Assembly (NCBI GenBank): GCA_028336925.1
Contig: JAOKVV010000002.1
Coordinates: 1-64,000 of the forward strand
Source of the DNA: Vicingaceae bacterium
GTDB lineage: Bacteria; Bacteroidota; Bacteroidia; Flavobacteriales_E; Vicingaceae
DNA: 64,000 nucleotides
Reading direction: 5' to 3'
Of this stretch, positions 1 through 64,000 are shown in pieces. Below the pieces are notes generated by a model. It was not told the DNA's origin, ran no database searches, and saw only the letters and a list, made by a program, of their open reading frames with translations. Every line of letters begins with the position of its first letter. The first letter of the stretch is position 1. The translations under genes and the position numbers were made by a program.

Positions 1-532
1 GAGTTTAGCAACCTTTATTGGCAATTCAGATTTAGCGGGTTTTAATAGCAACAAATTTGATGTTCCACTGCTAATGGAAGAATTTCTTAGAGCGGGAATA
101 GATTTTGACCTTAACAATAGAAAGCTTGTTGATGTGCAAAATATTTTCCACATGATGGAGCAAAGAACCTTGGTCGCTGCCTATAAATTTTACTGTGATA
201 AAGAACTTATTGGAGCACATGGAGCTGAAGCAGACAATTTGGCAACCTATGAAGTTTTAGAGGCTCAAATCGAAAAGTACCCTGAATTAAGGAATGATGT
301 TAACTTTCTATCTGACTTTTCTAAAAGAGGCAATAATGCGGACTTGATGGGTCGTATTGTTTTTGATGAAAATAATATTGAAGTTTTCAATTTTGGAAAA
401 CATAAAGGAAAATCTGTAGAGCAAATATTATCAGAAGAGCCAAGCTATTATGACTGGATGATGAAAGGGGACTTTCCACTATATACAAAGAAGGTTTTAA
501 CTGCAATAAAAATGCGAAACTTCGGAAAATAG
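1..532 (+). CDS. 3'-5' exonuclease, DnaQ/DEDD family (5' end outside window)
   Basis: C-terminal part of a DEDD-type 3'-5' exonuclease. The frame is open from base 2, before the first ATG at 74, so the gene starts outside the window. Visible are the ExoII-like motif LAGFNSNKFDVPLL near the left edge and the region leading to ExoIII. The last ~45 residues (FNFGKHKGKSVEQIL onward) resemble the small DUF3820-type domain often attached to such exonucleases in Bacteroidota. Family members excise nucleotides from DNA or RNA 3' ends using two metal ions. Four bases separate it from the next gene, so they are probably co-transcribed. The ExoI DxE motif lies outside and cannot be checked, so activity is inferred. 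Confidence 0.8.
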   Translation, partial: SLATFIGNSDLAGFNSNKFDVPLLMEEFLRAGIDFDLNNRKLVDVQNIFHMMEQRTLVAAYKFYCDKELIGAHGAEADNLATYEVLEAQIEKYPELRNDVNFLSDFSKRGNNADLMGRIVFDENNIEVFNFGKHKGKSVEQILSEEPSYYDWMMKGDFPLYTKKVLTAIKMRNFGK

Positions 533-536
533 AATC

Positions 537-1151
537 ATGAAAATTATATGTATTGGACGCAATTACGCAAAACATGCAAAGGAATTAAATAACCCATTGC
601 CAAAAGAGCCTGTTTTCTTTTTTAAACCCGACACAGCTTTACTACCAAAAAAACAACCCTTTTTTATACCAAACTTTAGTGATGATATCCATTACGAAGC
701 GGAAATAGTAGTTCGTATAAATAGAGTAGGTAAAAATATACAAAAGAAGTTTGCTCATAAATACTATGATGAGATTGGATTGGGTATCGACTTCACCGCA
801 AGAGATATACAGCAATCTTGTAAAGAAAAAGGACTTCCCTGGGAAAAAGCAAAGGCTTTTGATGGTTCTGCACCTGTGGGTCAATCTTTTATTCCAATTA
901 GTGAAGTAAAAGACCTTAATAACGTTAATTTTAAATTATTAATAAACGGAGAACAGCGTCAAGTTGGTAACACCTCTGATATGGTTTTTTCAATTGATAC
1001 AATCATTGAGTATATTTCTCAATTTGTAACCTTAAAGATCGGAGATTTAATATTTACAGGTACTCCAGAAGGTGTAGGTCCAGTAAAAATAAATGATCAC
1101 TTAGAAGGTTTTATAGAGAATAAGAAAGTACTTGATTTAAAAATCAAATAA
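537..1151 (+). CDS. Fumarylacetoacetate hydrolase (FAH) family protein
   Basis: A 204-residue protein of the short FAH/YcgM type: it begins MKIICIGRNYAKHAKEL, the usual start of this family, and carries the metal-binding HYEAEIVVRI segment, the GIDFTARDIQ core and the TGTPEGVGPV loop. FAH-fold enzymes cleave or decarboxylate acylpyruvates (oxaloacetate decarboxylase, acylpyruvase, tautomerase) with a divalent metal. The length and motifs are complete. The substrate cannot be told from sequence. It follows the exonuclease by four bases and ends at a strong bidirectional terminator. Confidence 0.88.
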   Translation: MKIICIGRNYAKHAKELNNPLPKEPVFFFKPDTALLPKKQPFFIPNFSDDIHYEAEIVVRINRVGKNIQKKFAHKYYDEIGLGIDFTARDIQQSCKEKGLPWEKAKAFDGSAPVGQSFIPISEVKDLNNVNFKLLINGEQRQVGNTSDMVFSIDTIIEYISQFVTLKIGDLIFTGTPEGVGPVKINDHLEGFIENKKVLDLKIK

Positions 1152-1190
1152 TGCAAAAAGCGATCAAAATTGATCGCTTTTTGCATTATT
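1147..1190. terminator. Bidirectional intrinsic terminator
   Basis: A perfect 20-bp inverted repeat with a 4-base loop; arms 1147-1166 and 1171-1190. The AAAAAGCGATCA / TGATCGCTTTTT arms supply a T-tract on each strand. It lies between two convergent genes and overlaps the stop codon of the FAH gene, so it can end transcription from both sides. Confidence 0.9.
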
Positions 1191-1203
1191 GATAATATAG
1201 ATA

Positions 1204-2541
1204 TTATCGAATCTGCTTTTCTGAAAAATTAATACCGAAATTTTTTAACTCCTTTAAAACCGGTTCATAAATTTCTTTCATTATAGGAATATGAACTCCC
1301 GGAGTATTGATCTTTCCATTTAAAATCATTTTTGCAGCGATAGCTACAGGATACCCAACTGTTTTGGCCATAGCTGTTCGTATGCTATCTTCACCTTTTA
1401 CTACCATAGATGAATGGAGCTCCTTTTCTTCCCCATTTAAGGAAAAAATAAACTTGTGCCACATTACAATCATATCCTTATCATCTTTATTAAGCGACCA
1501 TTTCTGCTCTAGAATATACTGAAGAATTTGCGCAGGAGTAGCATTTTTTAAAGGAATTTTAGTCGTCTCAAAGATGCCTAACCACTCTAGCTTCTCAAAT
1601 AATGCAACATCATCTTGGTGCATATTTAAATAATGCTTGAGTTTTAGCTCTACAGAGTCGGTAGGATTGTATGCTAAAAATAAATTTATAAAATCCCTGA
1701 ATGTTAATTCATCTGAATTAGCTATGGTATAAGAATCATCCGTAGCTCCTAATTGCACAAATACATTCCACGCTCTAGAAAAACCGGGTCTCCTAAGTGT
1801 GCCTCTATACATTGTTTTTACATCCTCAAGATTGTAAACTGATCTATACATAAGCGAATCTCTATTCGCATACCCCTCAAATTTTCCATATCCTTCTACT
1901 TCGATAATTTCAGTTCTTCTAAAAAGTTTATGATATGGGATGTATTTATACGTGCCACTTTGTATAAACTTTACCGCACCTCCTTGTCCTGCTAAAACTA
2001 CATTTCTCGGATTCCAAGTAAATTTATAATTCCAAGGATTATCATCACTTTCAGGAGCAACCAAGCCTCCTGTAAAGGTTTCAAATTCTAGAATTTCTCC
2101 ACCAACGGCTCTAATCTCGTCAATTACCTTCATTGCTGAAAGATGATCTATACCGGGATCTACGCCTATTTCATTGATGATTGTTACACCATTTTGAATA
2201 GCCTCTGATTCTAGTGCTCTCATTTCTTTCGAGACATAAGAAGCGGTAACCATATTCTTTTTGAACTTTATACAGTCTTTTGCAACAGAAATATGCATAT
2301 GAGCAGGAAGCATAGATATAATTATATCAGCATTTCCTATTTCCTTTGATCGTTGTTCTTCATTATTAACATCGAATTGAATTGCAGAAGTTCTTGAATT
2401 ACTTCCAATTTTAGATTTTGTAAAATCTATATTCTGGTCCGCGACAGTGAGATTCCAGTCTTCTTTTTCTAAATTATCAATTAAATAATCAATTAGGGAT
2501 ATGGTAGATCTTCCTGCGCCGATCAACAAAATGTTTTTCAT
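1204..2541 (-). CDS. Saccharopine dehydrogenase family protein
   Basis: A 445-residue protein with an N-terminal NAD(P)-binding Rossmann fold (MKNILLIGAGRSTISLI) and the long C-terminal domain of saccharopine dehydrogenase/LYS9-like proteins; GVDPGIDHLSAMKVID is the family motif in the middle. Family members oxidise or reduce saccharopine or carboxynorspermidine-like imine adducts. In Bacteroidota this gene usually stands alone and its physiological substrate is not settled, so I do not assign lysine biosynthesis or degradation. Frame and length are normal. It is convergent with the FAH gene and divergent from the DUF423 gene. Confidence 0.85.
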   Translation of the reverse strand: MKNILLIGAGRSTISLIDYLIDNLEKEDWNLTVADQNIDFTKSKIGSNSRTSAIQFDVNNEEQRSKEIGNADIIISMLPAHMHISVAKDCIKFKKNMVTASYVSKEMRALESEAIQNGVTIINEIGVDPGIDHLSAMKVIDEIRAVGGEILEFETFTGGLVAPESDDNPWNYKFTWNPRNVVLAGQGGAVKFIQSGTYKYIPYHKLFRRTEIIEVEGYGKFEGYANRDSLMYRSVYNLEDVKTMYRGTLRRPGFSRAWNVFVQLGATDDSYTIANSDELTFRDFINLFLAYNPTDSVELKLKHYLNMHQDDVALFEKLEWLGIFETTKIPLKNATPAQILQYILEQKWSLNKDDKDMIVMWHKFIFSLNGEEKELHSSMVVKGEDSIRTAMAKTVGYPVAIAAKMILNGKINTPGVHIPIMKEIYEPVLKELKNFGINFSEKQIR

Positions 2542-2628
2542 ATGAAATGTTCAGTTTTTATTTAAAGGCTAAATTAATGCTTTACCTTTGTCAATATCAA
2601 GTTTAATAGACATTAATAAATGACCTAA

Positions 2629-3018
2629 ATGAAAAAACAGGCTTTAGTTTTCGGTAGTATATTTGGCTTATTTGCTGTAGCATTAGGAGCATTAGGAGCT
2701 CACGCTCTAAAAGACTTACTAACACCAACCCAATTAGAAAGCTTTGGAACAGGAGTGCGATATCAAATGTACCATGCCATCATATTACTTGTACTTGGAC
2801 TTAGTAAAATAGAAGAAAGTAAGCTGTTTAAATCAATTATTAACCTTCTGATAATTGGGATTATTATATTTTCATTCTCAATTTATTTATTGAGTACTAG
2901 CTCTATTACAGGAATTTCTATTGGTTTTGTATTAGGCCCATTAACACCAATAGGAGGTTTATTACTAATTTGCTCATGGGGACTTATGGGATGGATGTTT
3001 TTAAAACAACCAAAATAA
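2629..3018 (+). CDS. DUF423 family membrane protein
   Basis: A 129-residue, four-helix membrane protein of the DUF423 (YgdD) family. The family signature is visible at the N-terminus: LGALGAHALKDLLTP followed by FGTGVRYQMYHAIILL. It is predicted to sit in the inner membrane; the biochemical function of the family is unknown. A TACCTTTG -7-type box (2583-2590) lies 38 bases before the ATG, suggesting its own promoter. Confidence 0.88.
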   Translation: MKKQALVFGSIFGLFAVALGALGAHALKDLLTPTQLESFGTGVRYQMYHAIILLVLGLSKIEESKLFKSIINLLIIGIIIFSFSIYLLSTSSITGISIGFVLGPLTPIGGLLLICSWGLMGWMFLKQPK

Positions 3019-3034
3019 ATTAAGGCATAATTCA

Positions 3035-3042
3035 TACATTTG
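3035..3042 (+). promoter_or_regulatory. Possible -7 promoter box of the asparagine synthase gene
   Basis: TACATTTG matches the Bacteroidota -7 consensus TAnnTTTG and lies 21 bases before the ATG at 3064. No TTG was found at the expected distance upstream, so this is a half-match only. Confidence 0.3.
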
Positions 3043-3063
3043 ATTGATAATAGAAGGTAGTTT

Positions 3064-4956
3064 ATGTGCGGAATTTGCGGTATTGTAGCTTTTGATGAAG
3101 TTGGGCAATTAAATTTGACCCAAATAAAACGAGCTACAAGTCTATTAGAAAAAAGAGGACCAGATGCAGAAGGAACAATTCATATTAACAATATAGCCTT
3201 AGGCCACAGAAGGTTATCAATAATAGATACTTCTGCCAATGCAAACCAACCCTTCACAGATATATCAGGCAGATATACAATCGTTTTTAATGGAGAAATA
3301 TTTAACTATTCTTTACTCAAAAGAAAACTACTAAATAAAGGGGTATCATTTGAAACAAACAGCGACACTGAAGTTTTACTTTATATGTATATCCACTATA
3401 AGGAGCGCTGTTGTGAATTTGTAAATGGCTTTTTTGCTTTTTCAATTTACGATCGAAAAACGAAATCCACTTTTCTTGCTAGAGATCGATTTGGTATAAA
3501 ACCCCTACTCTACTACAAAGATAAACACCAATTTATCTGGAGTTCAACTCTTACCAGTTTGATGGCTTTTGATTTTTCTAAGGAGTTAGATCACAGCTCA
3601 CTATACATGTATCTTCAACTCAATTACCTACCCCAACCTCACAGCTTTATAAATTCAGTAAAAAAACTAGATACAGGGCACTATGCACAGGTCGACGAGA
3701 AAGGAAAAATAGAAATATATAGCTTCTACAACATCAATTCTATCAATACAGAAAAAAAGGCTGATATCAGCTATGAAAAAGCTAAATCAAAATTAATAGA
3801 CCTTTTAGGCGAATCAGTTGAGCAAAGAATGATTTCAGATGTACCATTAGGCACATTTCTAAGTGGAGGTATTGACTCCTCTATTATATCAGCCTTAGCT
3901 TCTAACCTATCTAATAAATCCATCAATACATTCTCAGTAGGATATAAAGATGAGCCACTTTTTGACGAAACAAATTATGCTGAAGCTGTTGCAAATAGAT
4001 ACCAAACAAATCATCACACATTTAAATTAACTAATGATGATTTACTGGTAAGTTTTTTCGATTTTCTTGATCACATTGATGAGCCTTTCGCAGACTCTTC
4101 AGCGTTGGTTGTGAATATTTTGAGCCGAGAAACTAGAAAATTTGTAACAGTAGCTCTTTCCGGTGATGGTGCAGATGAGATTTTTTCAGGGTACAGAAAG
4201 CATATGGCTGAATTTATAGCTAGAAAAGGTGGTATAAGCCATGACTTAATAGGCAAATTAGGGCCCTTTTTAGATTACCTACCACAATCAAGAAATAGTA
4301 AGTTGGGTAATTTATTCAGAAAACTGAAACGATTTAGTGATGGAGTTAAATTAACTGATAGTGAACGATATTGGACTTGGGCAGCGCTAATAAGTGAAGC
4401 AGATACAAAGAATTTATTGATAAAAGATATTCCCACCAATGTATACAATAGTAGAAAACAAAACTTATTATCGTCATTAAAAACAGATGATTTCAATGAA
4501 GTGTTACTCACTGATGTAAAAATGGTGCTAAAAAGCGATATGCTTAAAAAAGTAGACAGTATGAGTATGCACAATAGCCTAGAAGTAAGAGTTCCATACC
4601 TAGATCATAGGGTTGTGGAATTTGCTTTTTCATTACCGACACACTACAAGATAGATGGCTCAATGAAAAAGAAGATATTACAAGATGCTGGGAGACATCT
4701 TTTACCTGCTGAAATTTACGATAGGGCAAAACAGGGATTTGAAGTTCCTTTGATTAAATGGTTTAGAAGGGACTTAGCCGATTTAATAGAGAAAGGTCTA
4801 CTCTCTGAAGATTTTATAAAGTCTCAAAACCTATTTAATTATAAAAAAATACAAGAACTAAAAAATAATTTAAACTCCTCCAACCCCGGAGATAGCCCTG
4901 CAACCATTTTTTCACTGCTTATCTTTAACAAATGGTGGAAAAAACATTTATCATAA
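3064..4956 (+). CDS. asnB: Asparagine synthase (glutamine-hydrolysing), AsnB type
   Basis: A 630-residue enzyme transferring amide nitrogen from glutamine to an acceptor carboxylate, classically aspartate. The N-terminal class-II glutaminase domain begins MCGICGIVAFD, with Cys2 as nucleophile after Met removal, and has GHRRLSIIDTS. The C-terminal synthetase domain has the PP-loop SGGIDSS and SVGYKDEPLFDE. Both halves are complete. Directly downstream lies a decayed polysaccharide locus; AsnB paralogues in such loci often amidate uronic acids or other sugars, so this copy may have served glycan modification rather than asparagine supply. That is inference from context. Unlike its downstream neighbours it is intact. 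Confidence 0.9.
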   Translation: MCGICGIVAFDEVGQLNLTQIKRATSLLEKRGPDAEGTIHINNIALGHRRLSIIDTSANANQPFTDISGRYTIVFNGEIFNYSLLKRKLLNKGVSFETNSDTEVLLYMYIHYKERCCEFVNGFFAFSIYDRKTKSTFLARDRFGIKPLLYYKDKHQFIWSSTLTSLMAFDFSKELDHSSLYMYLQLNYLPQPHSFINSVKKLDTGHYAQVDEKGKIEIYSFYNINSINTEKKADISYEKAKSKLIDLLGESVEQRMISDVPLGTFLSGGIDSSIISALASNLSNKSINTFSVGYKDEPLFDETNYAEAVANRYQTNHHTFKLTNDDLLVSFFDFLDHIDEPFADSSALVVNILSRETRKFVTVALSGDGADEIFSGYRKHMAEFIARKGGISHDLIGKLGPFLDYLPQSRNSKLGNLFRKLKRFSDGVKLTDSERYWTWAALISEADTKNLLIKDIPTNVYNSRKQNLLSSLKTDDFNEVLLTDVKMVLKSDMLKKVDSMSMHNSLEVRVPYLDHRVVEFAFSLPTHYKIDGSMKKKILQDAGRHLLPAEIYDRAKQGFEVPLIKWFRRDLADLIEKGLLSEDFIKSQNLFNYKKIQELKNNLNSSNPGDSPATIFSLLIFNKWWKKHLS

Positions 4957-5020
4957 CTTCTCGACGAATAATAGAATATAATCGACTAAAGAATTTTACA
5001 TTTACCTTAAATTAGATTAT

Positions 5021-6215
5021 ATGCCAAAAGTACTTCGTATAATAAATCGGTTTAACCTAGGAGCTCCAACTTTTAACGCAGCCTACTAAGCGAAGTATAT
5101 TCATACTGACTTTGAAACTATGTTAGTTAGAGGGCAATAAGATGAATCAGAAGAAAGCTCACAACATATTCTGCACGATATAAACCTAAGCCCAATCATT
5201 ATCAAAGAGATGAGAAAGGATGTTAGTATGAGTTCAGATAGAGAAGCATATAAAAAATTAAGCAATTAATAAGTGATTACAGGCCTGATATCATTCATAC
5301 ACATGCATCTAAAGCAGGCGCATAAGGTCGTTTAGCTGCAATAAATTACGGTAAAGCAAAAGTTGTACACACCTTTCATGATCATGTTTTCCATTCTTAC
5401 TTTGGTAAAATAAAAACTAATTTATACAAGAACATTGAAAGAGCCTTAGCTCTTAAGACAGATAAAATCGTTGCAATTAGCGATCAACAGAAATTGGAAT
5501 TAACTAAACGATATCAAATTTGCAGTGCGGATAAAGTGGAGGTGATTCCTTTAGGGTTTGAATTATTAAATTCGAACTTGATAAAGACATAAAACGGGTA
5601 TCGTTCCGAAAAAAGTACTGCATAGAAGATGATGAGATAGCTATAGGAATAATAGGTAGATTAGTACCAATTAAAAATCATCAACTGTTTATTGACGCCA
5701 TTTGCGAAGTCCGTAAACGCACAAATAAAAGAGTAAGAGGATTTATTATTGGAGATGGTGAAGAAAGAGAGAATTTGAAGCAATATGCTAATTCTATTGG
5801 ACTGGCGCATATCAACGGAGAATTTAGGGGTAATAATCCAGCTCCTTTGCACTTTACATCATGGATAAAAAATATAGATTGGGCCAACTCAGGAATGGAT
5901 ATTATAGCGTTAACTAGTTTTAATGAGGGTACACCGGTCAGTTTAATTGAAGCACAAGCATCAAACAAACCAATTATTTCAACAAAAGTTGGGGGAATAA
6001 AAAACACTGTATTACAAAATGAAACGGCGCTTCTCGTAAATATGAATAATAAAGAATAGTATATTAATAAATTAATGGACTTAATAGAAAGTAAGGAACT
6101 GAGAGATCGTTTAGGAGCTAATGGCTGGGCTCATGTTAAATCTAAATTTCATTATGAGCGGTTAGCAAAGGACATGTCTAATCTTTACACCAGTCTTTTA
6201 AATCCAGAGCTGTAA
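5021..6215 (+). pseudogene. Glycosyltransferase family 4 (GT4), degraded
   Basis: Relic of a GT4 (GT-B fold) glycosyltransferase of about 395 residues. Translation by eye gives a start MPKVLRIINRFNLGAPTFNA, then HTHASKAG and VVHTFHDHVFHSYFGK in the acceptor domain, AIGIIGRLVPIKNHQLFIDA in the donor domain, and EGTPVSLIEAQASNKPIIST, the usual nucleotide-sugar region. The frame is broken by stops at 5087, 5138, 5323 and 6057 and by two frameshifts, at about 5265-5278 and 5560-5590. Three of the stops are TAA codons inside otherwise well-conserved stretches, which fits point mutation. No open segment is long enough for a working enzyme. It sits between an intact asnB and an intact export lipoprotein gene. 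Confidence 0.92.
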
Positions 6216-6221
6216 CAATAG

Positions 6222-6255
6222 TTGTGCAACTAATTGATATATTTTAATAGCTTTG
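6222..6255 (+). promoter_or_regulatory. Candidate Bacteroidota-type promoter for the Wza-like gene
   Basis: TTG (6222-6224) followed after 23 bases by TAGCTTTG (6248-6255) matches the TTG / TAnnTTTG pattern at the long end of the accepted spacing. The predicted start is about 20 bases before the ATG at 6280. It lies just after the end of the GT4 relic, so the export gene may have its own promoter. Confidence 0.45.
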
Positions 6256-6279
6256 CAACTAAAGCTAAACTATCTTTTC

Positions 6280-7056
6280 ATGAAAAAAATCTTATTTCTA
6301 TCAGCATTATTTATTCTTATTGGTTTCTATTCATGTAAACCCCTAAACCCAAGCATTATGCTCAAGACCCCAAAAGATTTTGTGTACGATACTCCCCCGG
6401 AAATTTCTGATATAGAATATAGAATTGCTCCAAATGATATTTTAAGCTTTAGATTGTACACCAATGATGGATTTAGATTAATTGACTTTACCACATCCTC
6501 CGAAGGCAGCAACAATAACCAGGCAATGATGCAAAACAATGCTATGTTTTCATACTTGGTAGAGCATGATGGATATTGCAATTTACCCATATTAGGAAGA
6601 ATTCTTCTTTCGAATATGACGATTAGAGAAGCTGAATTATTATTAGAAGATAAGTATGCAGAACTATATATTGACCCCTTTGTACTTTTAGATATTACTA
6701 ATCGAAGAGTGACAATATTCCCAGGTAGTGAAGGAACAGGAAAGGTCATCACACTAAATAACAACAATACTACCTTGATAGAGGCAATTGCACAAGCAGG
6801 GGGCTTAGCATCTAGAGGTAAAGCATACAAAATAAAACTTATTAGGGGTTCATTAAAAGACCCTAAAGTTTATCTTATAGACTTATCTACCATTGAAGGA
6901 GCAAGAAAAGCAGATTTAATTTTACAAGCTAATGATATAATTTATGTTGAACCGATAGGTATAACCACACGACAAATTATTTCTGAAGCATCTCCAATTG
7001 TTAGTGTTATTTCTTCTTTGATTACATTATATATTGTAATTACTAACCTAAATTAA
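6280..7056 (+). CDS. Polysaccharide export lipoprotein, Wza-like
   Basis: A 258-residue outer-membrane lipoprotein. The ATG at 6280 is chosen because it gives a proper lipoprotein signal, MKKILFLSALFILIGFYSC, with the acylated Cys at residue 19; an earlier in-frame TTG at 6253 overlaps a promoter-like box. A poly_export domain (IEYRIAPNDILSFRLY, DGYCNLPILGRI) is followed by an SLBB-like segment (TLIEAIAQAGGLASRGKAYKI). The C-terminus has a hydrophobic helix (about 238-256). Proteins of this type form the outer-membrane channel for capsule or exopolysaccharide. Its inner-membrane partner (next gene) is truncated, so export by this locus is probably lost or depends on genes elsewhere. Confidence 0.85.
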   Translation: MKKILFLSALFILIGFYSCKPLNPSIMLKTPKDFVYDTPPEISDIEYRIAPNDILSFRLYTNDGFRLIDFTTSSEGSNNNQAMMQNNAMFSYLVEHDGYCNLPILGRILLSNMTIREAELLLEDKYAELYIDPFVLLDITNRRVTIFPGSEGTGKVITLNNNNTTLIEAIAQAGGLASRGKAYKIKLIRGSLKDPKVYLIDLSTIEGARKADLILQANDIIYVEPIGITTRQIISEASPIVSVISSLITLYIVITNLN

Positions 7057-7075
7057 TTCGAAAATAACTTTAGCT

Positions 7076-7696
7076 ATGGATGAGCACTCCAATCTAGCAT
7101 CAACGACAAATAGCTCAAATACAAATGAATTTGATCTAGGATTATTCATTTTTATACTACGAAAAAATCTTATTTGGATAATTTTTATTGTTGTATTATC
7201 CATTTTCGGTGTATTTATTACTCTTCGCTTTTCTGTCCCAATCTATAAGGTTTCAGCAACTCTTCAAATTGAAAAAAATGATAGAGCGAACCAACTACTT
7301 CAAGTTAATGAGCTTTATGAAACCAGCGACATCTCTGGTGAAACCGAGCCACTTAATTCTAAGTATCTCATTTTAAGAACCATTAAAAGCTTACCTTTAC
7401 AAGTTGGTTATTATTCAAAAGGCCAGTTTTTAGAAAAGGATTTATACACTAGCTCTCCTTTTAAAGTTGATTTAAAAGTAATTGACTCTTCAATTATCGG
7501 CATGTCTTTTTATATCGATTTCATTAACTCACAAACAGCAGTTTTAGACTTTATCGGTGCAGATGGATTAGAACAAACAAAAGTGATTTCCGGCGACTCT
7601 TGGGTTAAACTAAAACAATTTGAATTAAAAATAACTTTAGAAGATTATACAACATTTCTAAATAATAATGATCAAGTAAAAAAAAATAAGGCATGA
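7076..7696 (+). pseudogene. Truncated Wzc-like polysaccharide co-polymerase / tyrosine kinase (N-terminal Wzz part only)
   Basis: The 206 residues match the start of Bacteroidota Wzc-type proteins: a cytoplasmic N-terminus, one membrane helix (about 30-53, WIIFIVVLSIFGVFITL) and the beginning of the periplasmic Wzz domain (VPIYKVSATLQIEKNDRANQLL). Complete relatives are about 700-800 residues, with a periplasmic coiled coil, a second helix and a BY-kinase domain. None of these follows: the frame ends in a charged tail (NNDQVKKNKA) whose TGA overlaps the rfbC start as ATGA. The missing part is not found in another frame downstream, so a deletion ending at the rfbC start is the simplest explanation. 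A residual function of the membrane stub cannot be excluded. Confidence 0.8.
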
Positions 7697-8235
7697 TAAT
7701 TACTCCTACACCCATAAAGGACTTAATAATTATAGAACCTAAAGTTTTTAACGACAAAAGAGGATATTTCTTTGAAAGTTATAATAAAAACACGCTCATG
7801 AATCTTGGGTTTGAAGAAGTCTTCATTCAAGATAACCTTTCTAAATCCTCAAAGGGAGTATTGCGAGGACTTCATTTTCAAAAAAGACCATTCAGTCAGG
7901 GCAAATTAGTACAAGTACTTAATGGAGCAGTTTTAGATGTTGCTGTCGACTTAAGAAAAGATTCACCAACTTATGGTGACCATTTTTCAATAGAATTAAA
8001 CTCAGAAAACAAACGATTATTTTATATTCCAGAAGGATTTGCACATGGATTTATAACATTAGCGGATGATACCATCTTTTCCTATAAATGCACAAATGTT
8101 TACGATAAAGAATCGGAGGGCGGATTAATGTGGAATGACCCTAAACTAGGAATTAATTGGGGAACTTCTAATCCTATATTATCCGAAAAAGACCTTGAAT
8201 ACACCACTTTTGAAAATTTTAAAACGCCATTTTAA
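7693..8235 (+). CDS. rfbC: dTDP-4-dehydrorhamnose 3,5-epimerase
   Basis: A 180-residue cupin epimerase converting dTDP-4-keto-6-deoxyglucose to dTDP-4-keto-L-rhamnose. The family hallmarks are present: GVLRGLHFQ with the catalytic-base His, the KLVQVLNGAVLDVAVDLR strand pair, YIPEGFAHGFITL and GLMWNDPKLGINW. Length is normal. Partner genes rfbA, rfbB and rfbD are not in the window. The start overlaps the stop of the truncated Wzc gene by four bases and the next relic starts directly after the stop, so it lies inside the decayed polysaccharide locus but is itself undamaged. Confidence 0.93.
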   Translation: MIITPTPIKDLIIIEPKVFNDKRGYFFESYNKNTLMNLGFEEVFIQDNLSKSSKGVLRGLHFQKRPFSQGKLVQVLNGAVLDVAVDLRKDSPTYGDHFSIELNSENKRLFYIPEGFAHGFITLADDTIFSYKCTNVYDKESEGGLMWNDPKLGINWGTSNPILSEKDLEYTTFENFKTPF

Positions 8236-9307
8236 ATGGGAAACATTGATCCTGGAAAATATTTAATATTTGTTTTTGCAGCCTTCTGCTTTTCATTTAT
8301 TATCAATATATTATTTTTAAGTTTTTCTAGAAACTTTGGAGGAAGAGCAAAAAATGAAAATACGGTTAGGTGGATTAGCGTAACAAAGCCAGCCTTTGGA
8401 GGAATCTCTTTTTTTATTGTTTTTTTATTATCCTATTCTTCTTATCCAATCTTTTCTCAGACTTTTCATCCATAAGAAATATGCATGTTTTAGGCATACT
8501 ATCGGCAGGCACAATAGCTTTTTTAATGGGATTAGCAGATGATGCTTATGACACTAACCCTTCGTTTAAATTTATTGTGCAGTTTGCAGGAGCGATTATT
8601 CTCATTTCTTCAGGCACTTACATTCAGCTATTCGAATCAATTTATTTAAATTATGCGATAACCATCCTGTAGGTAGTAGGTGTGATGAACTCAATAAATA
8701 TGTTAGATAATATGGATGCTGTGAGCACAATTGCCCTTATTTCTGCATTTTTAGGCATGTTACCAGTCTCAAATGGAACTATATTATCAAGCCTGATGTT
8801 TATCATGATGTCTTACGGAATGATTCCAGCTCTTTTTGGGTTCCTTTATTTTAACTGGAATCCATCTAAAATGTATATGGGCGGCACAGGTAGTCAGTTT
8901 CTAGGAATTGTTCTTGCAGGGTTAACCATTCATTTCCTTTGGAATCCTATAGATTCAATAAATGAAATTGTCATTACTAAACAGTTTTTATATGTTATAC
9001 TAGCATTCTTAGTTCCTTTAAGTGATACCACAATTTTAGTTATCAATGACTTGCGAAAAGACAATCTCCGTTCATAGGAGGAAAGGATCATACAACGCAC
9101 CACTTATCTTACCTTGGCCTATCAGACCGAATGGTAGTAATTACAATCAGTTTAGTTTCCATTATCAGCTTAGTCATCATCTTTTTTATGACTAAAGTAG
9201 AAATGTGGAGTAATCTGTTAACAATAATCATTACTTCTTATGCTTTTATAGTATTCTTATCGTTATTTTTAATAACAAAAAGAACTCATAAAAAAGAAGC
9301 ACAATAT
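8236..9307 (+). pseudogene. WecA/MraY-type undecaprenyl-phosphate sugar-phosphate transferase, degraded
   Basis: Relic of a polytopic GT of the WecA/MraY/TagO family, about 355 residues. Recognisable pieces: KPAFGGISFF in segment 1, MGLADDAYDTNP (the DDxxD motif), MNSINMLDNMD (the NxxNxxDNxD motif), MGGTGSQFLG, and HTTHHLSYLGLSDR (the His-rich loop). Damage: a frameshift near 8475, an in-frame TAG at 8670-8672 where relatives have Trp, and another frameshift near 9050 (frame 0 to frame 2). In addition the Asp of the MGD-x-GS motif reads Gly. After the second shift the frame runs without any stop into the lytic transglycosylase gene. The end given is the base before that gene's preferred ATG. 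Confidence 0.88.
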
Positions 9308-10252
9308 ATGTCAGAAAGTTTAAAAAAATCAGGAAGTTACATCATTACATTCCTTGCCGGAGTGGGTATATTTAGTTTATTTAGCTATGCCTTTGATAAG
9401 GATTTAGATGAGAAAAACTATCAAGATAAAATTAATACTGAATACAACATTTATTCATTAGCTATTCCTACTGATGTGTCTTTTGCAGGAGAAGCTATTC
9501 CTTTATCTGATTTTGAGGTTAGAGAACGTTTAGATAAAGAGCTTCATGTAAATACATATTGGCATTCTCAAACTATTCTATTTTTTAAAAGAGCAAACAG
9601 ATGGTTTCCAGTAATAGAACCCATCTTGTCAAAAAATAATATTCCTGATGATTTCAAATACCTAGCCCTTATAGAAAGTGGATTCGAAAATGTAGTTTCA
9701 CCTGCAGGTGCAACAGGGTTTTGGCAATTCATGAAAGCAACAGGAATTGAATATGGTTTAGAAATTAATGATGAAATAGACGAACGATACCATGCAGAAA
9801 AAGCAACTGAGGCAGCATGCAAGTACCTGCAAAATGCGTATAATAAATTCGGTAGTTGGAGTTTGGTAGCTGCGTCTTACAATGCCGGAATGGGAAGAAT
9901 TTCCTCTCAATTAGACCGCCAGCAAGCCTCAAACTATTGGGATCTTTTATTAAATAGCGAAACTGAGCGGTATGTATTTAGAATGACTGCAATAAAAATA
10001 ATATTCGAAAATCCTGAAAATTTTGGGTTCAATATCAGAAAGAAAGATCTATATAAAAACTTCGTTATAGAAAATGATACCGTTACAGGACCTATAGAAA
10101 GCTTCGCTAGCTATGCTAAAGAAAAGCAAATCAACTATAAGCTATTAAAGTTTTTTAATCCTTGGCTTAGAGAAAGCTATTTAAGAAACAAATTAGGTAA
10201 AACGTATGTTATCCAACTACCTAAAGATGGAGAATTAACAGCTCCATATTAA
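9308..10252 (+). CDS. Lytic transglycosylase (SLT/MltD-like), membrane anchored
   Basis: Peptidoglycan lytic transglycosylase of 314 residues. The chosen ATG gives MSESLKKSGSYIITFLAGVGIF, a signal anchor of the kind seen in Bacteroidota homologues. The SLT domain has ALIESGFENVVSPAGATGFW (Glu of the ES motif is catalytic), GATGFWQFM and AASYNAGMGRIS. The same frame is open back to an ATG at 9131, but those extra 59 residues are the C-terminus of the degraded sugar-phosphate transferase. Whether a fusion protein is made is unknown. It would cleave MurNAc-GlcNAc bonds in the periplasm during cell-wall turnover. Confidence 0.85.
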   Translation: MSESLKKSGSYIITFLAGVGIFSLFSYAFDKDLDEKNYQDKINTEYNIYSLAIPTDVSFAGEAIPLSDFEVRERLDKELHVNTYWHSQTILFFKRANRWFPVIEPILSKNNIPDDFKYLALIESGFENVVSPAGATGFWQFMKATGIEYGLEINDEIDERYHAEKATEAACKYLQNAYNKFGSWSLVAASYNAGMGRISSQLDRQQASNYWDLLLNSETERYVFRMTAIKIIFENPENFGFNIRKKDLYKNFVIENDTVTGPIESFASYAKEKQINYKLLKFFNPWLRESYLRNKLGKTYVIQLPKDGELTAPY

Positions 10253-10284
10253 TAGATAATTGATTCTTAGATTCTTTTGATAAT

Positions 10285-13131
10285 ATGTCCGATAAATTAA
10301 CTAGTGAAACAGTAGAACCATTAATTGTTACAGGCGCTAGAGTTCACAACTTAAAAAATATAGATATCAGTATTCCTCGTGAGAAGCTTGTAGTTATCAC
10401 AGGTTTAAGCGGTAGCGGAAAGTCCTCCTTAGCATTTGATACTATTTATGCAGAAGGACAAAGAAGATATATCGAAAGTTTTGCAGCTTATGCAAGGCAA
10501 TTTCTAGGAAATCTAGAACGACCTGATGTTGAACAAATATCCGGATTGAGTCCTGTAGTTGCTATTGAACAAAAAACAGTGAGCAAAAACCCACGCTCTA
10601 CAGTAGGCACGATTACAGAGGTTTACGATTTTCTAAGATTATTATACTCGAAAGTGGCAGATGCGTACTCCTACAATACAGGAGAAAAAATGGTAAAATA
10701 TAATCAATCGGAAATACTAAACTTAATATTATCTGATTACCTGGATAAAAGTATTTCTATTTTGGCTCCTGTTGTAAAAGGAAGAAAAGGCCATTACAGA
10801 GAGCTCTTTAGGCAGATTTTAAAAATGGGATTTTTACGTGTTCGGGTAGATGGAGAGGTAAAAGAAATCACCTCTACAATGCAAGTTGATCGCTATAAAG
10901 TTCATGATATAGAAATTGTTATCGATCGATTAGTGGTGAATACTGATTCGAAAAACAGACTAAACGAATCTTTAACAACAGCCTTGAAACACGGTAAGAA
11001 TTCCATCTTAATACTAGATAAAGACACAGATTCAAGCAGGCACTTTAGTAAAAATTTAATGTGTCCGTCTACAGGAATTTCTTATGATGAACCGGCTCCT
11101 AACTTCTTCTCATTTAATTCACCTTATGGAGCTTGTTCTCATTGCAGTGGCTTAGGTCAAATTTCCGAAGTTGATATCGATAAAATAATTCCTGACAGTA
11201 AGAAAACTATTAAGCAAGGTGCTATTGAGCCACTGGGAAAGTATTCAGACAAATGGATCTTTAGACAAATAGAAGCAATTGGGAAGCGATTTAACTTTAC
11301 AATTACTACACCGGTAAGCGATATTAGTGAAGAAGCAATGAGTGTAATTCTTTACGGCACTAATGAGCCTTTAAAAATTGAAAATAACGTTGCAGGTGTA
11401 AAAAGCTCATTTTCTTTGGATTTTGAGGGCGTTGTTAATTTTATTGGTCGACAGTATGAAGACAACCCTTCTGCATTAATTACGAATTGGGCAGTAAAGT
11501 TTATGAACAAAATAGACTGTCCTCAATGCCATGGATCTCGCTTAAAAAAAGAGGCAAACTACTTCAAAATACTCGATAATAGCATTGCGGATATCTCTGA
11601 TATGAGTATTGAAAATTTAAGTATTTGGGCTAGTCAGATAGAACGCAAACTATCCAAAAATCAGCAGATAATTGGTAAGGAAATTTTGAAAGAAATTAGA
11701 ACACGTGTTCAATTTTTACTCGATGTAGGTTTGGATTATTTAAGTTTAAGTAGACCTTCCAAAACATTATCAGGTGGTGAAGCACAGCGAATTAGACTAG
11801 CTACACAAATTGGATCTCAGCTTGTTGGTGTATTGTATATCCTTGATGAACCAAGCATCGGCTTACATCAGAGTGACAATGTTCGACTAATAAACTCGTT
11901 GAAAGATTTAAGAGATTTAGGAAACTCAATCATAGTCGTTGAGCATGATAAAGAAATTATGCTGTCCTCAGATTACTTAATAGATATAGGTCCAAAAGCC
12001 GGAGTACATGGTGGAGATATCATTGGTAAAGGTACCCCTGAGGAATTTCTAAAATTACCGACAACTACAGCTCAGTACCTTAACGGAAAAATAAACATAG
12101 AAGTGCCAAAAATACTTAGAAAAGGAAATGGCAAAAAATTAATCTTGAAAGGTGCTACCGGTAATAATTTAAAGGATGTAAATATATCAATACCATTAGG
12201 AACCTTTGTTTGTGTATCAGGAGTTTCAGGTTCGGGTAAATCTACCTTAATAAATGAGACCCTTTACCCCATTTTAAATCAACATTTTTATAAAAGCAAT
12301 AAAAACCCATTACCCTACAAAAGTATAAAAGGTCTGGAGCATTTAGATAAAGTGATTGAAATTGACCAATCACCAATTGGGCGAACTCCAAGATCAAATC
12401 CTGCAACTTACACAGGTCTATTTACTGATATAAGAGCACTTTTTGCAGAGTTGCCTGAAGCAAAAATAAGAGGTTATAAGCAGGGACGATTTTCATTTAA
12501 TGTGGCGGGCGGCAGATGTAACACCTGCAAAGGGGCAGGACTCCAGACGGTAGAAATGAACTTTTTACCTGATGTGTATGTAGAGTGTGAGGAATGCCAT
12601 GGTAAACGATATAATCGAGAAACACTTGAAGTTAGATATAAAAGCAAATCGATTGCAGACGTTCTCAACCTTACGATTGATGAAGCAGTAGATTTCTTTG
12701 AAAAAATACCTACTTTAATGGCTAAGGTTAAAACTCTTCAGGATGTAGGTCTTGGATATATCCGCTTAGGACAAGCATCCACTACTCTATCAGGTGGTGA
12801 AGCCCAGCGTGTAAAGTTAGCAGGAGAATTATCTAAAAAAAATACGGGTAATACTTTTTATATTCTTGATGAACCATCTACGGGTCTACATTTTGAAGAT
12901 ATTAGAATCCTATTAGACGTTTTACAACGATTAGTCGATGCCGGCAATACTATTTTGGTAATTGAGCACAATTTGGACATTATAAAAGTGGCAGACTATA
13001 TAATAGACATTGGGCCTGAAGGCGGAGAGAAAGGTGGAACAGTTGTGGCAGAAGGTACACCGAAAAAAGTAAGCCAATCAAAAGTGAGCAAAACTGCCCC
13101 ATTTTTAAAAGAGGAGTTAATACAATCATAA
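10285..13131 (+). CDS. uvrA: UvrABC excinuclease subunit A
   Basis: A 948-residue damage-recognition ATPase of nucleotide excision repair, of usual length. It has two ABC ATPase halves: Walker A GLSGSGKSSLAFDT and later GVSGSGKSTLINET, signature LSGGEAQRIRLA and LSGGEAQRVKLA, Walker B YILDEPSIGL and YILDEPSTGL. Zinc-binding Cys pairs occur at CSHC, CPQCHG, CNTC and CEECHG. UvrA dimers scan DNA and load UvrB. Its TAA overlaps the next ATG (TAATG), so the LOG-family gene is probably translated from the same mRNA. Confidence 0.97.
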   Translation: MSDKLTSETVEPLIVTGARVHNLKNIDISIPREKLVVITGLSGSGKSSLAFDTIYAEGQRRYIESFAAYARQFLGNLERPDVEQISGLSPVVAIEQKTVSKNPRSTVGTITEVYDFLRLLYSKVADAYSYNTGEKMVKYNQSEILNLILSDYLDKSISILAPVVKGRKGHYRELFRQILKMGFLRVRVDGEVKEITSTMQVDRYKVHDIEIVIDRLVVNTDSKNRLNESLTTALKHGKNSILILDKDTDSSRHFSKNLMCPSTGISYDEPAPNFFSFNSPYGACSHCSGLGQISEVDIDKIIPDSKKTIKQGAIEPLGKYSDKWIFRQIEAIGKRFNFTITTPVSDISEEAMSVILYGTNEPLKIENNVAGVKSSFSLDFEGVVNFIGRQYEDNPSALITNWAVKFMNKIDCPQCHGSRLKKEANYFKILDNSIADISDMSIENLSIWASQIERKLSKNQQIIGKEILKEIRTRVQFLLDVGLDYLSLSRPSKTLSGGEAQRIRLATQIGSQLVGVLYILDEPSIGLHQSDNVRLINSLKDLRDLGNSIIVVEHDKEIMLSSDYLIDIGPKAGVHGGDIIGKGTPEEFLKLPTTTAQYLNGKINIEVPKILRKGNGKKLILKGATGNNLKDVNISIPLGTFVCVSGVSGSGKSTLINETLYPILNQHFYKSNKNPLPYKSIKGLEHLDKVIEIDQSPIGRTPRSNPATYTGLFTDIRALFAELPEAKIRGYKQGRFSFNVAGGRCNTCKGAGLQTVEMNFLPDVYVECEECHGKRYNRETLEVRYKSKSIADVLNLTIDEAVDFFEKIPTLMAKVKTLQDVGLGYIRLGQASTTLSGGEAQRVKLAGELSKKNTGNTFYILDEPSTGLHFEDIRILLDVLQRLVDAGNTILVIEHNLDIIKVADYIIDIGPEGGEKGGTVVAEGTPKKVSQSKVSKTAPFLKEELIQS

Positions 13132-13844
13132 TGAGTAACGAAAAAGACCAAAGAATTTCAGATAAGTTTGATAATAAAGATTGGAATGAAATAAAGTCAA
13201 ATGACTCCTGGGCAATTTTTAAAATCATGTCAGAATTTGTGGAAGGATATGAAAAGCTTTCAAAAATTGGCCCATGTGTATCTATCTTTGGCTCTGCAAG
13301 AACAAAACAAGATCATAAATACTACAAAATAGCAGAAGATTTAGCTTTTAATCTATGTAAAAAAGGTTATGGCGTAATCTCAGGAGGTGGACCGGGAATT
13401 ATGGAAGCTGCAAATAAAGGCGCTCATTCTGCAGGAGGTAAATCAGTTGGATTGAATATAGTATTACCTTTTGAACAGCATTTTAATCCTTACGTAGATG
13501 ATGATAAAAGACTAAATTTTGATTACTTCTTTGTACGTAAGGTTATGTTTGTAAAATATGCCCAAGGATTTGTAGTACTACCCGGAGGATTCGGTACTTT
13601 AGATGAGTTTTTTGAGGCAATTACACTAATTCAAACAAATAAAATAGCAAAATTTCCAATCGTATTAATGAGTAAATCATTTTGGGATGGATTGATTGAA
13701 TGGATGAAAACAGTACTTCTTGAAACAAACAATAATATAAATAAAGAAGATCTCAACCTTTTCTATCTTGCTGATACTGTAGAAGAGGCGGTAAAGCATA
13801 TTGATGAATTCTATCAGCAATACCTATTAAAACCAAACTTCTAA
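13131..13844 (+). CDS. LOG family / TIGR00730 Rossmann-fold protein
   Basis: A 237-residue LOG-family protein. It shows the two signature motifs: SGGGPGIMEAANKGA and PGGFGTLDEFFEAITLIQ (PGGxGTxxE, with the catalytic Glu). Characterised members are nucleotide 5'-monophosphate phosphoribohydrolases acting on cytokinin nucleotides or on purine/pyrimidine NMPs; the substrate of this one is unknown. It overlaps uvrA by one base. The role beside uvrA, possibly nucleotide salvage, is only inferred. Confidence 0.88.
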   Translation: MSNEKDQRISDKFDNKDWNEIKSNDSWAIFKIMSEFVEGYEKLSKIGPCVSIFGSARTKQDHKYYKIAEDLAFNLCKKGYGVISGGGPGIMEAANKGAHSAGGKSVGLNIVLPFEQHFNPYVDDDKRLNFDYFFVRKVMFVKYAQGFVVLPGGFGTLDEFFEAITLIQTNKIAKFPIVLMSKSFWDGLIEWMKTVLLETNNNINKEDLNLFYLADTVEEAVKHIDEFYQQYLLKPNF

Positions 13845-13933
13845 TAATCATCGCTTTTAAACAGAATGTAGTTAATAACTTAGTTTGGCTATCTCTTTTC
13901 CTTAGTAGCTTATTATATAGATTTGTTAAAGTG

Positions 13934-13955
13934 GTTTTCAACAGCTGTTGAAAAC
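13934..13955. repeat. 22-bp perfect palindrome (head-to-head TGTTGAAAA)
   Basis: The half-site GTTTTCAACAG (13934-13944) is followed immediately by its exact reverse complement (13945-13955). Each half contains TTTTCAACA, one base from the DnaA-box variant TTTTCCACA; another ATTCAACAA follows at 13969. It lies in a 200-bp AT-rich gap between the LOG-family gene and the SPOR-domain gene, about 90 bp before the ATG at 14045. With no loop and no T-tract it is more likely a protein-binding site than a terminator. Function not determined. Confidence 0.7.
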
Positions 13956-14044
13956 TATAGAGTCATGTAAATTCAACAATATCAGATTGAATAAAATACT
14001 TTGATATAGTTTTAAACACTTTATTAAACAAACAAATAAGAGCT

Positions 14045-15460
14045 ATGGCTAAGTCTATTATCCTTTTACTAAACATTACTGGACTAATCTTTTTAGAATT
14101 GTTCTACGGTGAGAATGTAACTGTAAAGCAAAATGTACCATCTTCACTAGAATTAAACATTGGTGACACTATTTCAGTTTCAATTTCAAAAGGAGAGCTA
14201 TCGGGTTTTGCGAAACTACAACAAGAAATGCCAAAAGGAATTACTGCAGAAATAATTAATTCTAAGGGCGGAACATTTTCTTTTAAGGATAATATATTGA
14301 AAATTATATGGATTAACTTGCCCGCTGAAGAAACTTTTAGTGTTAAATACTTAATAACTGCTGTATCCACTGAACAAGAAGCTTTTACTTTAAATGGGAA
14401 ATTCTCCTACATTGAACAAAATGAGCGTCAAAACATAGACTTTGAATCGACTGAGATAGCTATAGCATCGTCTCAAATAGCTAATAATAAAGGAATTACT
14501 GAAAATAAAAAGGCAGAAACAGGAATTAGTAATCCGGGAAGAGAATTAGTTGCAGAAGGAGATGATTTTATTATTTACAGAAAAGTATCTAAAATACAAG
14601 GAAAGGAGCAAATTAAAGTTGACTTAACCATTGAAAAGGAGGAGATTAATAGCTTTTGTAAAGTGGAAGAATTTATTCCTTTAGGCTACAACGCTATAGA
14701 GAGCAATTCAAGTGAAGGGTTTTTCTCATTCAAAGATAATGTGGTTAAAATACTTTGGATGGCTTTCCCTTTTGGGGATGAAATAACTATTTCTTACATT
14801 ATAGAGAGGAACAACACCTCTGATGAAGTTAATCAAATAAATGGCAAATTCTCCTATCTAAAAAATGAAGAAACGTTTGAATTTGAAATAAATAAGTCGA
14901 CAATCCCTTCTCTTGAATTTGAAGAACCTAGTGAGGAAATTGTTGAGGAAACTACAGAGACATTAGAAGTAAGCACAGCAGTTATAAAAGAGCCAATCAA
15001 GGAAGAAGAAGAAACTTCTAAGGAAGAGAAAATTAATACAATGGAAGAAATAGCGAAAACAGATGTTTCAAACAACGAAAAACCTACAATTGAAAACGAT
15101 TTACAGACGAGCTCAACAAGTAGTTCAGAAGTTCTAGCAAATAAAATTTCTAATGTCCCTACTCCCGAAACAGGTATTTCATACAAAGTACAGATCGCTG
15201 CAGGGAAAAAAGAGGTAACGAAAGATTACTTTAAAGTTAAGCATCAAATAAATGAAGAGGTTAATATAGAATTTCACGAAGGTTGGAGAAAATATACAAT
15301 CGGTAGATTTCCAATTTACAAAGCTGCTAGAGATAAACGAAATAGCATTTGGGAAGCTGATAATAAAATATCAGATGCATTTGTAACAGCATACAACAAA
15401 GGGAATAGAATTACTGTACAGGAAGCATTGATGATTAGCAATCAGCAGTGGTTAAAATAA
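14045..15460 (+). CDS. Two-copy beta-domain protein with C-terminal SPOR-like domain
   Basis: I do not recognise the N-terminal family by name. After a hydrophobic signal (about 4-21) two related domains occur: residues ~48-123 and ~199-272. Both share the pattern F-K-E-P-G, then FSFKDN, K-I-W and NGKFSY, so they are an internal duplication, probably beta-sandwich. An acidic, Glu/Thr/Ser-rich linker (~290-365) leads to a C-terminal SPOR-like domain (~379-460; SYKVQIAAGKKEVTKDYFKV and DAFVTAYNKGNRITVQEA). SPOR domains bind peptidoglycan lacking stem peptides, so a periplasmic role at the cell wall is inferred. The next gene also ends in SPOR-like domains with a very similar closing motif. Confidence 0.75.
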   Translation: MAKSIILLLNITGLIFLELFYGENVTVKQNVPSSLELNIGDTISVSISKGELSGFAKLQQEMPKGITAEIINSKGGTFSFKDNILKIIWINLPAEETFSVKYLITAVSTEQEAFTLNGKFSYIEQNERQNIDFESTEIAIASSQIANNKGITENKKAETGISNPGRELVAEGDDFIIYRKVSKIQGKEQIKVDLTIEKEEINSFCKVEEFIPLGYNAIESNSSEGFFSFKDNVVKILWMAFPFGDEITISYIIERNNTSDEVNQINGKFSYLKNEETFEFEINKSTIPSLEFEEPSEEIVEETTETLEVSTAVIKEPIKEEEETSKEEKINTMEEIAKTDVSNNEKPTIENDLQTSSTSSSEVLANKISNVPTPETGISYKVQIAAGKKEVTKDYFKVKHQINEEVNIEFHEGWRKYTIGRFPIYKAARDKRNSIWEADNKISDAFVTAYNKGNRITVQEALMISNQQWLK

Positions 15461-15532
15461 CAATCACTTAAAGAAAGTTAATATTTGCAAAAAAGCACGT
15501 ATATTTAAATCCTGAATAGAGCTAGCAAATTC

Positions 15533-17287
15533 ATGAAACAGCAATCCCTTTATACGTTACTTTTTAGTATTTTAATTACCTGTAATACAGCTATTAAAGC
15601 ACAAAACGACTCAGCATCAACTAAAAAGATTGAACAAAAAAAACCGTTAACCATTACTCCACCAACTATTGGACTCGGAGCAGGTTTAATTTCCTTTTAT
15701 GGAGACTTACGAGATTACAAATATGGTAATCCATTCGTTAGTAACCCTGTATATGAACTATACCTGCATCAGCCAGTAACAAACTACTTAAGCTTCAATC
15801 TATACTATATGTTTGGTACAGTTAAAGTAGAGGAACGCAGATTAAAACGTAATCTAAATTTTGAATCTGAACTTCGAGTTAGTGGATTAAGTTTGGAATA
15901 TAATTTCGACAACTTTTTAAAACCAAAGCGAAGTTTCAGTCCGTTTATTACCGCAGGTGTTGAAATGATTGAATTTAATTCAAAAACTGACTTATTAAAT
16001 GGATCAGGAAGTAAATATAACTATTGGTCTGATGGAACAATTAGAAACTTGCCTGAAAATAGCCCGGGATCAGAATTTGCTGTTGAAATACAACGTGATT
16101 ATGTTTACGAAACTGATATAAGAGAAGCCAGATTTGACGGAAAAGGTTTATATCCTGAGAGGTCATTAGCTATTCCTGTTGGAATTGGAGGAAATGTTAA
16201 AATAACAAATCAAATTAATCTTAGAATTGCATCTACCTTTCACTTCACATTTACAGATATGATTGATGGTGTTGATCGCAAATCAACAGAAAGAGTTGGA
16301 GGAGATAGAGCTAATGCAAATTATGATTATTTTTTAGCGAGTACAATTTCACTAACATATAATTTTAGAAAAATAGATACTGAAGCCGATTACGTAAATG
16401 AAGTAATTGATTTTTATGCATACGATCCAAGTGATTACGATGAAGATGGTGTAATTGACTTTATGGATAAATGCCCAAACACTCCACCAAATGTAGAAGT
16501 TGATACACTTGGTTGCCCAATCGATTCTGACGGAGATGGATTAGCTGATTATATAGACAAAGAAATTAATTCATTGGGAACAACTATTAATTCTGAAGGA
16601 ATTTATTTAACTGATGAAATGATCTATGAGTCTTATCTTAAATATTCAGATACCTCGGGAGAGTTTGCAGATGTAATTTCTACGAATTTTACAGGAAGCA
16701 AAGCAATTCCAAGTAGGTTTAGAATAAATGTTGGGGCGTTTAAAGTAGGTGAGCAACCCCGGGATATTGAGCGTCTTTTAAACTTACCTGACTTAAAAAC
16801 TGAAGTTAAAGATTCTATGGTTGTTTATTCTGTGGGAAGTTCTAATGAACTAAAAGAAGTTGTTAAAAGGAAAGCGGAATTAGCTAATCAGGGTTTACTT
16901 CCAACTATTGAAGAGGTTAATAATAATCAACAATATACTTCTGCAGGAAAACGAGTAAATGAATTGAAACCTTTAGGAATTCCTTCTAGTGAAATAACTA
17001 GTGATTCTAAAGTAGTTTTTAGGGTGCAATTAGGTGCATTTAAGAAACAACCTGATATTAGATTTTTTAAAAATACCACAAACCTAATAGTACTTGAAAG
17101 TGGTGGACTATTTAGATATTACTCCGGCGCTTATGACAACTTTAAGGATGCTGCAGAACATAAAGTAAAAATGTCCGTAAATGGATTCGACGGGGCTTTT
17201 GTAACTGCGTTTAAAGGTGGTAAAAAAGTAACTTTAGAATCTGTAGGAGTTAAAGCAATACAGCAAACACCATTAATTGGTAATTAG
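15533..17287 (+). CDS. Outer-membrane beta-barrel protein with TSP3 repeats and two SPOR-like domains
   Basis: A 584-residue protein. Residues 1-23 are a signal peptide ending near IKAQND. About 45-280 form an OmpA-like beta-barrel rich in alternating aromatic strands (LGAGLISFYGDLRDY, TISLTYNF). Next come thrombospondin type-3-like calcium repeats (DYDEDGVIDFMDKCPNTP at 301-318 and DSDGDGLADYID at 331-342). Instead of the usual OmpA peptidoglycan-binding domain there are two SPOR-like domains: ~396-456 (RFRINVGAFK) and ~494-568 (VFRVQLGAFKKQPDI, ending GAFVTAFKGGKKVTL). Likely anchors the outer membrane to peptidoglycan. It lies 72 bp after the related SPOR protein and 3 bp before the oxidoreductase gene. 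Confidence 0.8.
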   Translation: MKQQSLYTLLFSILITCNTAIKAQNDSASTKKIEQKKPLTITPPTIGLGAGLISFYGDLRDYKYGNPFVSNPVYELYLHQPVTNYLSFNLYYMFGTVKVEERRLKRNLNFESELRVSGLSLEYNFDNFLKPKRSFSPFITAGVEMIEFNSKTDLLNGSGSKYNYWSDGTIRNLPENSPGSEFAVEIQRDYVYETDIREARFDGKGLYPERSLAIPVGIGGNVKITNQINLRIASTFHFTFTDMIDGVDRKSTERVGGDRANANYDYFLASTISLTYNFRKIDTEADYVNEVIDFYAYDPSDYDEDGVIDFMDKCPNTPPNVEVDTLGCPIDSDGDGLADYIDKEINSLGTTINSEGIYLTDEMIYESYLKYSDTSGEFADVISTNFTGSKAIPSRFRINVGAFKVGEQPRDIERLLNLPDLKTEVKDSMVVYSVGSSNELKEVVKRKAELANQGLLPTIEEVNNNQQYTSAGKRVNELKPLGIPSSEITSDSKVVFRVQLGAFKKQPDIRFFKNTTNLIVLESGGLFRYYSGAYDNFKDAAEHKVKMSVNGFDGAFVTAFKGGKKVTLESVGVKAIQQTPLIGN

Positions 17288-17290
17288 TAA

Positions 17291-18391
17291 ATGCTTAGTT
17301 TCTGGGAAAAAGAGTCATTAATAACCTACGATATTATCATTATAGGAGCAGGTATTACGGGACTGTCTTCTGCTATTTCAATTTTAGAAAAGAACCCAAA
17401 GCTATCCGTTGCAATATTTGAGGCCGGAATTTTACCTAGCGGCGCAAGCACAAGAAATGCAGGATTTGCATGTTTCGGAAGTTTGTCGGAGTTAATGAGT
17501 GATGAAAAATCTCTTGGAACAGACAAAATGCTTCAATTAGTTCAAGATCGTTGGGAAGGCTTAAGAATATTAAGAGAAAGATTGGGTGATGATAACTTAG
17601 AGTTCTTTCAACTTGGAGGGTATGAATTAGTATTTGATTCAATTAATTTTGAGGAAAATGCTCAATTAATGAATCAAAAACTAAATACCATATTTAATAC
17701 CAGTGTATTTAGGAATGCAACATCCGAACTGAAAAACTTTGGTTTTAATAAAAAGTATGTAAAACAGCTTATTTATAATCCCTACGAAGGCCAGATCCAT
17801 ACCGGAAAAATGATGAAAGCCTTAGCAAATAAAGCAACGTGCATGGGAATTACTATATATACTAACTCTAGAGTAAAAAGTCTCACGCCAAAAGGGGTTA
17901 TTGTAGGGGAAGTTGAGTTCAAATCAAATCAAACACTTATTTGCACAAATGCATTCACTAAAAGCCTACTGCCAAAACTCTTGTTAAAACCCGGCAGAGG
18001 ACAAGTATGTATAACAAAACCTATAAAAAACTTAAACATAAAGGGAATTTTTCATTATGACGAAGGTTATTACTATTTTAGAAATATTGATAACAGAATT
18101 CTATTTGGAGGAGGCAGAAATCAAGATTTCCAGAATGAAGAGTCTACAGAAATTAAAATAAATGATAAAATTCAGATTCATTTGATCGATGAATTGAAAT
18201 CTAAAATACTTCCATCTACACCATTTGAAATAGATCTTCAATGGTCAGGAATTATGGCATTTGGGGATGATAAATTTCCAATTTTAAAAAGAGTAAATGA
18301 AAGAACAGTTGTCGCAGCGAAACTTGGCGGAATAGGCATAGCCCTAGGTAGCAAACTTGGAAAAGCAGCAGCAGAATTAACCCTTAACTAA
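17291..18391 (+). CDS. FAD-dependent oxidoreductase, DAO family
   Basis: A 366-residue flavoprotein of the D-amino-acid oxidase/glycine oxidase-like fold. The dinucleotide-binding motif DIIIIGAGITGLSSAISIL is near residue 14, followed by GASTRNAGFACFG, which is typical of the family, and a C-terminal GGIGIALGSKLGKAAAE that closes the FAD site. Members oxidise amines or amino/hydroxy acids; the substrate is not predictable. It starts three bases after the preceding stop, so it is probably in the same transcription unit as the barrel/SPOR gene. Confidence 0.87.
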   Translation: MLSFWEKESLITYDIIIIGAGITGLSSAISILEKNPKLSVAIFEAGILPSGASTRNAGFACFGSLSELMSDEKSLGTDKMLQLVQDRWEGLRILRERLGDDNLEFFQLGGYELVFDSINFEENAQLMNQKLNTIFNTSVFRNATSELKNFGFNKKYVKQLIYNPYEGQIHTGKMMKALANKATCMGITIYTNSRVKSLTPKGVIVGEVEFKSNQTLICTNAFTKSLLPKLLLKPGRGQVCITKPIKNLNIKGIFHYDEGYYYFRNIDNRILFGGGRNQDFQNEESTEIKINDKIQIHLIDELKSKILPSTPFEIDLQWSGIMAFGDDKFPILKRVNERTVVAAKLGGIGIALGSKLGKAAAELTLN

Positions 18392-18399
18392 TCATTATA

Positions 18400-19446
18400 A
18401 TGAAGAACCTATTATTTATATCAATCGTTTTCCTTTTGGCGTGCACACCACTTAAGAATGCTTCTGATAAACATAACACAAACACTAAGTCTATAAATTA
18501 TACAGTTGGATTTTATAATGTTGAAAATTTATTTGATACCGAAGATGACCCTTTAATAAATGATGATGAATTTACCGATAGTGGAGAAAAAGAGTGGAAC
18601 GATGAACGCTATCAGCTAAAATTAGAAAAAATTAGTGAAGTAATCTATTCATTATCAACAAATGGGCTTCCTATAGCTTTTGGCCTTTGTGAAGTGGAAA
18701 ATAAAAAAGTAGTTGAAGATTTAGTAAATACAGAATCTCTAAAAACTCAAAATTATGGTATCGTTCATTATGATAGTCAAGATGAAAGAGGTATAGATAA
18801 CGCATTTATTTATAGAAAAGATGTGTTAAAGATTCTTAGTTCGAAAGCAATAACACCTTCAATATCTATTAATGGTATCGAAGATAGAACAAGAGATATT
18901 CTTTATGTAAAAACTCAAATAAAAAGTCAGAAAAGTGAACTTCACTTTTTTATTAACCATTTCCCATCACGAAGCGGAGGCCAAGAAAAATCGGAACCTA
19001 AAAGGCTTTCAGTTGCCAAACTTCTTGCAGAAACGATTGCAGAGATTAAGTTTTCAGATGAAAATGCAGCAATCATTATTTTAGGTGATTTTAATGATAT
19101 GCCAAATAATAAGAGTATTCGAGAGATTTTGGGTGCATGTCCTCTCGAGAATAATTGTTATTTAAATAATTTAAGCTATCCTTTCCATGATAAAAACCAA
19201 GGCACTTACAACTATAAAGGTAATTGGAATGTTTTAGATCAAATAATCGTTTCTAAACCCTTAACGAATAAAGAAAATTCAATGTCTATTTTAAACAATG
19301 AAGCCAAAATATTACAATCTCCGTTTGTAATGTATACTAGTGAGGATGGTACGACTACTCCAAGCAGAACTTATGGCGGGAATAATTATTATGGCGGCAT
19401 TTCTGATCACCTTGCTACTTACTGTACCATTTCAATAAAACAATAA
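18400..19446 (+). CDS. Endonuclease/exonuclease/phosphatase (EEP) family lipoprotein
   Basis: A 348-residue protein with lipoprotein signal MKNLLFISIVFLLAC (Cys15). The EEP fold is clear: FYNVENLFDTED, LCEVENKKVV with the metal-binding Glu, NHFPSRSGG, ILGDFNDMPNN and the final GISDHLATY with the Asp-His pair. Family members cleave phosphodiester bonds in nucleic acids or phospholipids. A lipid-anchored location suggests action in the periplasm or on the surface, for instance scavenging phosphate from DNA; that is inference. Eight bases separate it from the oxidoreductase gene. Confidence 0.88.
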   Translation: MKNLLFISIVFLLACTPLKNASDKHNTNTKSINYTVGFYNVENLFDTEDDPLINDDEFTDSGEKEWNDERYQLKLEKISEVIYSLSTNGLPIAFGLCEVENKKVVEDLVNTESLKTQNYGIVHYDSQDERGIDNAFIYRKDVLKILSSKAITPSISINGIEDRTRDILYVKTQIKSQKSELHFFINHFPSRSGGQEKSEPKRLSVAKLLAETIAEIKFSDENAAIIILGDFNDMPNNKSIREILGACPLENNCYLNNLSYPFHDKNQGTYNYKGNWNVLDQIIVSKPLTNKENSMSILNNEAKILQSPFVMYTSEDGTTTPSRTYGGNNYYGGISDHLATYCTISIKQ

Positions 19447-19528
19447 TTAAGGTGCAGTTTATACTTAACTTTTGTTAACTAACTTTCAGTATGAAATTAT
19501 TTAAATTTGATTTCTTCTAATTTATTTT

Positions 19529-21145
19529 ATGATACAATCAACAAAAAAAATCTTACTACCAATATCAATACTTTTATTGAACCTACTGCCAACTCAAGCA
19601 CAAGTAATGTCCTCAGAACAAGAAGAAGGGATTCAAAAGTTTAATACCCTATTGAGTATTGTCAATTATGCTTATGTAGACTCTGTGAATAATGGAAACA
19701 TGGTAGAAGATGCCATTGTAGCAGTGTTAAAAAACTTAGACCCACATTCTGTATACATTCCAAAAGATGAACTTAAAAAGATGAACGAGCCACTAGAAGG
19801 AAACTTTGAAGGAATCGGAATTCAATTCAATATTTTAAATGATACTATTTCAGTTGTATCTCCAATATCAGGAGGTCCGTCTGAAAAGCTAGGCATTCAA
19901 TCTGGAGATAAAATAATAAATATAAAAGGTGAACTAGTAGCAGGAACAAAAATTAGCAATAGTGGTGTTGCTGATCGATTGAGAGGAAAGAAGGGAACAA
20001 TAGTAAATGTTGAAATCAAGCGACAAGGTGAAAAAAAATTAATCTCCTACGATATAGAACGAGACAAGATTCCAATTTATAGTATCGACGCCTCCTACAT
20101 GGCCTCTCCAACAGTAGGTTATATAAAAGTTAATCGGTTTGCTAGAAATACAACAGAAGAATTTGACGATGCATTAACTCAACTTAAAGCTAAAGGTCTG
20201 CAAGACTTAATTCTTGATTTAAGGGGCAACGGTGGAGGATATTTAAACACCGCATTCACATTAGCTGATGAATTTTTAGCTGATAATAAAATGATTGTTT
20301 ATACAGAAGGAAGAATTCAACCAAGAGAGGAATATAAAGCAACTTCAAGGGGTCACTTTGAAAAAGGAAATGTAGTTGTTCTTATTGATGAAGGTTCTGC
20401 TTCTGCTAGTGAAATTGTTTCAGGAGCAATTCAAGATTGGGACAGAGGATTAATTATAGGAAGAAGATCGTTTGGAAAGGGTTTAGTACAAAAACCATTC
20501 CCACTACCTGATGGGTCTGCTGTGAGGTTAACAACAGCTAAGTATTATACACCAACAGGCCGGTCTATTCAAAAGTCTTACAAAGAGGGAAAAGAAGCAT
20601 ATTACAAAGACATTGTAAATAGGTACGAACATGGAGAGTTATTTTCTGCGGATAGTATCAACTTTCCAGACTCACTTAAATATTTTACCCCAAATAAAAG
20701 AGTTGTTTATGGTGGAGGTGGTATTATGCCAGATCTATTTATTCCAATTGACACGTCCATGAATAGCGAGTTTAATTCAAAACTAATTAGAACTGGATCT
20801 TACAACACTTACGTTTTAAATTTTTTAGATAAAAATAGAAAGCAATTAGCCAACCAATTCGACAATTTTGAGTCCTTTAAAAGTGATTTTTTAATCGATC
20901 AGGAATTTTTAGATGAATTTTATGCCTACGCCAAGAATAAAAAATCTTTAGAACCTGAAACTGGCGATTTAGAAAAGTCTGAAAAATTAATACAAGTTCA
21001 GCTCAAAGCATTAATTGCAAGAAATTTATATAATGTTTCTGCTTACTTTGAAATTATAAACGAATTAAATGAGTCTTACATAGAAGCTCTAAAAGTACTT
21101 GGAGACAAAAACTATACAGGAATGCTTGAAAATTCATCCAAATAA
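19529..21145 (+). CDS. S41 family C-terminal processing peptidase
   Basis: A 538-residue periplasmic serine protease. A signal peptide (to about residue 25, LPTQAQ) is followed by a short helical segment, a PDZ domain (~85-165, IGIQFNILNDTISVVSPISGG) and the S41 tail-specific protease domain. The catalytic Ser is in DEGSASASEIVSG and the Lys general base in RSFGKGLVQ. Family members degrade or trim proteins at their C-termini, often in cell-wall or stress control. A TAAATTTG box at 19502-19509 may be its -7 promoter element. Confidence 0.93.
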   Translation: MIQSTKKILLPISILLLNLLPTQAQVMSSEQEEGIQKFNTLLSIVNYAYVDSVNNGNMVEDAIVAVLKNLDPHSVYIPKDELKKMNEPLEGNFEGIGIQFNILNDTISVVSPISGGPSEKLGIQSGDKIINIKGELVAGTKISNSGVADRLRGKKGTIVNVEIKRQGEKKLISYDIERDKIPIYSIDASYMASPTVGYIKVNRFARNTTEEFDDALTQLKAKGLQDLILDLRGNGGGYLNTAFTLADEFLADNKMIVYTEGRIQPREEYKATSRGHFEKGNVVVLIDEGSASASEIVSGAIQDWDRGLIIGRRSFGKGLVQKPFPLPDGSAVRLTTAKYYTPTGRSIQKSYKEGKEAYYKDIVNRYEHGELFSADSINFPDSLKYFTPNKRVVYGGGGIMPDLFIPIDTSMNSEFNSKLIRTGSYNTYVLNFLDKNRKQLANQFDNFESFKSDFLIDQEFLDEFYAYAKNKKSLEPETGDLEKSEKLIQVQLKALIARNLYNVSAYFEIINELNESYIEALKVLGDKNYTGMLENSSK

Positions 21146-21181
21146 TTAATAATTTTACTCAATAATTAAACTAACAAAAAA

Positions 21182-21709
21182 ATGAACAACAATACACTTT
21201 TAGCAATCGTAGCCGGTATTGGCTTATTAACTGTAGTTAACACGTATATGATTTTCACAAATGATAACGGAGTTAGTTACCAGCAAACAGAAGTAATTAC
21301 ACCAACCAACAATTTAGCAGCTACTCCTTCAAACTCTGGAAATATGCCAGCAGTTGTAGAAGAAAATGTAGGTCCAAAGACAAGTATTCAGTTTACTGAT
21401 ATGGAACACGATTTTGGTTCTATTGATCAAGACACAAAAAATACAAAAGTATTTACCTTTACCAATACAGGGAATGAACCATTAATTATATCTGATGCTA
21501 AAGGATCTTGTGGATGTACAGTGCCTAATTATCCAAGAAATCCTATTGCTCCAGGAGAAACGGGGGAAATAGAAGTAGTATACAGTCCAGGAAAGCAAGT
21601 AAATCAGCAAACCAAAACAGTTAGTATTACAGCAAATACAGAACCTGCAACTACCGTTTTAAGAGTTAAAGCAAATGTTACTCCAGGAGAAGTTCCTGCA
21701 GAAGGTTAA
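21182..21709 (+). CDS. DUF1573 domain protein, membrane anchored
   Basis: A 175-residue protein with an N-terminal membrane helix (about 5-25), a flexible Asn/Pro-rich linker and one DUF1573 beta-sandwich domain (about 60-170). The domain has its usual hallmarks: FTDMEHDFGSIDQ, VFTFTNTGNEPLII, GSCGCTVPNYP, PIAPGETGEIEVVY. This family is abundant in Bacteroidota and its function is unknown; an envelope location facing the periplasm is likely. It follows the S41 protease gene by 36 bases and ends at a clear terminator. Confidence 0.88.
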   Translation: MNNNTLLAIVAGIGLLTVVNTYMIFTNDNGVSYQQTEVITPTNNLAATPSNSGNMPAVVEENVGPKTSIQFTDMEHDFGSIDQDTKNTKVFTFTNTGNEPLIISDAKGSCGCTVPNYPRNPIAPGETGEIEVVYSPGKQVNQQTKTVSITANTEPATTVLRVKANVTPGEVPAEG

Positions 21710-21726
21710 TAAAAATAAGACTCAAG

Positions 21727-21762
21727 AAAAAGCCATCTCCCTAATTGGAAGATGGCTTTTTT
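21727..21762 (+). terminator. Intrinsic terminator after the DUF1573 gene
   Basis: Stem AAAAAGCCATCT (21727-21738) pairs with AGATGGCTTTTT (21750-21761) around an 11-base loop and continues into T residues. It lies 17 bp after the DUF1573 stop and could also act on the convergent UbiD transcript. Confidence 0.9.
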
Positions 21763-21787
21763 ATTTAATCAAAATTATTCCACAGCT

Positions 21788-23632
21788 CTAGATAATTCCA
21801 TACAAAGAACCACCCTTCTCCCCTAGCCTATCAACCTTTTTCTCTACCTCAGGATCTTTAATCAAAAAGGGAGCATTATGTGGCTTCATTCGAGTATCAA
21901 GAATAAAAGCTGTTTTAACTCCCCAATGTTTATTTAAAATAAATTCATCTACTCCATAAATATCATGAGAAGGATTACTTCGAGTAAAAGCCTCCCATAG
22001 AAAATTACTTGTCGTTTCAGAAACAAATTTGCTGTCATCTGAAATTAGAATCATAGGAAAACCATCTAAATCACTTTTGTGAGTAGATAAATAGTCGGTT
22101 AACTTTTTGATTTCAGTTTTTGCAGATTCATAATCATTAAAAGCTGTAGCTGTAAAAGCTAAGATACCCGGCATCACCACTCGGGGCTCAGAAATTCCTG
22201 CTGGTAAATCTATGAAAGCAGGAACCTCATTTGATAAATCTCTTATTTTATCACCTGCCGCAGCGATGACAATTTTAGATCCGGTATTTAATCCATCTCC
22301 ACTATAATCAAGTGTATCGATACTCGTTTGGGTATGAAAATGTAAATCACGTGTTAAATCTATTCGCTCCATTATATGTGCTAAGAATTTTTCCTCATCA
22401 TGTATATCCAAAGAGGGATTATCGGCCTTATTAGCTATAAATAAATACTTAGCCAAACTCAATTGCCCCGTACCTAAAATATGATTGGCAATGGTCAATA
22501 GCTCTTGTGGTCTTTTTTCTTTCAGATATGGAGTATATCGCTCACTACCAATCGCAAAGAGTAAGGGGTGAACCCCTGCTGCATCAACAGCGTGAACAGA
22601 ATGCAAACCAGGTATTTCTTGAGGTATCGCTGCACCTGTCATATCGTGAATCAATGCACCAAAACTAGTATCTTCTTGAGGAGGTCTTCCGACTACCGTA
22701 AATGGCCAAATTGCACCTTTCCTATGATAAACTTTATGTACCTTCATTAATGGAAAGTCATGCTTCAAGCTGTAATAGCCCAAGTGATCTCCAAAGGGGC
22801 CTTCAGGTTTATTTTCTCCTGGGTAAACTTCTCCTGTAATCACAAAGTCTGCATCTGAAGAAATTGCATAGCCATCTTCATAAGTATATCTGAACCTTCT
22901 TCCACCAAGTGCTCCTGCAAAGGTAAGCTCTGAAATACCTTCAGGCAGTGGCATCACGGCAGAAAATGTATGGGAAGGAGGTCCTCCTACAAAAATACTT
23001 ACCTTTAATGGTTCACCTTTGGCATTAGCTTTCGTTTGGTGCACTCCAATTCCTCTATGCAATTGATAGTGTAATCCAATTTCTTTATTAGGAATATACT
23101 CGTTACCTCCTAGCTGAATTCGATACATTCCCAAATTTGAATTCATTACCCCAGGCTTATCAATATCTTCAGAATAAACAATCGGCAAAGTCACAAATGG
23201 TCCACCATCCATTGGCCAACATTGTATTTGTGGAAGCTTAGTGATGGTAGTTTCATTGGCTAAAACAGGATTCTTTTTAGTTTTCTTTGGTAAAGCAGTT
23301 AAGGCTACAAAAGGAACTGAAATATTTTTTAGTGGCTGTTTTAGAGCAGATATAGGATCACCCTTTATTTCGATTAATTTCTCTACTTTTTTAATCGTAT
23401 CCCGAAACATAAACCGCGAACGCTCCACGGAACCAAAAAGGTTAGAAACAGCAGGAAAATCACATCCTTTTATATTTTCAAATAAAATCGCAGGACCTTT
23501 CTTCTCGAAGACTCTCAAATGGATGGCAGCCATTTCTAAGTGAGGGTCTACTTCTTCTTTAATACGAATTAAATGTCCGTTTTTTTCTAAATCGTCAACA
23601 CATTCTTGTAAACTACTATATCCCATAACCAA
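21788..23632 (-). CDS. UbiD family decarboxylase (probable menaquinone-pathway decarboxylase)
   Basis: A 614-residue prenylated-FMN-dependent decarboxylase. It starts MGYSSLQECVDDLEKNGHLIRI, the usual UbiD opening, after an upstream in-frame Met. Conserved parts include IRIKEEVDPHLEMAAIHLRV, the GIGVHQTKANAKGEPLKVSIFVGGPP region (given here only as a location, about residues 195-225), PEGPFGDHLGYYSL and RPPQEDTSFG. Bacteroidota use menaquinone and encode a UbiD of this length for a late decarboxylation step, so that role is likely but inferred. No flavin prenyltransferase (UbiX) gene is in the window. It is transcribed apart from gltA, with a terminator between them. Confidence 0.85.
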   Translation of the reverse strand: MVMGYSSLQECVDDLEKNGHLIRIKEEVDPHLEMAAIHLRVFEKKGPAILFENIKGCDFPAVSNLFGSVERSRFMFRDTIKKVEKLIEIKGDPISALKQPLKNISVPFVALTALPKKTKKNPVLANETTITKLPQIQCWPMDGGPFVTLPIVYSEDIDKPGVMNSNLGMYRIQLGGNEYIPNKEIGLHYQLHRGIGVHQTKANAKGEPLKVSIFVGGPPSHTFSAVMPLPEGISELTFAGALGGRRFRYTYEDGYAISSDADFVITGEVYPGENKPEGPFGDHLGYYSLKHDFPLMKVHKVYHRKGAIWPFTVVGRPPQEDTSFGALIHDMTGAAIPQEIPGLHSVHAVDAAGVHPLLFAIGSERYTPYLKEKRPQELLTIANHILGTGQLSLAKYLFIANKADNPSLDIHDEEKFLAHIMERIDLTRDLHFHTQTSIDTLDYSGDGLNTGSKIVIAAAGDKIRDLSNEVPAFIDLPAGISEPRVVMPGILAFTATAFNDYESAKTEIKKLTDYLSTHKSDLDGFPMILISDDSKFVSETTSNFLWEAFTRSNPSHDIYGVDEFILNKHWGVKTAFILDTRMKPHNAPFLIKDPEVEKKVDRLGEKGGSLYGII

Positions 23633-23698
23633 TAATTCAGATCTTTTTTTATAACGCTTAAAGCACTCAACTGGTTTAATAAATACAACTAAAAAACA

Positions 23699-23736
23699 AA
23701 AAAAAGACCTTATGAGTTAACATAAAGTCTTTTTTT
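23699..23736 (-). terminator. Intrinsic terminator after gltA
   Basis: Arms 23699-23714 and 23721-23736 pair (AAAAAAAGAC... with ...GTCTTTTTT) with one C-A mismatch and a 6-base loop. Read on the minus strand the hairpin is followed by T residues and lies 16 bp after the gltA stop, before the UbiD start. Confidence 0.8.
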
Positions 23737-23752
23737 AATTGTTAGCGAAATT

Positions 23753-25039
23753 TTAACGCTTTTCCATTGGCACAAAAGGTCTCAAATTAGCTCCTGTGTA
23801 TATTTGACGTGGACGACCAATTGGTTCTCCATTTTCTCTCATTTCTTTCCATTGTGCAATCCATCCAGGTAAACGGCCAATAGCAAACATCACTGTAAAC
23901 ATTGATGTTGGAATACCAATTGCTCTGTAGATTATTCCTGAATAGAAATCTACATTTGGATATAGTTTTCTTTCGACAAAGTAAGGATCATTCAATGCTA
24001 CTTCTTCTAACCCTTTAGCAATTTCTAGGATAGGATCGTTTATCCCTAATTTGGCTAAAACATCATCTGCTGCTTTCTTAATTATTTTGGCTCTTGGGTC
24101 AAAATTCTTGTACACACGATGACCAAAACCCATTAATCTAAATGGATCATTTTTATCTTTAGCTTTTGCCATGTATTTATTAACGTCCCCACCATCAGCT
24201 TTAATTGCCTCAAGCATTTCTATTACCGCCTGATTTGCACCACCATGAAGAGGCCCCCACAAAGCATTTATACCACCGGATATTGACGCATATAAACTGG
24301 CATGAGAAGAACCAACTAATCGAACAGTTGAAGTAGAACAGTTCTGTTCGTGATCAGCGTGAAGGATTAATAATTTGTCTAAAGCATCTGCAACAACAGG
24401 ATCAACTTCGAAATCATCAGTTGGTAATGAAAACATCATTTTTAAAAAATTAGAACAATAAGCTAATTTATTATCGGGATAGTTTACAGGATGTCCAACT
24501 TCATTTTTATATGCCCAAGCAGCCATTGTTGGAAGCTTCGCTAAAATTCTTAATATACTCAAATTTACTCCTTCAGCAGATCTATTTGGATCTAACGATT
24601 CAGGATAAAATGCAGTAAGTGTAGAAACTAATGAAGATAAAACACCCATTGGATGCGCGTTAGAAGGAAATCCCTCTAAAATATTCTTAATATCCTCATG
24701 GATGAGGGTGTGATGAGTGATGTCTGACTTAAATTTTTTCAGCTCATCAGAAGAAGGTAACTCTCCATTTATAAGTAAATAAGAAACCTCTAAAAAGGAT
24801 GATTTTTCTGCAAGTTCTTCAATTGAATAACCTCTATACCTTAGAATTCCTTTTTCACCATCTAAAAAAGTAATAGCACTTTGAGTAGAACCTGTATTTT
24901 TAAAACCAGGGTCAATGGTTACTAGACCCGACTCTGCGCGCAATTTTGCAATATCAATTGCTTTTTCTCCTTCGGTACCTTCTATAACAGGCAGCTGATA
25001 AACCTTATCACCAACTTTTACTTCTACTATTTCTGCCAT
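23753..25039 (-). CDS. gltA: Citrate synthase (type II)
   Basis: A 428-residue enzyme condensing acetyl-CoA with oxaloacetate to citrate, the entry to the TCA cycle. Active-site segments are present: HADHEQNCSTSTVRLVGS, GPLHGGANQAVIEML with the catalytic His, MGFGHRVYKNFDPRAK with His and Asp-bearing downstream region, and RPRQIYTGANLRPFVP at the C-terminus. The length matches the hexameric, type II enzymes common in Gram-negative bacteria. It is 102 bp downstream of eno on the same strand and has its own terminator. Confidence 0.96.
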   Translation of the reverse strand: MAEIVEVKVGDKVYQLPVIEGTEGEKAIDIAKLRAESGLVTIDPGFKNTGSTQSAITFLDGEKGILRYRGYSIEELAEKSSFLEVSYLLINGELPSSDELKKFKSDITHHTLIHEDIKNILEGFPSNAHPMGVLSSLVSTLTAFYPESLDPNRSAEGVNLSILRILAKLPTMAAWAYKNEVGHPVNYPDNKLAYCSNFLKMMFSLPTDDFEVDPVVADALDKLLILHADHEQNCSTSTVRLVGSSHASLYASISGGINALWGPLHGGANQAVIEMLEAIKADGGDVNKYMAKAKDKNDPFRLMGFGHRVYKNFDPRAKIIKKAADDVLAKLGINDPILEIAKGLEEVALNDPYFVERKLYPNVDFYSGIIYRAIGIPTSMFTVMFAIGRLPGWIAQWKEMRENGEPIGRPRQIYTGANLRPFVPMEKR

Positions 25040-25141
25040 TTCATCTATTCTTTATGTTGTTTTTAATTCAATAATTCAGGTGTTAAATCTATTAAGATTT
25101 AGCTTGCTAATTTACTTAACAAACATTCAATTCCAAAGTAG

Positions 25142-26431
25142 TTATTTTACAAATTTGAAGCTTTTTCCTGGAAAATAAGCAGCGCTCCCTAATTGCTCTT
25201 CAATCCTTAATAATTGGTTATACTTTGACATTCTATCAGAACGAGAAGCTGACCCAGTTTTAATCTGTCCAGTATTCAACGCTACCGACAAATCAGCTAT
25301 AATACTATCCTCTGTTTCACCTGAACGATGACTCATTACAGATAAAAAAGAATTTGTTTTAGCCATATCTACGGCATCAATTGTTTCAGTTAAAGTACCA
25401 ATTTGATTTACCTTAACAAGAATTGCATTAGCAATGTTTTCATCAATTCCTCTTTTTAGTCGTTTAACATTAGTAACAAATAAATCATCTCCTACTAACT
25501 GAACATCGCGTCCTATATAGTTTGTTAATTCCTTCCAGCCATTCCAATCATCTTCAGCTAATCCATCCTCTATGGATATAATAGGGTATTTTCTACTCCA
25601 TTCCTTCCAGTAAGTAGCCAATTCAGAGGAGGTAAGTTTATCACCAGTTGATTTATGAAAATGATATAATTTTTCTTCTGCATTGTAAAACTCTGAAGCA
25701 GCTGCATCCATAGCAATATAAACATCTTCACCAGGCTTGTAACCTGCAGCTTCAATCGCTTTTAATACAAATTCAATTGCCTCTTCATTTGATTTAAGGT
25801 TAGGTGCAAAACCACCTTCATCACCTACATTAGTAGAATAATTTCCCTTTTTCAATACAGCTTTCAAATGATGAAAAATCTCCGTACCCATCCTTAGCGC
25901 TGTGCTAAAAGAATCAGCACCGACAGGCATAACCATAAACTCTTGAAAATCGATACTATTGTCTGCATGAGAACCACCATTCAAAATATTCATCATAGGA
26001 ATGGGTAGAGTTCTAGCATTTACACCGCCAATATATTTATGAAGAGATTGACCAGATGAGAGAGCTGCTGCTCTAGCGAGTGCTAATGAAACTCCAAGCA
26101 TTGCATTTGCACCTAGATTAGATTTATTTTCAGTCGCATCAAGTGAAATCATATGGTGATCAATAGCACTTTGTTCAAACACAGAAACGCCTTTTAATTC
26201 CTTTGCAATAGTAGTATTTACATTTTGGACTGCGCGTAAAACCCCCTTGCCCATATATATACTGTTATCTCCATCTCTAAGCTCCATGGCCTCGTGAATG
26301 CCTGTAGAGGCTCCTGAAGGAACAGCAGCCCGGCCAACAGCACCATTTTGAGCAGTAACTTCAACTTCAATAGTTGGGTTACCTCTAGAGTCTAAAATTT
26401 GTCTAGCATAAACGTTAGAAATATAACTCAT
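25142..26431 (-). CDS. eno: Enolase
   Basis: A 429-residue glycolytic enzyme interconverting 2-phosphoglycerate and phosphoenolpyruvate; usual length. Visible are [18 protein letters not shown], the flexible-loop [43 protein letters not shown] with a metal-binding Asp, and [10 protein letters not shown] with the active-site residues; a catalytic Lys lies in [11 protein letters not shown]. It begins 5 bp after the carA stop, so carA-eno are likely one transcription unit, possibly continuing into gltA. Confidence 0.97.
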
Positions 26432-26436
26432 AACAA

Positions 26437-27546
26437 TTAGTTTTTATATTTTTTTATTAACTCTACGAAATCATCAAATAAATAACGAGAATCATGCGGT
26501 CCGGGAGAAGACTCAGGATGATATTGTACTGAAAATACAGGCTTATATTTATGTTTCATACCAGCTAAAGATTTATCGTTTAAATGAATGTGCGTTACCT
26601 CAATATCTTCATGTGCATTAGCGGAATCAATATCAACAACAAAACCATGGTTTTGTGAAGTAATTTCACCTTTACTCGTTAATAAATTTTTAACTGGATG
26701 ATTAATTCCTCTGTGTCCATTATGCATTTTAGTCGTCTTCAAACCGTAAGAAAGTCCTAGTAATTGATGACCCAAACAAATCCCAAAAATAGGAATTCCC
26801 GAATTTACAAAAGTAGAAATAGTTTCAATATTTGATTTCATAGAAGAAGGATCTCCAGGACCATTACTTAGCATTATACCATCAGCACCCCAATCATTTA
26901 TTTCATCTAAAGTAGTATTCATTGGAAATACCCTTACAAAGCAATCTCGATCTGTTAAACATCTTAAAATATTGATCTTTGTACCATAATCTAGGACAGC
27001 AACTTTTAATGGTGATGATTTATCGCCTAAAACATAGGAAGATTTAGTAGATACCTTAGAGCTAAGTTCTAGACCCTCCATAGAAGGTGTATTTGATAAT
27101 ATCTCTTTAAGTTTATCAAGATCAAATACCTCAGAAGAGATTACAACATTCATAGCTCCCTTATTCCTGATATGCCGAACTAGAGACCTTGTATCAATGT
27201 CGGAAATGGCAACAATTTTATTTTTTTCAAAATAATTTTGTAAAGAATCATCAGCCATTAATCTAGAATAAACCTGAGAAAACTTTTTACAAATTAATCC
27301 ATTAATTTTAACAGAATCAGATTCTATTTCATCATTATCAACACCATAGTTACCAATATGAGCAGTGGTACAAGTTATAATCTGACCTAAATAAGAAGGA
27401 TCAGTATAAATTTCTTGATAACCTGTCATTCCAGTATTAAAACAAATTTCACCTGTTGATGTACCAATTAGACCCGCAGAACGACCATAAAAAACAGTAC
27501 CATCCTCTAATAGCACAATCCCTTTTGTAGAATTCAAGTATTTCAT
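26437..27546 (-). CDS. carA: Carbamoyl-phosphate synthase small subunit
   Basis: A 369-residue glutamine amidotransferase subunit that supplies ammonia to CarB for pyrimidine and arginine synthesis. The N-terminal CarA domain ([29 protein letters not shown]) is followed by a class-I amidotransferase domain with [10 protein letters not shown], the nucleophile Cys in [26 protein letters not shown] and the catalytic His-x-Glu in [14 protein letters not shown]. carB is not in the window. It lies just after the terminator of the ribosomal operon. Confidence 0.96.
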
Positions 27547-27581
27547 ATATAGTGTAATATAAATTAAAATAAGTCAAAAAA

Positions 27582-27607
27582 AAAGATAAAACATCCGTTT
27601 TATCTTT
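27582..27607 (-). terminator. Intrinsic terminator of the ribosomal protein operon
   Basis: AAAGATAAAAC (27582-27592) pairs with GTTTTATCTTT (27597-27607) around a 4-base loop. On the minus strand it is followed by eight or more T residues. It lies 28 bp after the rplQ stop and separates the ribosomal operon from carA. Confidence 0.82.
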
Positions 27608-27634
27608 CTTAATTATTATATTTAACTAAAAATA

Positions 27635-28132
27635 TTAGTCATTTTTTTCAGTTGATTCCTCGTTAGTTGAAGCTGCAGCTGTTTCATTAACTGTATCTAC
27701 AGCTTTTTTAGCAGTACCTCTTCTACTTCTTTTTGGTTTAGCAGACTTTTTCTCATCACTAGAATTGTAAATATCATTAAAATCTACTAATTCAATCATA
27801 CACATCTCTGCATTATCACCAAGTCTGTTTCCAGTTTTAATAATACGAGTATAACCACCAGGACGATCAGCTATTTTCGGAGCAACTTCTCTGAATAATT
27901 CAGATACAGACTCTTTATTCTTTAAATAACTAAAAACCGTTCTTCTCATGTGAGTTGTATCATCCTTAGATTTTGTAATCAAGGGCTCTACAAATCCTCT
28001 AAGCGCTTTAGCTTTAGCAACAGTAGTATTAATTCTCTTGTGTTCGATAAGAGAACAAGCCATATTAGATAGCATTGATTTTCTATGACCACTTTTTCTA
28101 CTTAAGTGGTTTACTTTTTTACCGTGTCTCAT
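27635..28132 (-). CDS. rplQ: 50S ribosomal protein L17
   Basis: A 165-residue protein starting [20 protein letters not shown], the L17 signature; residues 1-~115 are the core. The last ~45 residues are a low-complexity Lys/Ser/Ala/Thr/Glu tail, an extension common in Bacteroidota but absent from the E. coli protein (127 residues). L17 binds 23S rRNA near the exit tunnel. Last gene of the operon, 4 bp after rpoA. Confidence 0.97.
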
Positions 28133-28136
28133 TTTC

Positions 28137-29129
28137 TTAGTCCTTATCTAATTTATACTTCGCTACGTTCATACCGAAATGAAGACCTTTTTTCTCGACT
28201 AGTTCGTCTAATTCGGTTAATGATTTCTTTCCAAAATTTCTAAACTTGAGTAGATCACTTTTATTAAACTGAACAAGTTCTCCTAAAGTTTCTACGTCAG
28301 CAGCTTTTAAACAATTAAGAGCTCTAACAGAAAGATCCATATCAACTAATTTGTTTTTCAACAATTGTCTCATGTGTAATGAATCTTCATCAAATTCCTC
28401 AACTGCAGATTTTTCTTCACTATCAATAGTTATTTTTTCATCAGAAAATAACATAAAATGTTGTATCAAAATCTTTGCAGACTCTTTCAACGCTTCTTTA
28501 GGGTGAATAGAACCATCTGTCTGTATAGTCAAAACCAATTTTTCATAATCAGTCTTTTGTTCTACTCTGTAATTCTCAATGTTATACTTTACATTCTTTA
28601 TGGGAGTGTATATAGAATCAATAGGAATTAATCCAACAACAGACTCAACAGGTGCATTTTCCTCTGAAGGCACATATCCACGACCTTTGTTAATAGTTAT
28701 CTCTAATGTCAACTTAACAGAAGTTTCCATGTTGCAGATAACAAGATCAGGATTTAATACTTGAAAAGCGGAAGTAAATTTACCAATATCACCAGCTGAA
28801 AAAGCAACTTGATTTCCAACAGTAATAACAACTTTCTCTGAATCTGTACCTTCAATTTGTTGTTTGAAACGAACTTGCTTAAGGTTTAGAATGATTGAAG
28901 TAACATCTTCTACTACACCTTCAATAGTTGCGAACTCATGATCAACACCTTGAATTTTTAATGAAGTGATAGCAAAGCCTTCAAGTGAAGAAAGTAATAT
29001 TCTACGTATAGCATTACCTACAGTAATTCCATAACCAGGTTCTAATGGACGAAACTCAAATTGTCCTTCAAAGTCATTTGACTCGATCATTATTACCTTA
29101 TCAGGTTTCTGAAAATCTAATATTGCCAT
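28137..29129 (-). CDS. rpoA: RNA polymerase subunit alpha
   Basis: A 330-residue subunit that nucleates RNA polymerase assembly. The ATG at 29129 ([14 protein letters not shown]) is preferred over an earlier in-frame start at 29177, which would overlap rpsD and add 16 unconserved residues. The N-terminal dimerisation domain has [20 protein letters not shown]; the C-terminal domain, which contacts UP elements and activators, has [20 protein letters not shown] and [21 protein letters not shown] linker of acidic residues joins them. Sits between rpsD and rplQ as usual. Confidence 0.97.
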
Positions 29130-29157
29130 GTTAATTTTTTCTAATGAATAAAATAAA

Positions 29158-29763
29158 TTATTTAGAGTAAAGTTCAACGATAAGTTGCTCTTTAATATTT
29201 TCAGGAATCTGAACTCTCTCAGGACTTGTAATAAAAGTACCCCTCATTGAAGCAGTATTCCACTCTAACCAATCATAATTATTGTTTCTATTAGCTAGAG
29301 AAGCTGTAATAGATTCAAGTGATTTAGATTTCTCTCTCACTTCAATAACATCACCATCTTTAACATTGTATGAAGGTACATTTACTACGTCACCATTCAC
29401 AACGATATGTCTATGACCTACTAACTGTCTTGCGCCTCTTCTTGTTGGAGCAATACCTAACCTGTATACAACATTATCCAATCTAGACTCACACAACCTT
29501 AAAAGATTTTCACCAGTAATACCTTTTGTTCTACTTGCTTTCTCAAACAAATTAGAAAACTGGCGCTCTAGAATACCATAAGTATATTTAGCTTTCTGCT
29601 TTTCCATTAACTGGATTGAATATTCTGATTGCTTACCTCTTCTTTTATTTGGACCATGTTGTCCAGGAGGATAATTCTTTTTTTCTAAAGCTTTGTCAGC
29701 GCCAAAAATAGGCTCTCTGAACTTACGTGCGATTTTAGATTTTGGACCTCTATATCTTGCCAT
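29158..29763 (-). CDS. rpsD: 30S ribosomal protein S4
   Basis: A 201-residue primary 16S rRNA-binding protein, starting [18 protein letters not shown]. It has the S4 RNA-binding domain ([38 protein letters not shown]). The N-terminal zinc-binding Cys motif found in some bacteria is absent. In E. coli S4 represses the alpha operon; no matching leader was looked for beyond the 42-bp gap to rpsK. Confidence 0.97.
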
Positions 29764-29805
29764 TTCTAATAATTATTTTTTTTAATAAACTATCTAAAGT
29801 GTAAA

Positions 29806-30192
29806 TTAAACACGTCTGCGTTTAGGCGGACGACAACCATTATGTGGAACAGGAGTAACATCAATAATTTCTGTAACTTCAATACCTGCATTATGGATTG
29901 TTCTTATAGCAGATTCTCTACCTGCTCCAGGACCCTTAACGTATACTTTAACCTTTCTTAAACCTGACTCATGTGCAACTTTAGCACAATCTTGAGCAGC
30001 CATTTGAGCCGCGTAAGGCGTATTCTTCTTAGAGCCTTTAAAACCCATCTTTCCAGATGAAGCCCAAGAAATTACTTGCCCTGTAGAATTAGTAAGAGAA
30101 ATAATTATATTATTAAATGTAGCATGTATGTGCGCTTGACCTACAGCTTCAACTTTTACAATTCTTTTTTTCTTCGCAGTTGATTTTGCCAT
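29806..30192 (-). CDS. rpsK: 30S ribosomal protein S11
   Basis: A 128-residue platform protein of the small subunit. Signature stretches [29 protein letters not shown] and the C-terminal [17 protein letters not shown] are all present; the [11 protein letters not shown] end is nearly invariant in bacteria. 14 bp after rpsM. Confidence 0.97.
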
Positions 30193-30206
30193 CTTATACT
30201 TATTTA

Positions 30207-30584
30207 CTATTTAGTAGCTTTCTTTTTGTTTGCAACAGTCTTTTTCTTACCTTTTCGAGTACGAGCATTGTTCTTCGTTTTTTGACCTCTCAATGGTAAA
30301 CCAACTCTGTGCCTAACACCACGATAACAACCGATATCCATTAAACGCTTAATGTTTAATTGAGTTTCTGATCTAAGGGCACCTTCAACTTTTAACGAAT
30401 CGCCAATCACTTTTCTAATTGCAGAAAGTTCATCATCATTCCAATCTTGAACTTTTGTATTAAAATCAACTTTAGCTTCTGTTAATATATTTTGGGCAGT
30501 TTTTCTACCAATCCCATAAATGTAAGTTAAACCGATTTCACCTCTTTTGTTCTTCGGTAAATCTATACCTGCTATCCTAGCCAT
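30207..30584 (-). CDS. rpsM: 30S ribosomal protein S13
   Basis: A 125-residue head protein contacting the P-site tRNA and L5. [20 protein letters not shown] and [20 protein letters not shown] are characteristic. The basic C-terminal tail ([18 protein letters not shown]) reaches the tRNA in known structures. Follows rpmJ by 25 bp. Confidence 0.97.
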
Positions 30585-30609
30585 ATATGCTTAATTTATT
30601 TCTTAATTA

Positions 30610-30726
30610 TTATCCTTGTCTTTGTTTGAATTTAGGGTTCTTTTTGTTGATAACGTAAAGTTTTCCCTTTCTTCTTACAATTTTGCATTCCGCACTTCTT
30701 TTCTTAATTGATGCTCTTACTTTCAT
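30610..30726 (-). CDS. rpmJ: 50S ribosomal protein L36 (zinc-free form)
   Basis: A 38-residue gene found by translating the minus strand between infA and rpsM: it starts [17 protein letters not shown] and ends [12 protein letters not shown]. The zinc-ligand positions of E. coli-type L36 (C11, C14, C27, H33) read Ser, Cys, Asn, Phe, so it cannot bind zinc in the usual way; Cys14 remains as a relic. This is normal for Bacteroidota. Position after infA is the standard order. Confidence 0.95.
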
Positions 30727-30770
30727 GTTTTCCTAATTTTCAGGGGCGCAAAGTTATGATTTTTATTTTA

Positions 30771-30989
30771 TTATTTATACCTATAGCTAATTCTTCCTTT
30801 AGATAAATCATAAGGTGACATTTCAACCTTAACTTTATCGCCAGGAAGCAACTTTATATAGTGCATTCTCATCTTACCAGAAATATGTGCAATTATCTCA
30901 TGCCCATTCTCTAACTCAACACGAAACATTGCATTTGACAATGCTTCTACAATTACACCATCTTGTTCTATCGACTTTTGCTTAGCCAT
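30771..30989 (-). CDS. infA: Translation initiation factor IF-1
   Basis: A 72-residue OB-fold protein that occupies the A site during initiation. [20 protein letters not shown] and the central [20 protein letters not shown] are typical, with the end [13 protein letters not shown]. It lies 12 bp after map and 44 bp before rpmJ. Confidence 0.97.
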
Positions 30990-31001
30990 AAATATTGTCT
31001 T

Positions 31002-31778
31002 CTATTTTTTATTTAATGCTTCTTCAATAATACTATGATCAGATAATACTTCTGCTTTTCCTTTTCTCACGACTACATCATGTTCAAAATGTGCAGAAGG
31101 CATACCGTCTGCAGTAGCAATTGTCCAACCATCATCAAGCTGCTTCACAGATCTTGACTTTAAATTAATCATAGGCTCAATAGCAATTACTAAACCTTCT
31201 TTCAATAACACTCCTCCACCTCTCTTCCCATAATTGGGAACCTCAGGGGCCTCATGAAGTTTTTTACCCAACCCATGACCTACCAATTCACGAACTACAC
31301 TGTAGCCATGATTTTCAGCATGGTGCTGAATGGCGAAACCAATATCACCAACCCTATTACCCGCTATTGCGGCTTGAATACCAAGGTTTAAACACTCCTT
31401 AGTAACAGTTAATAGATTTTTAGTTTCCTCGCTAACATTGCCTACCTGAAAAGTGTAAGCCACATCACCGTAAAATTCATTCATTAAAACACCACAATCG
31501 ATAGAAACAATATCACCATCTTTCAGCGGAATCTTATTGGGTAATCCATGCACTACTTCAGAATTAACTGAAGTCAATAAAGTACTAGGACAACCATATA
31601 ATCCCTTAAAACCAGGAAGAGCTTTATTATCTCTAATGAACTCCTCTGCAATTTTATCAAGCTCAAAGGTTACTACACCAGGTTTTACTAATGTACCAAT
31701 CAGAGCTAATGTTTTACATACTAATAAAGAACTTTCTCTCAGAAAATCAATCTGATCTTCCGTTTTCAAATAAATCAT
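31002..31778 (-). CDS. map: Methionine aminopeptidase, type I
   Basis: A 258-residue metalloenzyme removing the initiator Met from nascent proteins. Metal and substrate residues are in VVHGLPNKIPLKDGDIVSID, the DVAYTFQVG Asp, ELVGHGLGKKLHE and AIEPMINL, followed by a late Glu in the SAHFEHDVVV segment. No N-terminal zinc finger, so it is the short type Ia form. Between secY (1 bp away) and infA as in most Bacteroidota. Confidence 0.96.
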   Translation of the reverse strand: MIYLKTEDQIDFLRESSLLVCKTLALIGTLVKPGVVTFELDKIAEEFIRDNKALPGFKGLYGCPSTLLTSVNSEVVHGLPNKIPLKDGDIVSIDCGVLMNEFYGDVAYTFQVGNVSEETKNLLTVTKECLNLGIQAAIAGNRVGDIGFAIQHHAENHGYSVVRELVGHGLGKKLHEAPEVPNYGKRGGGVLLKEGLVIAIEPMINLKSRSVKQLDDGWTIATADGMPSAHFEHDVVVRKGKAEVLSDHSIIEEALNKK

Positions 31779-31779
31779 G

Positions 31780-33120
31780 TTAACCTGCCATATTTATGCT
31801 AGAGCGTCCTTTAATACGACCTGATTTCATCAAACCATCGTAATGGCGCATTAACAAATGACTTTCAATTTGCTGCAAGGTATCTAAGATAACCCCAACC
31901 ATAATTAATAGTGAAGTACCACCAAAAAATTGAGCAAATTGGCCATTAACTCCAAATATTCCTGCAAATGCGGGTAATATAGCCACAAGAGCCAAAAATA
32001 TAGACCCAGGCAATGTTATTCTAGACAAAACATTATCTAAGAACTCAGCAGTTTTTTTACCAGGCTTTACCCCAGGAATAAAACCACCATTCTTTTTCAT
32101 TTCATCTGCCATTTGATTAGGATTTACTGTTACCGCAGTATAAAAATAAGTAAAAGCAATAATCATAAGAGCAAAGATAAAGTTATACCAGAACCCTGTA
32201 TAATCACTTAATGCAGCAGCTACACCTGATAAACTATCAGAATCAGAGAATCCTACTAAAGTGATTGGAATAAACATTATCGCTTGAGCAAATATAATTG
32301 GCATAACACCAGCTGCATTCACTTTAAGAGGAAGATACTGACGAACACCGCCATATTGCTTATTACCAACGATTCTCTTAGCATACTGAACAGGCACTCT
32401 TCTTGTACCTTGAACTAGTAATATTGTACCAACAATAATAACCAAGAGAAGAACAATTTCTACTAACAAAATAACCAAACCACCATCTTTCAATCTAGAA
32501 GCAAATTCAGCAACAAAAGCAAATGGAAGATTAGCAATAATACCAATCATGATGATTAATGATATCCCGTTACCGATACCTTTTTCCGTAATTCTCTCAC
32601 CTAACCACATAACAAACATGGTGCCTGTAATTAATATAACTACTGTTGTGAACCACCAAAAGAAAGTATCCGGACGCACCATAGCACCGCCACCTGTAAA
32701 CTCAGGAACCTGAGAAGCGATGTAACCAGGAGCCTGGAATCCAACTATGGCAATAGTTAGGAAGCGAGTAATTTGATTAATCGTTCTTCTTCCACTTTCA
32801 CCTTCCTTTTGAAGCTTTTGGAAATAAGGTATAGCAATACCTAGTAACTGAACCACAATTGATGCACTAATATAAGGCATAATACCTAATGCAAATATAG
32901 AGGCCCTAGAAAATGCACCACCTGCAAATAAATCAAGCAAGCCAGCAATTCCACCACCGGAACCGCTATTAGCAATTTGAAGAGCTTCAGAATCTACACC
33001 GGGTAAAACAATATATGAACCCAATCTATATATCAATAAAAAACCAAGGGTATTAAGAATACGTACCCTTAGGTCTTCAATTTTAAAAATGTTTTGTATT
33101 GTTTCTAGGAATCGCTTCAT
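31780..33120 (-). CDS. secY: Preprotein translocase subunit SecY
   Basis: A 446-residue, ten-helix inner-membrane channel of the Sec translocon. It starts MKRFLETIQNIFKIEDLRVR and has the plug/first loop GSGGGIAGLLDLFAGGAFSR (helix 2a region), ALGIMPYISASIVVQLL, and cytoplasmic loop Arg residues in GTRRVPVQYAKR needed for SecA/ribosome contact. secE and secG are not in the window. 7 bp after rplO. Confidence 0.97.
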   Translation of the reverse strand: MKRFLETIQNIFKIEDLRVRILNTLGFLLIYRLGSYIVLPGVDSEALQIANSGSGGGIAGLLDLFAGGAFSRASIFALGIMPYISASIVVQLLGIAIPYFQKLQKEGESGRRTINQITRFLTIAIVGFQAPGYIASQVPEFTGGGAMVRPDTFFWWFTTVVILITGTMFVMWLGERITEKGIGNGISLIIMIGIIANLPFAFVAEFASRLKDGGLVILLVEIVLLLVIIVGTILLVQGTRRVPVQYAKRIVGNKQYGGVRQYLPLKVNAAGVMPIIFAQAIMFIPITLVGFSDSDSLSGVAAALSDYTGFWYNFIFALMIIAFTYFYTAVTVNPNQMADEMKKNGGFIPGVKPGKKTAEFLDNVLSRITLPGSIFLALVAILPAFAGIFGVNGQFAQFFGGTSLLIMVGVILDTLQQIESHLLMRHYDGLMKSGRIKGRSSINMAG

Positions 33121-33127
33121 TGTTGAA

Positions 33128-33577
33128 TTAAATTAATTCTGCCTTACCACCTTTATTTTCAATCGCTTCCTTAGCCGTTTTAGAAAATGCATGAGCATGA
33201 ACTTCTACAGAAGCCTCTAATACACCACGTCCAAGAATCTTAACTAAACTATTTTTAGAAGCAAAACCACTTTCGATTAATGTATCGAAATCAATTTTAG
33301 TTAATTTTTTATTATCAGCAATAGTTTGAATAGTATCAAGATTGATACCCAGATATTCCTTTCTATTGATATTTGTAAATCCAAATTTAGGAACACGCCT
33401 CTGAAGTGGCATTTGACCACCTTCAAATCCAACCTTTTTTGAATAACCCGATCTAGATTTCGCACCTTTATGACCTCTAGCAGCAGTACGACCTTTTCCT
33501 GATCCAATACCTCTACCTATTCTAACTTTCGCACTTTTATTTGAACCTTCTGCAGGTGTAAGATTACTTAAATCCAT
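33128..33577 (-). CDS. rplO: 50S ribosomal protein L15
   Basis: A 149-residue protein. The ATG at 33577 (MDLSNLTPAEGSNKSAKVRI) lies 10 bp after the rpmD stop; an earlier in-frame TTG at 33601 would overlap rpmD and is not conserved. Conserved core: GRGIGSGKGRTAARGHKGAK and GFEGGQMPLQRRVPKFGF. Confidence 0.95.
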   Translation of the reverse strand: MDLSNLTPAEGSNKSAKVRIGRGIGSGKGRTAARGHKGAKSRSGYSKKVGFEGGQMPLQRRVPKFGFTNINRKEYLGINLDTIQTIADNKKLTKIDFDTLIESGFASKNSLVKILGRGVLEASVEVHAHAFSKTAKEAIENKGGKAELI

Positions 33578-33587
33578 TATATCAATT

Positions 33588-33767
33588 TTAAATCTCTTCA
33601 ACAGAGACTAGGTGTTTTACTTTATTAACCATACCTAAAACTTGAGGAGTACCTTCAACTTCTACTGTTTGATTATTTTTTCTTAATCCAAGAGCAACAA
33701 GAGTTCTCTTTTGTCTCTCAGGTCTTCCGATATTACTTCTAACCTGTGTGATTTTAATCATTCCCAT
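33588..33767 (-). CDS. rpmD: 50S ribosomal protein L30
   Basis: A 59-residue protein from the ATG at 33767 ([20 protein letters not shown]). The second Met (33761) is also possible; a TTG at 33776 is the farthest open start. The conserved end is [15 protein letters not shown]. Lies between rpsE and rplO as in E. coli. Confidence 0.93.
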
Positions 33768-33778
33768 CTCTATCAATA

Positions 33779-34297
33779 TTATCCGTTAAAAACAGTATTT
33801 AAATCAACACCTCTATGCTTTGCAACTGTATAAGCATCTCTCATTAAGGCTAACGCTTCAATAGTTGCCTTTACTACGTTGTGAGGGTTAGATGAACCTT
33901 TAGACTTAGCAAGTACATCTGTAATACCAACACTCTCTAGAACTGCGCGCATTGCACCACCAGCAATAACTCCGGTACCATGTGCAGCAGGCTTTAAGAA
34001 AATATAAGCTCCACTATATTTACCATATTGCTCGTGAGGAACAGATCCATTTACGATAGGCACTTTAATTAAGTTTTTCTTAGCGTCATCAATACCTTTA
34101 GCAATCGCCTCAGTTACTTCATTTGCCTTACCTAATCCGTGACCAACTACTCCGTTCTCATCTCCTACCACAACAATAGCAGAAAAACTAAAGTGACGTC
34201 CACCTTTTGTTACCTTAGTAACACGCTGAATACCAACAAGCTTATCTTTTAATTCGATCTCGCTTGATTTAACTCTTTTTATATTTGAATTTGCCAT
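33779..34297 (-). CDS. rpsE: 30S ribosomal protein S5
   Basis: A 172-residue protein of the mRNA entry channel, important for accuracy. The double-stranded-RNA-binding N-terminal domain contains [20 protein letters not shown] and the loop region tied to spectinomycin action; the C-terminal domain has [19 protein letters not shown] and [16 protein letters not shown]. Confidence 0.97.
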
Positions 34298-34316
34298 AAT
34301 CTAGTCTTTATTGCTA

Positions 34317-34673
34317 TTAAAAGTTTAAGCCAGCTCCTCTTGCTCCTTCTGCTAACGATTTAATTCTACCGTGGTATAAGTAACCATTTCTATCGAAACT
34401 TACAGTATCAATACCAGCATTCTTTGCTCTCTCAGCAGCCGTTTTACCAACTACAGCAGCTTTTTCTACCTTAGAACCCTTTACTTTAGCAATATCAGCT
34501 TCTGCTGAAGAAACAGCTAACAAAGTTGCACCTGTAGCATCATCGATAAACTGAACATAAATCTCTTTGTTGCTTCTAAAAACTGACATCCTAGGTCTAT
34601 CAGCAGATCCTTTAACGATCTTTCTTACCCGTTTCTTAATACGGATTCTTCTATCCATTTTTGTTAAAGCCAT
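34317..34673 (-). CDS. rplR: 50S ribosomal protein L18
   Basis: A 118-residue 5S rRNA-binding protein. [20 protein letters not shown] is the basic N-terminus; [20 protein letters not shown] and the end [20 protein letters not shown] are typical. 19 bp before rpsE. Confidence 0.97.
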
Positions 34674-34681
34674 ATCTAATA

Positions 34682-35236
34682 TTATTTAGAAGCCGATTTA
34701 CCAGCTTTTCTTCTTAATTGTTCACCTTTAAACTTAATACCTTTTCCTTTGTACGGCTCAGGCTTTCTTAACGATCTGATCTTAGCAGCTACCTGACCAA
34801 TTAATTGTTTGTCGTAAGACTCTAAAACAACTAAAGGATTCTTTCCTCTTTCACTTGCTGTAGTAACAGTAACTTCCTCAGGAATTTCAAATACAATGTT
34901 ATGAGAAAATCCTAAAGATAGCTCAAGACGTTGACCTGTGTTGGCTGCTCTATAACCAACACCAACTAATTCTTGCTCTGTTTTAAATCCTTCAGAAACA
35001 CCAATGATCATATTATTGATCAATGATCTATATAAACCGTGCATTGCTTTATGAGGCTTCTGTTCTGTTTGCCTTTTTAACTCTACTTGTCCATCAACTA
35101 TTTCCAAAGTAATAGCTGAATCCATTTGCTGAGTTAAGGTTCCTTTTGGTCCTTTTACGGTAACTAAGTTTTTTTCTGAAACTGTTACTTCAACACCTTT
35201 AGCAATCTTAACTGGAGCTTTTCCTATTCGTGACAT
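34682..35236 (-). CDS. rplF: 50S ribosomal protein L6
   Basis: A 184-residue protein made of two similar alpha/beta domains. [17 protein letters not shown] and [12 protein letters not shown] open the first; the end of the second carries [20 protein letters not shown], the signature near the GTPase centre. Follows rpsH. Confidence 0.97.
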
Positions 35237-35255
35237 AACTTTCTAATTTCTATTC

Positions 35256-35654
35256 TTAGTATACGTAACATAAAACTTCACCACCCACTTTCAGAGTTTT
35301 TGCTTCTTTATCAGTAATAACACCTTTAGATGTAGATAAAATAGCAATACCTAATCCATTAATTACACGTGGTAGGTTATCTGTTTGAGCATATTTACGA
35401 AGTCCAGGTTTACTAACTCTAGTTAAACTTCTGATAGCTGATTCCTTTGAAACAGGGTGATACTTCAAAGCAATTTTAATATTACCTTGTGTATTAACAC
35501 CGTCTTCAAATTTATAATTCAAAATATATCCTTTTGAATGAAGAATCTTTGTAATTTCTTTCTTAAGGTTAGAAGCAGGAACATCTACAACTCTATGCTT
35601 AGCAGCTACTGCATTTCTTACTCTTGTTAAATAATCTGATATTGGATCTGTCAT
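35256..35654 (-). CDS. rpsH: 30S ribosomal protein S8
   Basis: A 132-residue central-domain protein. [15 protein letters not shown] at the start and the C-terminal [20 protein letters not shown] and GGEVLCYVY are the S8 signatures. In E. coli S8 represses the spc operon; whether this holds here is unknown. Confidence 0.97.
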
Positions 35655-35681
35655 CTTTATATCTCTTAATCTGTTACTTTA

Positions 35682-35951
35682 TTACCAACTAGCTTTTGTT
35701 ACACCAGGTATTAAACCATATGAAGCCATTTCTCTGAACTTAACCCTAGAAACACCAAACTGACGCATATACCCTTTAGGACGACCAGTAAGTTTACAAC
35801 GGTTGTGTAATCTAACAGCTGATGAGTTTTTAGGTAACTTCTGTAAACCTTCCCAATCTCCAGCTTCTTTTAAAGCAGCTCTTTTATCAGCATACTTTTC
35901 AACCATTCTTTGTCTTTTACGCTCTCTGGCTTTCATTGATTCTTTTGCCAT
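35682..35951 (-). CDS. rpsN: 30S ribosomal protein S14 (long, zinc-free form)
   Basis: An 89-residue protein starting [20 protein letters not shown]. It is the long form without the CxxC...CxxC zinc ribbon; only one Cys is seen, in [20 protein letters not shown]. The C-terminus [11 protein letters not shown] is standard. Located between rplE and rpsH. Confidence 0.97.
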
Positions 35952-35953
35952 AA

Positions 35954-36517
35954 CTATGCTTCTTTATTAGTTTTCATAAACGGTAATCCAAATTCTTTCA
36001 ATAAGGCTTTTGCCTCATCATTGGTATCTGCAGTGGTAACAAATGTAATATCCATACCACCAATATTGTTAATCTTATCAATATCGATCTCAGGAAAGAT
36101 AATTTGTTCTTTGATACCTAAAGTATAATTACCTTTTCCATCAAAGCCTTTATTATTAATCCCCTTGAAATCTCTCGTACGTGGCAAAGAAACAGAAATA
36201 AGACGATCTAAAAATTCGTACATTTTATCTCCTCTTAAAGTAACTTTAACTCCAACAGGCATACCTTTTCTTAACTTAAAGTTAGAAATATCCTTTTTAG
36301 AAAAAGTTGCAATCGCTTTTTGACCAGTAATAGTAGTCATTTCTGATACTGCCGAATCTATAAGTTTCTTATCAGAAACAGCTTTACCTACACCTTGGTT
36401 AAGGCAGATTTTGGTAAGCTTAGGAATTTGCATTACACTTTTGTAATCAAATTGCTTCATTAAAGAGTCTTTAATAGTCTCTTTGTATTCTTCTTTTAGT
36501 CTAGGTGAATAGTTCAT
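35954..36517 (-). CDS. rplE: 50S ribosomal protein L5
   Basis: A 187-residue 5S rRNA-binding protein that bridges to S13. It starts [57 protein letters not shown] and the end LLKEFGLPF are typical. The ATG overlaps the rplX stop codon (TAATG), giving translational coupling. Confidence 0.97.
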
Positions 36518-36837
36518 TACTTAATTACCTCCCCTGATTTTTTATTAAACCTAACAGTTTTATTATCTTCTTCTTTTCTACCTATACGACCTGCAACACC
36601 TGAAGTATCAACAACCATAAGATTAGAAATATGAATAGGAGCATCCATTTGTACAATACCACCCTGTGGATTTGCAGCATTTGGTTTAGTATGCTTACTC
36701 ATCTTTTTTATATCGTCGCCTTCTACAAGCGCTCTATTGCTATCGGGATAAACTTTAATAATAGTACCAATTTTGCCTTTTGATTCACCAGCAAGTACTT
36801 TTACTTTATCGCCTTTCTTTATATGTAACTTAGACAT
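36517..36837 (-). CDS. rplX: 50S ribosomal protein L24
   Basis: A 106-residue assembly-initiator protein. The ATG at 36837 ([20 protein letters not shown]) is the family start; an in-frame TTG at 36855 is upstream. The KOW motif is [21 protein letters not shown]-terminal part: [19 protein letters not shown]. Confidence 0.96.
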
Positions 36838-36860
36838 AATCTTCTTCGATTTCAATTAAT

Positions 36861-37229
36861 TTATAATACCTCAGGTGCAAGAGAAACAATCTTCATAAAT
36901 TGCTTATCTCTTAGTTCTCTAGCTACAGGTCCAAAAATACGAGTACCTCTCATTTCGCCAGTAGCGCCTAAAAGTACAACTGCATTATTATCAAATCTGA
37001 TGTAAGATCCATCAGGACGTCTGATTTCTTTTCTTGTTCTAACAACAACCGCTTTAGATACTGTACCTTTTTTGATGTTACCTGAAGGAATTGCACTTTT
37101 AACAGAAACAACAATTTTGTCTCCAATTCTTGCGTAACGCTTTCCTGTACCACCTAAAACACGGATACATAATACCTCTTTGGCACCGCTGTTATCAGCA
37201 ACTGTTAATCTTGATTCTTGCTGTATCAT
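36861..37229 (-). CDS. rplN: 50S ribosomal protein L14
   Basis: A 122-residue protein at the subunit interface. It opens [20 protein letters not shown] and contains the L14 signature around [20 protein letters not shown] and [20 protein letters not shown]. Confidence 0.97.
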
Positions 37230-37230
37230 C

Positions 37231-37488
37231 TTACTTAACTTTCTCTATGATTTCTACTAATCTCCAGTTCTTGCTCTTACTTAAAGGACGAGTCTCCATA
37301 ATCTTTACAGTATCACCAATGCTACACTCGTTCTTCTCATCATGAGCCATGAACTTGGAAGTCTTCTTGATAAACTTACCGTAAATAGGGTGCTTAACTT
37401 TACTTTCAACTGCAATAGTGATAGATTTTTCCATCTTATTGCTAAGAACAACACCAATTCTTTCTTTTCTTAAATTTCTCTTTTCCAT
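37231..37488 (-). CDS. rpsQ: 30S ribosomal protein S17
   Basis: An 85-residue OB-fold protein. [20 protein letters not shown] and [20 protein letters not shown], then [17 protein letters not shown], match the family. One base separates its stop from rplN. Confidence 0.97.
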
Positions 37489-37501
37489 CGAAGTAATTTT
37501 C

Positions 37502-37702
37502 TTATTTAGCTTCTTGAAGCTCTCTTTTACGAATTTCAGTATTCAATCTTGCGATTGTTTTTCTAGCTACTGTAATTTGCTTTGGGTTTTCCAAAGGAGA
37601 TACCGCATGACTCATTTTTAACTTACTAATAAGCTCTGAGCTTTCAGCTAGTTGCTCACGTAGATCATCTGTAGAAAGATTCTTTATATCAACTTGTTTC
37701 AT
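37502..37702 (-). CDS. rpmC: 50S ribosomal protein L29
   Basis: A 66-residue two-helix protein near the exit tunnel, a docking site for SRP and trigger factor. [20 protein letters not shown] and [20 protein letters not shown] are characteristic. Between rplP and rpsQ. Confidence 0.96.
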
Positions 37703-37718
37703 TATTCTAACTTTACGA

Positions 37719-38138
37719 TTATGCCTTATAATCTCTTCTTACAACAAATTTAGTTTTAACCGGTAATTTTTGAGCGGCTAATCTCATTGCCTCTTGAGCA
37801 ATTTCTAAAGGAACACCATCAGCTTCAAAAAGAATTCTTCCAGGCTTGATAGTTGCAACCCATAATTCAGGAGCACCCTTACCTTTTCCCATCCTAACTT
37901 CAGCAGGCTTCTTGGTTACGGGCTTATCTGGAAAAATTCGAATCCAAATTTGTCCTTCTCTCTTCATATATCTTGTAACTGCAATACGCGCAGCTTCAAT
38001 TTGTCTAGCAGTAATCCATGCAGATTCCATTGTTTTAATCGCAAAACTTCCAAAAGCAATCTCGGAACCTCTTCCGGCGTTACCTTTCATTCTGCCTTTC
38101 TGCATTTTTCTAAACTTCGTTCTCTTCGGTTGTAACAT
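37719..38138 (-). CDS. rplP: 50S ribosomal protein L16
   Basis: A 139-residue protein near the peptidyl-transferase centre. [20 protein letters not shown] and [20 protein letters not shown] are diagnostic. The conserved Arg stretch [19 protein letters not shown] is intact. Confidence 0.97.
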
Positions 38139-38180
38139 CTCTTTCTACTTTATTCTATCGTTACTTAAATCTTCGAAATA

Positions 38181-38906
38181 TTATTTTCTTTTTCTTCCTT
38201 TAAAGCGATCTCCAGATTCTCTTCTATCTCTACCACCTCTTGAAGGCTTATTAGATACAAGATTTGGAGATAAATCTCTTTTACCATATACTTCACCCTT
38301 GCAAATCCATACTTTAATACCAATACGGCCATAAGTAGTATGCGCTTCAGCTAAAGCGTAATCAATATCTGCTCTAAAAGTATGCAAAGGAGTTCTTCCC
38401 TCTTTGTAAGATTCAGTTCTTGCCATTTCAGCACCACCTAGTCGTCCACCGATAGAAATCTTTATCCCTTCAGCACCCATTCTGATAGTAGATGAAACAG
38501 CCATCTTAGCAGCACGTCTGAAAGAAATTCTTCCTTCAATTTGACGAGCAACACTGTCAGCAACTAACTGAGCGTCTAATTCAGGTCTCTTAATCTCGAA
38601 GATATTAATCTGAACGTCTTTTTTCGTTAACTTCTTTAATTCTTCACGAAGCTTATCAACCTCTTTACCACCTTTACCGATGATAATACCAGGTCTAGAA
38701 GTATTAATGGTAACAGTAATTAACTTAAGGGTTCTTTCTATGATAATTTTAGAAATACTTGCCTTTGTAAGACGTGCCATCAAATATTTTCTAATTTGAT
38801 CGTCTTCTGCTAATTTATCACCGTAATTTCTACCGCCATACCAATTAGAATCCCACCCCTTGATGATACCTAAACGATTGGCTATTGGATTAACTTTTTG
38901 TCCCAT
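38181..38906 (-). CDS. rpsC: 30S ribosomal protein S3
   Basis: A 241-residue head protein at the mRNA entrance. It starts [22 protein letters not shown]-type domain motif [21 protein letters not shown]-terminal core [14 protein letters not shown]-like segment here reads [19 protein letters not shown]. The tail is Arg/Gly/Lys-rich ([17 protein letters not shown]). Confidence 0.97.
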
Positions 38907-38934
38907 TATATACTAATAATCTTCGTAACTAATA

Positions 38935-39330
38935 TTATTTCAAACTATCTACTATGATAGTAACATGATTTGATCTTTTTCTAATTCTGTGACCACGTCC
39001 CTGGGGAGCAGGTCTTAATCTCTTAAGCATTCTTGCACTATCAACTTTAACCATACTTACAACCAACTTTTGGTCTTCGGCACGTTGACCCTCATTTTTA
39101 GCTTCCCAGTTAGCAATAGCAGACCGGAGTAATTTTTCCATACGCAAAGCAGCTTCCTTTGAACTAAACTGTAGCATATATAAAGCTTTAGTAACCTCTT
39201 CACCTCTGATCATATCAGCAACTAACCTCATTTTTCTTGGTGAGGTAGGGCAATTCTTAAGGCTTGCAAAACTAACAGTCTTGTTAGCTTCTTTTCTTTC
39301 GATTGCTTTTAATCTTTTTCTAGCACCCAT
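38935..39330 (-). CDS. rplV: 50S ribosomal protein L22
   Basis: A 131-residue exit-tunnel protein. Core motifs: [20 protein letters not shown] and the beta-hairpin [20 protein letters not shown]. The tunnel loop, where macrolide-resistance changes occur, looks normal. Confidence 0.97.
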
Positions 39331-39341
39331 AGTTCAAATTT

Positions 39342-39623
39342 TTACTTTCTTCCTTTATCCTTTTTATTACCACCATGACCACGGTATGTTCTAGTTGGAG
39401 CAAACTCTCCAAGCTTGTGACCAACCATATTCTCAGTAGCGTAAACAGGTATAAACTTATTACCGTTATGGACTGCTATAGTTAATCCTACAAAATCAGG
39501 AGTAATTACTGAGGCTCTAGACCATGTTTTAATTACTGTTTTCTTACCATTCGCTTTCGCATCATCTACTCTTTGAGATAATTTGTAATGTACAAAAGGT
39601 GGTTTCTTTAATGAACGACTCAT
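39342..39623 (-). CDS. rpsS: 30S ribosomal protein S19
   Basis: A 93-residue head protein that pairs with S13. [19 protein letters not shown] and [18 protein letters not shown] are the family signatures. 13 bp after rplB. Confidence 0.97.
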
Positions 39624-39636
39624 ACTCTAGCAGTTA

Positions 39637-40461
39637 TTATTTCTTTCTTCTCTCGATTATATACTTACTTGATTGCTTCTTAGGAGATCTTGTCTTATAT
39701 CCTTTAGAAGGTAATCCTTTTCTTGACCTTGGGTGTCCACCTGATGAACGACCTTCACCACCACCCATTGGGTGATCAACTGGGTTCATCACAACACCTC
39801 TAACTCTTGGACGACGCCCTAACCATCTTGACTTACCAGCTTTTCCTGAACGCTCCAACATGTGATCAGAGTTAGAAACAGCTCCAATAGTAGCCATACA
39901 TGTAATAAGAATCATCCTTGTTTCACCTGAAGGAAGTTTAATAACAACATACTTTTCTTCTCTTGCTACTAACTGAGCGTAAGAACCAGCACTTCTTGCC
40001 ATTTTACCACCCTGACCAGGACGCAACTCAATGTTGTGAATAATAGTACCTAAAGGAATTTCTGATAATAACATCGCATTACCAACCTCAGGTTCCACAC
40101 CTGCACCTGAAACAACTGTTTGATCGACTGCCAAACCGTTTGGTGCAATTATATATCTCTTTTCTCCATCAGCATAAACTAATAAAGCAATTCGAGCAGA
40201 TCTATTTGGATCGTATTCAATTGAAGCAACTCTAGCAGGAATGCCAGACTTCTCTCTCTTGAAATCAATTATTCTATATTTTTGCTTGTGACCACCACCA
40301 ATATAACGCATAGTCATTTTACCGCTATTATTTCTACCACCAGACTTTGACTTAGGAGCCAAAAGACTTTTCTCTGGAGTTGAAGTAGTAATCTCTTCAA
40401 AAGTAGAAGCAAACTTAAATCTTTGCCCCGGTGTGGTTGGTCTTAATTTCTTAACTGCCAT
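39637..40461 (-). CDS. rplB: 50S ribosomal protein L2
   Basis: A 274-residue protein needed for subunit joining and peptidyl transfer. [35 protein letters not shown] and the conserved [20 protein letters not shown] with the functional His are present. Confidence 0.97.
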
Positions 40462-40472
40462 CTTAAATCTCT

Positions 40473-40763
40473 TTAAATATTACTGTAAAAATCAATTGTA
40501 TCACCTGATTCAAGTGTAACAATAGCTTTCTTAGTACTATTAGTTCGTCCTTCTACCCATCCTGTTCGGGTATATTTTGTCTTTTTCTTTCCGAAAATAT
40601 TCATTGTGTTTACTTCTTTAACAGCAACACCGTATGCCTTCTCTACAGCTTCTTTGATCTGGATCTTATTAGCAGTTTTATCTACTATAAAACCATACCT
40701 GCCCAAACTCTCAGTTAGGTTAGTCATTTTCTCTGTGATTACTGGCTTTACTATAATACTCAT
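40473..40763 (-). CDS. rplW: 50S ribosomal protein L23
   Basis: A 96-residue exit-site protein and binding platform for trigger factor and [23 protein letters not shown] and [20 protein letters not shown] are the L23 signatures. Confidence 0.96.
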
Positions 40764-40769
40764 GGCTTT

Positions 40770-41396
40770 TTAGCTTAAAATTGTTTGAATAGACTCTAAA
40801 GAACCTTCACAAAGCATTATGTTTGAAGCGTTTATCAAATCATAAGTACTTAATCCTGAAGCTGTTGTAACTTTAGTGTTCTTCAAATTTCGGGATGACA
40901 AATATATGTTTTTATTTAAATCTGAAAGCACTATTAATGATTTTTTATCATTTACTTTCAAATTATCTAATAAAGCTTTGAATTCCTTTGTCTTAGGAGT
41001 GTCAAAATTAAAGTCTTCTACAACCATAATATTTCCGCCTTGAGCCTTATAGGATAAAGCAGACTTACGAGCTAAAGCTTTCAATTTTTTGTTCAATTTA
41101 AAGCTATAGTTTCTTGGTCTAGGTCCAAATATAGTACCACCACCTTTAAAAACAGGTGACTTAATACTACCCGCACGAGCAGTACCTGTTCCTTTTTGTT
41201 TCTTAATCTTTCTAGTACTACCTGTTACTTCAGCTCTTTCTTTAGCCTTGTGAGTACCTTGTCTTTGATTTGCTAGATATTGTTTAACATCTAAATATAT
41301 TGCGTGATCATTAGGTTCAATACCGAAGATTGTTGCAGAAAGAGTTACCTTCTTCTTGGTATCATTACCCTTGATGTTTTTTACAGTTAATTCCAT
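40770..41396 (-). CDS. rplD: 50S ribosomal protein L4
   Basis: A 208-residue tunnel protein. [20 protein letters not shown] and [20 protein letters not shown] form the extended tunnel loop; the globular part ends [17 protein letters not shown]. In E. coli L4 represses the S10 operon. Confidence 0.96.
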
Positions 41397-41416
41397 AACG
41401 TTATTTCCTTCGGATT

Positions 41417-42031
41417 TTACTTGTTAATAGTTACGATTGAACCCTTAGCACCAGGAATAGATCCTTTAATTACAATAAGATTCTTATCAGAGTATACCTT
41501 AATAACTTCTAAGTTCTCAGTAGTTACTCTAACGTTACCCATTTGACCGGCCATTCTCATACCTTTCATTACTCTAGAAGGTGTAGAAGCAGCACCAATA
41601 GAACCAGGAGCTCTTAATCTGTTGTGCTGACCGTGAGTTGCTCCACCAACACCGGCAAAGCCATGTCTTTTAACAACCCCTTGGAAACCTTTTCCTTTAG
41701 ATGTACCTGACACATCAACAAATTCTCCTTCTTGAAATAAAGAAGCGTCAACAACGTCACCTACCTTCTTATCATCAAAACCAGAAAACTCAACTAACTT
41801 AAATTTAGGAGTAGTTCCTGCCTTTTTGAAATGTCCTAGCATAGCAGAAGGAGTATTCTTCTCTTTCTTTTCGCCATATGCTAACTGAGTAGCTACGTAG
41901 CCATCAATCTCAGTTGACTTTACTTGTGTTACAACACAAGGACCAGCTTCTATTACTGTGCATGGGATATTTTTCCCCTCGGCACTAAAAACACTAGTCA
42001 TACCTATTTTTTTACCTATTAAACCTGGCAT
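41417..42031 (-). CDS. rplC: 50S ribosomal protein L3
   Basis: A 204-residue protein whose extended loop reaches the peptidyl-transferase centre. [39 protein letters not shown] and [20 protein letters not shown] mark it clearly. The Gln in THGQHNRLR, a methylation site in E. coli, is present. Confidence 0.97.
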
Positions 42032-42055
42032 CTTATATGATTAAATTTATTATTC

Positions 42056-42361
42056 TTATACTTTAATTTCTACATCAACTCCACTTGGCAATTCAAGCTT
42101 CATTAACGCATCTACCGTTTTAGAAGTAGAACTGTAAATATCTAACAACCTTTTGTAAGAACTTAATTGAAACTGCTCTCTCGCCTTCTTACTTACGTGT
42201 GGAGACTTCAATACAGTATAAATTCTTTTATGTGTTGGTAATGGAATTGGACCACTAACAACTGCACCTGTAGACTTTACAGTCTTTACAATTTTCTCTG
42301 CTGACTTATCAACTAAGTTGAAATCGTAAGACTTTAATTTTATGCGAATTTTCTGATTCAT
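42056..42361 (-). CDS. rpsJ: 30S ribosomal protein S10
   Basis: A 101-residue protein also known as NusE, which links the leading ribosome to RNA polymerase through NusG and takes part in antitermination with Nus[41 protein letters not shown] and the end [11 protein letters not shown] are typical. Confidence 0.97.
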
Positions 42362-42378
42362 TCTGTTTATCTTAAATA

Positions 42379-44487
42379 TTAAGCTTCTACTTTTCCGTGA
42401 GCCTTATCAATAACTACTTTAGCAAGGTTTTGAGGCAATACATCATAATGTGAAAATTCCATTGATGAAGTTGCTCTACCTGAAGACATCGTTCTTAATG
42501 ACGTTACATATCCAAACATTTCTGACAATGGCACCTTAGCTTTAATAACCTTAGCTCCATTTCTATCATCCATACCATCAACTTGTCCTCTTCTTCTGTT
42601 CAAATCACCTACGATGTCACCCATATACTCCTCAGGAGTTACAGCTTCCATCTTCATGATTGGCTCAAGAATAACTGGATTAGCTTTAGGCATTGCAGCT
42701 CTGTAAGCCATTTTAGCAGCTAATTCAAATGATAATTGATCAGAATCCACCGGGTGGAAAGATCCATCATGAATAGTTACTTTTAAGCTATCTACAGAAT
42801 AACCTGCAAGAACACCGTTCTTCATAGCTTCCTTAAAACCTTTCTCTACTGATGGGATAAATTCTTTAGGAACATTACCACCTTTTACAAGGTTGATAAA
42901 TTCTAAACCTTCTTTTTCCACATCATCCACAGCTTCAATAGTAACTTGAATATCTGCAAACTTACCACGACCACCGGACTGCTTCTTATACACCTCTCTG
43001 TGCTGGATAGAACCGGTGATTGTTTCTTTATAATTAACTTGAGGTGCACCTTGGTTACACTCAACTTTAAATTCTCTTTTTAAACGATCTAAGATGATAT
43101 CTAAGTGAAGCTCACCCATACCACTTAATACCGTTTGACCTGACTCCTCATCCGTATGGATAGTTAATGTAGGATCCTCTTCTGATAATTTAGCTAAAGC
43201 CATACCCAATTTATCAACATCAGCTTGAGTCTTAGGCTCAATTGCAATACCAATTACAGGATCAGGAAAGTCCATTGATTCCAATACGATTGGATGCGCT
43301 TCATTACAAAGAGTGTCACCAGTTTTAATATCCTTAAACCCAACTAAAGCAGCAATATCTCCTGCTTGAAGTCTTTCAATTTGGTTTTGCTTATTAGCGT
43401 GCATTTGGAAGATACGAGAAATACGCTCTTTCTTACCTGTTCTTGTATTTAAGATATATGAACCTGCTTCTAAAACACCTGAGTAAGCTCTAGTAAAACA
43501 TAGACGTCCTACGAAAGGGTCAGTTGCAATTTTAAATGCCAATGCTGCAAATGGCTCGTCAACACTTGGCTTTCTGCTAGCAGGCTGTTCAGTATCAGGA
43601 TTAACCCCATCAATAGCTTCAACATCCATAGGAGATGGCAATAATTCCATCACATAGTTCAACATCGTTTGTACACCTTTATTCTTGAAAGATGAACCAC
43701 AAACCATAGGAACAATTTTCATAGAAATAGTAGCTGCTCTTAACGCTGATAAAATTTCAACTTCAGTAATTGATGCAGGATCTTCAAAATACTTCTCCAT
43801 TAAAGTATCATCAAATTCAGCAATAGCTTCCAATAATAATTCTCTATAATGTGTAGCTTCCTCAATCATATCCTCAGGAACGTCGATAGTCTCATACGTC
43901 ATACCAAAATCATCCTCATTCCAGATAATTCCTTTGAAGTTCAATAAATCAACTACTCCTCTAAAAGTTTCTTCTGCACCAATTGGCAACTGCAATGGCA
44001 CAGCAGTACTTCCTAACATTTCTTTAACTTGCTTACATACTTTCAAAAACTCAGCACCTTGACGGTCCATTTTGTTTACGAAACCAATACGAGCAACGTT
44101 ATAGTTATTAGCTAATCTCCAGTTAGTTTCTGATTGTGGTTCTACACCATCAACAGCGCTAAATAGAAAAACTAGACCATCTAATACACGAAGAGATCTA
44201 TTTACTTCTACTGTAAAATCTACGTGTCCAGGAGTATCAATTATGTTTATGTGATATTGCTGGTCTTTATAAGGCCAGAATACAGTAGTAGCAGCTGAAG
44301 TAATTGTAATACCTCTTTCTTGCTCTTGCTCCATCCAGTCCATAGTAGCTCCACCATCGTGAACCTCACCAATTTTGTGACTTACTCCTGAGTAAAACAA
44401 TATACGCTCAGTGGTAGTAGTTTTACCAGCATCAATATGTGCTGCAATACCAATATTTCTAGTATACTTAAGATCTCTTTTTGCCAT
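42379..44487 (-). CDS. fusA: Elongation factor G
   Basis: A 702-residue translocation GTPase. G1 [19 protein letters not shown], the switch region [14 protein letters not shown]3 [13 protein letters not shown] and G4 [12 protein letters not shown] are complete, followed by domains II-V ([19 protein letters not shown] in domain V). It lies between rpsG and rpsJ, so the str and S10 operons are joined; no tuf gene is present between them. Confidence 0.97.
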
Positions 44488-44514
44488 TGTATTTTATTCT
44501 TCTTATTGTAAAAA

Positions 44515-44985
44515 TTAGAATCTAAAGTGAGAGAATGCTTTGTTAGCTTCTGCCATTCTGTGGGTATCTTCTTTTTTCTTGTGAGAAGCACCTTCTTCTT
44601 TGAATGCTGCAATGATTTCTCCCGCTAATTTATCAGCCATTGTTTTCTCATTGCGCTTCCTTGCATATCCTATCATCGCTTTAACAGCCATTGACGTTTT
44701 TCTTTCGTCTCTAATCTGTTGTGGAATCTGGAACGTTGCCCCTCCTACTCTTCTACTTCTTACCTCTACTTGTGGAGTAACGTTTATTACTGCTTTTTTC
44801 CAAACCTCTAATGCGTTCTCTTCTTTCAAACGGTCTTGTACAATATCCATTGCTGAATAAAAAATACCGTATGCAATACTCTTCTTACCGTCCAGCATTA
44901 AGTTGTTTACAAATCTTGTAACATCTACACTATGAAATTTTGGATCTGGTAGAATTGGTCTACTCTTAGCTCTAGTTTTTCTCAT
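44515..44985 (-). CDS. rpsG: 30S ribosomal protein S7
   Basis: A 156-residue protein that nucleates the 16S 3' major domain. [19 protein letters not shown] and [20 protein letters not shown] are the signatures; the C-terminal helices end NKAFSHFRF. 27 bp before fusA. Confidence 0.97.
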
Positions 44986-45022
44986 GATTTCTCTTTACTT
45001 ATAAACTTTAACGTCTATTATC

Positions 45023-45397
45023 TTATTTTTTTGGTCTTTTAGCACCATACTTAGATCTTCTTTGTGTACGACCGGCAACACCAGCAGTATCTAAAGCTCC
45101 TCTTACAATATGGTATCGAACACCTGGTAAATCTTTAACTCTACCACCTCGAACTAATACTATCGAGTGCTCTTGTAGGTTATGACCTTCTCCCGGAATG
45201 TAAGCATTCACTTCTTTCTGGTTAGTTAATCTTACCCTTGCTACTTTTCTCATCGCTGAGTTTGGCTTCTTAGGTGTAGTAGTATAAACTCTTACACAAA
45301 CACCTCTTCTCTGAGGACAAGAATCTAAAGCAGCAGATTTACTCTTCTTTTCGAGCTTTACTCTACCTTTTCTTACAAGTTGTTGAATCGTTGGCAT
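45023..45397 (-). CDS. rpsL: 30S ribosomal protein S12
   Basis: A 124-residue decoding-centre protein and first gene of the large ribosomal operon. [39 protein letters not shown] and [19 protein letters not shown] carry the two Lys positions where streptomycin-resistance changes arise; both are the sensitive Lys. A promoter and a 5'-leader hairpin lie just upstream. Confidence 0.97.
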
Positions 45398-45427
45398 ACG
45401 TTATTATTTATATAAATGCACAAATTA

Positions 45428-45444
45428 TCCCCAATTTTTGGGGA
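45428..45444 (-). promoter_or_regulatory. Leader hairpin of the ribosomal operon
   Basis: TCCCCAA (45428-45434) pairs with TTGGGGA (45438-45444) around a 3-base loop. It lies 31 bp before rpsL and, judged from the promoter box, at or within a few bases of the mRNA 5' end. There is no T-tract, so it is not a terminator. Confidence 0.6.
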
Positions 45445-45446
45445 CG

Positions 45447-45476
45447 CAAATGTACAAGATTTTTTATTTAATGCAA
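45447..45476 (-). promoter_or_regulatory. Bacteroidota-type promoter of the str-S10-spc-alpha operon
   Basis: On the minus strand TTG (45476-45474), 19 bases, then TACATTTG (45454-45447) match the TTG-N17-23-TAnnTTTG pattern exactly. The predicted transcription start is around 45445-45440, about 45 bases before the rpsL ATG. The adjacent spacer is very AT-rich. Confidence 0.65.
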
Positions 45477-45671
45477 CGCACTAATTAATTTTTTTTGAAT
45501 TATTTATATAGTTTCTTCCGTTGAGAGAAACTAAGTGCGCTAAAAGCCGTGGCTTATAACCTATTTAAGGTCCGCAAAAGTAATTCTTTTTCATACATTT
45601 TTACATTGCTTGTTAATTATTTCTTTCTATAAGTATCAAAAGACTTTTTGAGTTTCTTTAATTTTGCCCTC

Positions 45672-48005
45672 ATGGATTATTTGGAAGGCTTAAATGAGGC
45701 GCAAAAACAAGCAGTAGTTAACACAGAAGGACCAACAATGGTTATTGCAGGTGCGGGATCGGGTAAAACAAGAGTACTCACCTACAGAATAGCTCATATG
45801 ATGCAAAAAGGTGTTGACCCGTTTAATATTCTTTCGCTAACTTTTACCAATAAGGCAGCAAAAGAAATGAAGGAGCGTATTTCCAAAATTGTCGGACCTG
45901 GAGAAGCTAGAAATTTATGGATGGGAACTTTTCACTCCGTTTTTGCTCGAATTTTAAGAAGTGAAGCAGAGAAATTACACTACCCTTCTAATTTCACTAT
46001 TTATGACACGAGTGATGCCAAGAGCTTACTTAAAGATATCATGAAGCAAGTAGGTGTTGATGATAAAACCTACAAACCTGCTCTTGTTTTAAATCGAATT
46101 TCTTCTGCGAAGAACAATTTGATGTCGGCGCAAGCCTATCTGAATAATGTAACTATTCAGTCGGAAGATCGGCAAATGGGTAAACCAAAGATTGGTGAAA
46201 TCTACAAACTATATGAACAGCGTTGTTTTAGAGCCGGAGCAATGGATTTTGATGATTTATTGTTTAAAACCAACGTACTTCTTAGAGATTTTCCTGATGT
46301 TCTGCATAAATACCAACATCGTTTTAAATACATTTTAGTAGATGAGTACCAAGATACCAACTACTCGCAGTATTTAATTGTTAAAAAGCTAGCAGCAGTT
46401 ACTGAAAACCTCTGTGTAGTGGGTGATGATGCTCAGAGTATTTATGCTTTCCGTGGAGCAAATATCCAAAACATTCTCAACTTCGAGAAGGATTATCCGG
46501 ATATGAAAACATTTAAGCTGGAGCAAAACTATCGTTCGACACAAAACATTGTAAATGCAGCTAACTCAGCTATAAAAAATAACAAAGAGCAACTTAAGAA
46601 AGATGTATGGACTTCTAACGAGGAAGGCTCTCGGATAAAAGTTACCCACAGTTTAACTGATAATGAAGAAGGCCGACAGGTTGCGAACTCTATCTTTGAA
46701 ACTAAGTTAAATAATCACGCTCAAAATGATGCATTCGCGATACTATATAGAACGAATGCTCAGTCTCGATCAATGGAGGAGGCACTTAGGAAAAGAGACA
46801 TACCTTATAAAATATATGGCGGACTTTCATTTTACCAACGAAAAGAGATAAAAGACATTTTAGCTTATTGTCGAATGGTGATCAATCCATCAGACGAAGA
46901 GGCATTGAAACGAGTGATCAATTATCCCGCAAGAGGAATTGGTAAAACTACCCTTGACCGGATTATGTTCACAGCAAATGAAAATGAGTTAAGCCTCTGG
47001 GAGGTTATCCGAAATATTAAAACTATTAATGCAGGCGTTAGTGCTGCCGTACAGAATAAGTTAGCAGATTTTGCGATAATGATTCGTAACTTTGCTTCGC
47101 AATTAGAAACTCTGAATGCCTATGATTTGGCAAGTAATATCGCACAATCAACAGGAATTTTGAAAGAGCATTTTTCCGATAAAACTCCTGAAGGTATTGC
47201 TAGATATGACAATATTCAAGAGCTATTGAACGGTATGAAGGAGTTTGTGGATGATAGGCCGGAAGGCGATGAAACTCACAGAGGTTTATCGTTATACATG
47301 GAAGATATTGCGCTCCTAACAGATGCCGACAAAGAGACAGAAGAGGGTAGAAATAAGGTTAGTCTAATGACAATACATGCATCAAAAGGATTAGAATATC
47401 CTTATGTGTATCTTGTAGGCCTAGAAGAGAACCTTTTTCCTTCTCAAATGGCACTTAATTCAAGGGCTGATTTAGAGGAAGAAAGACGACTTTTTTACGT
47501 AGCTGTGACCAGAGCTGAGAAACAAGTTTTTATAAGCTATGCCTCCTCTCGATATAAATGGGGAAATTTGATCAGTTGCGAACCCAGTCGGTTTATTGAG
47601 GAAATAGATGAGAAATACCTCGACTATGATGTGCCTTCAATTGGAGAAAGCCCAATAAGAACCGCGCAAAACGCATCGATAGAACGAATTGAAAATAAAC
47701 CTATTTATACAGCTGCAAAAAAGATGACATACAAAACCAAAAAGCCGGAAGCGGCGCCCACCAAAGTAATTCCACCAAGAAAAAATTTAAAACAAGTAAA
47801 CAGCAGCGTTCCTAGTGATCCCAACTATGCAGTAGTTGCGGAGAACCTAGTAGAAGGAATACGTGTTAGACACCTCCGATTTGGAAAAGGAGTAATAACG
47901 AAAATTGAGGGCGAAAGTCCAAATCAAAAGGCTACAATCCAATTTGATGAAATTGGCGAAAAGCAGCTTTTATTAAAATTTGCAAAATTGATGATTCTTA
48001 AATAA
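45672..48005 (+). CDS. UvrD/PcrA/Rep-family DNA helicase
   Basis: A 777-residue superfamily-1A 3'-5' helicase. The ATG at 45672 (MDYLEGLNEAQKQAVVNTEG) is the family start; an in-frame TTG at 45648 is not conserved. Motif I GAGSGKTRVL, motif II VDEYQDTN, motif III GDDAQSIYAFRGA, motif IV EQNYRS, motif V VSLMTIHASKGLEYPYV and motif VI FYVAVTRAE are complete. The C-terminus (from about 735) carries the extra domain VRHLRFGKGVITKIEGES typical of PcrA/UvrD, which binds RNA polymerase in known cases. Roles: nucleotide-excision and mismatch repair, clearing of stalled complexes. It is divergent from rpsL across 274 bp. Confidence 0.94.
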   Translation: MDYLEGLNEAQKQAVVNTEGPTMVIAGAGSGKTRVLTYRIAHMMQKGVDPFNILSLTFTNKAAKEMKERISKIVGPGEARNLWMGTFHSVFARILRSEAEKLHYPSNFTIYDTSDAKSLLKDIMKQVGVDDKTYKPALVLNRISSAKNNLMSAQAYLNNVTIQSEDRQMGKPKIGEIYKLYEQRCFRAGAMDFDDLLFKTNVLLRDFPDVLHKYQHRFKYILVDEYQDTNYSQYLIVKKLAAVTENLCVVGDDAQSIYAFRGANIQNILNFEKDYPDMKTFKLEQNYRSTQNIVNAANSAIKNNKEQLKKDVWTSNEEGSRIKVTHSLTDNEEGRQVANSIFETKLNNHAQNDAFAILYRTNAQSRSMEEALRKRDIPYKIYGGLSFYQRKEIKDILAYCRMVINPSDEEALKRVINYPARGIGKTTLDRIMFTANENELSLWEVIRNIKTINAGVSAAVQNKLADFAIMIRNFASQLETLNAYDLASNIAQSTGILKEHFSDKTPEGIARYDNIQELLNGMKEFVDDRPEGDETHRGLSLYMEDIALLTDADKETEEGRNKVSLMTIHASKGLEYPYVYLVGLEENLFPSQMALNSRADLEEERRLFYVAVTRAEKQVFISYASSRYKWGNLISCEPSRFIEEIDEKYLDYDVPSIGESPIRTAQNASIERIENKPIYTAAKKMTYKTKKPEAAPTKVIPPRKNLKQVNSSVPSDPNYAVVAENLVEGIRVRHLRFGKGVITKIEGESPNQKATIQFDEIGEKQLLLKFAKLMILK

Positions 48006-48071
48006 GTGAATTTAAGTGTTTCCAAACGGAATCATTATCATTACTTTTGACTCATATTACAAAATTAAAGA

Positions 48072-48728
48072 ATGAATTATAATACCTCAAGACCCCATTT
48101 GATTATTCCTGAATATGGCAGACATATTCAAAAAATGATTGATCATGCTGTAGGCATCGAAGATGATGAAGAGCGACAAAAAGTAGCAGTTGCTGTTATA
48201 AATGTAATGGGAACATTGAACCCTCATTTAAGAGATGTACCCGATTTTGCTCACAAGCTATGGGATCACCTTTTTATCATGTCTGACTTTAGACTTAAGG
48301 TAACTTCTCCCTATCCACTTCCGTTAGTAGAAGAGTTGGTAGAGAAGCCCAAACACATGGATTATCCACAAAGTAATATTCGATTTAAGCACTACGGAAG
48401 AGGTGTAGAAGATTTAATCGCAGCAGCTATAGAAAAAGAAGATGGAGATGAAAAAAATGCTCTTACTTTGTCTATCGCTAACTTAATGAAGATGTTCTAC
48501 TTGTCTTGGAACAGAGATTCTGTGGAAGATAAACTAATCTTAAACGATTTAAACCGTTTATCAAAAGGGAATTTATCGCTAGAAGAGGGAACTGAACTAG
48601 AATCAACGCAGTCTATTATTAAAACTGCAGGCATTAACGCTCCTAAATCAAATTTTCAAAAGAAAGGGAAAAAGCGACCAAAGTCAAACAATAACGAAAA
48701 TAACAATTACAAAAAGAAAAAATACTAG
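48072..48728 (+). CDS. DUF4290 family protein
   Basis: A 218-residue protein of the Bacteroidota-restricted DUF4290 family. The conserved part (1-~175) starts NYNTSRPHLIIPEYGRHIQK and is acidic and mostly helical; it includes NPHLRDVPDFAHKLWDHLFI. The C-terminal ~40 residues are a basic, Asn/Lys-rich tail (KGKKRPKSNN, ending YKKKKY), suggestive of RNA or acidic-partner binding. No catalytic motif is seen and no function is known to me. It is 6 bp upstream of murA. Confidence 0.85.
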   Translation: MNYNTSRPHLIIPEYGRHIQKMIDHAVGIEDDEERQKVAVAVINVMGTLNPHLRDVPDFAHKLWDHLFIMSDFRLKVTSPYPLPLVEELVEKPKHMDYPQSNIRFKHYGRGVEDLIAAAIEKEDGDEKNALTLSIANLMKMFYLSWNRDSVEDKLILNDLNRLSKGNLSLEEGTELESTQSIIKTAGINAPKSNFQKKGKKRPKSNNNENNNYKKKKY

Positions 48729-48734
48729 CAACCT

Positions 48735-50039
48735 ATGGGAACTTTTGAAATTGAAGGTGGTAAACGATTAAAAGGTGAACTTATTCCTCAGGGAGCCAAA
48801 AATGAAGCATTGCAGGTTTTGTGTGCAGTGCTTTTGACTCCGGAGCGAGTAATCATTGATAAGGTTCCAAATATAGTTGATGTAAATAAATTGATTGATT
48901 TACTTGCTGATCTAGGTGTAAAAGTAGAGCAACTATCTGAAGAGAAATATGCATTCCAAGCCGATGAAATCAACATTGAATACCTGAATTCAGAAACTTT
49001 TAAAAAGAAAGGATCTAGCTTGAGAGGATCTGTAATGATTTTAGGCCCACTATTAGCTCGATTTGGTAAAGGATACATTCCAAAACCAGGTGGAGATAAA
49101 ATTGGTAGAAGACGACTAGATACTCACTTTTTAGGATTTGAGCAGTTGGGGGCAGAGTTTATTTACAACGAGCAAAGCAAGTTTTATAAAGTAAATGCAA
49201 AAAACCTAAAGGGAACTTACATGCTTCTTGACGAAGCGTCAGTTACAGGAACTGCTAATATAATTATGGCTGCTGTAATGGCAGAAGGATTGACAACTAT
49301 CTATAACGCTGCATGTGAGCCTTACATTCAGCAATTGTGCAAAATGCTCAACAGTATGGGCGCACAAATTGAAGGTGTAGGTTCTAATTTAATTAAGATT
49401 TCAGGTGTTGATAAGTTAGGTGGTTGTGAGCATAAGATCTTGCCGGATATGATTGAAATCGGCAGTTTTATTGGCTTAGCTGCAATGACGCAATCAGAAA
49501 TAACGATTAAAGATGTATCTTATGACGATTTAGGTCGAATTCCCTCCGTGTTTCAAAGTTTAGGTATAAAATTGGAAAGAAGAGGCGATGATATATACAT
49601 CCCTTCTCAAGAAAGCTACGAAGTACAACCATTTATTGATGGATCTATTTTAACTATTTCAGATGCTCCATGGCCAGGCTTTACACCAGATTTATTGAGT
49701 ATTATTCTAGTTGTGGCCACTCAAGCTAAAGGTTCGGTATTGGTTCACCAAAAGATGTTTGAAAGTAGATTGTTCTTTGTCGATAAATTGATAGATATGG
49801 GAGCTCAGATCATATTATGTGATCCGCATAGAGCTACGATTATAGGAATGGACAAAAAGACTCCTTTAAGAGGAATTCAAATGACTTCACCTGATATTAG
49901 AGCGGGAGTTTCTTTATTGATTGCTGCCATGTCTGCAAAGGGAAAGAGTACGATACATAACATTGAACAAATTGATAGAGGGTATCAAAATATAGATACA
50001 CGATTAAACGCTTTAGGCGCAAGTATAAAAAGAATATAA
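48735..50039 (+). CDS. murA: UDP-N-acetylglucosamine 1-carboxyvinyltransferase (Asp-type active site)
   Basis: A 434-residue enzyme transferring enolpyruvate from PEP to UDP-GlcNAc, the first committed step of peptidoglycan synthesis. It opens with GGKRLKGELIPQGAKNEALQ (catalytic Lys in the AKN motif), and has SVMILGPLLARFGKGY, DEASVTGTANIIMAAV and PDIRAGVSLLIAAM. The loop that normally reads PGGCxIG reads PGGDKIG, with Asp121 (49095-49097) at the position of E. coli Cys115, the residue alkylated by fosfomycin. The remaining active-site segments are intact. Known Cys-to-Asp MurA enzymes are active and fosfomycin-insensitive. Confidence 0.95.
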   Translation: MGTFEIEGGKRLKGELIPQGAKNEALQVLCAVLLTPERVIIDKVPNIVDVNKLIDLLADLGVKVEQLSEEKYAFQADEINIEYLNSETFKKKGSSLRGSVMILGPLLARFGKGYIPKPGGDKIGRRRLDTHFLGFEQLGAEFIYNEQSKFYKVNAKNLKGTYMLLDEASVTGTANIIMAAVMAEGLTTIYNAACEPYIQQLCKMLNSMGAQIEGVGSNLIKISGVDKLGGCEHKILPDMIEIGSFIGLAAMTQSEITIKDVSYDDLGRIPSVFQSLGIKLERRGDDIYIPSQESYEVQPFIDGSILTISDAPWPGFTPDLLSIILVVATQAKGSVLVHQKMFESRLFFVDKLIDMGAQIILCDPHRATIIGMDKKTPLRGIQMTSPDIRAGVSLLIAAMSAKGKSTIHNIEQIDRGYQNIDTRLNALGASIKRI

Positions 50040-50059
50040 GAACACTAAAATTAAAGACG

Positions 50060-50611
50060 ATGAAAATTTTATGGACAATTCTTACAGTAGTTTGCTTAGC
50101 AGGTGCCATTTACAGTTTTACTCCTACTGTTGCTGAGCCAATATTTCAGGGTGAAAATGTTGGCTTAAAAATTGGAAATAAGGCTCCAAATATTTCGCTG
50201 AATGATCCTAATGGGAAAAAAATAGAATTGAATGATTTAAAAGGTCAGTTAGTTTTAATTGATTTTTGGGCAAGCTGGTGCAGACCTTGTAGAATGGAAA
50301 ACCCAAACGTGGTAGCTACCTACAAAAAATTTAAAGATCAGAAATTCAGAAATGGAAAGGGGTTTACTGTTTATGGTGTATCATTAGACCGTACAAAATC
50401 TGCATGGCAAAATGCAATTATGCAAGACGGTTTATTGTGGCCAAACCACGTAAGCGATTTAAAGTATTGGAGTTCTGAGGCTGCAGCGCAATATGCTATC
50501 AGGTCTATTCCTCAAGCATACTTAATTGATGGAGATGGAATCATCATTGGAAAAGGACAAGGTTTGAGGGGACAAGGGTTAACCAACACTTTAAATTCTT
50601 ACATCAAGTAA
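50060..50611 (+). CDS. TlpA-like thioredoxin family protein
   Basis: A 183-residue periplasmic or membrane-anchored thiol-disulfide protein. The N-terminal hydrophobic stretch (1-~22, MKILWTILTVVCLAGAIYSF) is a signal or anchor. The thioredoxin fold follows with APNISLNDPNGKKIELNDLK, the active site FWASWCRPCRMENP (CxxC is C-R-P-C) and the cis-Pro loop IRSIPQAYLID. Members reduce or oxidise exported proteins, for example in cytochrome c maturation. It stands 20 bp after murA and ends at a terminator. Confidence 0.9.
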   Translation: MKILWTILTVVCLAGAIYSFTPTVAEPIFQGENVGLKIGNKAPNISLNDPNGKKIELNDLKGQLVLIDFWASWCRPCRMENPNVVATYKKFKDQKFRNGKGFTVYGVSLDRTKSAWQNAIMQDGLLWPNHVSDLKYWSSEAAAQYAIRSIPQAYLIDGDGIIIGKGQGLRGQGLTNTLNSYIK

Positions 50612-50633
50612 AAAAAACATAAAACACATTATT

Positions 50634-50662
50634 AAAAGACAGGTCGGTGATCTGTCTTTTTT
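50634..50662 (+). terminator. Intrinsic terminator between the TlpA-like gene and grpE
   Basis: AAAAGACAGGTC (50634-50645) pairs with GATCTGTCTTTT (50649-50660), with one G-T pair, and is followed by T residues. It separates the murA/TlpA unit from the chaperone genes. Confidence 0.82.
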
Positions 50663-50683
50663 ATATTATACACCATGAGAAAA

Positions 50684-50711
50684 CTGTCAATTTGTCGGTA
50701 TTTTAAATTTG
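50684..50711 (+). promoter_or_regulatory. Possible grpE promoter/operator region
   Basis: TGTC repeats 8 bases apart (50685 and 50693), followed by TAAATTTG (50704-50711), a match to the -7 box, 47 bp before the preferred grpE ATG. No TTG lies at the normal distance, so this may be a stress-type promoter or a regulator site. It is inside the frame if grpE starts at 50675. Confidence 0.35.
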
Positions 50712-50758
50712 GCAAAAAAGTTGACTCTAGCTCAAAAAATGATAAAGGTAAATTGAAC

Positions 50759-51316
50759 ATGAAAGCAGAAGATAATGTACAAGATGAATCGTTAGAAAAC
50801 GATAACATTGAAAACACAGAAGCAGGAGAAGAAACATCAGGAAATGAGCCGATTGTAGAGCTAGATCCATTAGAAGAAAAAGAAATTCAGATTAAAGAGC
50901 TTAATGACAAATACTTAAGATTATATTCTGAATTTGATAATTATAGAAAAAGAACGCAAAAAGAACGTATAGAGCTCATCCAAACAGGTGGAGAGGATAT
51001 TTTTAAGGTATTACTCCCTATTATAGATGATTTTGAGCGAGCTCAAAAATCAATGGATGAAAAAGCTGATTATAAAACGCTTAAAGAAGGCGTAGATTTG
51101 GTTTATAACAAATTAGTAAGCAGCCTTACCGCAAAAGGTTTACAGCAAATGCCATCATCTGTAGGTGAAAAGTTCGACAGTGACGTACAAGAGGCTATTA
51201 CTCAAATCCCTGCTCCATCCGATGATATGAAGGGAAAAGTAATTGATGAAGTAGAGAAAGGTTACCTGCTTAAAGAAAAAGTAATTAGATACGCTAAAGT
51301 AGTAGTAGGGCAATAA
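50759..51316 (+). CDS. grpE: Nucleotide exchange factor GrpE
   Basis: A 185-residue co-chaperone that releases ADP from DnaK. The ATG at 50759 (MKAEDNVQDESLENDNIENT) is preferred: the in-frame ATG at 50675 adds 28 unconserved residues and starts 13 bp after a terminator, within promoter-like sequence. An acidic N-terminus leads to a long helix (LEEKEIQIKELNDKYLRLYS, EFDNYRKRTQKER) and a beta-domain with DSDVQEAITQIP and VIDEVEKGYLLKEKVIRYAK. dnaJ follows after 17 bp; dnaK is not in the window. Confidence 0.93.
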   Translation: MKAEDNVQDESLENDNIENTEAGEETSGNEPIVELDPLEEKEIQIKELNDKYLRLYSEFDNYRKRTQKERIELIQTGGEDIFKVLLPIIDDFERAQKSMDEKADYKTLKEGVDLVYNKLVSSLTAKGLQQMPSSVGEKFDSDVQEAITQIPAPSDDMKGKVIDEVEKGYLLKEKVIRYAKVVVGQ

Positions 51317-51333
51317 AAGATTGACATAAGATT

Positions 51334-52494
51334 ATGGCAAAAAGAGATTATTACGAAGTTTTAGGCGTTTCTAAAGGCGCTACTGAAAGTGAAATAAAAA
51401 AGGCTTACCGTAAGTTGGCGTTGAAGTATCATCCGGATAAAAACCCTGACGATAAGTCTGCTGAAGATAAATTTAAGGAAGCGGCAGAAGCTTATGAAGT
51501 TTTAAGCAATGCAGAGAAGAAGCAGCGATATGACCAATTTGGACATGCAGGTGCTCAAGGCGGCGGCGGCTTCGGCGGTGGCGGCATGAATATGGATGAC
51601 ATATTTTCACAGTTTGGTGACATTTTTGGCGGTGCTTTTGGCGGCGGCGGAGGTGGATTTGGCGGATTTGGTGGCGGTGGCCAAAGAGGTGGCAGACGCG
51701 TAAATCGCGGTAGTAACCTTCGCGTAAAAGTTACTCTTTCATTGAGCGATATCGTAAAAGGCGTAAAGAAGAAAATAAAACTGAACAAATATGTAAAGTG
51801 CGAACCTTGTGCAGGCTCTGGAGCTGAAGGTTCTAGTGGATTTTCTACTTGTGATACCTGTAAAGGTGCTGGCCAAGTAAACAGAGTTACCAATACATTC
51901 TTGGGTCAGATGCAAACAACTTCAACCTGCCCTACTTGTAGTGGTGATGGGAAAATTATTACCAATAAGTGTAATACCTGCTATGGCGATGGAATACAAA
52001 AAGGTGAAGAGGTAGTTGAAATAAATATTCCTGCGGGAGTAGAAGGTGGAATGCAGCTTTCTGTAAGCGGCAAAGGGAATATGGGACCAAAAGGTGGCAT
52101 AGCCGGAGATCTTATTGTCGTTATAGAGGAAGAGGAACATGCAGAATTAAAGCGTGATGGCTTGAATCTTTTATACGATTTACACATTAGCTTCACCGAT
52201 GCAGTATTGGGTGGATCTGCAGAGATACCAACTGTAGGCGGAAAGGTGAAGGTAAAAATAGATGAAGGAACTCAAGGCGGAAAGGTACTCCGATTAAAAG
52301 GTAAAGGTATTGCTGAATTAAACGGATACCGCACAGGGGATTTATTAGTGAATGTAAATATTTGGACACCTCAAAAACTTTCTAAAAATGAGAAAGAAGT
52401 GATTGAAAAATTGAGAGATTCTAAGAATTTTCACCCACAACCGACAGAGAAAGATAAAGGGTTTTTCGAACGAATGAAAGATCAGTTTAGATAG
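51334..52494 (+). CDS. dnaJ: Chaperone protein DnaJ
   Basis: A 386-residue type-A J-protein that delivers clients to DnaK and stimulates its ATPase. The J-domain (1-~70) has the HPD motif in [10 protein letters not shown]; next a Gly/Phe-rich region (about 72-125), four zinc-binding CxxCxGxG repeats ([32 protein letters not shown]) and C-terminal substrate-binding domains. The GC-rich, glycine-coding linker makes a local GC peak (51560-51700). Transcribed with grpE and ended by a terminator. Confidence 0.96.
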
Positions 52495-52546
52495 AGAACG
52501 CTGCACAGCTAGACTTTAGACATTAGAATTTTATATATGATTAATT

Positions 52547-52581
52547 AAAAAGGGGCTTCAAGGTAATTGGAGCTCTTTTTT
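52547..52581 (+). terminator. Intrinsic terminator after dnaJ
   Basis: A 15-bp stem with three G-T pairs, arms 52547-52561 and 52567-52581 around loop GGTAA, ending in TTTTTT. It lies 53 bp after the dnaJ stop. Confidence 0.8.
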
Positions 52582-52898
52582 AATAGTCAAATCAACTTAT
52601 CACACCTACAATATAAGCCAAATACAGTTGGTCCTTCGGAGTTAATAAGGTTGTATCATTCCTGCGAGATTGCATTGCGTGCAAATCAAATATATCCAAT
52701 TAATAACAGAAAAATAGTTTTAATTAATATAATTATTCAAGTTTTTTTTACGAAAACAGTGATTTAGTTAATGCTAATCCAATTCTTTATATCAAACTTT
52801 TCTTCTACATTAAAATTAAAATCCTTCAATATTTATTACAAACGGTTTTGCATAGCATACGGATTTGTTTAGTTTAGACCTATCAAATTAATATAACT
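52582..52898. other. AT-rich intergenic gap without a recognisable gene
   Basis: About 317 bp between the dnaJ terminator and the ABC transporter gene. A 66-codon open frame (52567-52767) has no conserved features and begins in the terminator stem, so I do not call it. No tRNA, hairpin or clear -7/-33 box pair was seen. Confidence 0.6.
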
Positions 52899-53837
52899 AT
52901 GAGTAACCTATTAGTTGCTGAATACATCACCAAGACCTATCAAAATCATACGGCCTTAAATGATGTGAGCATTTCAGTTCCCGAACAATCTATCTTTGGC
53001 TTATTAGGGCCAAATGGAGCAGGAAAAACTTCTTTAATTCGAATTATCAACCAAATAACCGGACCGGATAGTGGAAAAATCCTATTCAACGGAAAACCAT
53101 TGGCCGCGAAACACATCGAACAAATTGGCTACCTTCCTGAAGAAAGAGGTCTTTATAAAAAGATGGAAGTCGGGGAACAGGCACTGTACCTTGCCCAACT
53201 AAAAGGAATGGAAAAGTATGAGGCGAAGAAAAAGCTAAAATACTGGTTTGAAAAATTTGATATAGCGCCTTGGTGGAATAAAAAAATTGAAGAACTTTCC
53301 AAAGGTATGGCGCAAAAAGTACAGTTTATTGTAACGGTATTGCATGAACCTAAACTATTGATTTTAGATGAACCATTTAGTGGTTTTGATCCTATTAATG
53401 CCAACCTAATCAAGCAAGAGATCCTTAGTTTAAGAGAAAAAGGGTCTACTATCGTACTTTCTACGCATAATATGGGATCGGTAGAAGAAATTTGCGAGCA
53501 CATTGCCTTGATTAATAAATCGAATGTAGTGCTAAGCGGTGGCGTGAAGCAAATCCAACAAGATTTTAAGGAAGGTATTTTCAACATTCAGTTTAAAGGA
53601 AATAAAATAGCGTTTACCAATGCATTATGGACAGGCGCTGAATTATTTGATTCTAAAGAAGCCGACGGAATTACCAACGCAACGGTAAGACTACTCAATT
53701 CTACACAACCGAATGATCTACTAAAGGCTATACTTCCGGAAGTAGAAGTATTAGGTTTACAAGAAGTTATCCCAACGATGGGCGAAATATTTATCAAAAA
53801 AGTGCAAGAAGTAAAAAAGGAGGATAATCATGAATAA
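52899..53837 (+). CDS. ABC transporter ATP-binding protein, NatA-like
   Basis: A 312-residue ATPase of an ABC-2 exporter. Walker A GPNGAGKTSLIRI, Q-loop region GYLPEERGLYKKM, signature LSKGMAQKVQF (degenerate LSGGQ, usual in this subfamily), Walker B LLILDEPFSGFDP and the H-loop STHNMGSVEE are present; the last ~90 residues are the DUF4162-like C-terminal domain. NatA-type proteins export Na+ or small molecules; substrate unknown here. It overlaps the permease gene by 8 bp. Confidence 0.93.
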   Translation: MSNLLVAEYITKTYQNHTALNDVSISVPEQSIFGLLGPNGAGKTSLIRIINQITGPDSGKILFNGKPLAAKHIEQIGYLPEERGLYKKMEVGEQALYLAQLKGMEKYEAKKKLKYWFEKFDIAPWWNKKIEELSKGMAQKVQFIVTVLHEPKLLILDEPFSGFDPINANLIKQEILSLREKGSTIVLSTHNMGSVEEICEHIALINKSNVVLSGGVKQIQQDFKEGIFNIQFKGNKIAFTNALWTGAELFDSKEADGITNATVRLLNSTQPNDLLKAILPEVEVLGLQEVIPTMGEIFIKKVQEVKKEDNHE

Positions 53838-55155
53838 GACGGTATTAATTATCCAAAGAGAATACTTGACAAGAGTAAAAAAGAAGTCATTTATCGTCAT
53901 GAGTATATTGGGGCCGCTCTTAATTGCAGCTTTAATGATTGTTCCTACATGGTTAGCTAATCAGGATGAAGATGATCAAATAATAGAGGTGATTGATGAA
54001 ACTACACTTTTTATCAAAAAGCTAGAGAATACAGAAAATCTAAGTTTTCAATATTCTTACAGCTCGTTGGAGGAAGCAAAAGCTGATTTATATTCCTCAA
54101 AAACTACTGGAATTTTATTCATTCCTGATGTGGCGATTACTTCACCCAATACGATACAACTTTTTTACAAAAAGAAGCCTAGCTCCTCTTCCATGAGCTA
54201 TATGAAAACGGAACTATCCAATACGATAGAAGATAAAAAGCTCTTGGACTTTTTTCAAATTACAAAGGATCAGATTTCAGCTATAAAAACACCTGTACGA
54301 ATTGTTAGCAGCAAATTGAATGAAGATGGAGAAGAAAAACAATCAGGTGGCGGCGTGGCTATGGCTGTTTCATTTGCCTCTGCAATTTTTATCTACTTTT
54401 TTATCTTCCTTTTTGGAGTTCAGGTAATGCGTGGCGTAATTGAAGAAAAATCGAGCAGAATAATAGAAGTAATTATCTCTTCGGTAAAACCTTTCCAATT
54501 AATGATGGGGAAAATTATCGGAATTGCTTTGGTGGCATTAACTCAATTTTTACTTTGGGTGATTTTATCAGGTGTATTGATCATGGGAGTTTCTAAGGTT
54601 TTTGAAGATGAATTTGCGAAGGCAGAAAAAAATAGAGCAACCATAGAGCAGTTCAATCCAGATGCTGCTAAATTAGATGTGAACCAACAAGAGAACTTTA
54701 TTGCCAAAGTGCAGTCTAATTTAGAAATGATCAACTTTCCGTTAATTTTAGGTTGTTTCTTATTTTACTTTTTGGGGGGTTACCTTTTGTACTCTGCGCT
54801 TTTTGCCGCTATTGGTTCTTTGGTAGATCAAGAAGCAGATACACAGCAATTCATGATGCCGGTTACCATTCCACTGATATTTTCTTTCGTGATTGCACAA
54901 ACCGTCATAGACAACCCTGATGGCACATTGGCTTTTTGGACCTCCATTATCCCATTTACCTCACCAATTATCATGATGGTTCGATTACCATTTGGTGTTC
55001 CATGGTATGAATTGGTTATTTCTATGACAGTTCTAGTGGCTACCTTCATCGGCACGGTATGGTTTGCAGGTAAAATTTACCGAGTAGGAATTTTAATGTA
55101 TGGTAAAAAAGTGACGTACAAAGAAATTAGTAAATGGTTGTTTTATAAAAGCTAA
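53830..55155 (+). CDS. ABC-2 type permease, NatB-like
   Basis: A 441-residue membrane partner of the preceding ATPase. One N-terminal helix (about 20-38, FIVMSILGPLLIAALMIV) is followed by a large extracytoplasmic domain (~45-175) and then five to six helices (FASAIFIYFFIFLFGVQVM, FLLWVILSGVLIMGV, LGCFLFYFLGGYLLYS and others). The EEKSSRIIEVIISSVKPFQL stretch is the coupling region typical of ABC-2 permeases. The two genes form one unit by their 8-bp overlap. Confidence 0.92.
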   Translation: MNKTVLIIQREYLTRVKKKSFIVMSILGPLLIAALMIVPTWLANQDEDDQIIEVIDETTLFIKKLENTENLSFQYSYSSLEEAKADLYSSKTTGILFIPDVAITSPNTIQLFYKKKPSSSSMSYMKTELSNTIEDKKLLDFFQITKDQISAIKTPVRIVSSKLNEDGEEKQSGGGVAMAVSFASAIFIYFFIFLFGVQVMRGVIEEKSSRIIEVIISSVKPFQLMMGKIIGIALVALTQFLLWVILSGVLIMGVSKVFEDEFAKAEKNRATIEQFNPDAAKLDVNQQENFIAKVQSNLEMINFPLILGCFLFYFLGGYLLYSALFAAIGSLVDQEADTQQFMMPVTIPLIFSFVIAQTVIDNPDGTLAFWTSIIPFTSPIIMMVRLPFGVPWYELVISMTVLVATFIGTVWFAGKIYRVGILMYGKKVTYKEISKWLFYKS

Positions 55156-55157
55156 GA

Positions 55158-56087
55158 ATGAAAATAGCTGTTTTAGATTTAGGGACTAATACCTTTAACT
55201 TATTGATTCATCAAATCGATGGAGACGGTTTTTCTATTCTACACAAGGACAAAATTGCAGTAAAACTTGGAGAAGGAGGAATTATTCAAGGAATTATTCA
55301 ACCTGCTGCTTTTGAAAGAGGTTTAGATGCCATAGAACAACACTTGAATACGAGTAGTCAATTTGAAGTAGATAAAGTGATTGCTTTCGGTACTAGTGCA
55401 TTGCGGTCTGCTAAGAATGGAAATGAGTTTAAAGCCACAGTAAAACAACAATTAAACCTAGAAATAGTAATTATTGATGGGAATAGAGAGGCAGAATTGA
55501 TCTATAAAGGAGTAAAAAAGACCGACCTATTATCTGAAAGCCCTTGCTTAATTATGGATGTAGGCGGAGGAAGTACCGAATTTATTATTGGCAACAAGTC
55601 GGAGATTTTTTGGAAAAGGAGCTACCCCATTGGTGCAGCTCGACTTTTGGATCAATTTAAACACGAAGAGCCTATTCTTCCAAGCGAGATTAAGAACATT
55701 CAGAACTATTTGAATGGTCAGTTCACAGAATTAGAAGAACAGGTCAAGCAATTTGGAATTACTAAATTAATTGGTTCTTCAGGCTCATTTGAAACGTTAG
55801 CCGATATAATTTCATTCGAAAAAACTGATCAGAGTATATTTGATTCGCCTTTTACATCTTTGGAAATTGATTTAGAAAATTTACACCACCTTTTCCCAGA
55901 AATTCTATCAAGAAATGTAGCGGATAGATTAGCAATGAAAGGAATGCTGCCACTGCGTGTAGACATGATGGTGGTGGTGTGTATCTTTATCGAATTAATA
56001 TTAAAAAAATTAAATATTCAAACCGTTCACCTCTCTGACTTTGCAATGAAAGAAGGTATGATGGATGAACTAATAGCACAAATTTAA
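55158..56087 (+). CDS. Ppx/GppA family phosphatase
   Basis: A 309-residue ASKHA-fold phosphohydrolase of the short type. Motif 1 VLDLGTNTFNLLI, the AFGTSALRSAKNG segment, and motif 3 MDVGGGSTEFIIG with the IGSSGSFETL strand are conserved. Family members degrade polyphosphate to phosphate or pppGpp to ppGpp, linking to the stringent response; the short form without the C-terminal HD domain is common in Bacteroidota, and its substrate is not known. It starts 2 bp after the permease stop and precedes the response regulator by 4 bp. Confidence 0.9.
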   Translation: MKIAVLDLGTNTFNLLIHQIDGDGFSILHKDKIAVKLGEGGIIQGIIQPAAFERGLDAIEQHLNTSSQFEVDKVIAFGTSALRSAKNGNEFKATVKQQLNLEIVIIDGNREAELIYKGVKKTDLLSESPCLIMDVGGGSTEFIIGNKSEIFWKRSYPIGAARLLDQFKHEEPILPSEIKNIQNYLNGQFTELEEQVKQFGITKLIGSSGSFETLADIISFEKTDQSIFDSPFTSLEIDLENLHHLFPEILSRNVADRLAMKGMLPLRVDMMVVVCIFIELILKKLNIQTVHLSDFAMKEGMMDELIAQI

Positions 56088-56091
56088 TCCT

Positions 56092-57258
56092 ATGAGTACG
56101 ATTTTAATTATAGATGATGAGCGCCCGATTAGAAATGCCATGCGTGATATTTTGGAGTATGAAGACTACAAAGTGGATGAAGCAGAGGACGGACAAATAG
56201 GCTTTGATAAAATTAAAGCTGGAAAATACGATTTAGTTTTATGCGATATTAAAATGCCTAAGAAAGATGGCATTGAAGTATTGACGGCCATTATAAAAGA
56301 AGGAATAGATGTTCCCATTGTAATGATTTCAGGCCACGGAACCATAGAAACTGCAGTAGATGCCATAAAACAAGGAGCATTTGATTATATAGCAAAACCT
56401 CTAGACCTTAATAGATTACTGATTACGGTTAGAAACGCATTGGACAGAAGTGTATTGGTTGCAGAAACAAAACAACTTAAAAAGAAAGTAGACAAGAGTA
56501 AACTAACTGACATAGTGGGTGAAAGCGCTGCGATTATGGAGGTAAAAACCATGATTAACAAAGTAGCTACCACTGATGCCCGCGTTTTAATTACAGGTGG
56601 TAATGGAACCGGAAAAGAATTGGTCGCGAGAAGCATCCACCAAAACTCCAACAGAAAAAGTGCACCATTTGTAGAGGTAAACTGTGCTGCGATTCCTTCA
56701 GAATTGATAGAAAGTGAACTTTTCGGTCATGAAAAAGGCGCTTTTACCTCAGCTATCAAACAACGAAAAGGAAGATTCGAACAAGCTGAAGGTGGCACTT
56801 TATTCTTAGATGAAATTGGGGATATGAGTGCATCAGCTCAAGCGAAAGTTTTGCGAGCACTTCAGGAAAATAAAATTACTCGGGTTGGAGGTGAAAAAGA
56901 AATAAAAGTAAACGTCAGAATTTTAGCAGCTACCAACAAAAATCTGCTAGAAGAAATAAAGGCTGCTAATTTTAGAGAGGATTTATACCATCGGTTGAGT
57001 GTTATTTTGGTTGAAGTTCCATCGTTAAACGACCGAAAAGATGATATTCCCATATTGGCAAATCACTTTTTAGATAAAATTTGTGAAGATAATGGAATGC
57101 CTCAAAAAGAATTAACGGATTCTGCCATTAAAGAATTACAAGCCATCAACTGGACTGGAAATATTCGGGAGCTAAGAAATTTAATAGAGCGGTTATTAAT
57201 TCTATGTGATGGTAAAATAGAAGGCAGCGATGTAAAGAAATATTCTAATCCGAAGTAG
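56092..57258 (+). CDS. NtrC-type response regulator without DNA-binding domain
   Basis: A 388-residue regulator. The receiver domain (1-~120) has acidic-pair [10 protein letters not shown], phospho-acceptor Asp in [11 protein letters not shown] and Lys in YIAKPLDLN. The AAA+ domain (~145-370) has Walker [16 protein letters not shown], the sigma-54 contact loop GAFTSA (canonical GAFTGA, Gly to Ser), Walker [12 protein letters not shown], and the arginine finger region [10 protein letters not shown]. The protein stops at [13 protein letters not shown], just where the Fis-type helix-turn-helix would begin, so no sequence-specific DNA binding is expected. No partner kinase or rpoN gene is in the window. 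End of a four-gene tight cluster. Confidence 0.88.
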
Positions 57259-57326
57259 GATGGTTTTGGGAGTGATAACAGTAAATTGAGGTAAAAGAAT
57301 TATCTTTTATTTATTTTAGCAAAGTA

Positions 57327-57540
57327 TAAACTTCAGCGTTAAGGATGATAAAAACAATCGTAAATCATCCACTTCGGCGCAGCTCAGCATAAACTTCTTC
57401 GCTCAGGATGACAAAACTTCTGTATATTATTCGACTAAGGTGAAAAAAATATATGTTTAGTAAAAAAGCTCTAACTCTTTTTTTGTCACATTAAACTACA
57501 ATACACCTTCTTTTGTCGCATTGAGCGGAGTCGAAATGGG
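57327..57540. repeat. Degenerate intergenic repeats (REP-like)
   Basis: Within a 384-bp gene-free gap, 57327-57353 and 57390-57416 are direct copies (22 of 27 bases identical) built on TCGCTCAGGATGACAAAA-like sequence, and 57513-57540 is an inverted, diverged copy containing GTCGCATTGAGCGGAGTCG. The core GTCATCCTGAGCGNAG (in either orientation) is a common interspersed repeat in Bacteroidota. The rest of the gap (57259-57326, 57541-57642) shows nothing coding. Confidence 0.65.
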
Positions 57541-57642
57541 CAAAAAAGTGTTGGTTATCCATCCATTTCAGTTAATAACTTCTAAAATGAATTTCTGTAA
57601 ATCTACTTTTTGGGATTAAAATTGTAAAAAATAGAAAAGAAG

Positions 57643-59004
57643 ATGAGGGTACATTTTATCGCAATTGGAGGCAGTGCCATGCACAATTTAGCATTGGCTT
57701 TAAACAGCAAAGGATATCAAGTTACAGGATCAGATGATCAAATATTTGAGCCTTCACTCAGCCGGTTAGAAAAGGTAGGTATTCTTCCAAAAGAGATGGG
57801 ATGGTTTCCTGAACATATTACTCCTGATTTAGAAGCGATTATTTTAGGAATGCACGCTCGAAAAGATAATCCTGAGCTATTAAAAGCACAGGAATTAGGT
57901 TTAAAAATATATTCCTATCCTGAATATATTTATGAGCAATCAAAAGATAAAAAACGTGTTGTAATCGGAGGAAGCCATGGTAAAACGTCTATCACCTCTA
58001 TGATTCTGCATGTATTGAATCATAAAAAAATACCTTTTGATTATCTTGTTGGTGCACAACTAGACGGTTTTGAACGAATGGTTCAGCTTTCTGATGCTCC
58101 ATTAATTATCTTAGAAGGTGATGAATACCTCTCCTCTCCTATTGATTTAACGCCTAAATTTTTATGGTATCAGCCGCATGTTGCCTTATTAAGCGGCATA
58201 GCATGGGATCATATCAATGTATTTCCAACATTTGAATTGTACAAGAAGCAGTTTCAATTATTTGCAGAAACTATTATGCCGGGTGGAAGTCTCGTGTACT
58301 TCTCGGGAGATAATTACCTCAACGCTATAACTTCAGGTAATTTAAAAGAAATCAATAAACTCCCATATCACACTCCTGAGCATTATATCGCTGATGAAAA
58401 GACACACCTAACAGCAGAAAATCAAGACATTCCGCTTCAAATATTTGGAAATCATAATTTACAAAACATAGAAGGCGCCCGATTAGTGTGTCAAGAAATT
58501 GGAATTTCAACAGCTGATTTCTATGAAGCCATACAAACCTTTAAAGGAGCAGCCAAACGATTAGAATTAATTGGAAACAAAGAAAAAACAACTGTTTACA
58601 AAGATTTTGCGCATTCACCATCTAAGTTAAGAGCAACAGTTGGAGCTGTAAAGAATCAATATCAAAATCGGAAAGTAGTTGCTTTAATGGAATTGCACAC
58701 GTTTAGCAGCCTAAACAGTGAATTTTTAGCACAATACAGCGGAAGTATGCAAGATGCCGATCATGCAATTGTTTATTACAATCCGAAAACCATAGCTCAC
58801 AAGAAATTAGATCCAATTTCTATTGAAAATGTAAAAGAAGCATTTAGTCAAGATGACTTAACTATCTACACTGACTCTATTCAATTACAAGCAGACTTGC
58901 TCAAAATGGACTGGAACAATAGTGTATTGCTTTTAATGACTTCAGGAAATTTTGATGGGGTAAATTTGAATGAATTCGGTGAAACGATTTTAAAACTAAT
59001 TTAA
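57643..59004 (+). CDS. mpl: UDP-N-acetylmuramate:L-Ala-gamma-D-Glu-meso-DAP ligase (Mpl), murein recycling
   Basis: A 453-residue Mur ligase re-using the tripeptide from cell-wall turnover. The N-terminal UDP-binding Rossmann part starts MRVHFIAIGGSAMHNLALAL, with ALNSKGYQVTGSDD; the ATP-binding site is GGSHGKTSITSMILHV; catalytic Glu in LEGDEYLSSPIDL and HAR-type GMHARKDNPEL, with FAHSPSKLRATVG typical for Mpl rather than MurC. Its end overlaps the convergent DUF4199 gene by 4 bp. Confidence 0.92.
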   Translation: MRVHFIAIGGSAMHNLALALNSKGYQVTGSDDQIFEPSLSRLEKVGILPKEMGWFPEHITPDLEAIILGMHARKDNPELLKAQELGLKIYSYPEYIYEQSKDKKRVVIGGSHGKTSITSMILHVLNHKKIPFDYLVGAQLDGFERMVQLSDAPLIILEGDEYLSSPIDLTPKFLWYQPHVALLSGIAWDHINVFPTFELYKKQFQLFAETIMPGGSLVYFSGDNYLNAITSGNLKEINKLPYHTPEHYIADEKTHLTAENQDIPLQIFGNHNLQNIEGARLVCQEIGISTADFYEAIQTFKGAAKRLELIGNKEKTTVYKDFAHSPSKLRATVGAVKNQYQNRKVVALMELHTFSSLNSEFLAQYSGSMQDADHAIVYYNPKTIAHKKLDPISIENVKEAFSQDDLTIYTDSIQLQADLLKMDWNNSVLLLMTSGNFDGVNLNEFGETILKLI

Positions 59005-59501
59005 TGTCCGAATCCTTTCATTTTACGAACGAAAAAGGTTATCATAGAGGAATATATAATTCCTACAATCATAAAAATAACCAAAGTTACGGTAGACTGA
59101 AAATAGGGAGATAAAACAAACTCTCCTGCTTTTTTCACTTCTTCTAAATTGGTATTTCCGTTTGCTTCTGCTTCTGCTACTTTTTGCTGTAGCATAATGG
59201 AGAAGTAATCAGGATCGATTAAGGTGTAATAAGCGTATAAAAAAGCAGACATAAAGATCGCATATAATGCGGCTACCTTCATACCTGCTTTTATATCATC
59301 TATGAAAGAGGAGGTTCCTCCTACTTTCATTTTATGGTTCCGAATAGTGATAAAAATAGCCGTCATGAGTAAAAAAACATAACCCAAACCTAAATACAAA
59401 TCAAAGTTGGTAAACTGCTGCCCCGTTATAAAAACAACCATTTTCAGAATAATTGAGAAAAGGGTAAACCAAATAGCGGTGGAAAAAACAGTCTTTGTCA
59501 T
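59001..59501 (-). CDS. DUF4199 family membrane protein
   Basis: A 166-residue integral membrane protein. Four hydrophobic segments are visible at about 8-26, 36-52, 72-90 and 130-152; the stretch YAYYTLIDPDYFSIMLQQKV between the third and fourth is typical of DUF4199 in Bacteroidota. No function is established. It follows rho on the minus strand after 29 bp, so may be co-transcribed with it. Confidence 0.83.
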   Translation of the reverse strand: MTKTVFSTAIWFTLFSIILKMVVFITGQQFTNFDLYLGLGYVFLLMTAIFITIRNHKMKVGGTSSFIDDIKAGMKVAALYAIFMSAFLYAYYTLIDPDYFSIMLQQKVAEAEANGNTNLEEVKKAGEFVLSPYFQSTVTLVIFMIVGIIYSSMITFFVRKMKGFGH

Positions 59502-59530
59502 GATGGTATTCTTTTACTTTCTATTACGAT

Positions 59531-61312
59531 TTAGCCGTTCATAGAAATTAAAAACTCTTCGTTATTTTTTGTTTTCGTTATTCTATCTTTCATGAATTCC
59601 ATTGCTTCTACAGGATTCATATCAGCGATGATATTTCTTAATATCCACATGCGCTGTACAATATCTTTCGATAATAACAATTCTTCTTTACGAGTGCTTG
59701 AAGAAACAATGTCGATAGCAGGGTAAATTCTTCTATTAGAAATCTTACGATCTAATTGAAGTTCCATGTTACCAGTTCCTTTAAACTCTTCAAAGATTAC
59801 CTCATCCATTTTAGAGCCTGTTTCTGTCAATGCTGTTGCTAGAATAGTTAATGAACCACCATTCTCAATTTTACGAGCAGCACCAAAGAATCGTTTTGGC
59901 TTGTGTAATGCATTTGCATCCACACCACCAGATAACACCTTACCAGATGAAGGAGACACTGTGTTGTAGGCTCTAGCTAATCGAGTAATAGAATCTAATA
60001 AAATCACAACATCATGACCACACTCTACCATTCTTTTAGCTTTCTCAAGCACTAAGTTGGCTACTTTTACATGACGCTCAGCAGGCTCATCAAATGTAGA
60101 AGAAACCACTTCCGCATTTACGCTTCTTGCCATATCGGTAACCTCTTCCGGACGTTCATCAATCAATAAAATCAATAAATAAACCTCAGGGTGGTTGGAT
60201 GCAATTGCGTTTGCAACTTCTTTCAATAAAGTAGTTTTACCTGTTTTAGGTTGTGCTACAATTAATCCTCTTTGTCCTTTTCCTATTGGTGTAAATAAAT
60301 CGATTACTCGAGTGGATAATCCTGACTTGTTATGACCAGTTAAGTTGAATTTCTCATAAGGAAACAACGGTGTTAAGTAGTCAAATGGAACACGATCTCT
60401 AACAAAATCTGGTGTTCTCCCGTTTATTTCATCCACTCTAATAAGTGGAAAATACTTTTCGCCTTCTTTCGGAGGACGAACGCTACCCCTAACCGTGTCA
60501 CCAGTTTTTAATCCAAATAGCTTTACTTGAGAAACCGATACATAAATATCATCAGGTGAATTCAAATAATTATAATCGGAAGATCTTAAGAAACCATAGC
60601 CATCAGGCATCATTTCTAATACACCTTCGCTTACTATAATCCCATCAAAATTATATCCATAATCAGCCTTTTGGCGATTACCCTTTTGGTTCGGATTGTT
60701 GTTTTGATTTGGATTCTGATTGGGGTTATTATTCAGCCTAGGATTTGCGTTTGAGTTAGTATTCCCGGTTCCATTTACAGTGGCATTAGCTGCCTTTCTT
60801 GATGGATGCGGATTTGGTTTATTTCTAACCGGCTTAGGAGTCTGAGTTTTGTCCTCTCCATCTATAGTCGCTTCCTCTTTAGTCGTTGCTTCTACCTTAG
60901 GAGCAGCTGCCTCTTTTTGTTGCTTTTCAGCTCGTGGCTTCTGTTCTGGTGGAGTTTCTTTCTTTTTAAAACGAATTTCCTTTCGTTCAGGCACATCGTT
61001 TGTTTCTTTCTTCGCTTCTACTTTTGGTGCTTCATTCTTTTCCTCTTCAGGGAAATCTAGCTTAGTAGGCGCTTCTTTTTTCTCGACTACAGGCCTTGCT
61101 TTTCTTGGCCTTGTCGCCTTAGGGGTAGTAGATTTTTCAGTAGCCTTCTTAGAAGTAATCTCCTTTTTTAGAGGCTGAATAGCTTGTTGATCAAGAATTT
61201 GATAAACTAATTCTTCCTTTTTAAGCTTGTTGAATTTTTTAATATCTAATTCTTTAGCAATCTCCTTTAGGTCGATTACCGTTTTCTGATTTAACTCAAG
61301 AATATCGTACAT
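59531..61312 (-). CDS. rho: Transcription termination factor Rho with long disordered insertion
   Basis: A 593-residue hexameric RNA helicase, against about 420 in E. coli. The SAP-like Rho_N domain (1-~48) is followed by a ~165-residue low-complexity insertion (~50-215): first Lys/Glu/Pro/Ala-rich, then Asn/Pro/Gln-rich (~174-213, e.g. [13 protein letters not shown]). The cold-shock RNA-binding domain has PDGYGFLRS (~237). The ATPase has Walker [51 protein letters not shown], the R-loop region [20 protein letters not shown] and the end [11 protein letters not shown]. All catalytic motifs are intact. Confidence 0.96.
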
Positions 61313-61393
61313 TAATGTGAAAATGTTGAAATAATAATTTAAAAATTGAAGTTCTTCTTTAGAACAATAAGCGCGAGTGCGCTAATAAAAAAC

Positions 61394-61417
61394 AATCAAA
61401 ACAAGATCGTTTTGATT
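61394..61417 (-). terminator. Intrinsic terminator after the Gfo/Idh/MocA gene
   Basis: AATCAAAAC (61394-61402) pairs with GTTTTGATT (61409-61417) around a 6-base loop; on the minus strand the hairpin is followed by GTTTTTTATT. It separates the oxidoreductase gene from rho. A small AGCGC/GCGCT hairpin lies between it and rho (61370-61383). Confidence 0.75.
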
Positions 61418-61450
61418 AAATGCTTTGCAATAATACTAATTAATCCTTTA

Positions 61451-62482
61451 TTATTGATTTTTCAATTTATATATATTCTCGATAATCTCTACTACTTTCA
61501 AACCTTCAAGAGAGTTGGTATTTACAAAATTTCTGCCTTTTAAGGTCTCGACCACATTCTCTATCACAAAATGATGATTAGCCGCACTCCCTTTATATTT
61601 TCCATAATCATTGGCAGGTAATGTTTCTTCTAAAGTAGGCATGGTGTAGTTCTCAATATTACACACCTCTACTTCATTCATATATTGTCCGCCTACTTTT
61701 ATACTTCCCTTCTCTCCTATTATGGTAATGCTACTTTCTAAGTTAGAGTTCCAAACCGAAGTAGAATAATTGATACTTCCAGCGCCTTCTTTAACAAAAT
61801 CAAAATGCACAATACCTGTATCTTCGAACTCTGTTGTTTCCTGATGATTAAAATCATAGAACTTAGCTCCTATATTCTTGATATCACCAAATAACCAAAA
61901 CATGGTATCTATAAAGTGACTAAATTGTGTAAATAGGGTTCCTCCATCACTTGAAAGTTTCCCTTTCCAATATGCAGGATCTCCTCCTTTGTAGTAATCA
62001 TTATCTCTGTTCCAGTAGCAATTTACTTGAACCAAGAATATTTTACCCAATGTCTTACTTTCTACTACTTCTTTTAGCCATTTTGCGGGTGGACTGTATC
62101 TATTTTGCATCACACAAAAGACTAACTTATTTCGCTTTAAGGCATGAAACATCACAGATTCAGCATCTAGCTTGTTCAACGCCATTGGTTTTTCGCAAAC
62201 TACATTGAAATTATTATCGAGTGCATCAATAGATTGTTGTGCATGTTCCCCATTTGGAGAGCAGATATTTACAACGTCAATCTCTGGATGGTTTTTAAAC
62301 ATTTCCTGATGAGTCATGTAAACAGGTACGTTAAACTCGTTCTTTAATTCTTCGTGCACTGAAGTATCTATATCGGATAAAGCGATCAGTTTCGCTGACT
62401 CATGTTTTACCACCATTGTAGCATGTCTCCGACCAATTCTACCTGCGCCTACAACGGCAAAATTTACATTTCCCTCAATCAT
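61451..62482 (-). CDS. Gfo/Idh/MocA family oxidoreductase
   Basis: A 343-residue NAD(P)-dependent sugar dehydrogenase. The ATG at 62482 (MIEGNVNFAVVGAGRIGRRH) is chosen; the open frame extends to a TTG at 62515. The Rossmann motif VVGAGRIGRRH, the EKPMALN catalytic Lys-Pro motif and a C-terminal alpha/beta domain with GGTLFTQFSHFIDTMFWLFG are typical. WbpB-like members oxidise UDP-sugars in O-antigen synthesis; with galE divergent to it, a role in nucleotide-sugar metabolism is plausible but unproven. Confidence 0.9.
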   Translation of the reverse strand: MIEGNVNFAVVGAGRIGRRHATMVVKHESAKLIALSDIDTSVHEELKNEFNVPVYMTHQEMFKNHPEIDVVNICSPNGEHAQQSIDALDNNFNVVCEKPMALNKLDAESVMFHALKRNKLVFCVMQNRYSPPAKWLKEVVESKTLGKIFLVQVNCYWNRDNDYYKGGDPAYWKGKLSSDGGTLFTQFSHFIDTMFWLFGDIKNIGAKFYDFNHQETTEFEDTGIVHFDFVKEGAGSINYSTSVWNSNLESSITIIGEKGSIKVGGQYMNEVEVCNIENYTMPTLEETLPANDYGKYKGSAANHHFVIENVVETLKGRNFVNTNSLEGLKVVEIIENIYKLKNQ

Positions 62483-62585
62483 TTTATAACTTATTTTGAA
62501 TTCACGAAAATACAATAAATCATGGATTTATATACATATTTCTCTATTGATAAACCATATATTTGCGGCATAAGTAAAGAAAAGC

Positions 62586-63602
62586 ATGAGTATATTAGTT
62601 ACAGGAGGAGCAGGTTATATTGGTTCACATACCTTAATAGAACTTATTAATCAGGGATATAAAAATATCATTTCAGTAGATAACTATAGTAATTCCGACG
62701 AATCTACTTACGCCCGGGTAAAAGAAATAACAGGAGTTTCTGTAAAAAAATATGCAATCGACTTAACAGACAAAAAATCTTGTACTCGATTATTTGAAGA
62801 AGAGAAAATAGAGAGTATTATTCATTTTGCAGCATTTAAATCTGTCCCTGAATCAGTAGAAAACCCTTTGGCTTATTATCACAATAACTTGGGATCATTA
62901 GTAAACATTCTGGATTGTTGCAGAGAATACAGCTGCAATCAACTAATATTCTCTTCCTCTTGTTCTGTTTATGGCAATTCAAAAGAATTACCAGTAACTG
63001 AAGAAACAGTATTAAGTAAACCCGAGTCGCCTTATGCTCAAACTAAATTTTTTGGAGAGCAAATTTTAATGGATGCAGTTAAAGCCTATTCAAATTTAAG
63101 AGTGATTATCCTTAGATATTTCAATCCAGTAGGAGCTCATAAAACCGGCTTGAATGGTGAACCTGCTTCAGAAACGCCAAATAACTTAGTGCCTTACATT
63201 ACGCAAACCGCCGCAGGTTTAAAAGAGCAGCTTCAGATTTTTGGTGGAAATTATAACACAAAAGATGGAACCTGCATAAGAGATTACATTCACGTTAGTG
63301 ATATTGCTGATGCTCATATACTAGCTTTATCTTATTTAAGTAAAATGGATAAGCAAATTGACATTTTGAATTTAGGAACAGGAAATGGAGTTTCTGTTTT
63401 AGAAGTAGTTAAGAGTTTTGAAAAGGTCAATAATCTCTCATTGAACTATGCGATTGTAGACAGAAGAGATGGTGATGTAGAGGCTGTTTATGCCAATAAT
63501 AGTAAAGCAATAAAGCTACTTGGATGGTATCCTAAATATGGCTTAGAAGAAATGATGAAGAGTGCTTGGAAATGGCAATTGCATTTAGCTGAGAACAACT
63601 AA
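62586..63602 (+). CDS. galE: UDP-glucose 4-epimerase
   Basis: A 338-residue extended SDR enzyme interconverting UDP-glucose and UDP-galactose. NAD site TGGAGYIGSHTLIELI, SSSCSVYG with the catalytic Ser, YAQTKFFGEQ (YxxxK), LRYFNPVGAHKTGLNGE and GTCIRDYIHVSDIADAH are all canonical. A TATATTTG box (62558-62565) lies 20 bp before the ATG and may be the -7 element. Its stop overlaps the convergent rlmH stop. Confidence 0.95.
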   Translation: MSILVTGGAGYIGSHTLIELINQGYKNIISVDNYSNSDESTYARVKEITGVSVKKYAIDLTDKKSCTRLFEEEKIESIIHFAAFKSVPESVENPLAYYHNNLGSLVNILDCCREYSCNQLIFSSSCSVYGNSKELPVTEETVLSKPESPYAQTKFFGEQILMDAVKAYSNLRVIILRYFNPVGAHKTGLNGEPASETPNNLVPYITQTAAGLKEQLQIFGGNYNTKDGTCIRDYIHVSDIADAHILALSYLSKMDKQIDILNLGTGNGVSVLEVVKSFEKVNNLSLNYAIVDRRDGDVEAVYANNSKAIKLLGWYPKYGLEEMMKSAWKWQLHLAENN

Positions 63603-64000
63603 TGGTGATACTTTTCGCCTTTTATAATCGTATGGGCTCTATATAATTGTTCCAAGAAAAAAAGGCGTACCATTTGATGAGTTAAGGTCATTTTTGAAAG
63701 CCCTAATTGATAATTGGCTCTTTTATAAACTTCTTCGCTAAATCCAAATGGACCGCCAATTACAAAAATGATATTAGACATTCCTGCATTCTGCCACTTT
63801 TGAACTTGATTAGCAAACTTTTCAGATGACAAGTAAGATCCTCTTTCATCGAGCAAAACTAAAAAATCACAGGAAGATAATTGATTTAAAAGCAGTTTCC
63901 CCTCCTCTACTTTCTGAGCATATTGCGAAGGAAATTTTAATTTCTTAGGCAACTCGAAAACAACCGTTTCAAACTTTGCGTAATGCTTTAAACGACTTTC
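63599..64000 (-). CDS. rlmH: 23S rRNA (pseudouridine1915-N3)-methyltransferase RlmH (5' end outside window)
   Basis: C-terminal ~133 of about 157 residues of the SPOUT methyltransferase that modifies m3Psi1915 of 23S rRNA helix 69. The frame remains open to the window edge (ESRLKHYAKFETVVFELPKK), so the first ~24 residues lie outside. The SAM-binding knot has FVIGGPFGFSEEVYKRANYQ and the C-terminal MTLTHQMVRLFFLEQLYRAH, closing HTIIKGEKYHH, which is the invariant family end. Confidence 0.94.
   Translation of the reverse strand, partial: ESRLKHYAKFETVVFELPKKLKFPSQYAQKVEEGKLLLNQLSSCDFLVLLDERGSYLSSEKFANQVQKWQNAGMSNIIFVIGGPFGFSEEVYKRANYQLGLSKMTLTHQMVRLFFLEQLYRAHTIIKGEKYHH

Follow-up and report, generated by a model that had tools for sequence, protein, structure and literature searches.

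The E. coli ompA and papA mRNAs carry a stabilising stem-loop, placed at the 5' end or within a few bases of it and upstream of the start codon. At the locus studied here, the region upstream of rpsL in a 64,000-nucleotide stretch of DNA (the window, by which we mean the whole stretch analysed), a stem-loop is likewise predicted ahead of the start codon, where the mRNA should begin. Unlike the ompA and papA elements, it is tied to the start of a growth-type promoter, precedes a ribosomal-protein operon and recurs in much of a bacterial class.

Structured leaders are also described upstream of ribosomal-protein genes in these same lineages: excerpts of PMC7247131 list leaders for L13 and S4 in Bacteroidia, and for S4, S15 and S16 in Flavobacteria. 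The rpsL element resembles them in being such a leader, but is a minimal hairpin, located at the start site and devoid of a conserved motif. Neither an S12 nor an rpsL leader is among the Table 1 entries in those excerpts, where the lone 'rpsl' entry is, judging by gene order, rpsI in the L13 row. In the open-licence papers searched, we found no description of such a hairpin at rpsL; excerpts of PMC9723704 report 64 structured 5' regions in F. psychrophilum, and rpsL might be among them.

Promoter, start site and stem in the window

The feature upstream of rpsL lies on the minus strand of the window, and is composed as follows, together with the genes that it precedes.

45489-45496, minus strand: A-tract, UP-element-like, upstream of the promoter; presumed function
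45474-45476, minus strand: -33 element TTG, with a 19-base spacer to the -7 box
45447-45454, minus strand: -7 box TACATTTG, Bacteroidota sigma-A consensus TAnnTTTG
45442-45445, minus strand: predicted transcription start, either C45442 from box spacing or the purine G45445
45438-45444, minus strand: left arm TCCCCAA of the putative 5'-terminal hairpin, from sequence and comparison
45435-45437, minus strand: loop AAA, A/T-rich and variable among relatives
45428-45434, minus strand: right arm TTGGGGA, a G-run following the C-run across relatives
45398-45427, minus strand: remaining 5' leader, 30 bases from the hairpin to the rpsL start codon
45023-45397, minus strand: rpsL (ribosomal protein S12), first gene, ATG at 45397
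27635-45397, minus strand: co-directional array rpsL-rpsG-fusA-S10-spc-alpha-rplQ, 33 ORFs, 17.8 kb

An earlier note on this DNA had described a giant operon of 30 genes and about 17.8 kb. The length stands; the count, with gene names assigned by eye from translations, is 33 ORFs from rpsL to rplQ and not 30. Gaps inside this array are at most 44 bases, and carA comes next after 88.

The promoter has both Bacteroidota sigma-A elements, a -7 TAnnTTTG and a -33 TTG at about 19 bases, and the arrangement first pointed out, TTG-N19-TACATTTG (45476-45447) followed by a perfect stem TCCCCAA/TTGGGGA (45444-45428) at the predicted start, is confirmed. After TACATTTG the order is C, G, TCCCCAA, AAA and TTGGGGA. 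A-tracts are similarly placed in many rpsL upstream regions of the same family. Given that the sigma-A consensus box occupies -12 to -5 in F. psychrophilum (PMC9723704, excerpts), the predicted +1 is C45442; the nearest purine upstream of it is G45445, and purine starts are preferred in B. thetaiotaomicron (86%). Located at this start, as predicted from box spacing or purine preference, the stem is a perfect 7 bp closed by a loop of three A, with an extra G-U pair possible (G45445/U45427). Whether the RNA is folded from G45445 or from C45442, its first base is predicted to be paired.

Folded alone, the hairpin reaches -10.3 kcal/mol (z -2.1) from G45445 and -5.0 kcal/mol (z -1.2) from C45442, while the z-score of the whole leader is -2.8 and -0.9, respectively. 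Judged by its single sequence, the stem is only moderately unusual, which is weak evidence. With z-scores this modest, the window alone is not decisive, and it is the comparison between genomes that decides.

Two further features of the neighbourhood were seen. A second box, TACTTTTG-C followed by ACCTTAAATAGGT, is found at 45582-45550 on the minus strand, about 128 bases upstream of the main rpsL box; it has no -33 TTG, and no such box is seen in L003, an upstream region from the same genus. On the plus strand, at 45659-45666, TAATTTTG lies only five bases before the ATG of a uvrD-like gene, which suggests that the predicted divergent transcript is nearly leaderless.

Start hairpins in the rpsL leaders of Bacteroidia

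The comparison covers 170 rpsL upstream regions. Of these, 90 come from related genomes and that of the window itself (S12 matches were found in 91 of 100 genomes, and G099 was left out); the other 80, the best of 591, come from named records. A usable promoter was present in 166; L070, L196, L205 and L209 were dropped for a weak promoter or the lack of a C after the box. Because this C was demanded, and also earned a bonus in the promoter score, its presence after TTTG in all 166 leaders is by construction. Collapsing leaders at least 80% identical over 30 bases left 126 non-redundant ones. The statistics given below for rpsL leaders are uncorrected for phylogeny.

In a first measure the best hairpin was chosen for each leader, which favours pairing, and in 113 of 166 rpsL leaders the start hairpin reached -3 kcal/mol. 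This measure also catches longer-range folds, as -3 was reached by 11 of 73 background promoters and by 4 of 6 outgroup leaders. The background consists of 73 ORFs with an upstream TAnnTTTG, taken from the window and from 400 kb of a same-genus genome; the window's rpsL ranks 4th among them by the first measure, and 1st of the 8 that have a strict -33 TTG. Under a stricter local measure, which asks for a closing pair no later than the fifth base after TTTG and for all pairs within 30, the threshold is reached by 103 of 166 rpsL leaders versus 3 of 73 background promoters, rpsL being among the 3, and by 1 of the 6 outgroup leaders. This comparative evidence puts the predicted start hairpin of rpsL beyond chance.

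By origin, start hairpins are found in 65 of 89 leaders from the window's own and related genomes, and in 31 of 39 from the window's own family. The corresponding figures are 48 of 80 for the named records, the best 80 of 591, of which 77 have a usable promoter, and 17 of 22 for the Flavobacteriia-type records among them, as assigned from their titles. The commonest pattern is TTTGC-NN-YCCC-(A/T-rich)-GGG. In most sampled Bacteroidia, the rpsL transcript is thus predicted, with good confidence, to begin with a small hairpin, in which a C-run pairs with a G-run 8-15 bases further on; the promoter is of the growth type, dependent on sigma-A, and the hairpin forms at about its +1. Four of these start hairpins (L044, L052, L060 and L076) are followed by long, terminator-like T-runs.

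About a third of the 166 leaders have no start hairpin. It is absent or weak in Bacteroides, both Chryseobacterium, Sphingobacterium, Apibacter and one Tannerella MAG, and also in genus g4 of the window's own family. Its occurrence varies with leader length: 0 of 10 leaders under 32 nt, 2 of 7 at 32-39 nt and 83 of 109 at 40 nt or more. The median distance from the end of the stem to the start codon is 37 bases. Among 20 non-Bacteroidia genomes of the phylum, used as an outgroup, 14 lack a Bacteroidia-type promoter of sufficient score, and none of the 6 with a promoter match has a CCC/GGG start hairpin.

Pairing under arm exchange and variation of the loop

If the two arms of a stem are matched within each genome, exchanging the first nine bases between genomes should weaken the pairing. 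Over the 126 non-redundant leaders, mean energy was -4.65 kcal/mol, against -3.50 with arms swapped (20 repeats, sd 0.20, best -3.97) and -2.02 with the right part shuffled. The excess is located in the 87 leaders with CCC, 72 of which have a hairpin of -3 kcal/mol or better: their mean is -5.69 versus -4.62 upon swapping, and 0 of 100 swaps were as good. The 39 leaders without CCC gave -2.34 versus -2.08, with 18 of 100 swaps as good and hence no excess. These comparisons show selection on the predicted stem as a structure only for leaders of the C-run type.

The G-run follows the same division, GGG being found downstream in 63 of 87 leaders with CCC versus 6 of 39 without (Fisher p about 2e-9, relatedness ignored), and it is local, being present at positions 10-25 in 67 of 126 leaders and at 30-45 in 2 of 91 (Fisher p about 7e-18, relatedness ignored). 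As arm exchange always weakens pairing in the CCC class, the pairs around the C/G core must match too. A three-pair core is present in 71 leaders. Their fourth pair, on which no condition was set, is a standard one in 61 of 70 and occurs as A-U, U-A, C-G, U-G, G-C and G-U.

A claim of covariation between unlike stems was withdrawn. It came from a first test on leaders with 'not CCC at bases 4-6' (n = 64, 0 of 200 swaps as good), which misled because in many of them CCC was still present, one base further upstream; excluding CCC anywhere at bases 3-7 leaves the 39 leaders of the negative test given above. Striking single stems do exist, both in leaders with CCC and in those lacking it, examples being CCCTCA/TGAGGG in Winogradskyella, CTCTT/AAGAG in Polaribacter, CACAGTTT/AAACTGTG in Muribaculum and CCCTCAAA/TTTGAGGG in L051; in leaders without a C-run we treat them as anecdotes. 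The failure to find covariation in leaders without a C-run lowers our confidence both in the structure and in a stabilising function.

We relied on arm-swap controls, since a MAFFT alignment of 54 of the 71 core-hairpin leaders left loops unopened and right arms out of register; this alignment was kept out of the pair counts. When the core was fixed at bases 4-6 after TTTG, so that it is paired by construction and base 0 is invariant, the outer bases 1-3 paired with the flank only at chance. In a scan of the closing pair, the swap excess was found at bases 2-5, most clearly at base 4 (the fifth after TTTG, nominal +1), and was gone from base 6 (the seventh) on. The scan is in keeping with a putative RNA element whose anchor is the predicted start of transcription. 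The earlier note had read the stem as a possible 5'-end hairpin and proposed looking at the rpsL upstream regions of relatives: its position at the predicted 5' end and its conservation hold, as does the covariation for C-run leaders, but not for the 39 without, and the contrary pattern, in which flanks are conserved and stem bases are not, was not seen among rpsL relatives.

The loop varies in sequence and size among relatives, the apical loop spanning 3 to 12 bases, and this bears on two explanations in which a protein recognises the site. The first is a DNA palindrome serving as operator for a dimeric repressor that overlaps the start. The window copy, a perfect inverted repeat at the start site whose 7-base arms flank 3 bases, would suit such a role. 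However, an operator should keep its sequence and spacing, whereas here the loop changes in length and the pairs beyond the C/G core vary yet stay complementary, so that we consider this explanation very improbable.

The second is a binding site for an autoregulatory ribosomal protein, the alternative named in the earlier note, which our results favour less than protection of the 5' end. Other operons of Bacteroidia and Flavobacteria do have leaders of such a kind (PMC7247131, excerpts), and the E. coli str operon is autoregulated by S7 (PMC10931766, excerpts). That S7 site, however, is intercistronic, before rpsG, rather than at the 5' end (same excerpts). In our leaders there is no conserved loop or bulge, hence no conserved motif for a ribosomal protein to bind, as loop sequence, loop length and outer stem all vary freely; a search of Rfam 15 gave no match in the window or in the loci of 20 relatives; and similar hairpins start rplM leaders and a few transcripts entering tRNA (see below). 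We regard a ribosomal-protein site as unlikely. Both it and the operator are disfavoured by the variability of the predicted element, and the free variation of the loops favours a role in structure only over a sequence-specific repressor site.

C-runs at growth-type promoters and the role of the hairpin

TANNTTTGCNNYCCC is present in 4 copies in the window's incomplete assembly and in 9 copies in the same-genus genome, versus 0 and 2 copies of a reversed control pattern, and 11 of these 13 sites, partly identified by eye, precede rRNA operons, rpsL, tRNA clusters, prs or rpoD. A C-run after TTTGC is common to rRNA, tRNA, prs and rpoD promoters and to many rplU and rpsT promoters, from which it follows that the C-run is a feature of the growth-type promoter; the hairpin is an additional layer on it. 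Of 30 rRNA loci, 9 in reverse orientation were left unread, and 20 of the 21 read have a growth-type promoter with a C after the box, this C being demanded by the filter. Some of these have hairpins.

For rplU, rplM, groES, rpsM, S20 and S15, we used 30 genomes that had been picked knowing their rpsL leaders, a choice that favours hairpin carriers. The 29 of 30 found for rpsL in this set is therefore inflated, the unselected figure being the 113 of 166 given above. The -3 threshold is reached in 19 of 29 rplM, 5 of 27 rplU, 12 of 28 rpsT-region and 8 of 27 rpsO leaders. The local measure gives 28 of 30 for rpsL, 15 of 29 for rplM, 5 of 27 for rplU, 10 of 28 for the rpsT region and 3 of 26 for rpsO, where one locus was unparsed. 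Hairpins are thus frequent in rplM leaders and rare in those of rplU and rpsO. C-run/G-run start hairpins like those of rpsL open the rplM leaders L265, L267, L269, L274, L277, L279 and L283. Transcripts that enter the rpsT region through a tRNA-like sequence, which we take to be tRNA-Glu, open with a clean CCC/GGG start hairpin in L390, L395 and L396; in L391 and L397 the best fold extends into that sequence.

Two candidates were set aside. groES was tried as a control, and 22 of its 30 loci have no TAnnTTTG promoter of sufficient score, while of the remaining 8, the first measure puts 6 at -3 or better and the local measure 1; a table of F. psychrophilum promoters that carry a sigma-54 motif includes groES (PMC9723704, Table 2, excerpts). 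The other is an internal promoter. In the infA-rpmJ gap of the window (30756-30720, minus strand), TAACTTTG-CGCCCCTGAAAATTAGG resembles a growth-type promoter with a weak start hairpin. Such a promoter is found within 420 bases upstream of the S13 match in only 3 of 30 loci, with the same site only in the same-genus G002 (in L353 and L354 the S13 match is partial, so that the stretch examined was off), and a general internal growth-type promoter before rpmJ (30756) was rejected on this count.

The role of the hairpin may first be sought in the promoter itself. If the growth-type promoter imposes a C-run at about +1 to +3, a local G-run could fold it back and prevent mispairing with downstream RNA, an RNA-DNA hybrid or slow promoter escape, any protection from decay being secondary. 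The C-run is indeed a promoter feature, the hairpin tracks it (see the GGG counts, and the absence of a swap signal without CCC), and a few clean hairpins, in L390, L395 and L396, precede tRNA-like sequence. The negative swap test in leaders without CCC strengthens this explanation. Most rplU transcripts, and most rpsT transcripts with short leaders, nevertheless have the C-run and no hairpin, and such a neutralisation of the C-run remains in our view a somewhat doubtful account.

A second role would be that of a promoter-proximal attenuator, in which the hairpin and a T-rich tract halt or terminate RNA polymerase about 25-30 bases after the start, until ribosomal proteins are needed. Like intrinsic terminators and attenuators, the rpsL element is a short GC-rich hairpin followed in a subset of cases by a T-rich tract: at position 25, one of seven looked at, the sequence is T-rich in 47% of 111 leaders with a hairpin versus 17% of 24 without (Fisher p 0.006, uncorrected). 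It differs from them in beginning at the predicted transcription start and in its tail, since at least 6 T in the 8 bases directly after the hairpin are found in 10 of 76 hairpins of -5 or better, and not in the other 66. In the window, we found no stem directly followed by a T-run between 45300 and 45700. Attenuation thus seems improbable.

The explanation that we place first, while holding it tentatively, is that the hairpin stabilises the message by protecting its 5' end, and a role like that of the ompA stem-loop is compatible with the data. In this view the hairpin would cap the message structurally. An RNA whose first bases are paired would be a poor substrate for pyrophosphate removal and for RNase E/G, which senses 5'-monophosphate, and the 17.8-kb message would live longer, while a hairpin about 30-40 bases upstream of the start codon would leave ribosomes unhindered. 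Excerpts of PMC3997798 state that base-paired 5' ends are poorly cleaved by RNase E, and that B. subtilis RppH requires two or more bases to be unpaired. In Bacteroidetes/Chlorobi, RNase E/G is described with lengths of 503-570 residues (PMC3071783, excerpts), and we found the family (PF10150) in 18 of 18 genomes searched, as a family-level match. The free variation of loop and outer stem, the anchoring near +1, the distance to the start codon and the presence of RNase E/G fit a 5' shield that depends on structure only. We infer both transcription from +1 and protection. Several observations argue against a cap: leaders without CCC show no swap excess; about a third of the rpsL leaders lack the hairpin; with a purine start, the 5' end would in many relatives carry as many as three unpaired bases, acceptable to an RppH of the B. 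subtilis type; a few start hairpins precede a tRNA, for which mRNA stability is not needed; and a T-rich stretch is commoner after hairpins.

For the Bacteroidia, in which we found little on the regulation of ribosomal-protein synthesis in the literature searched, the analysis draws attention to a short, conserved element that is predicted to open a message ranking among the largest and most important in the cell, and separates a C-run imposed by the promoter from a hairpin at the RNA level. Beyond rpsL, there might possibly be a common design of 5' ends for transcripts of the translation machinery, in which the C-run of growth-type promoters is folded at +1 into a minimal-hairpin cap, kept before the whole str-S10-spc-alpha operon, many rplM operons and some tRNA and rRNA transcripts. 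Such a design, if true, would tie the class of a promoter to the lifetime of its RNA or to promoter escape. The element, 15-20 bases long and open to compensatory mutations, makes 5'-end-dependent mRNA stability in Bacteroidia directly testable.
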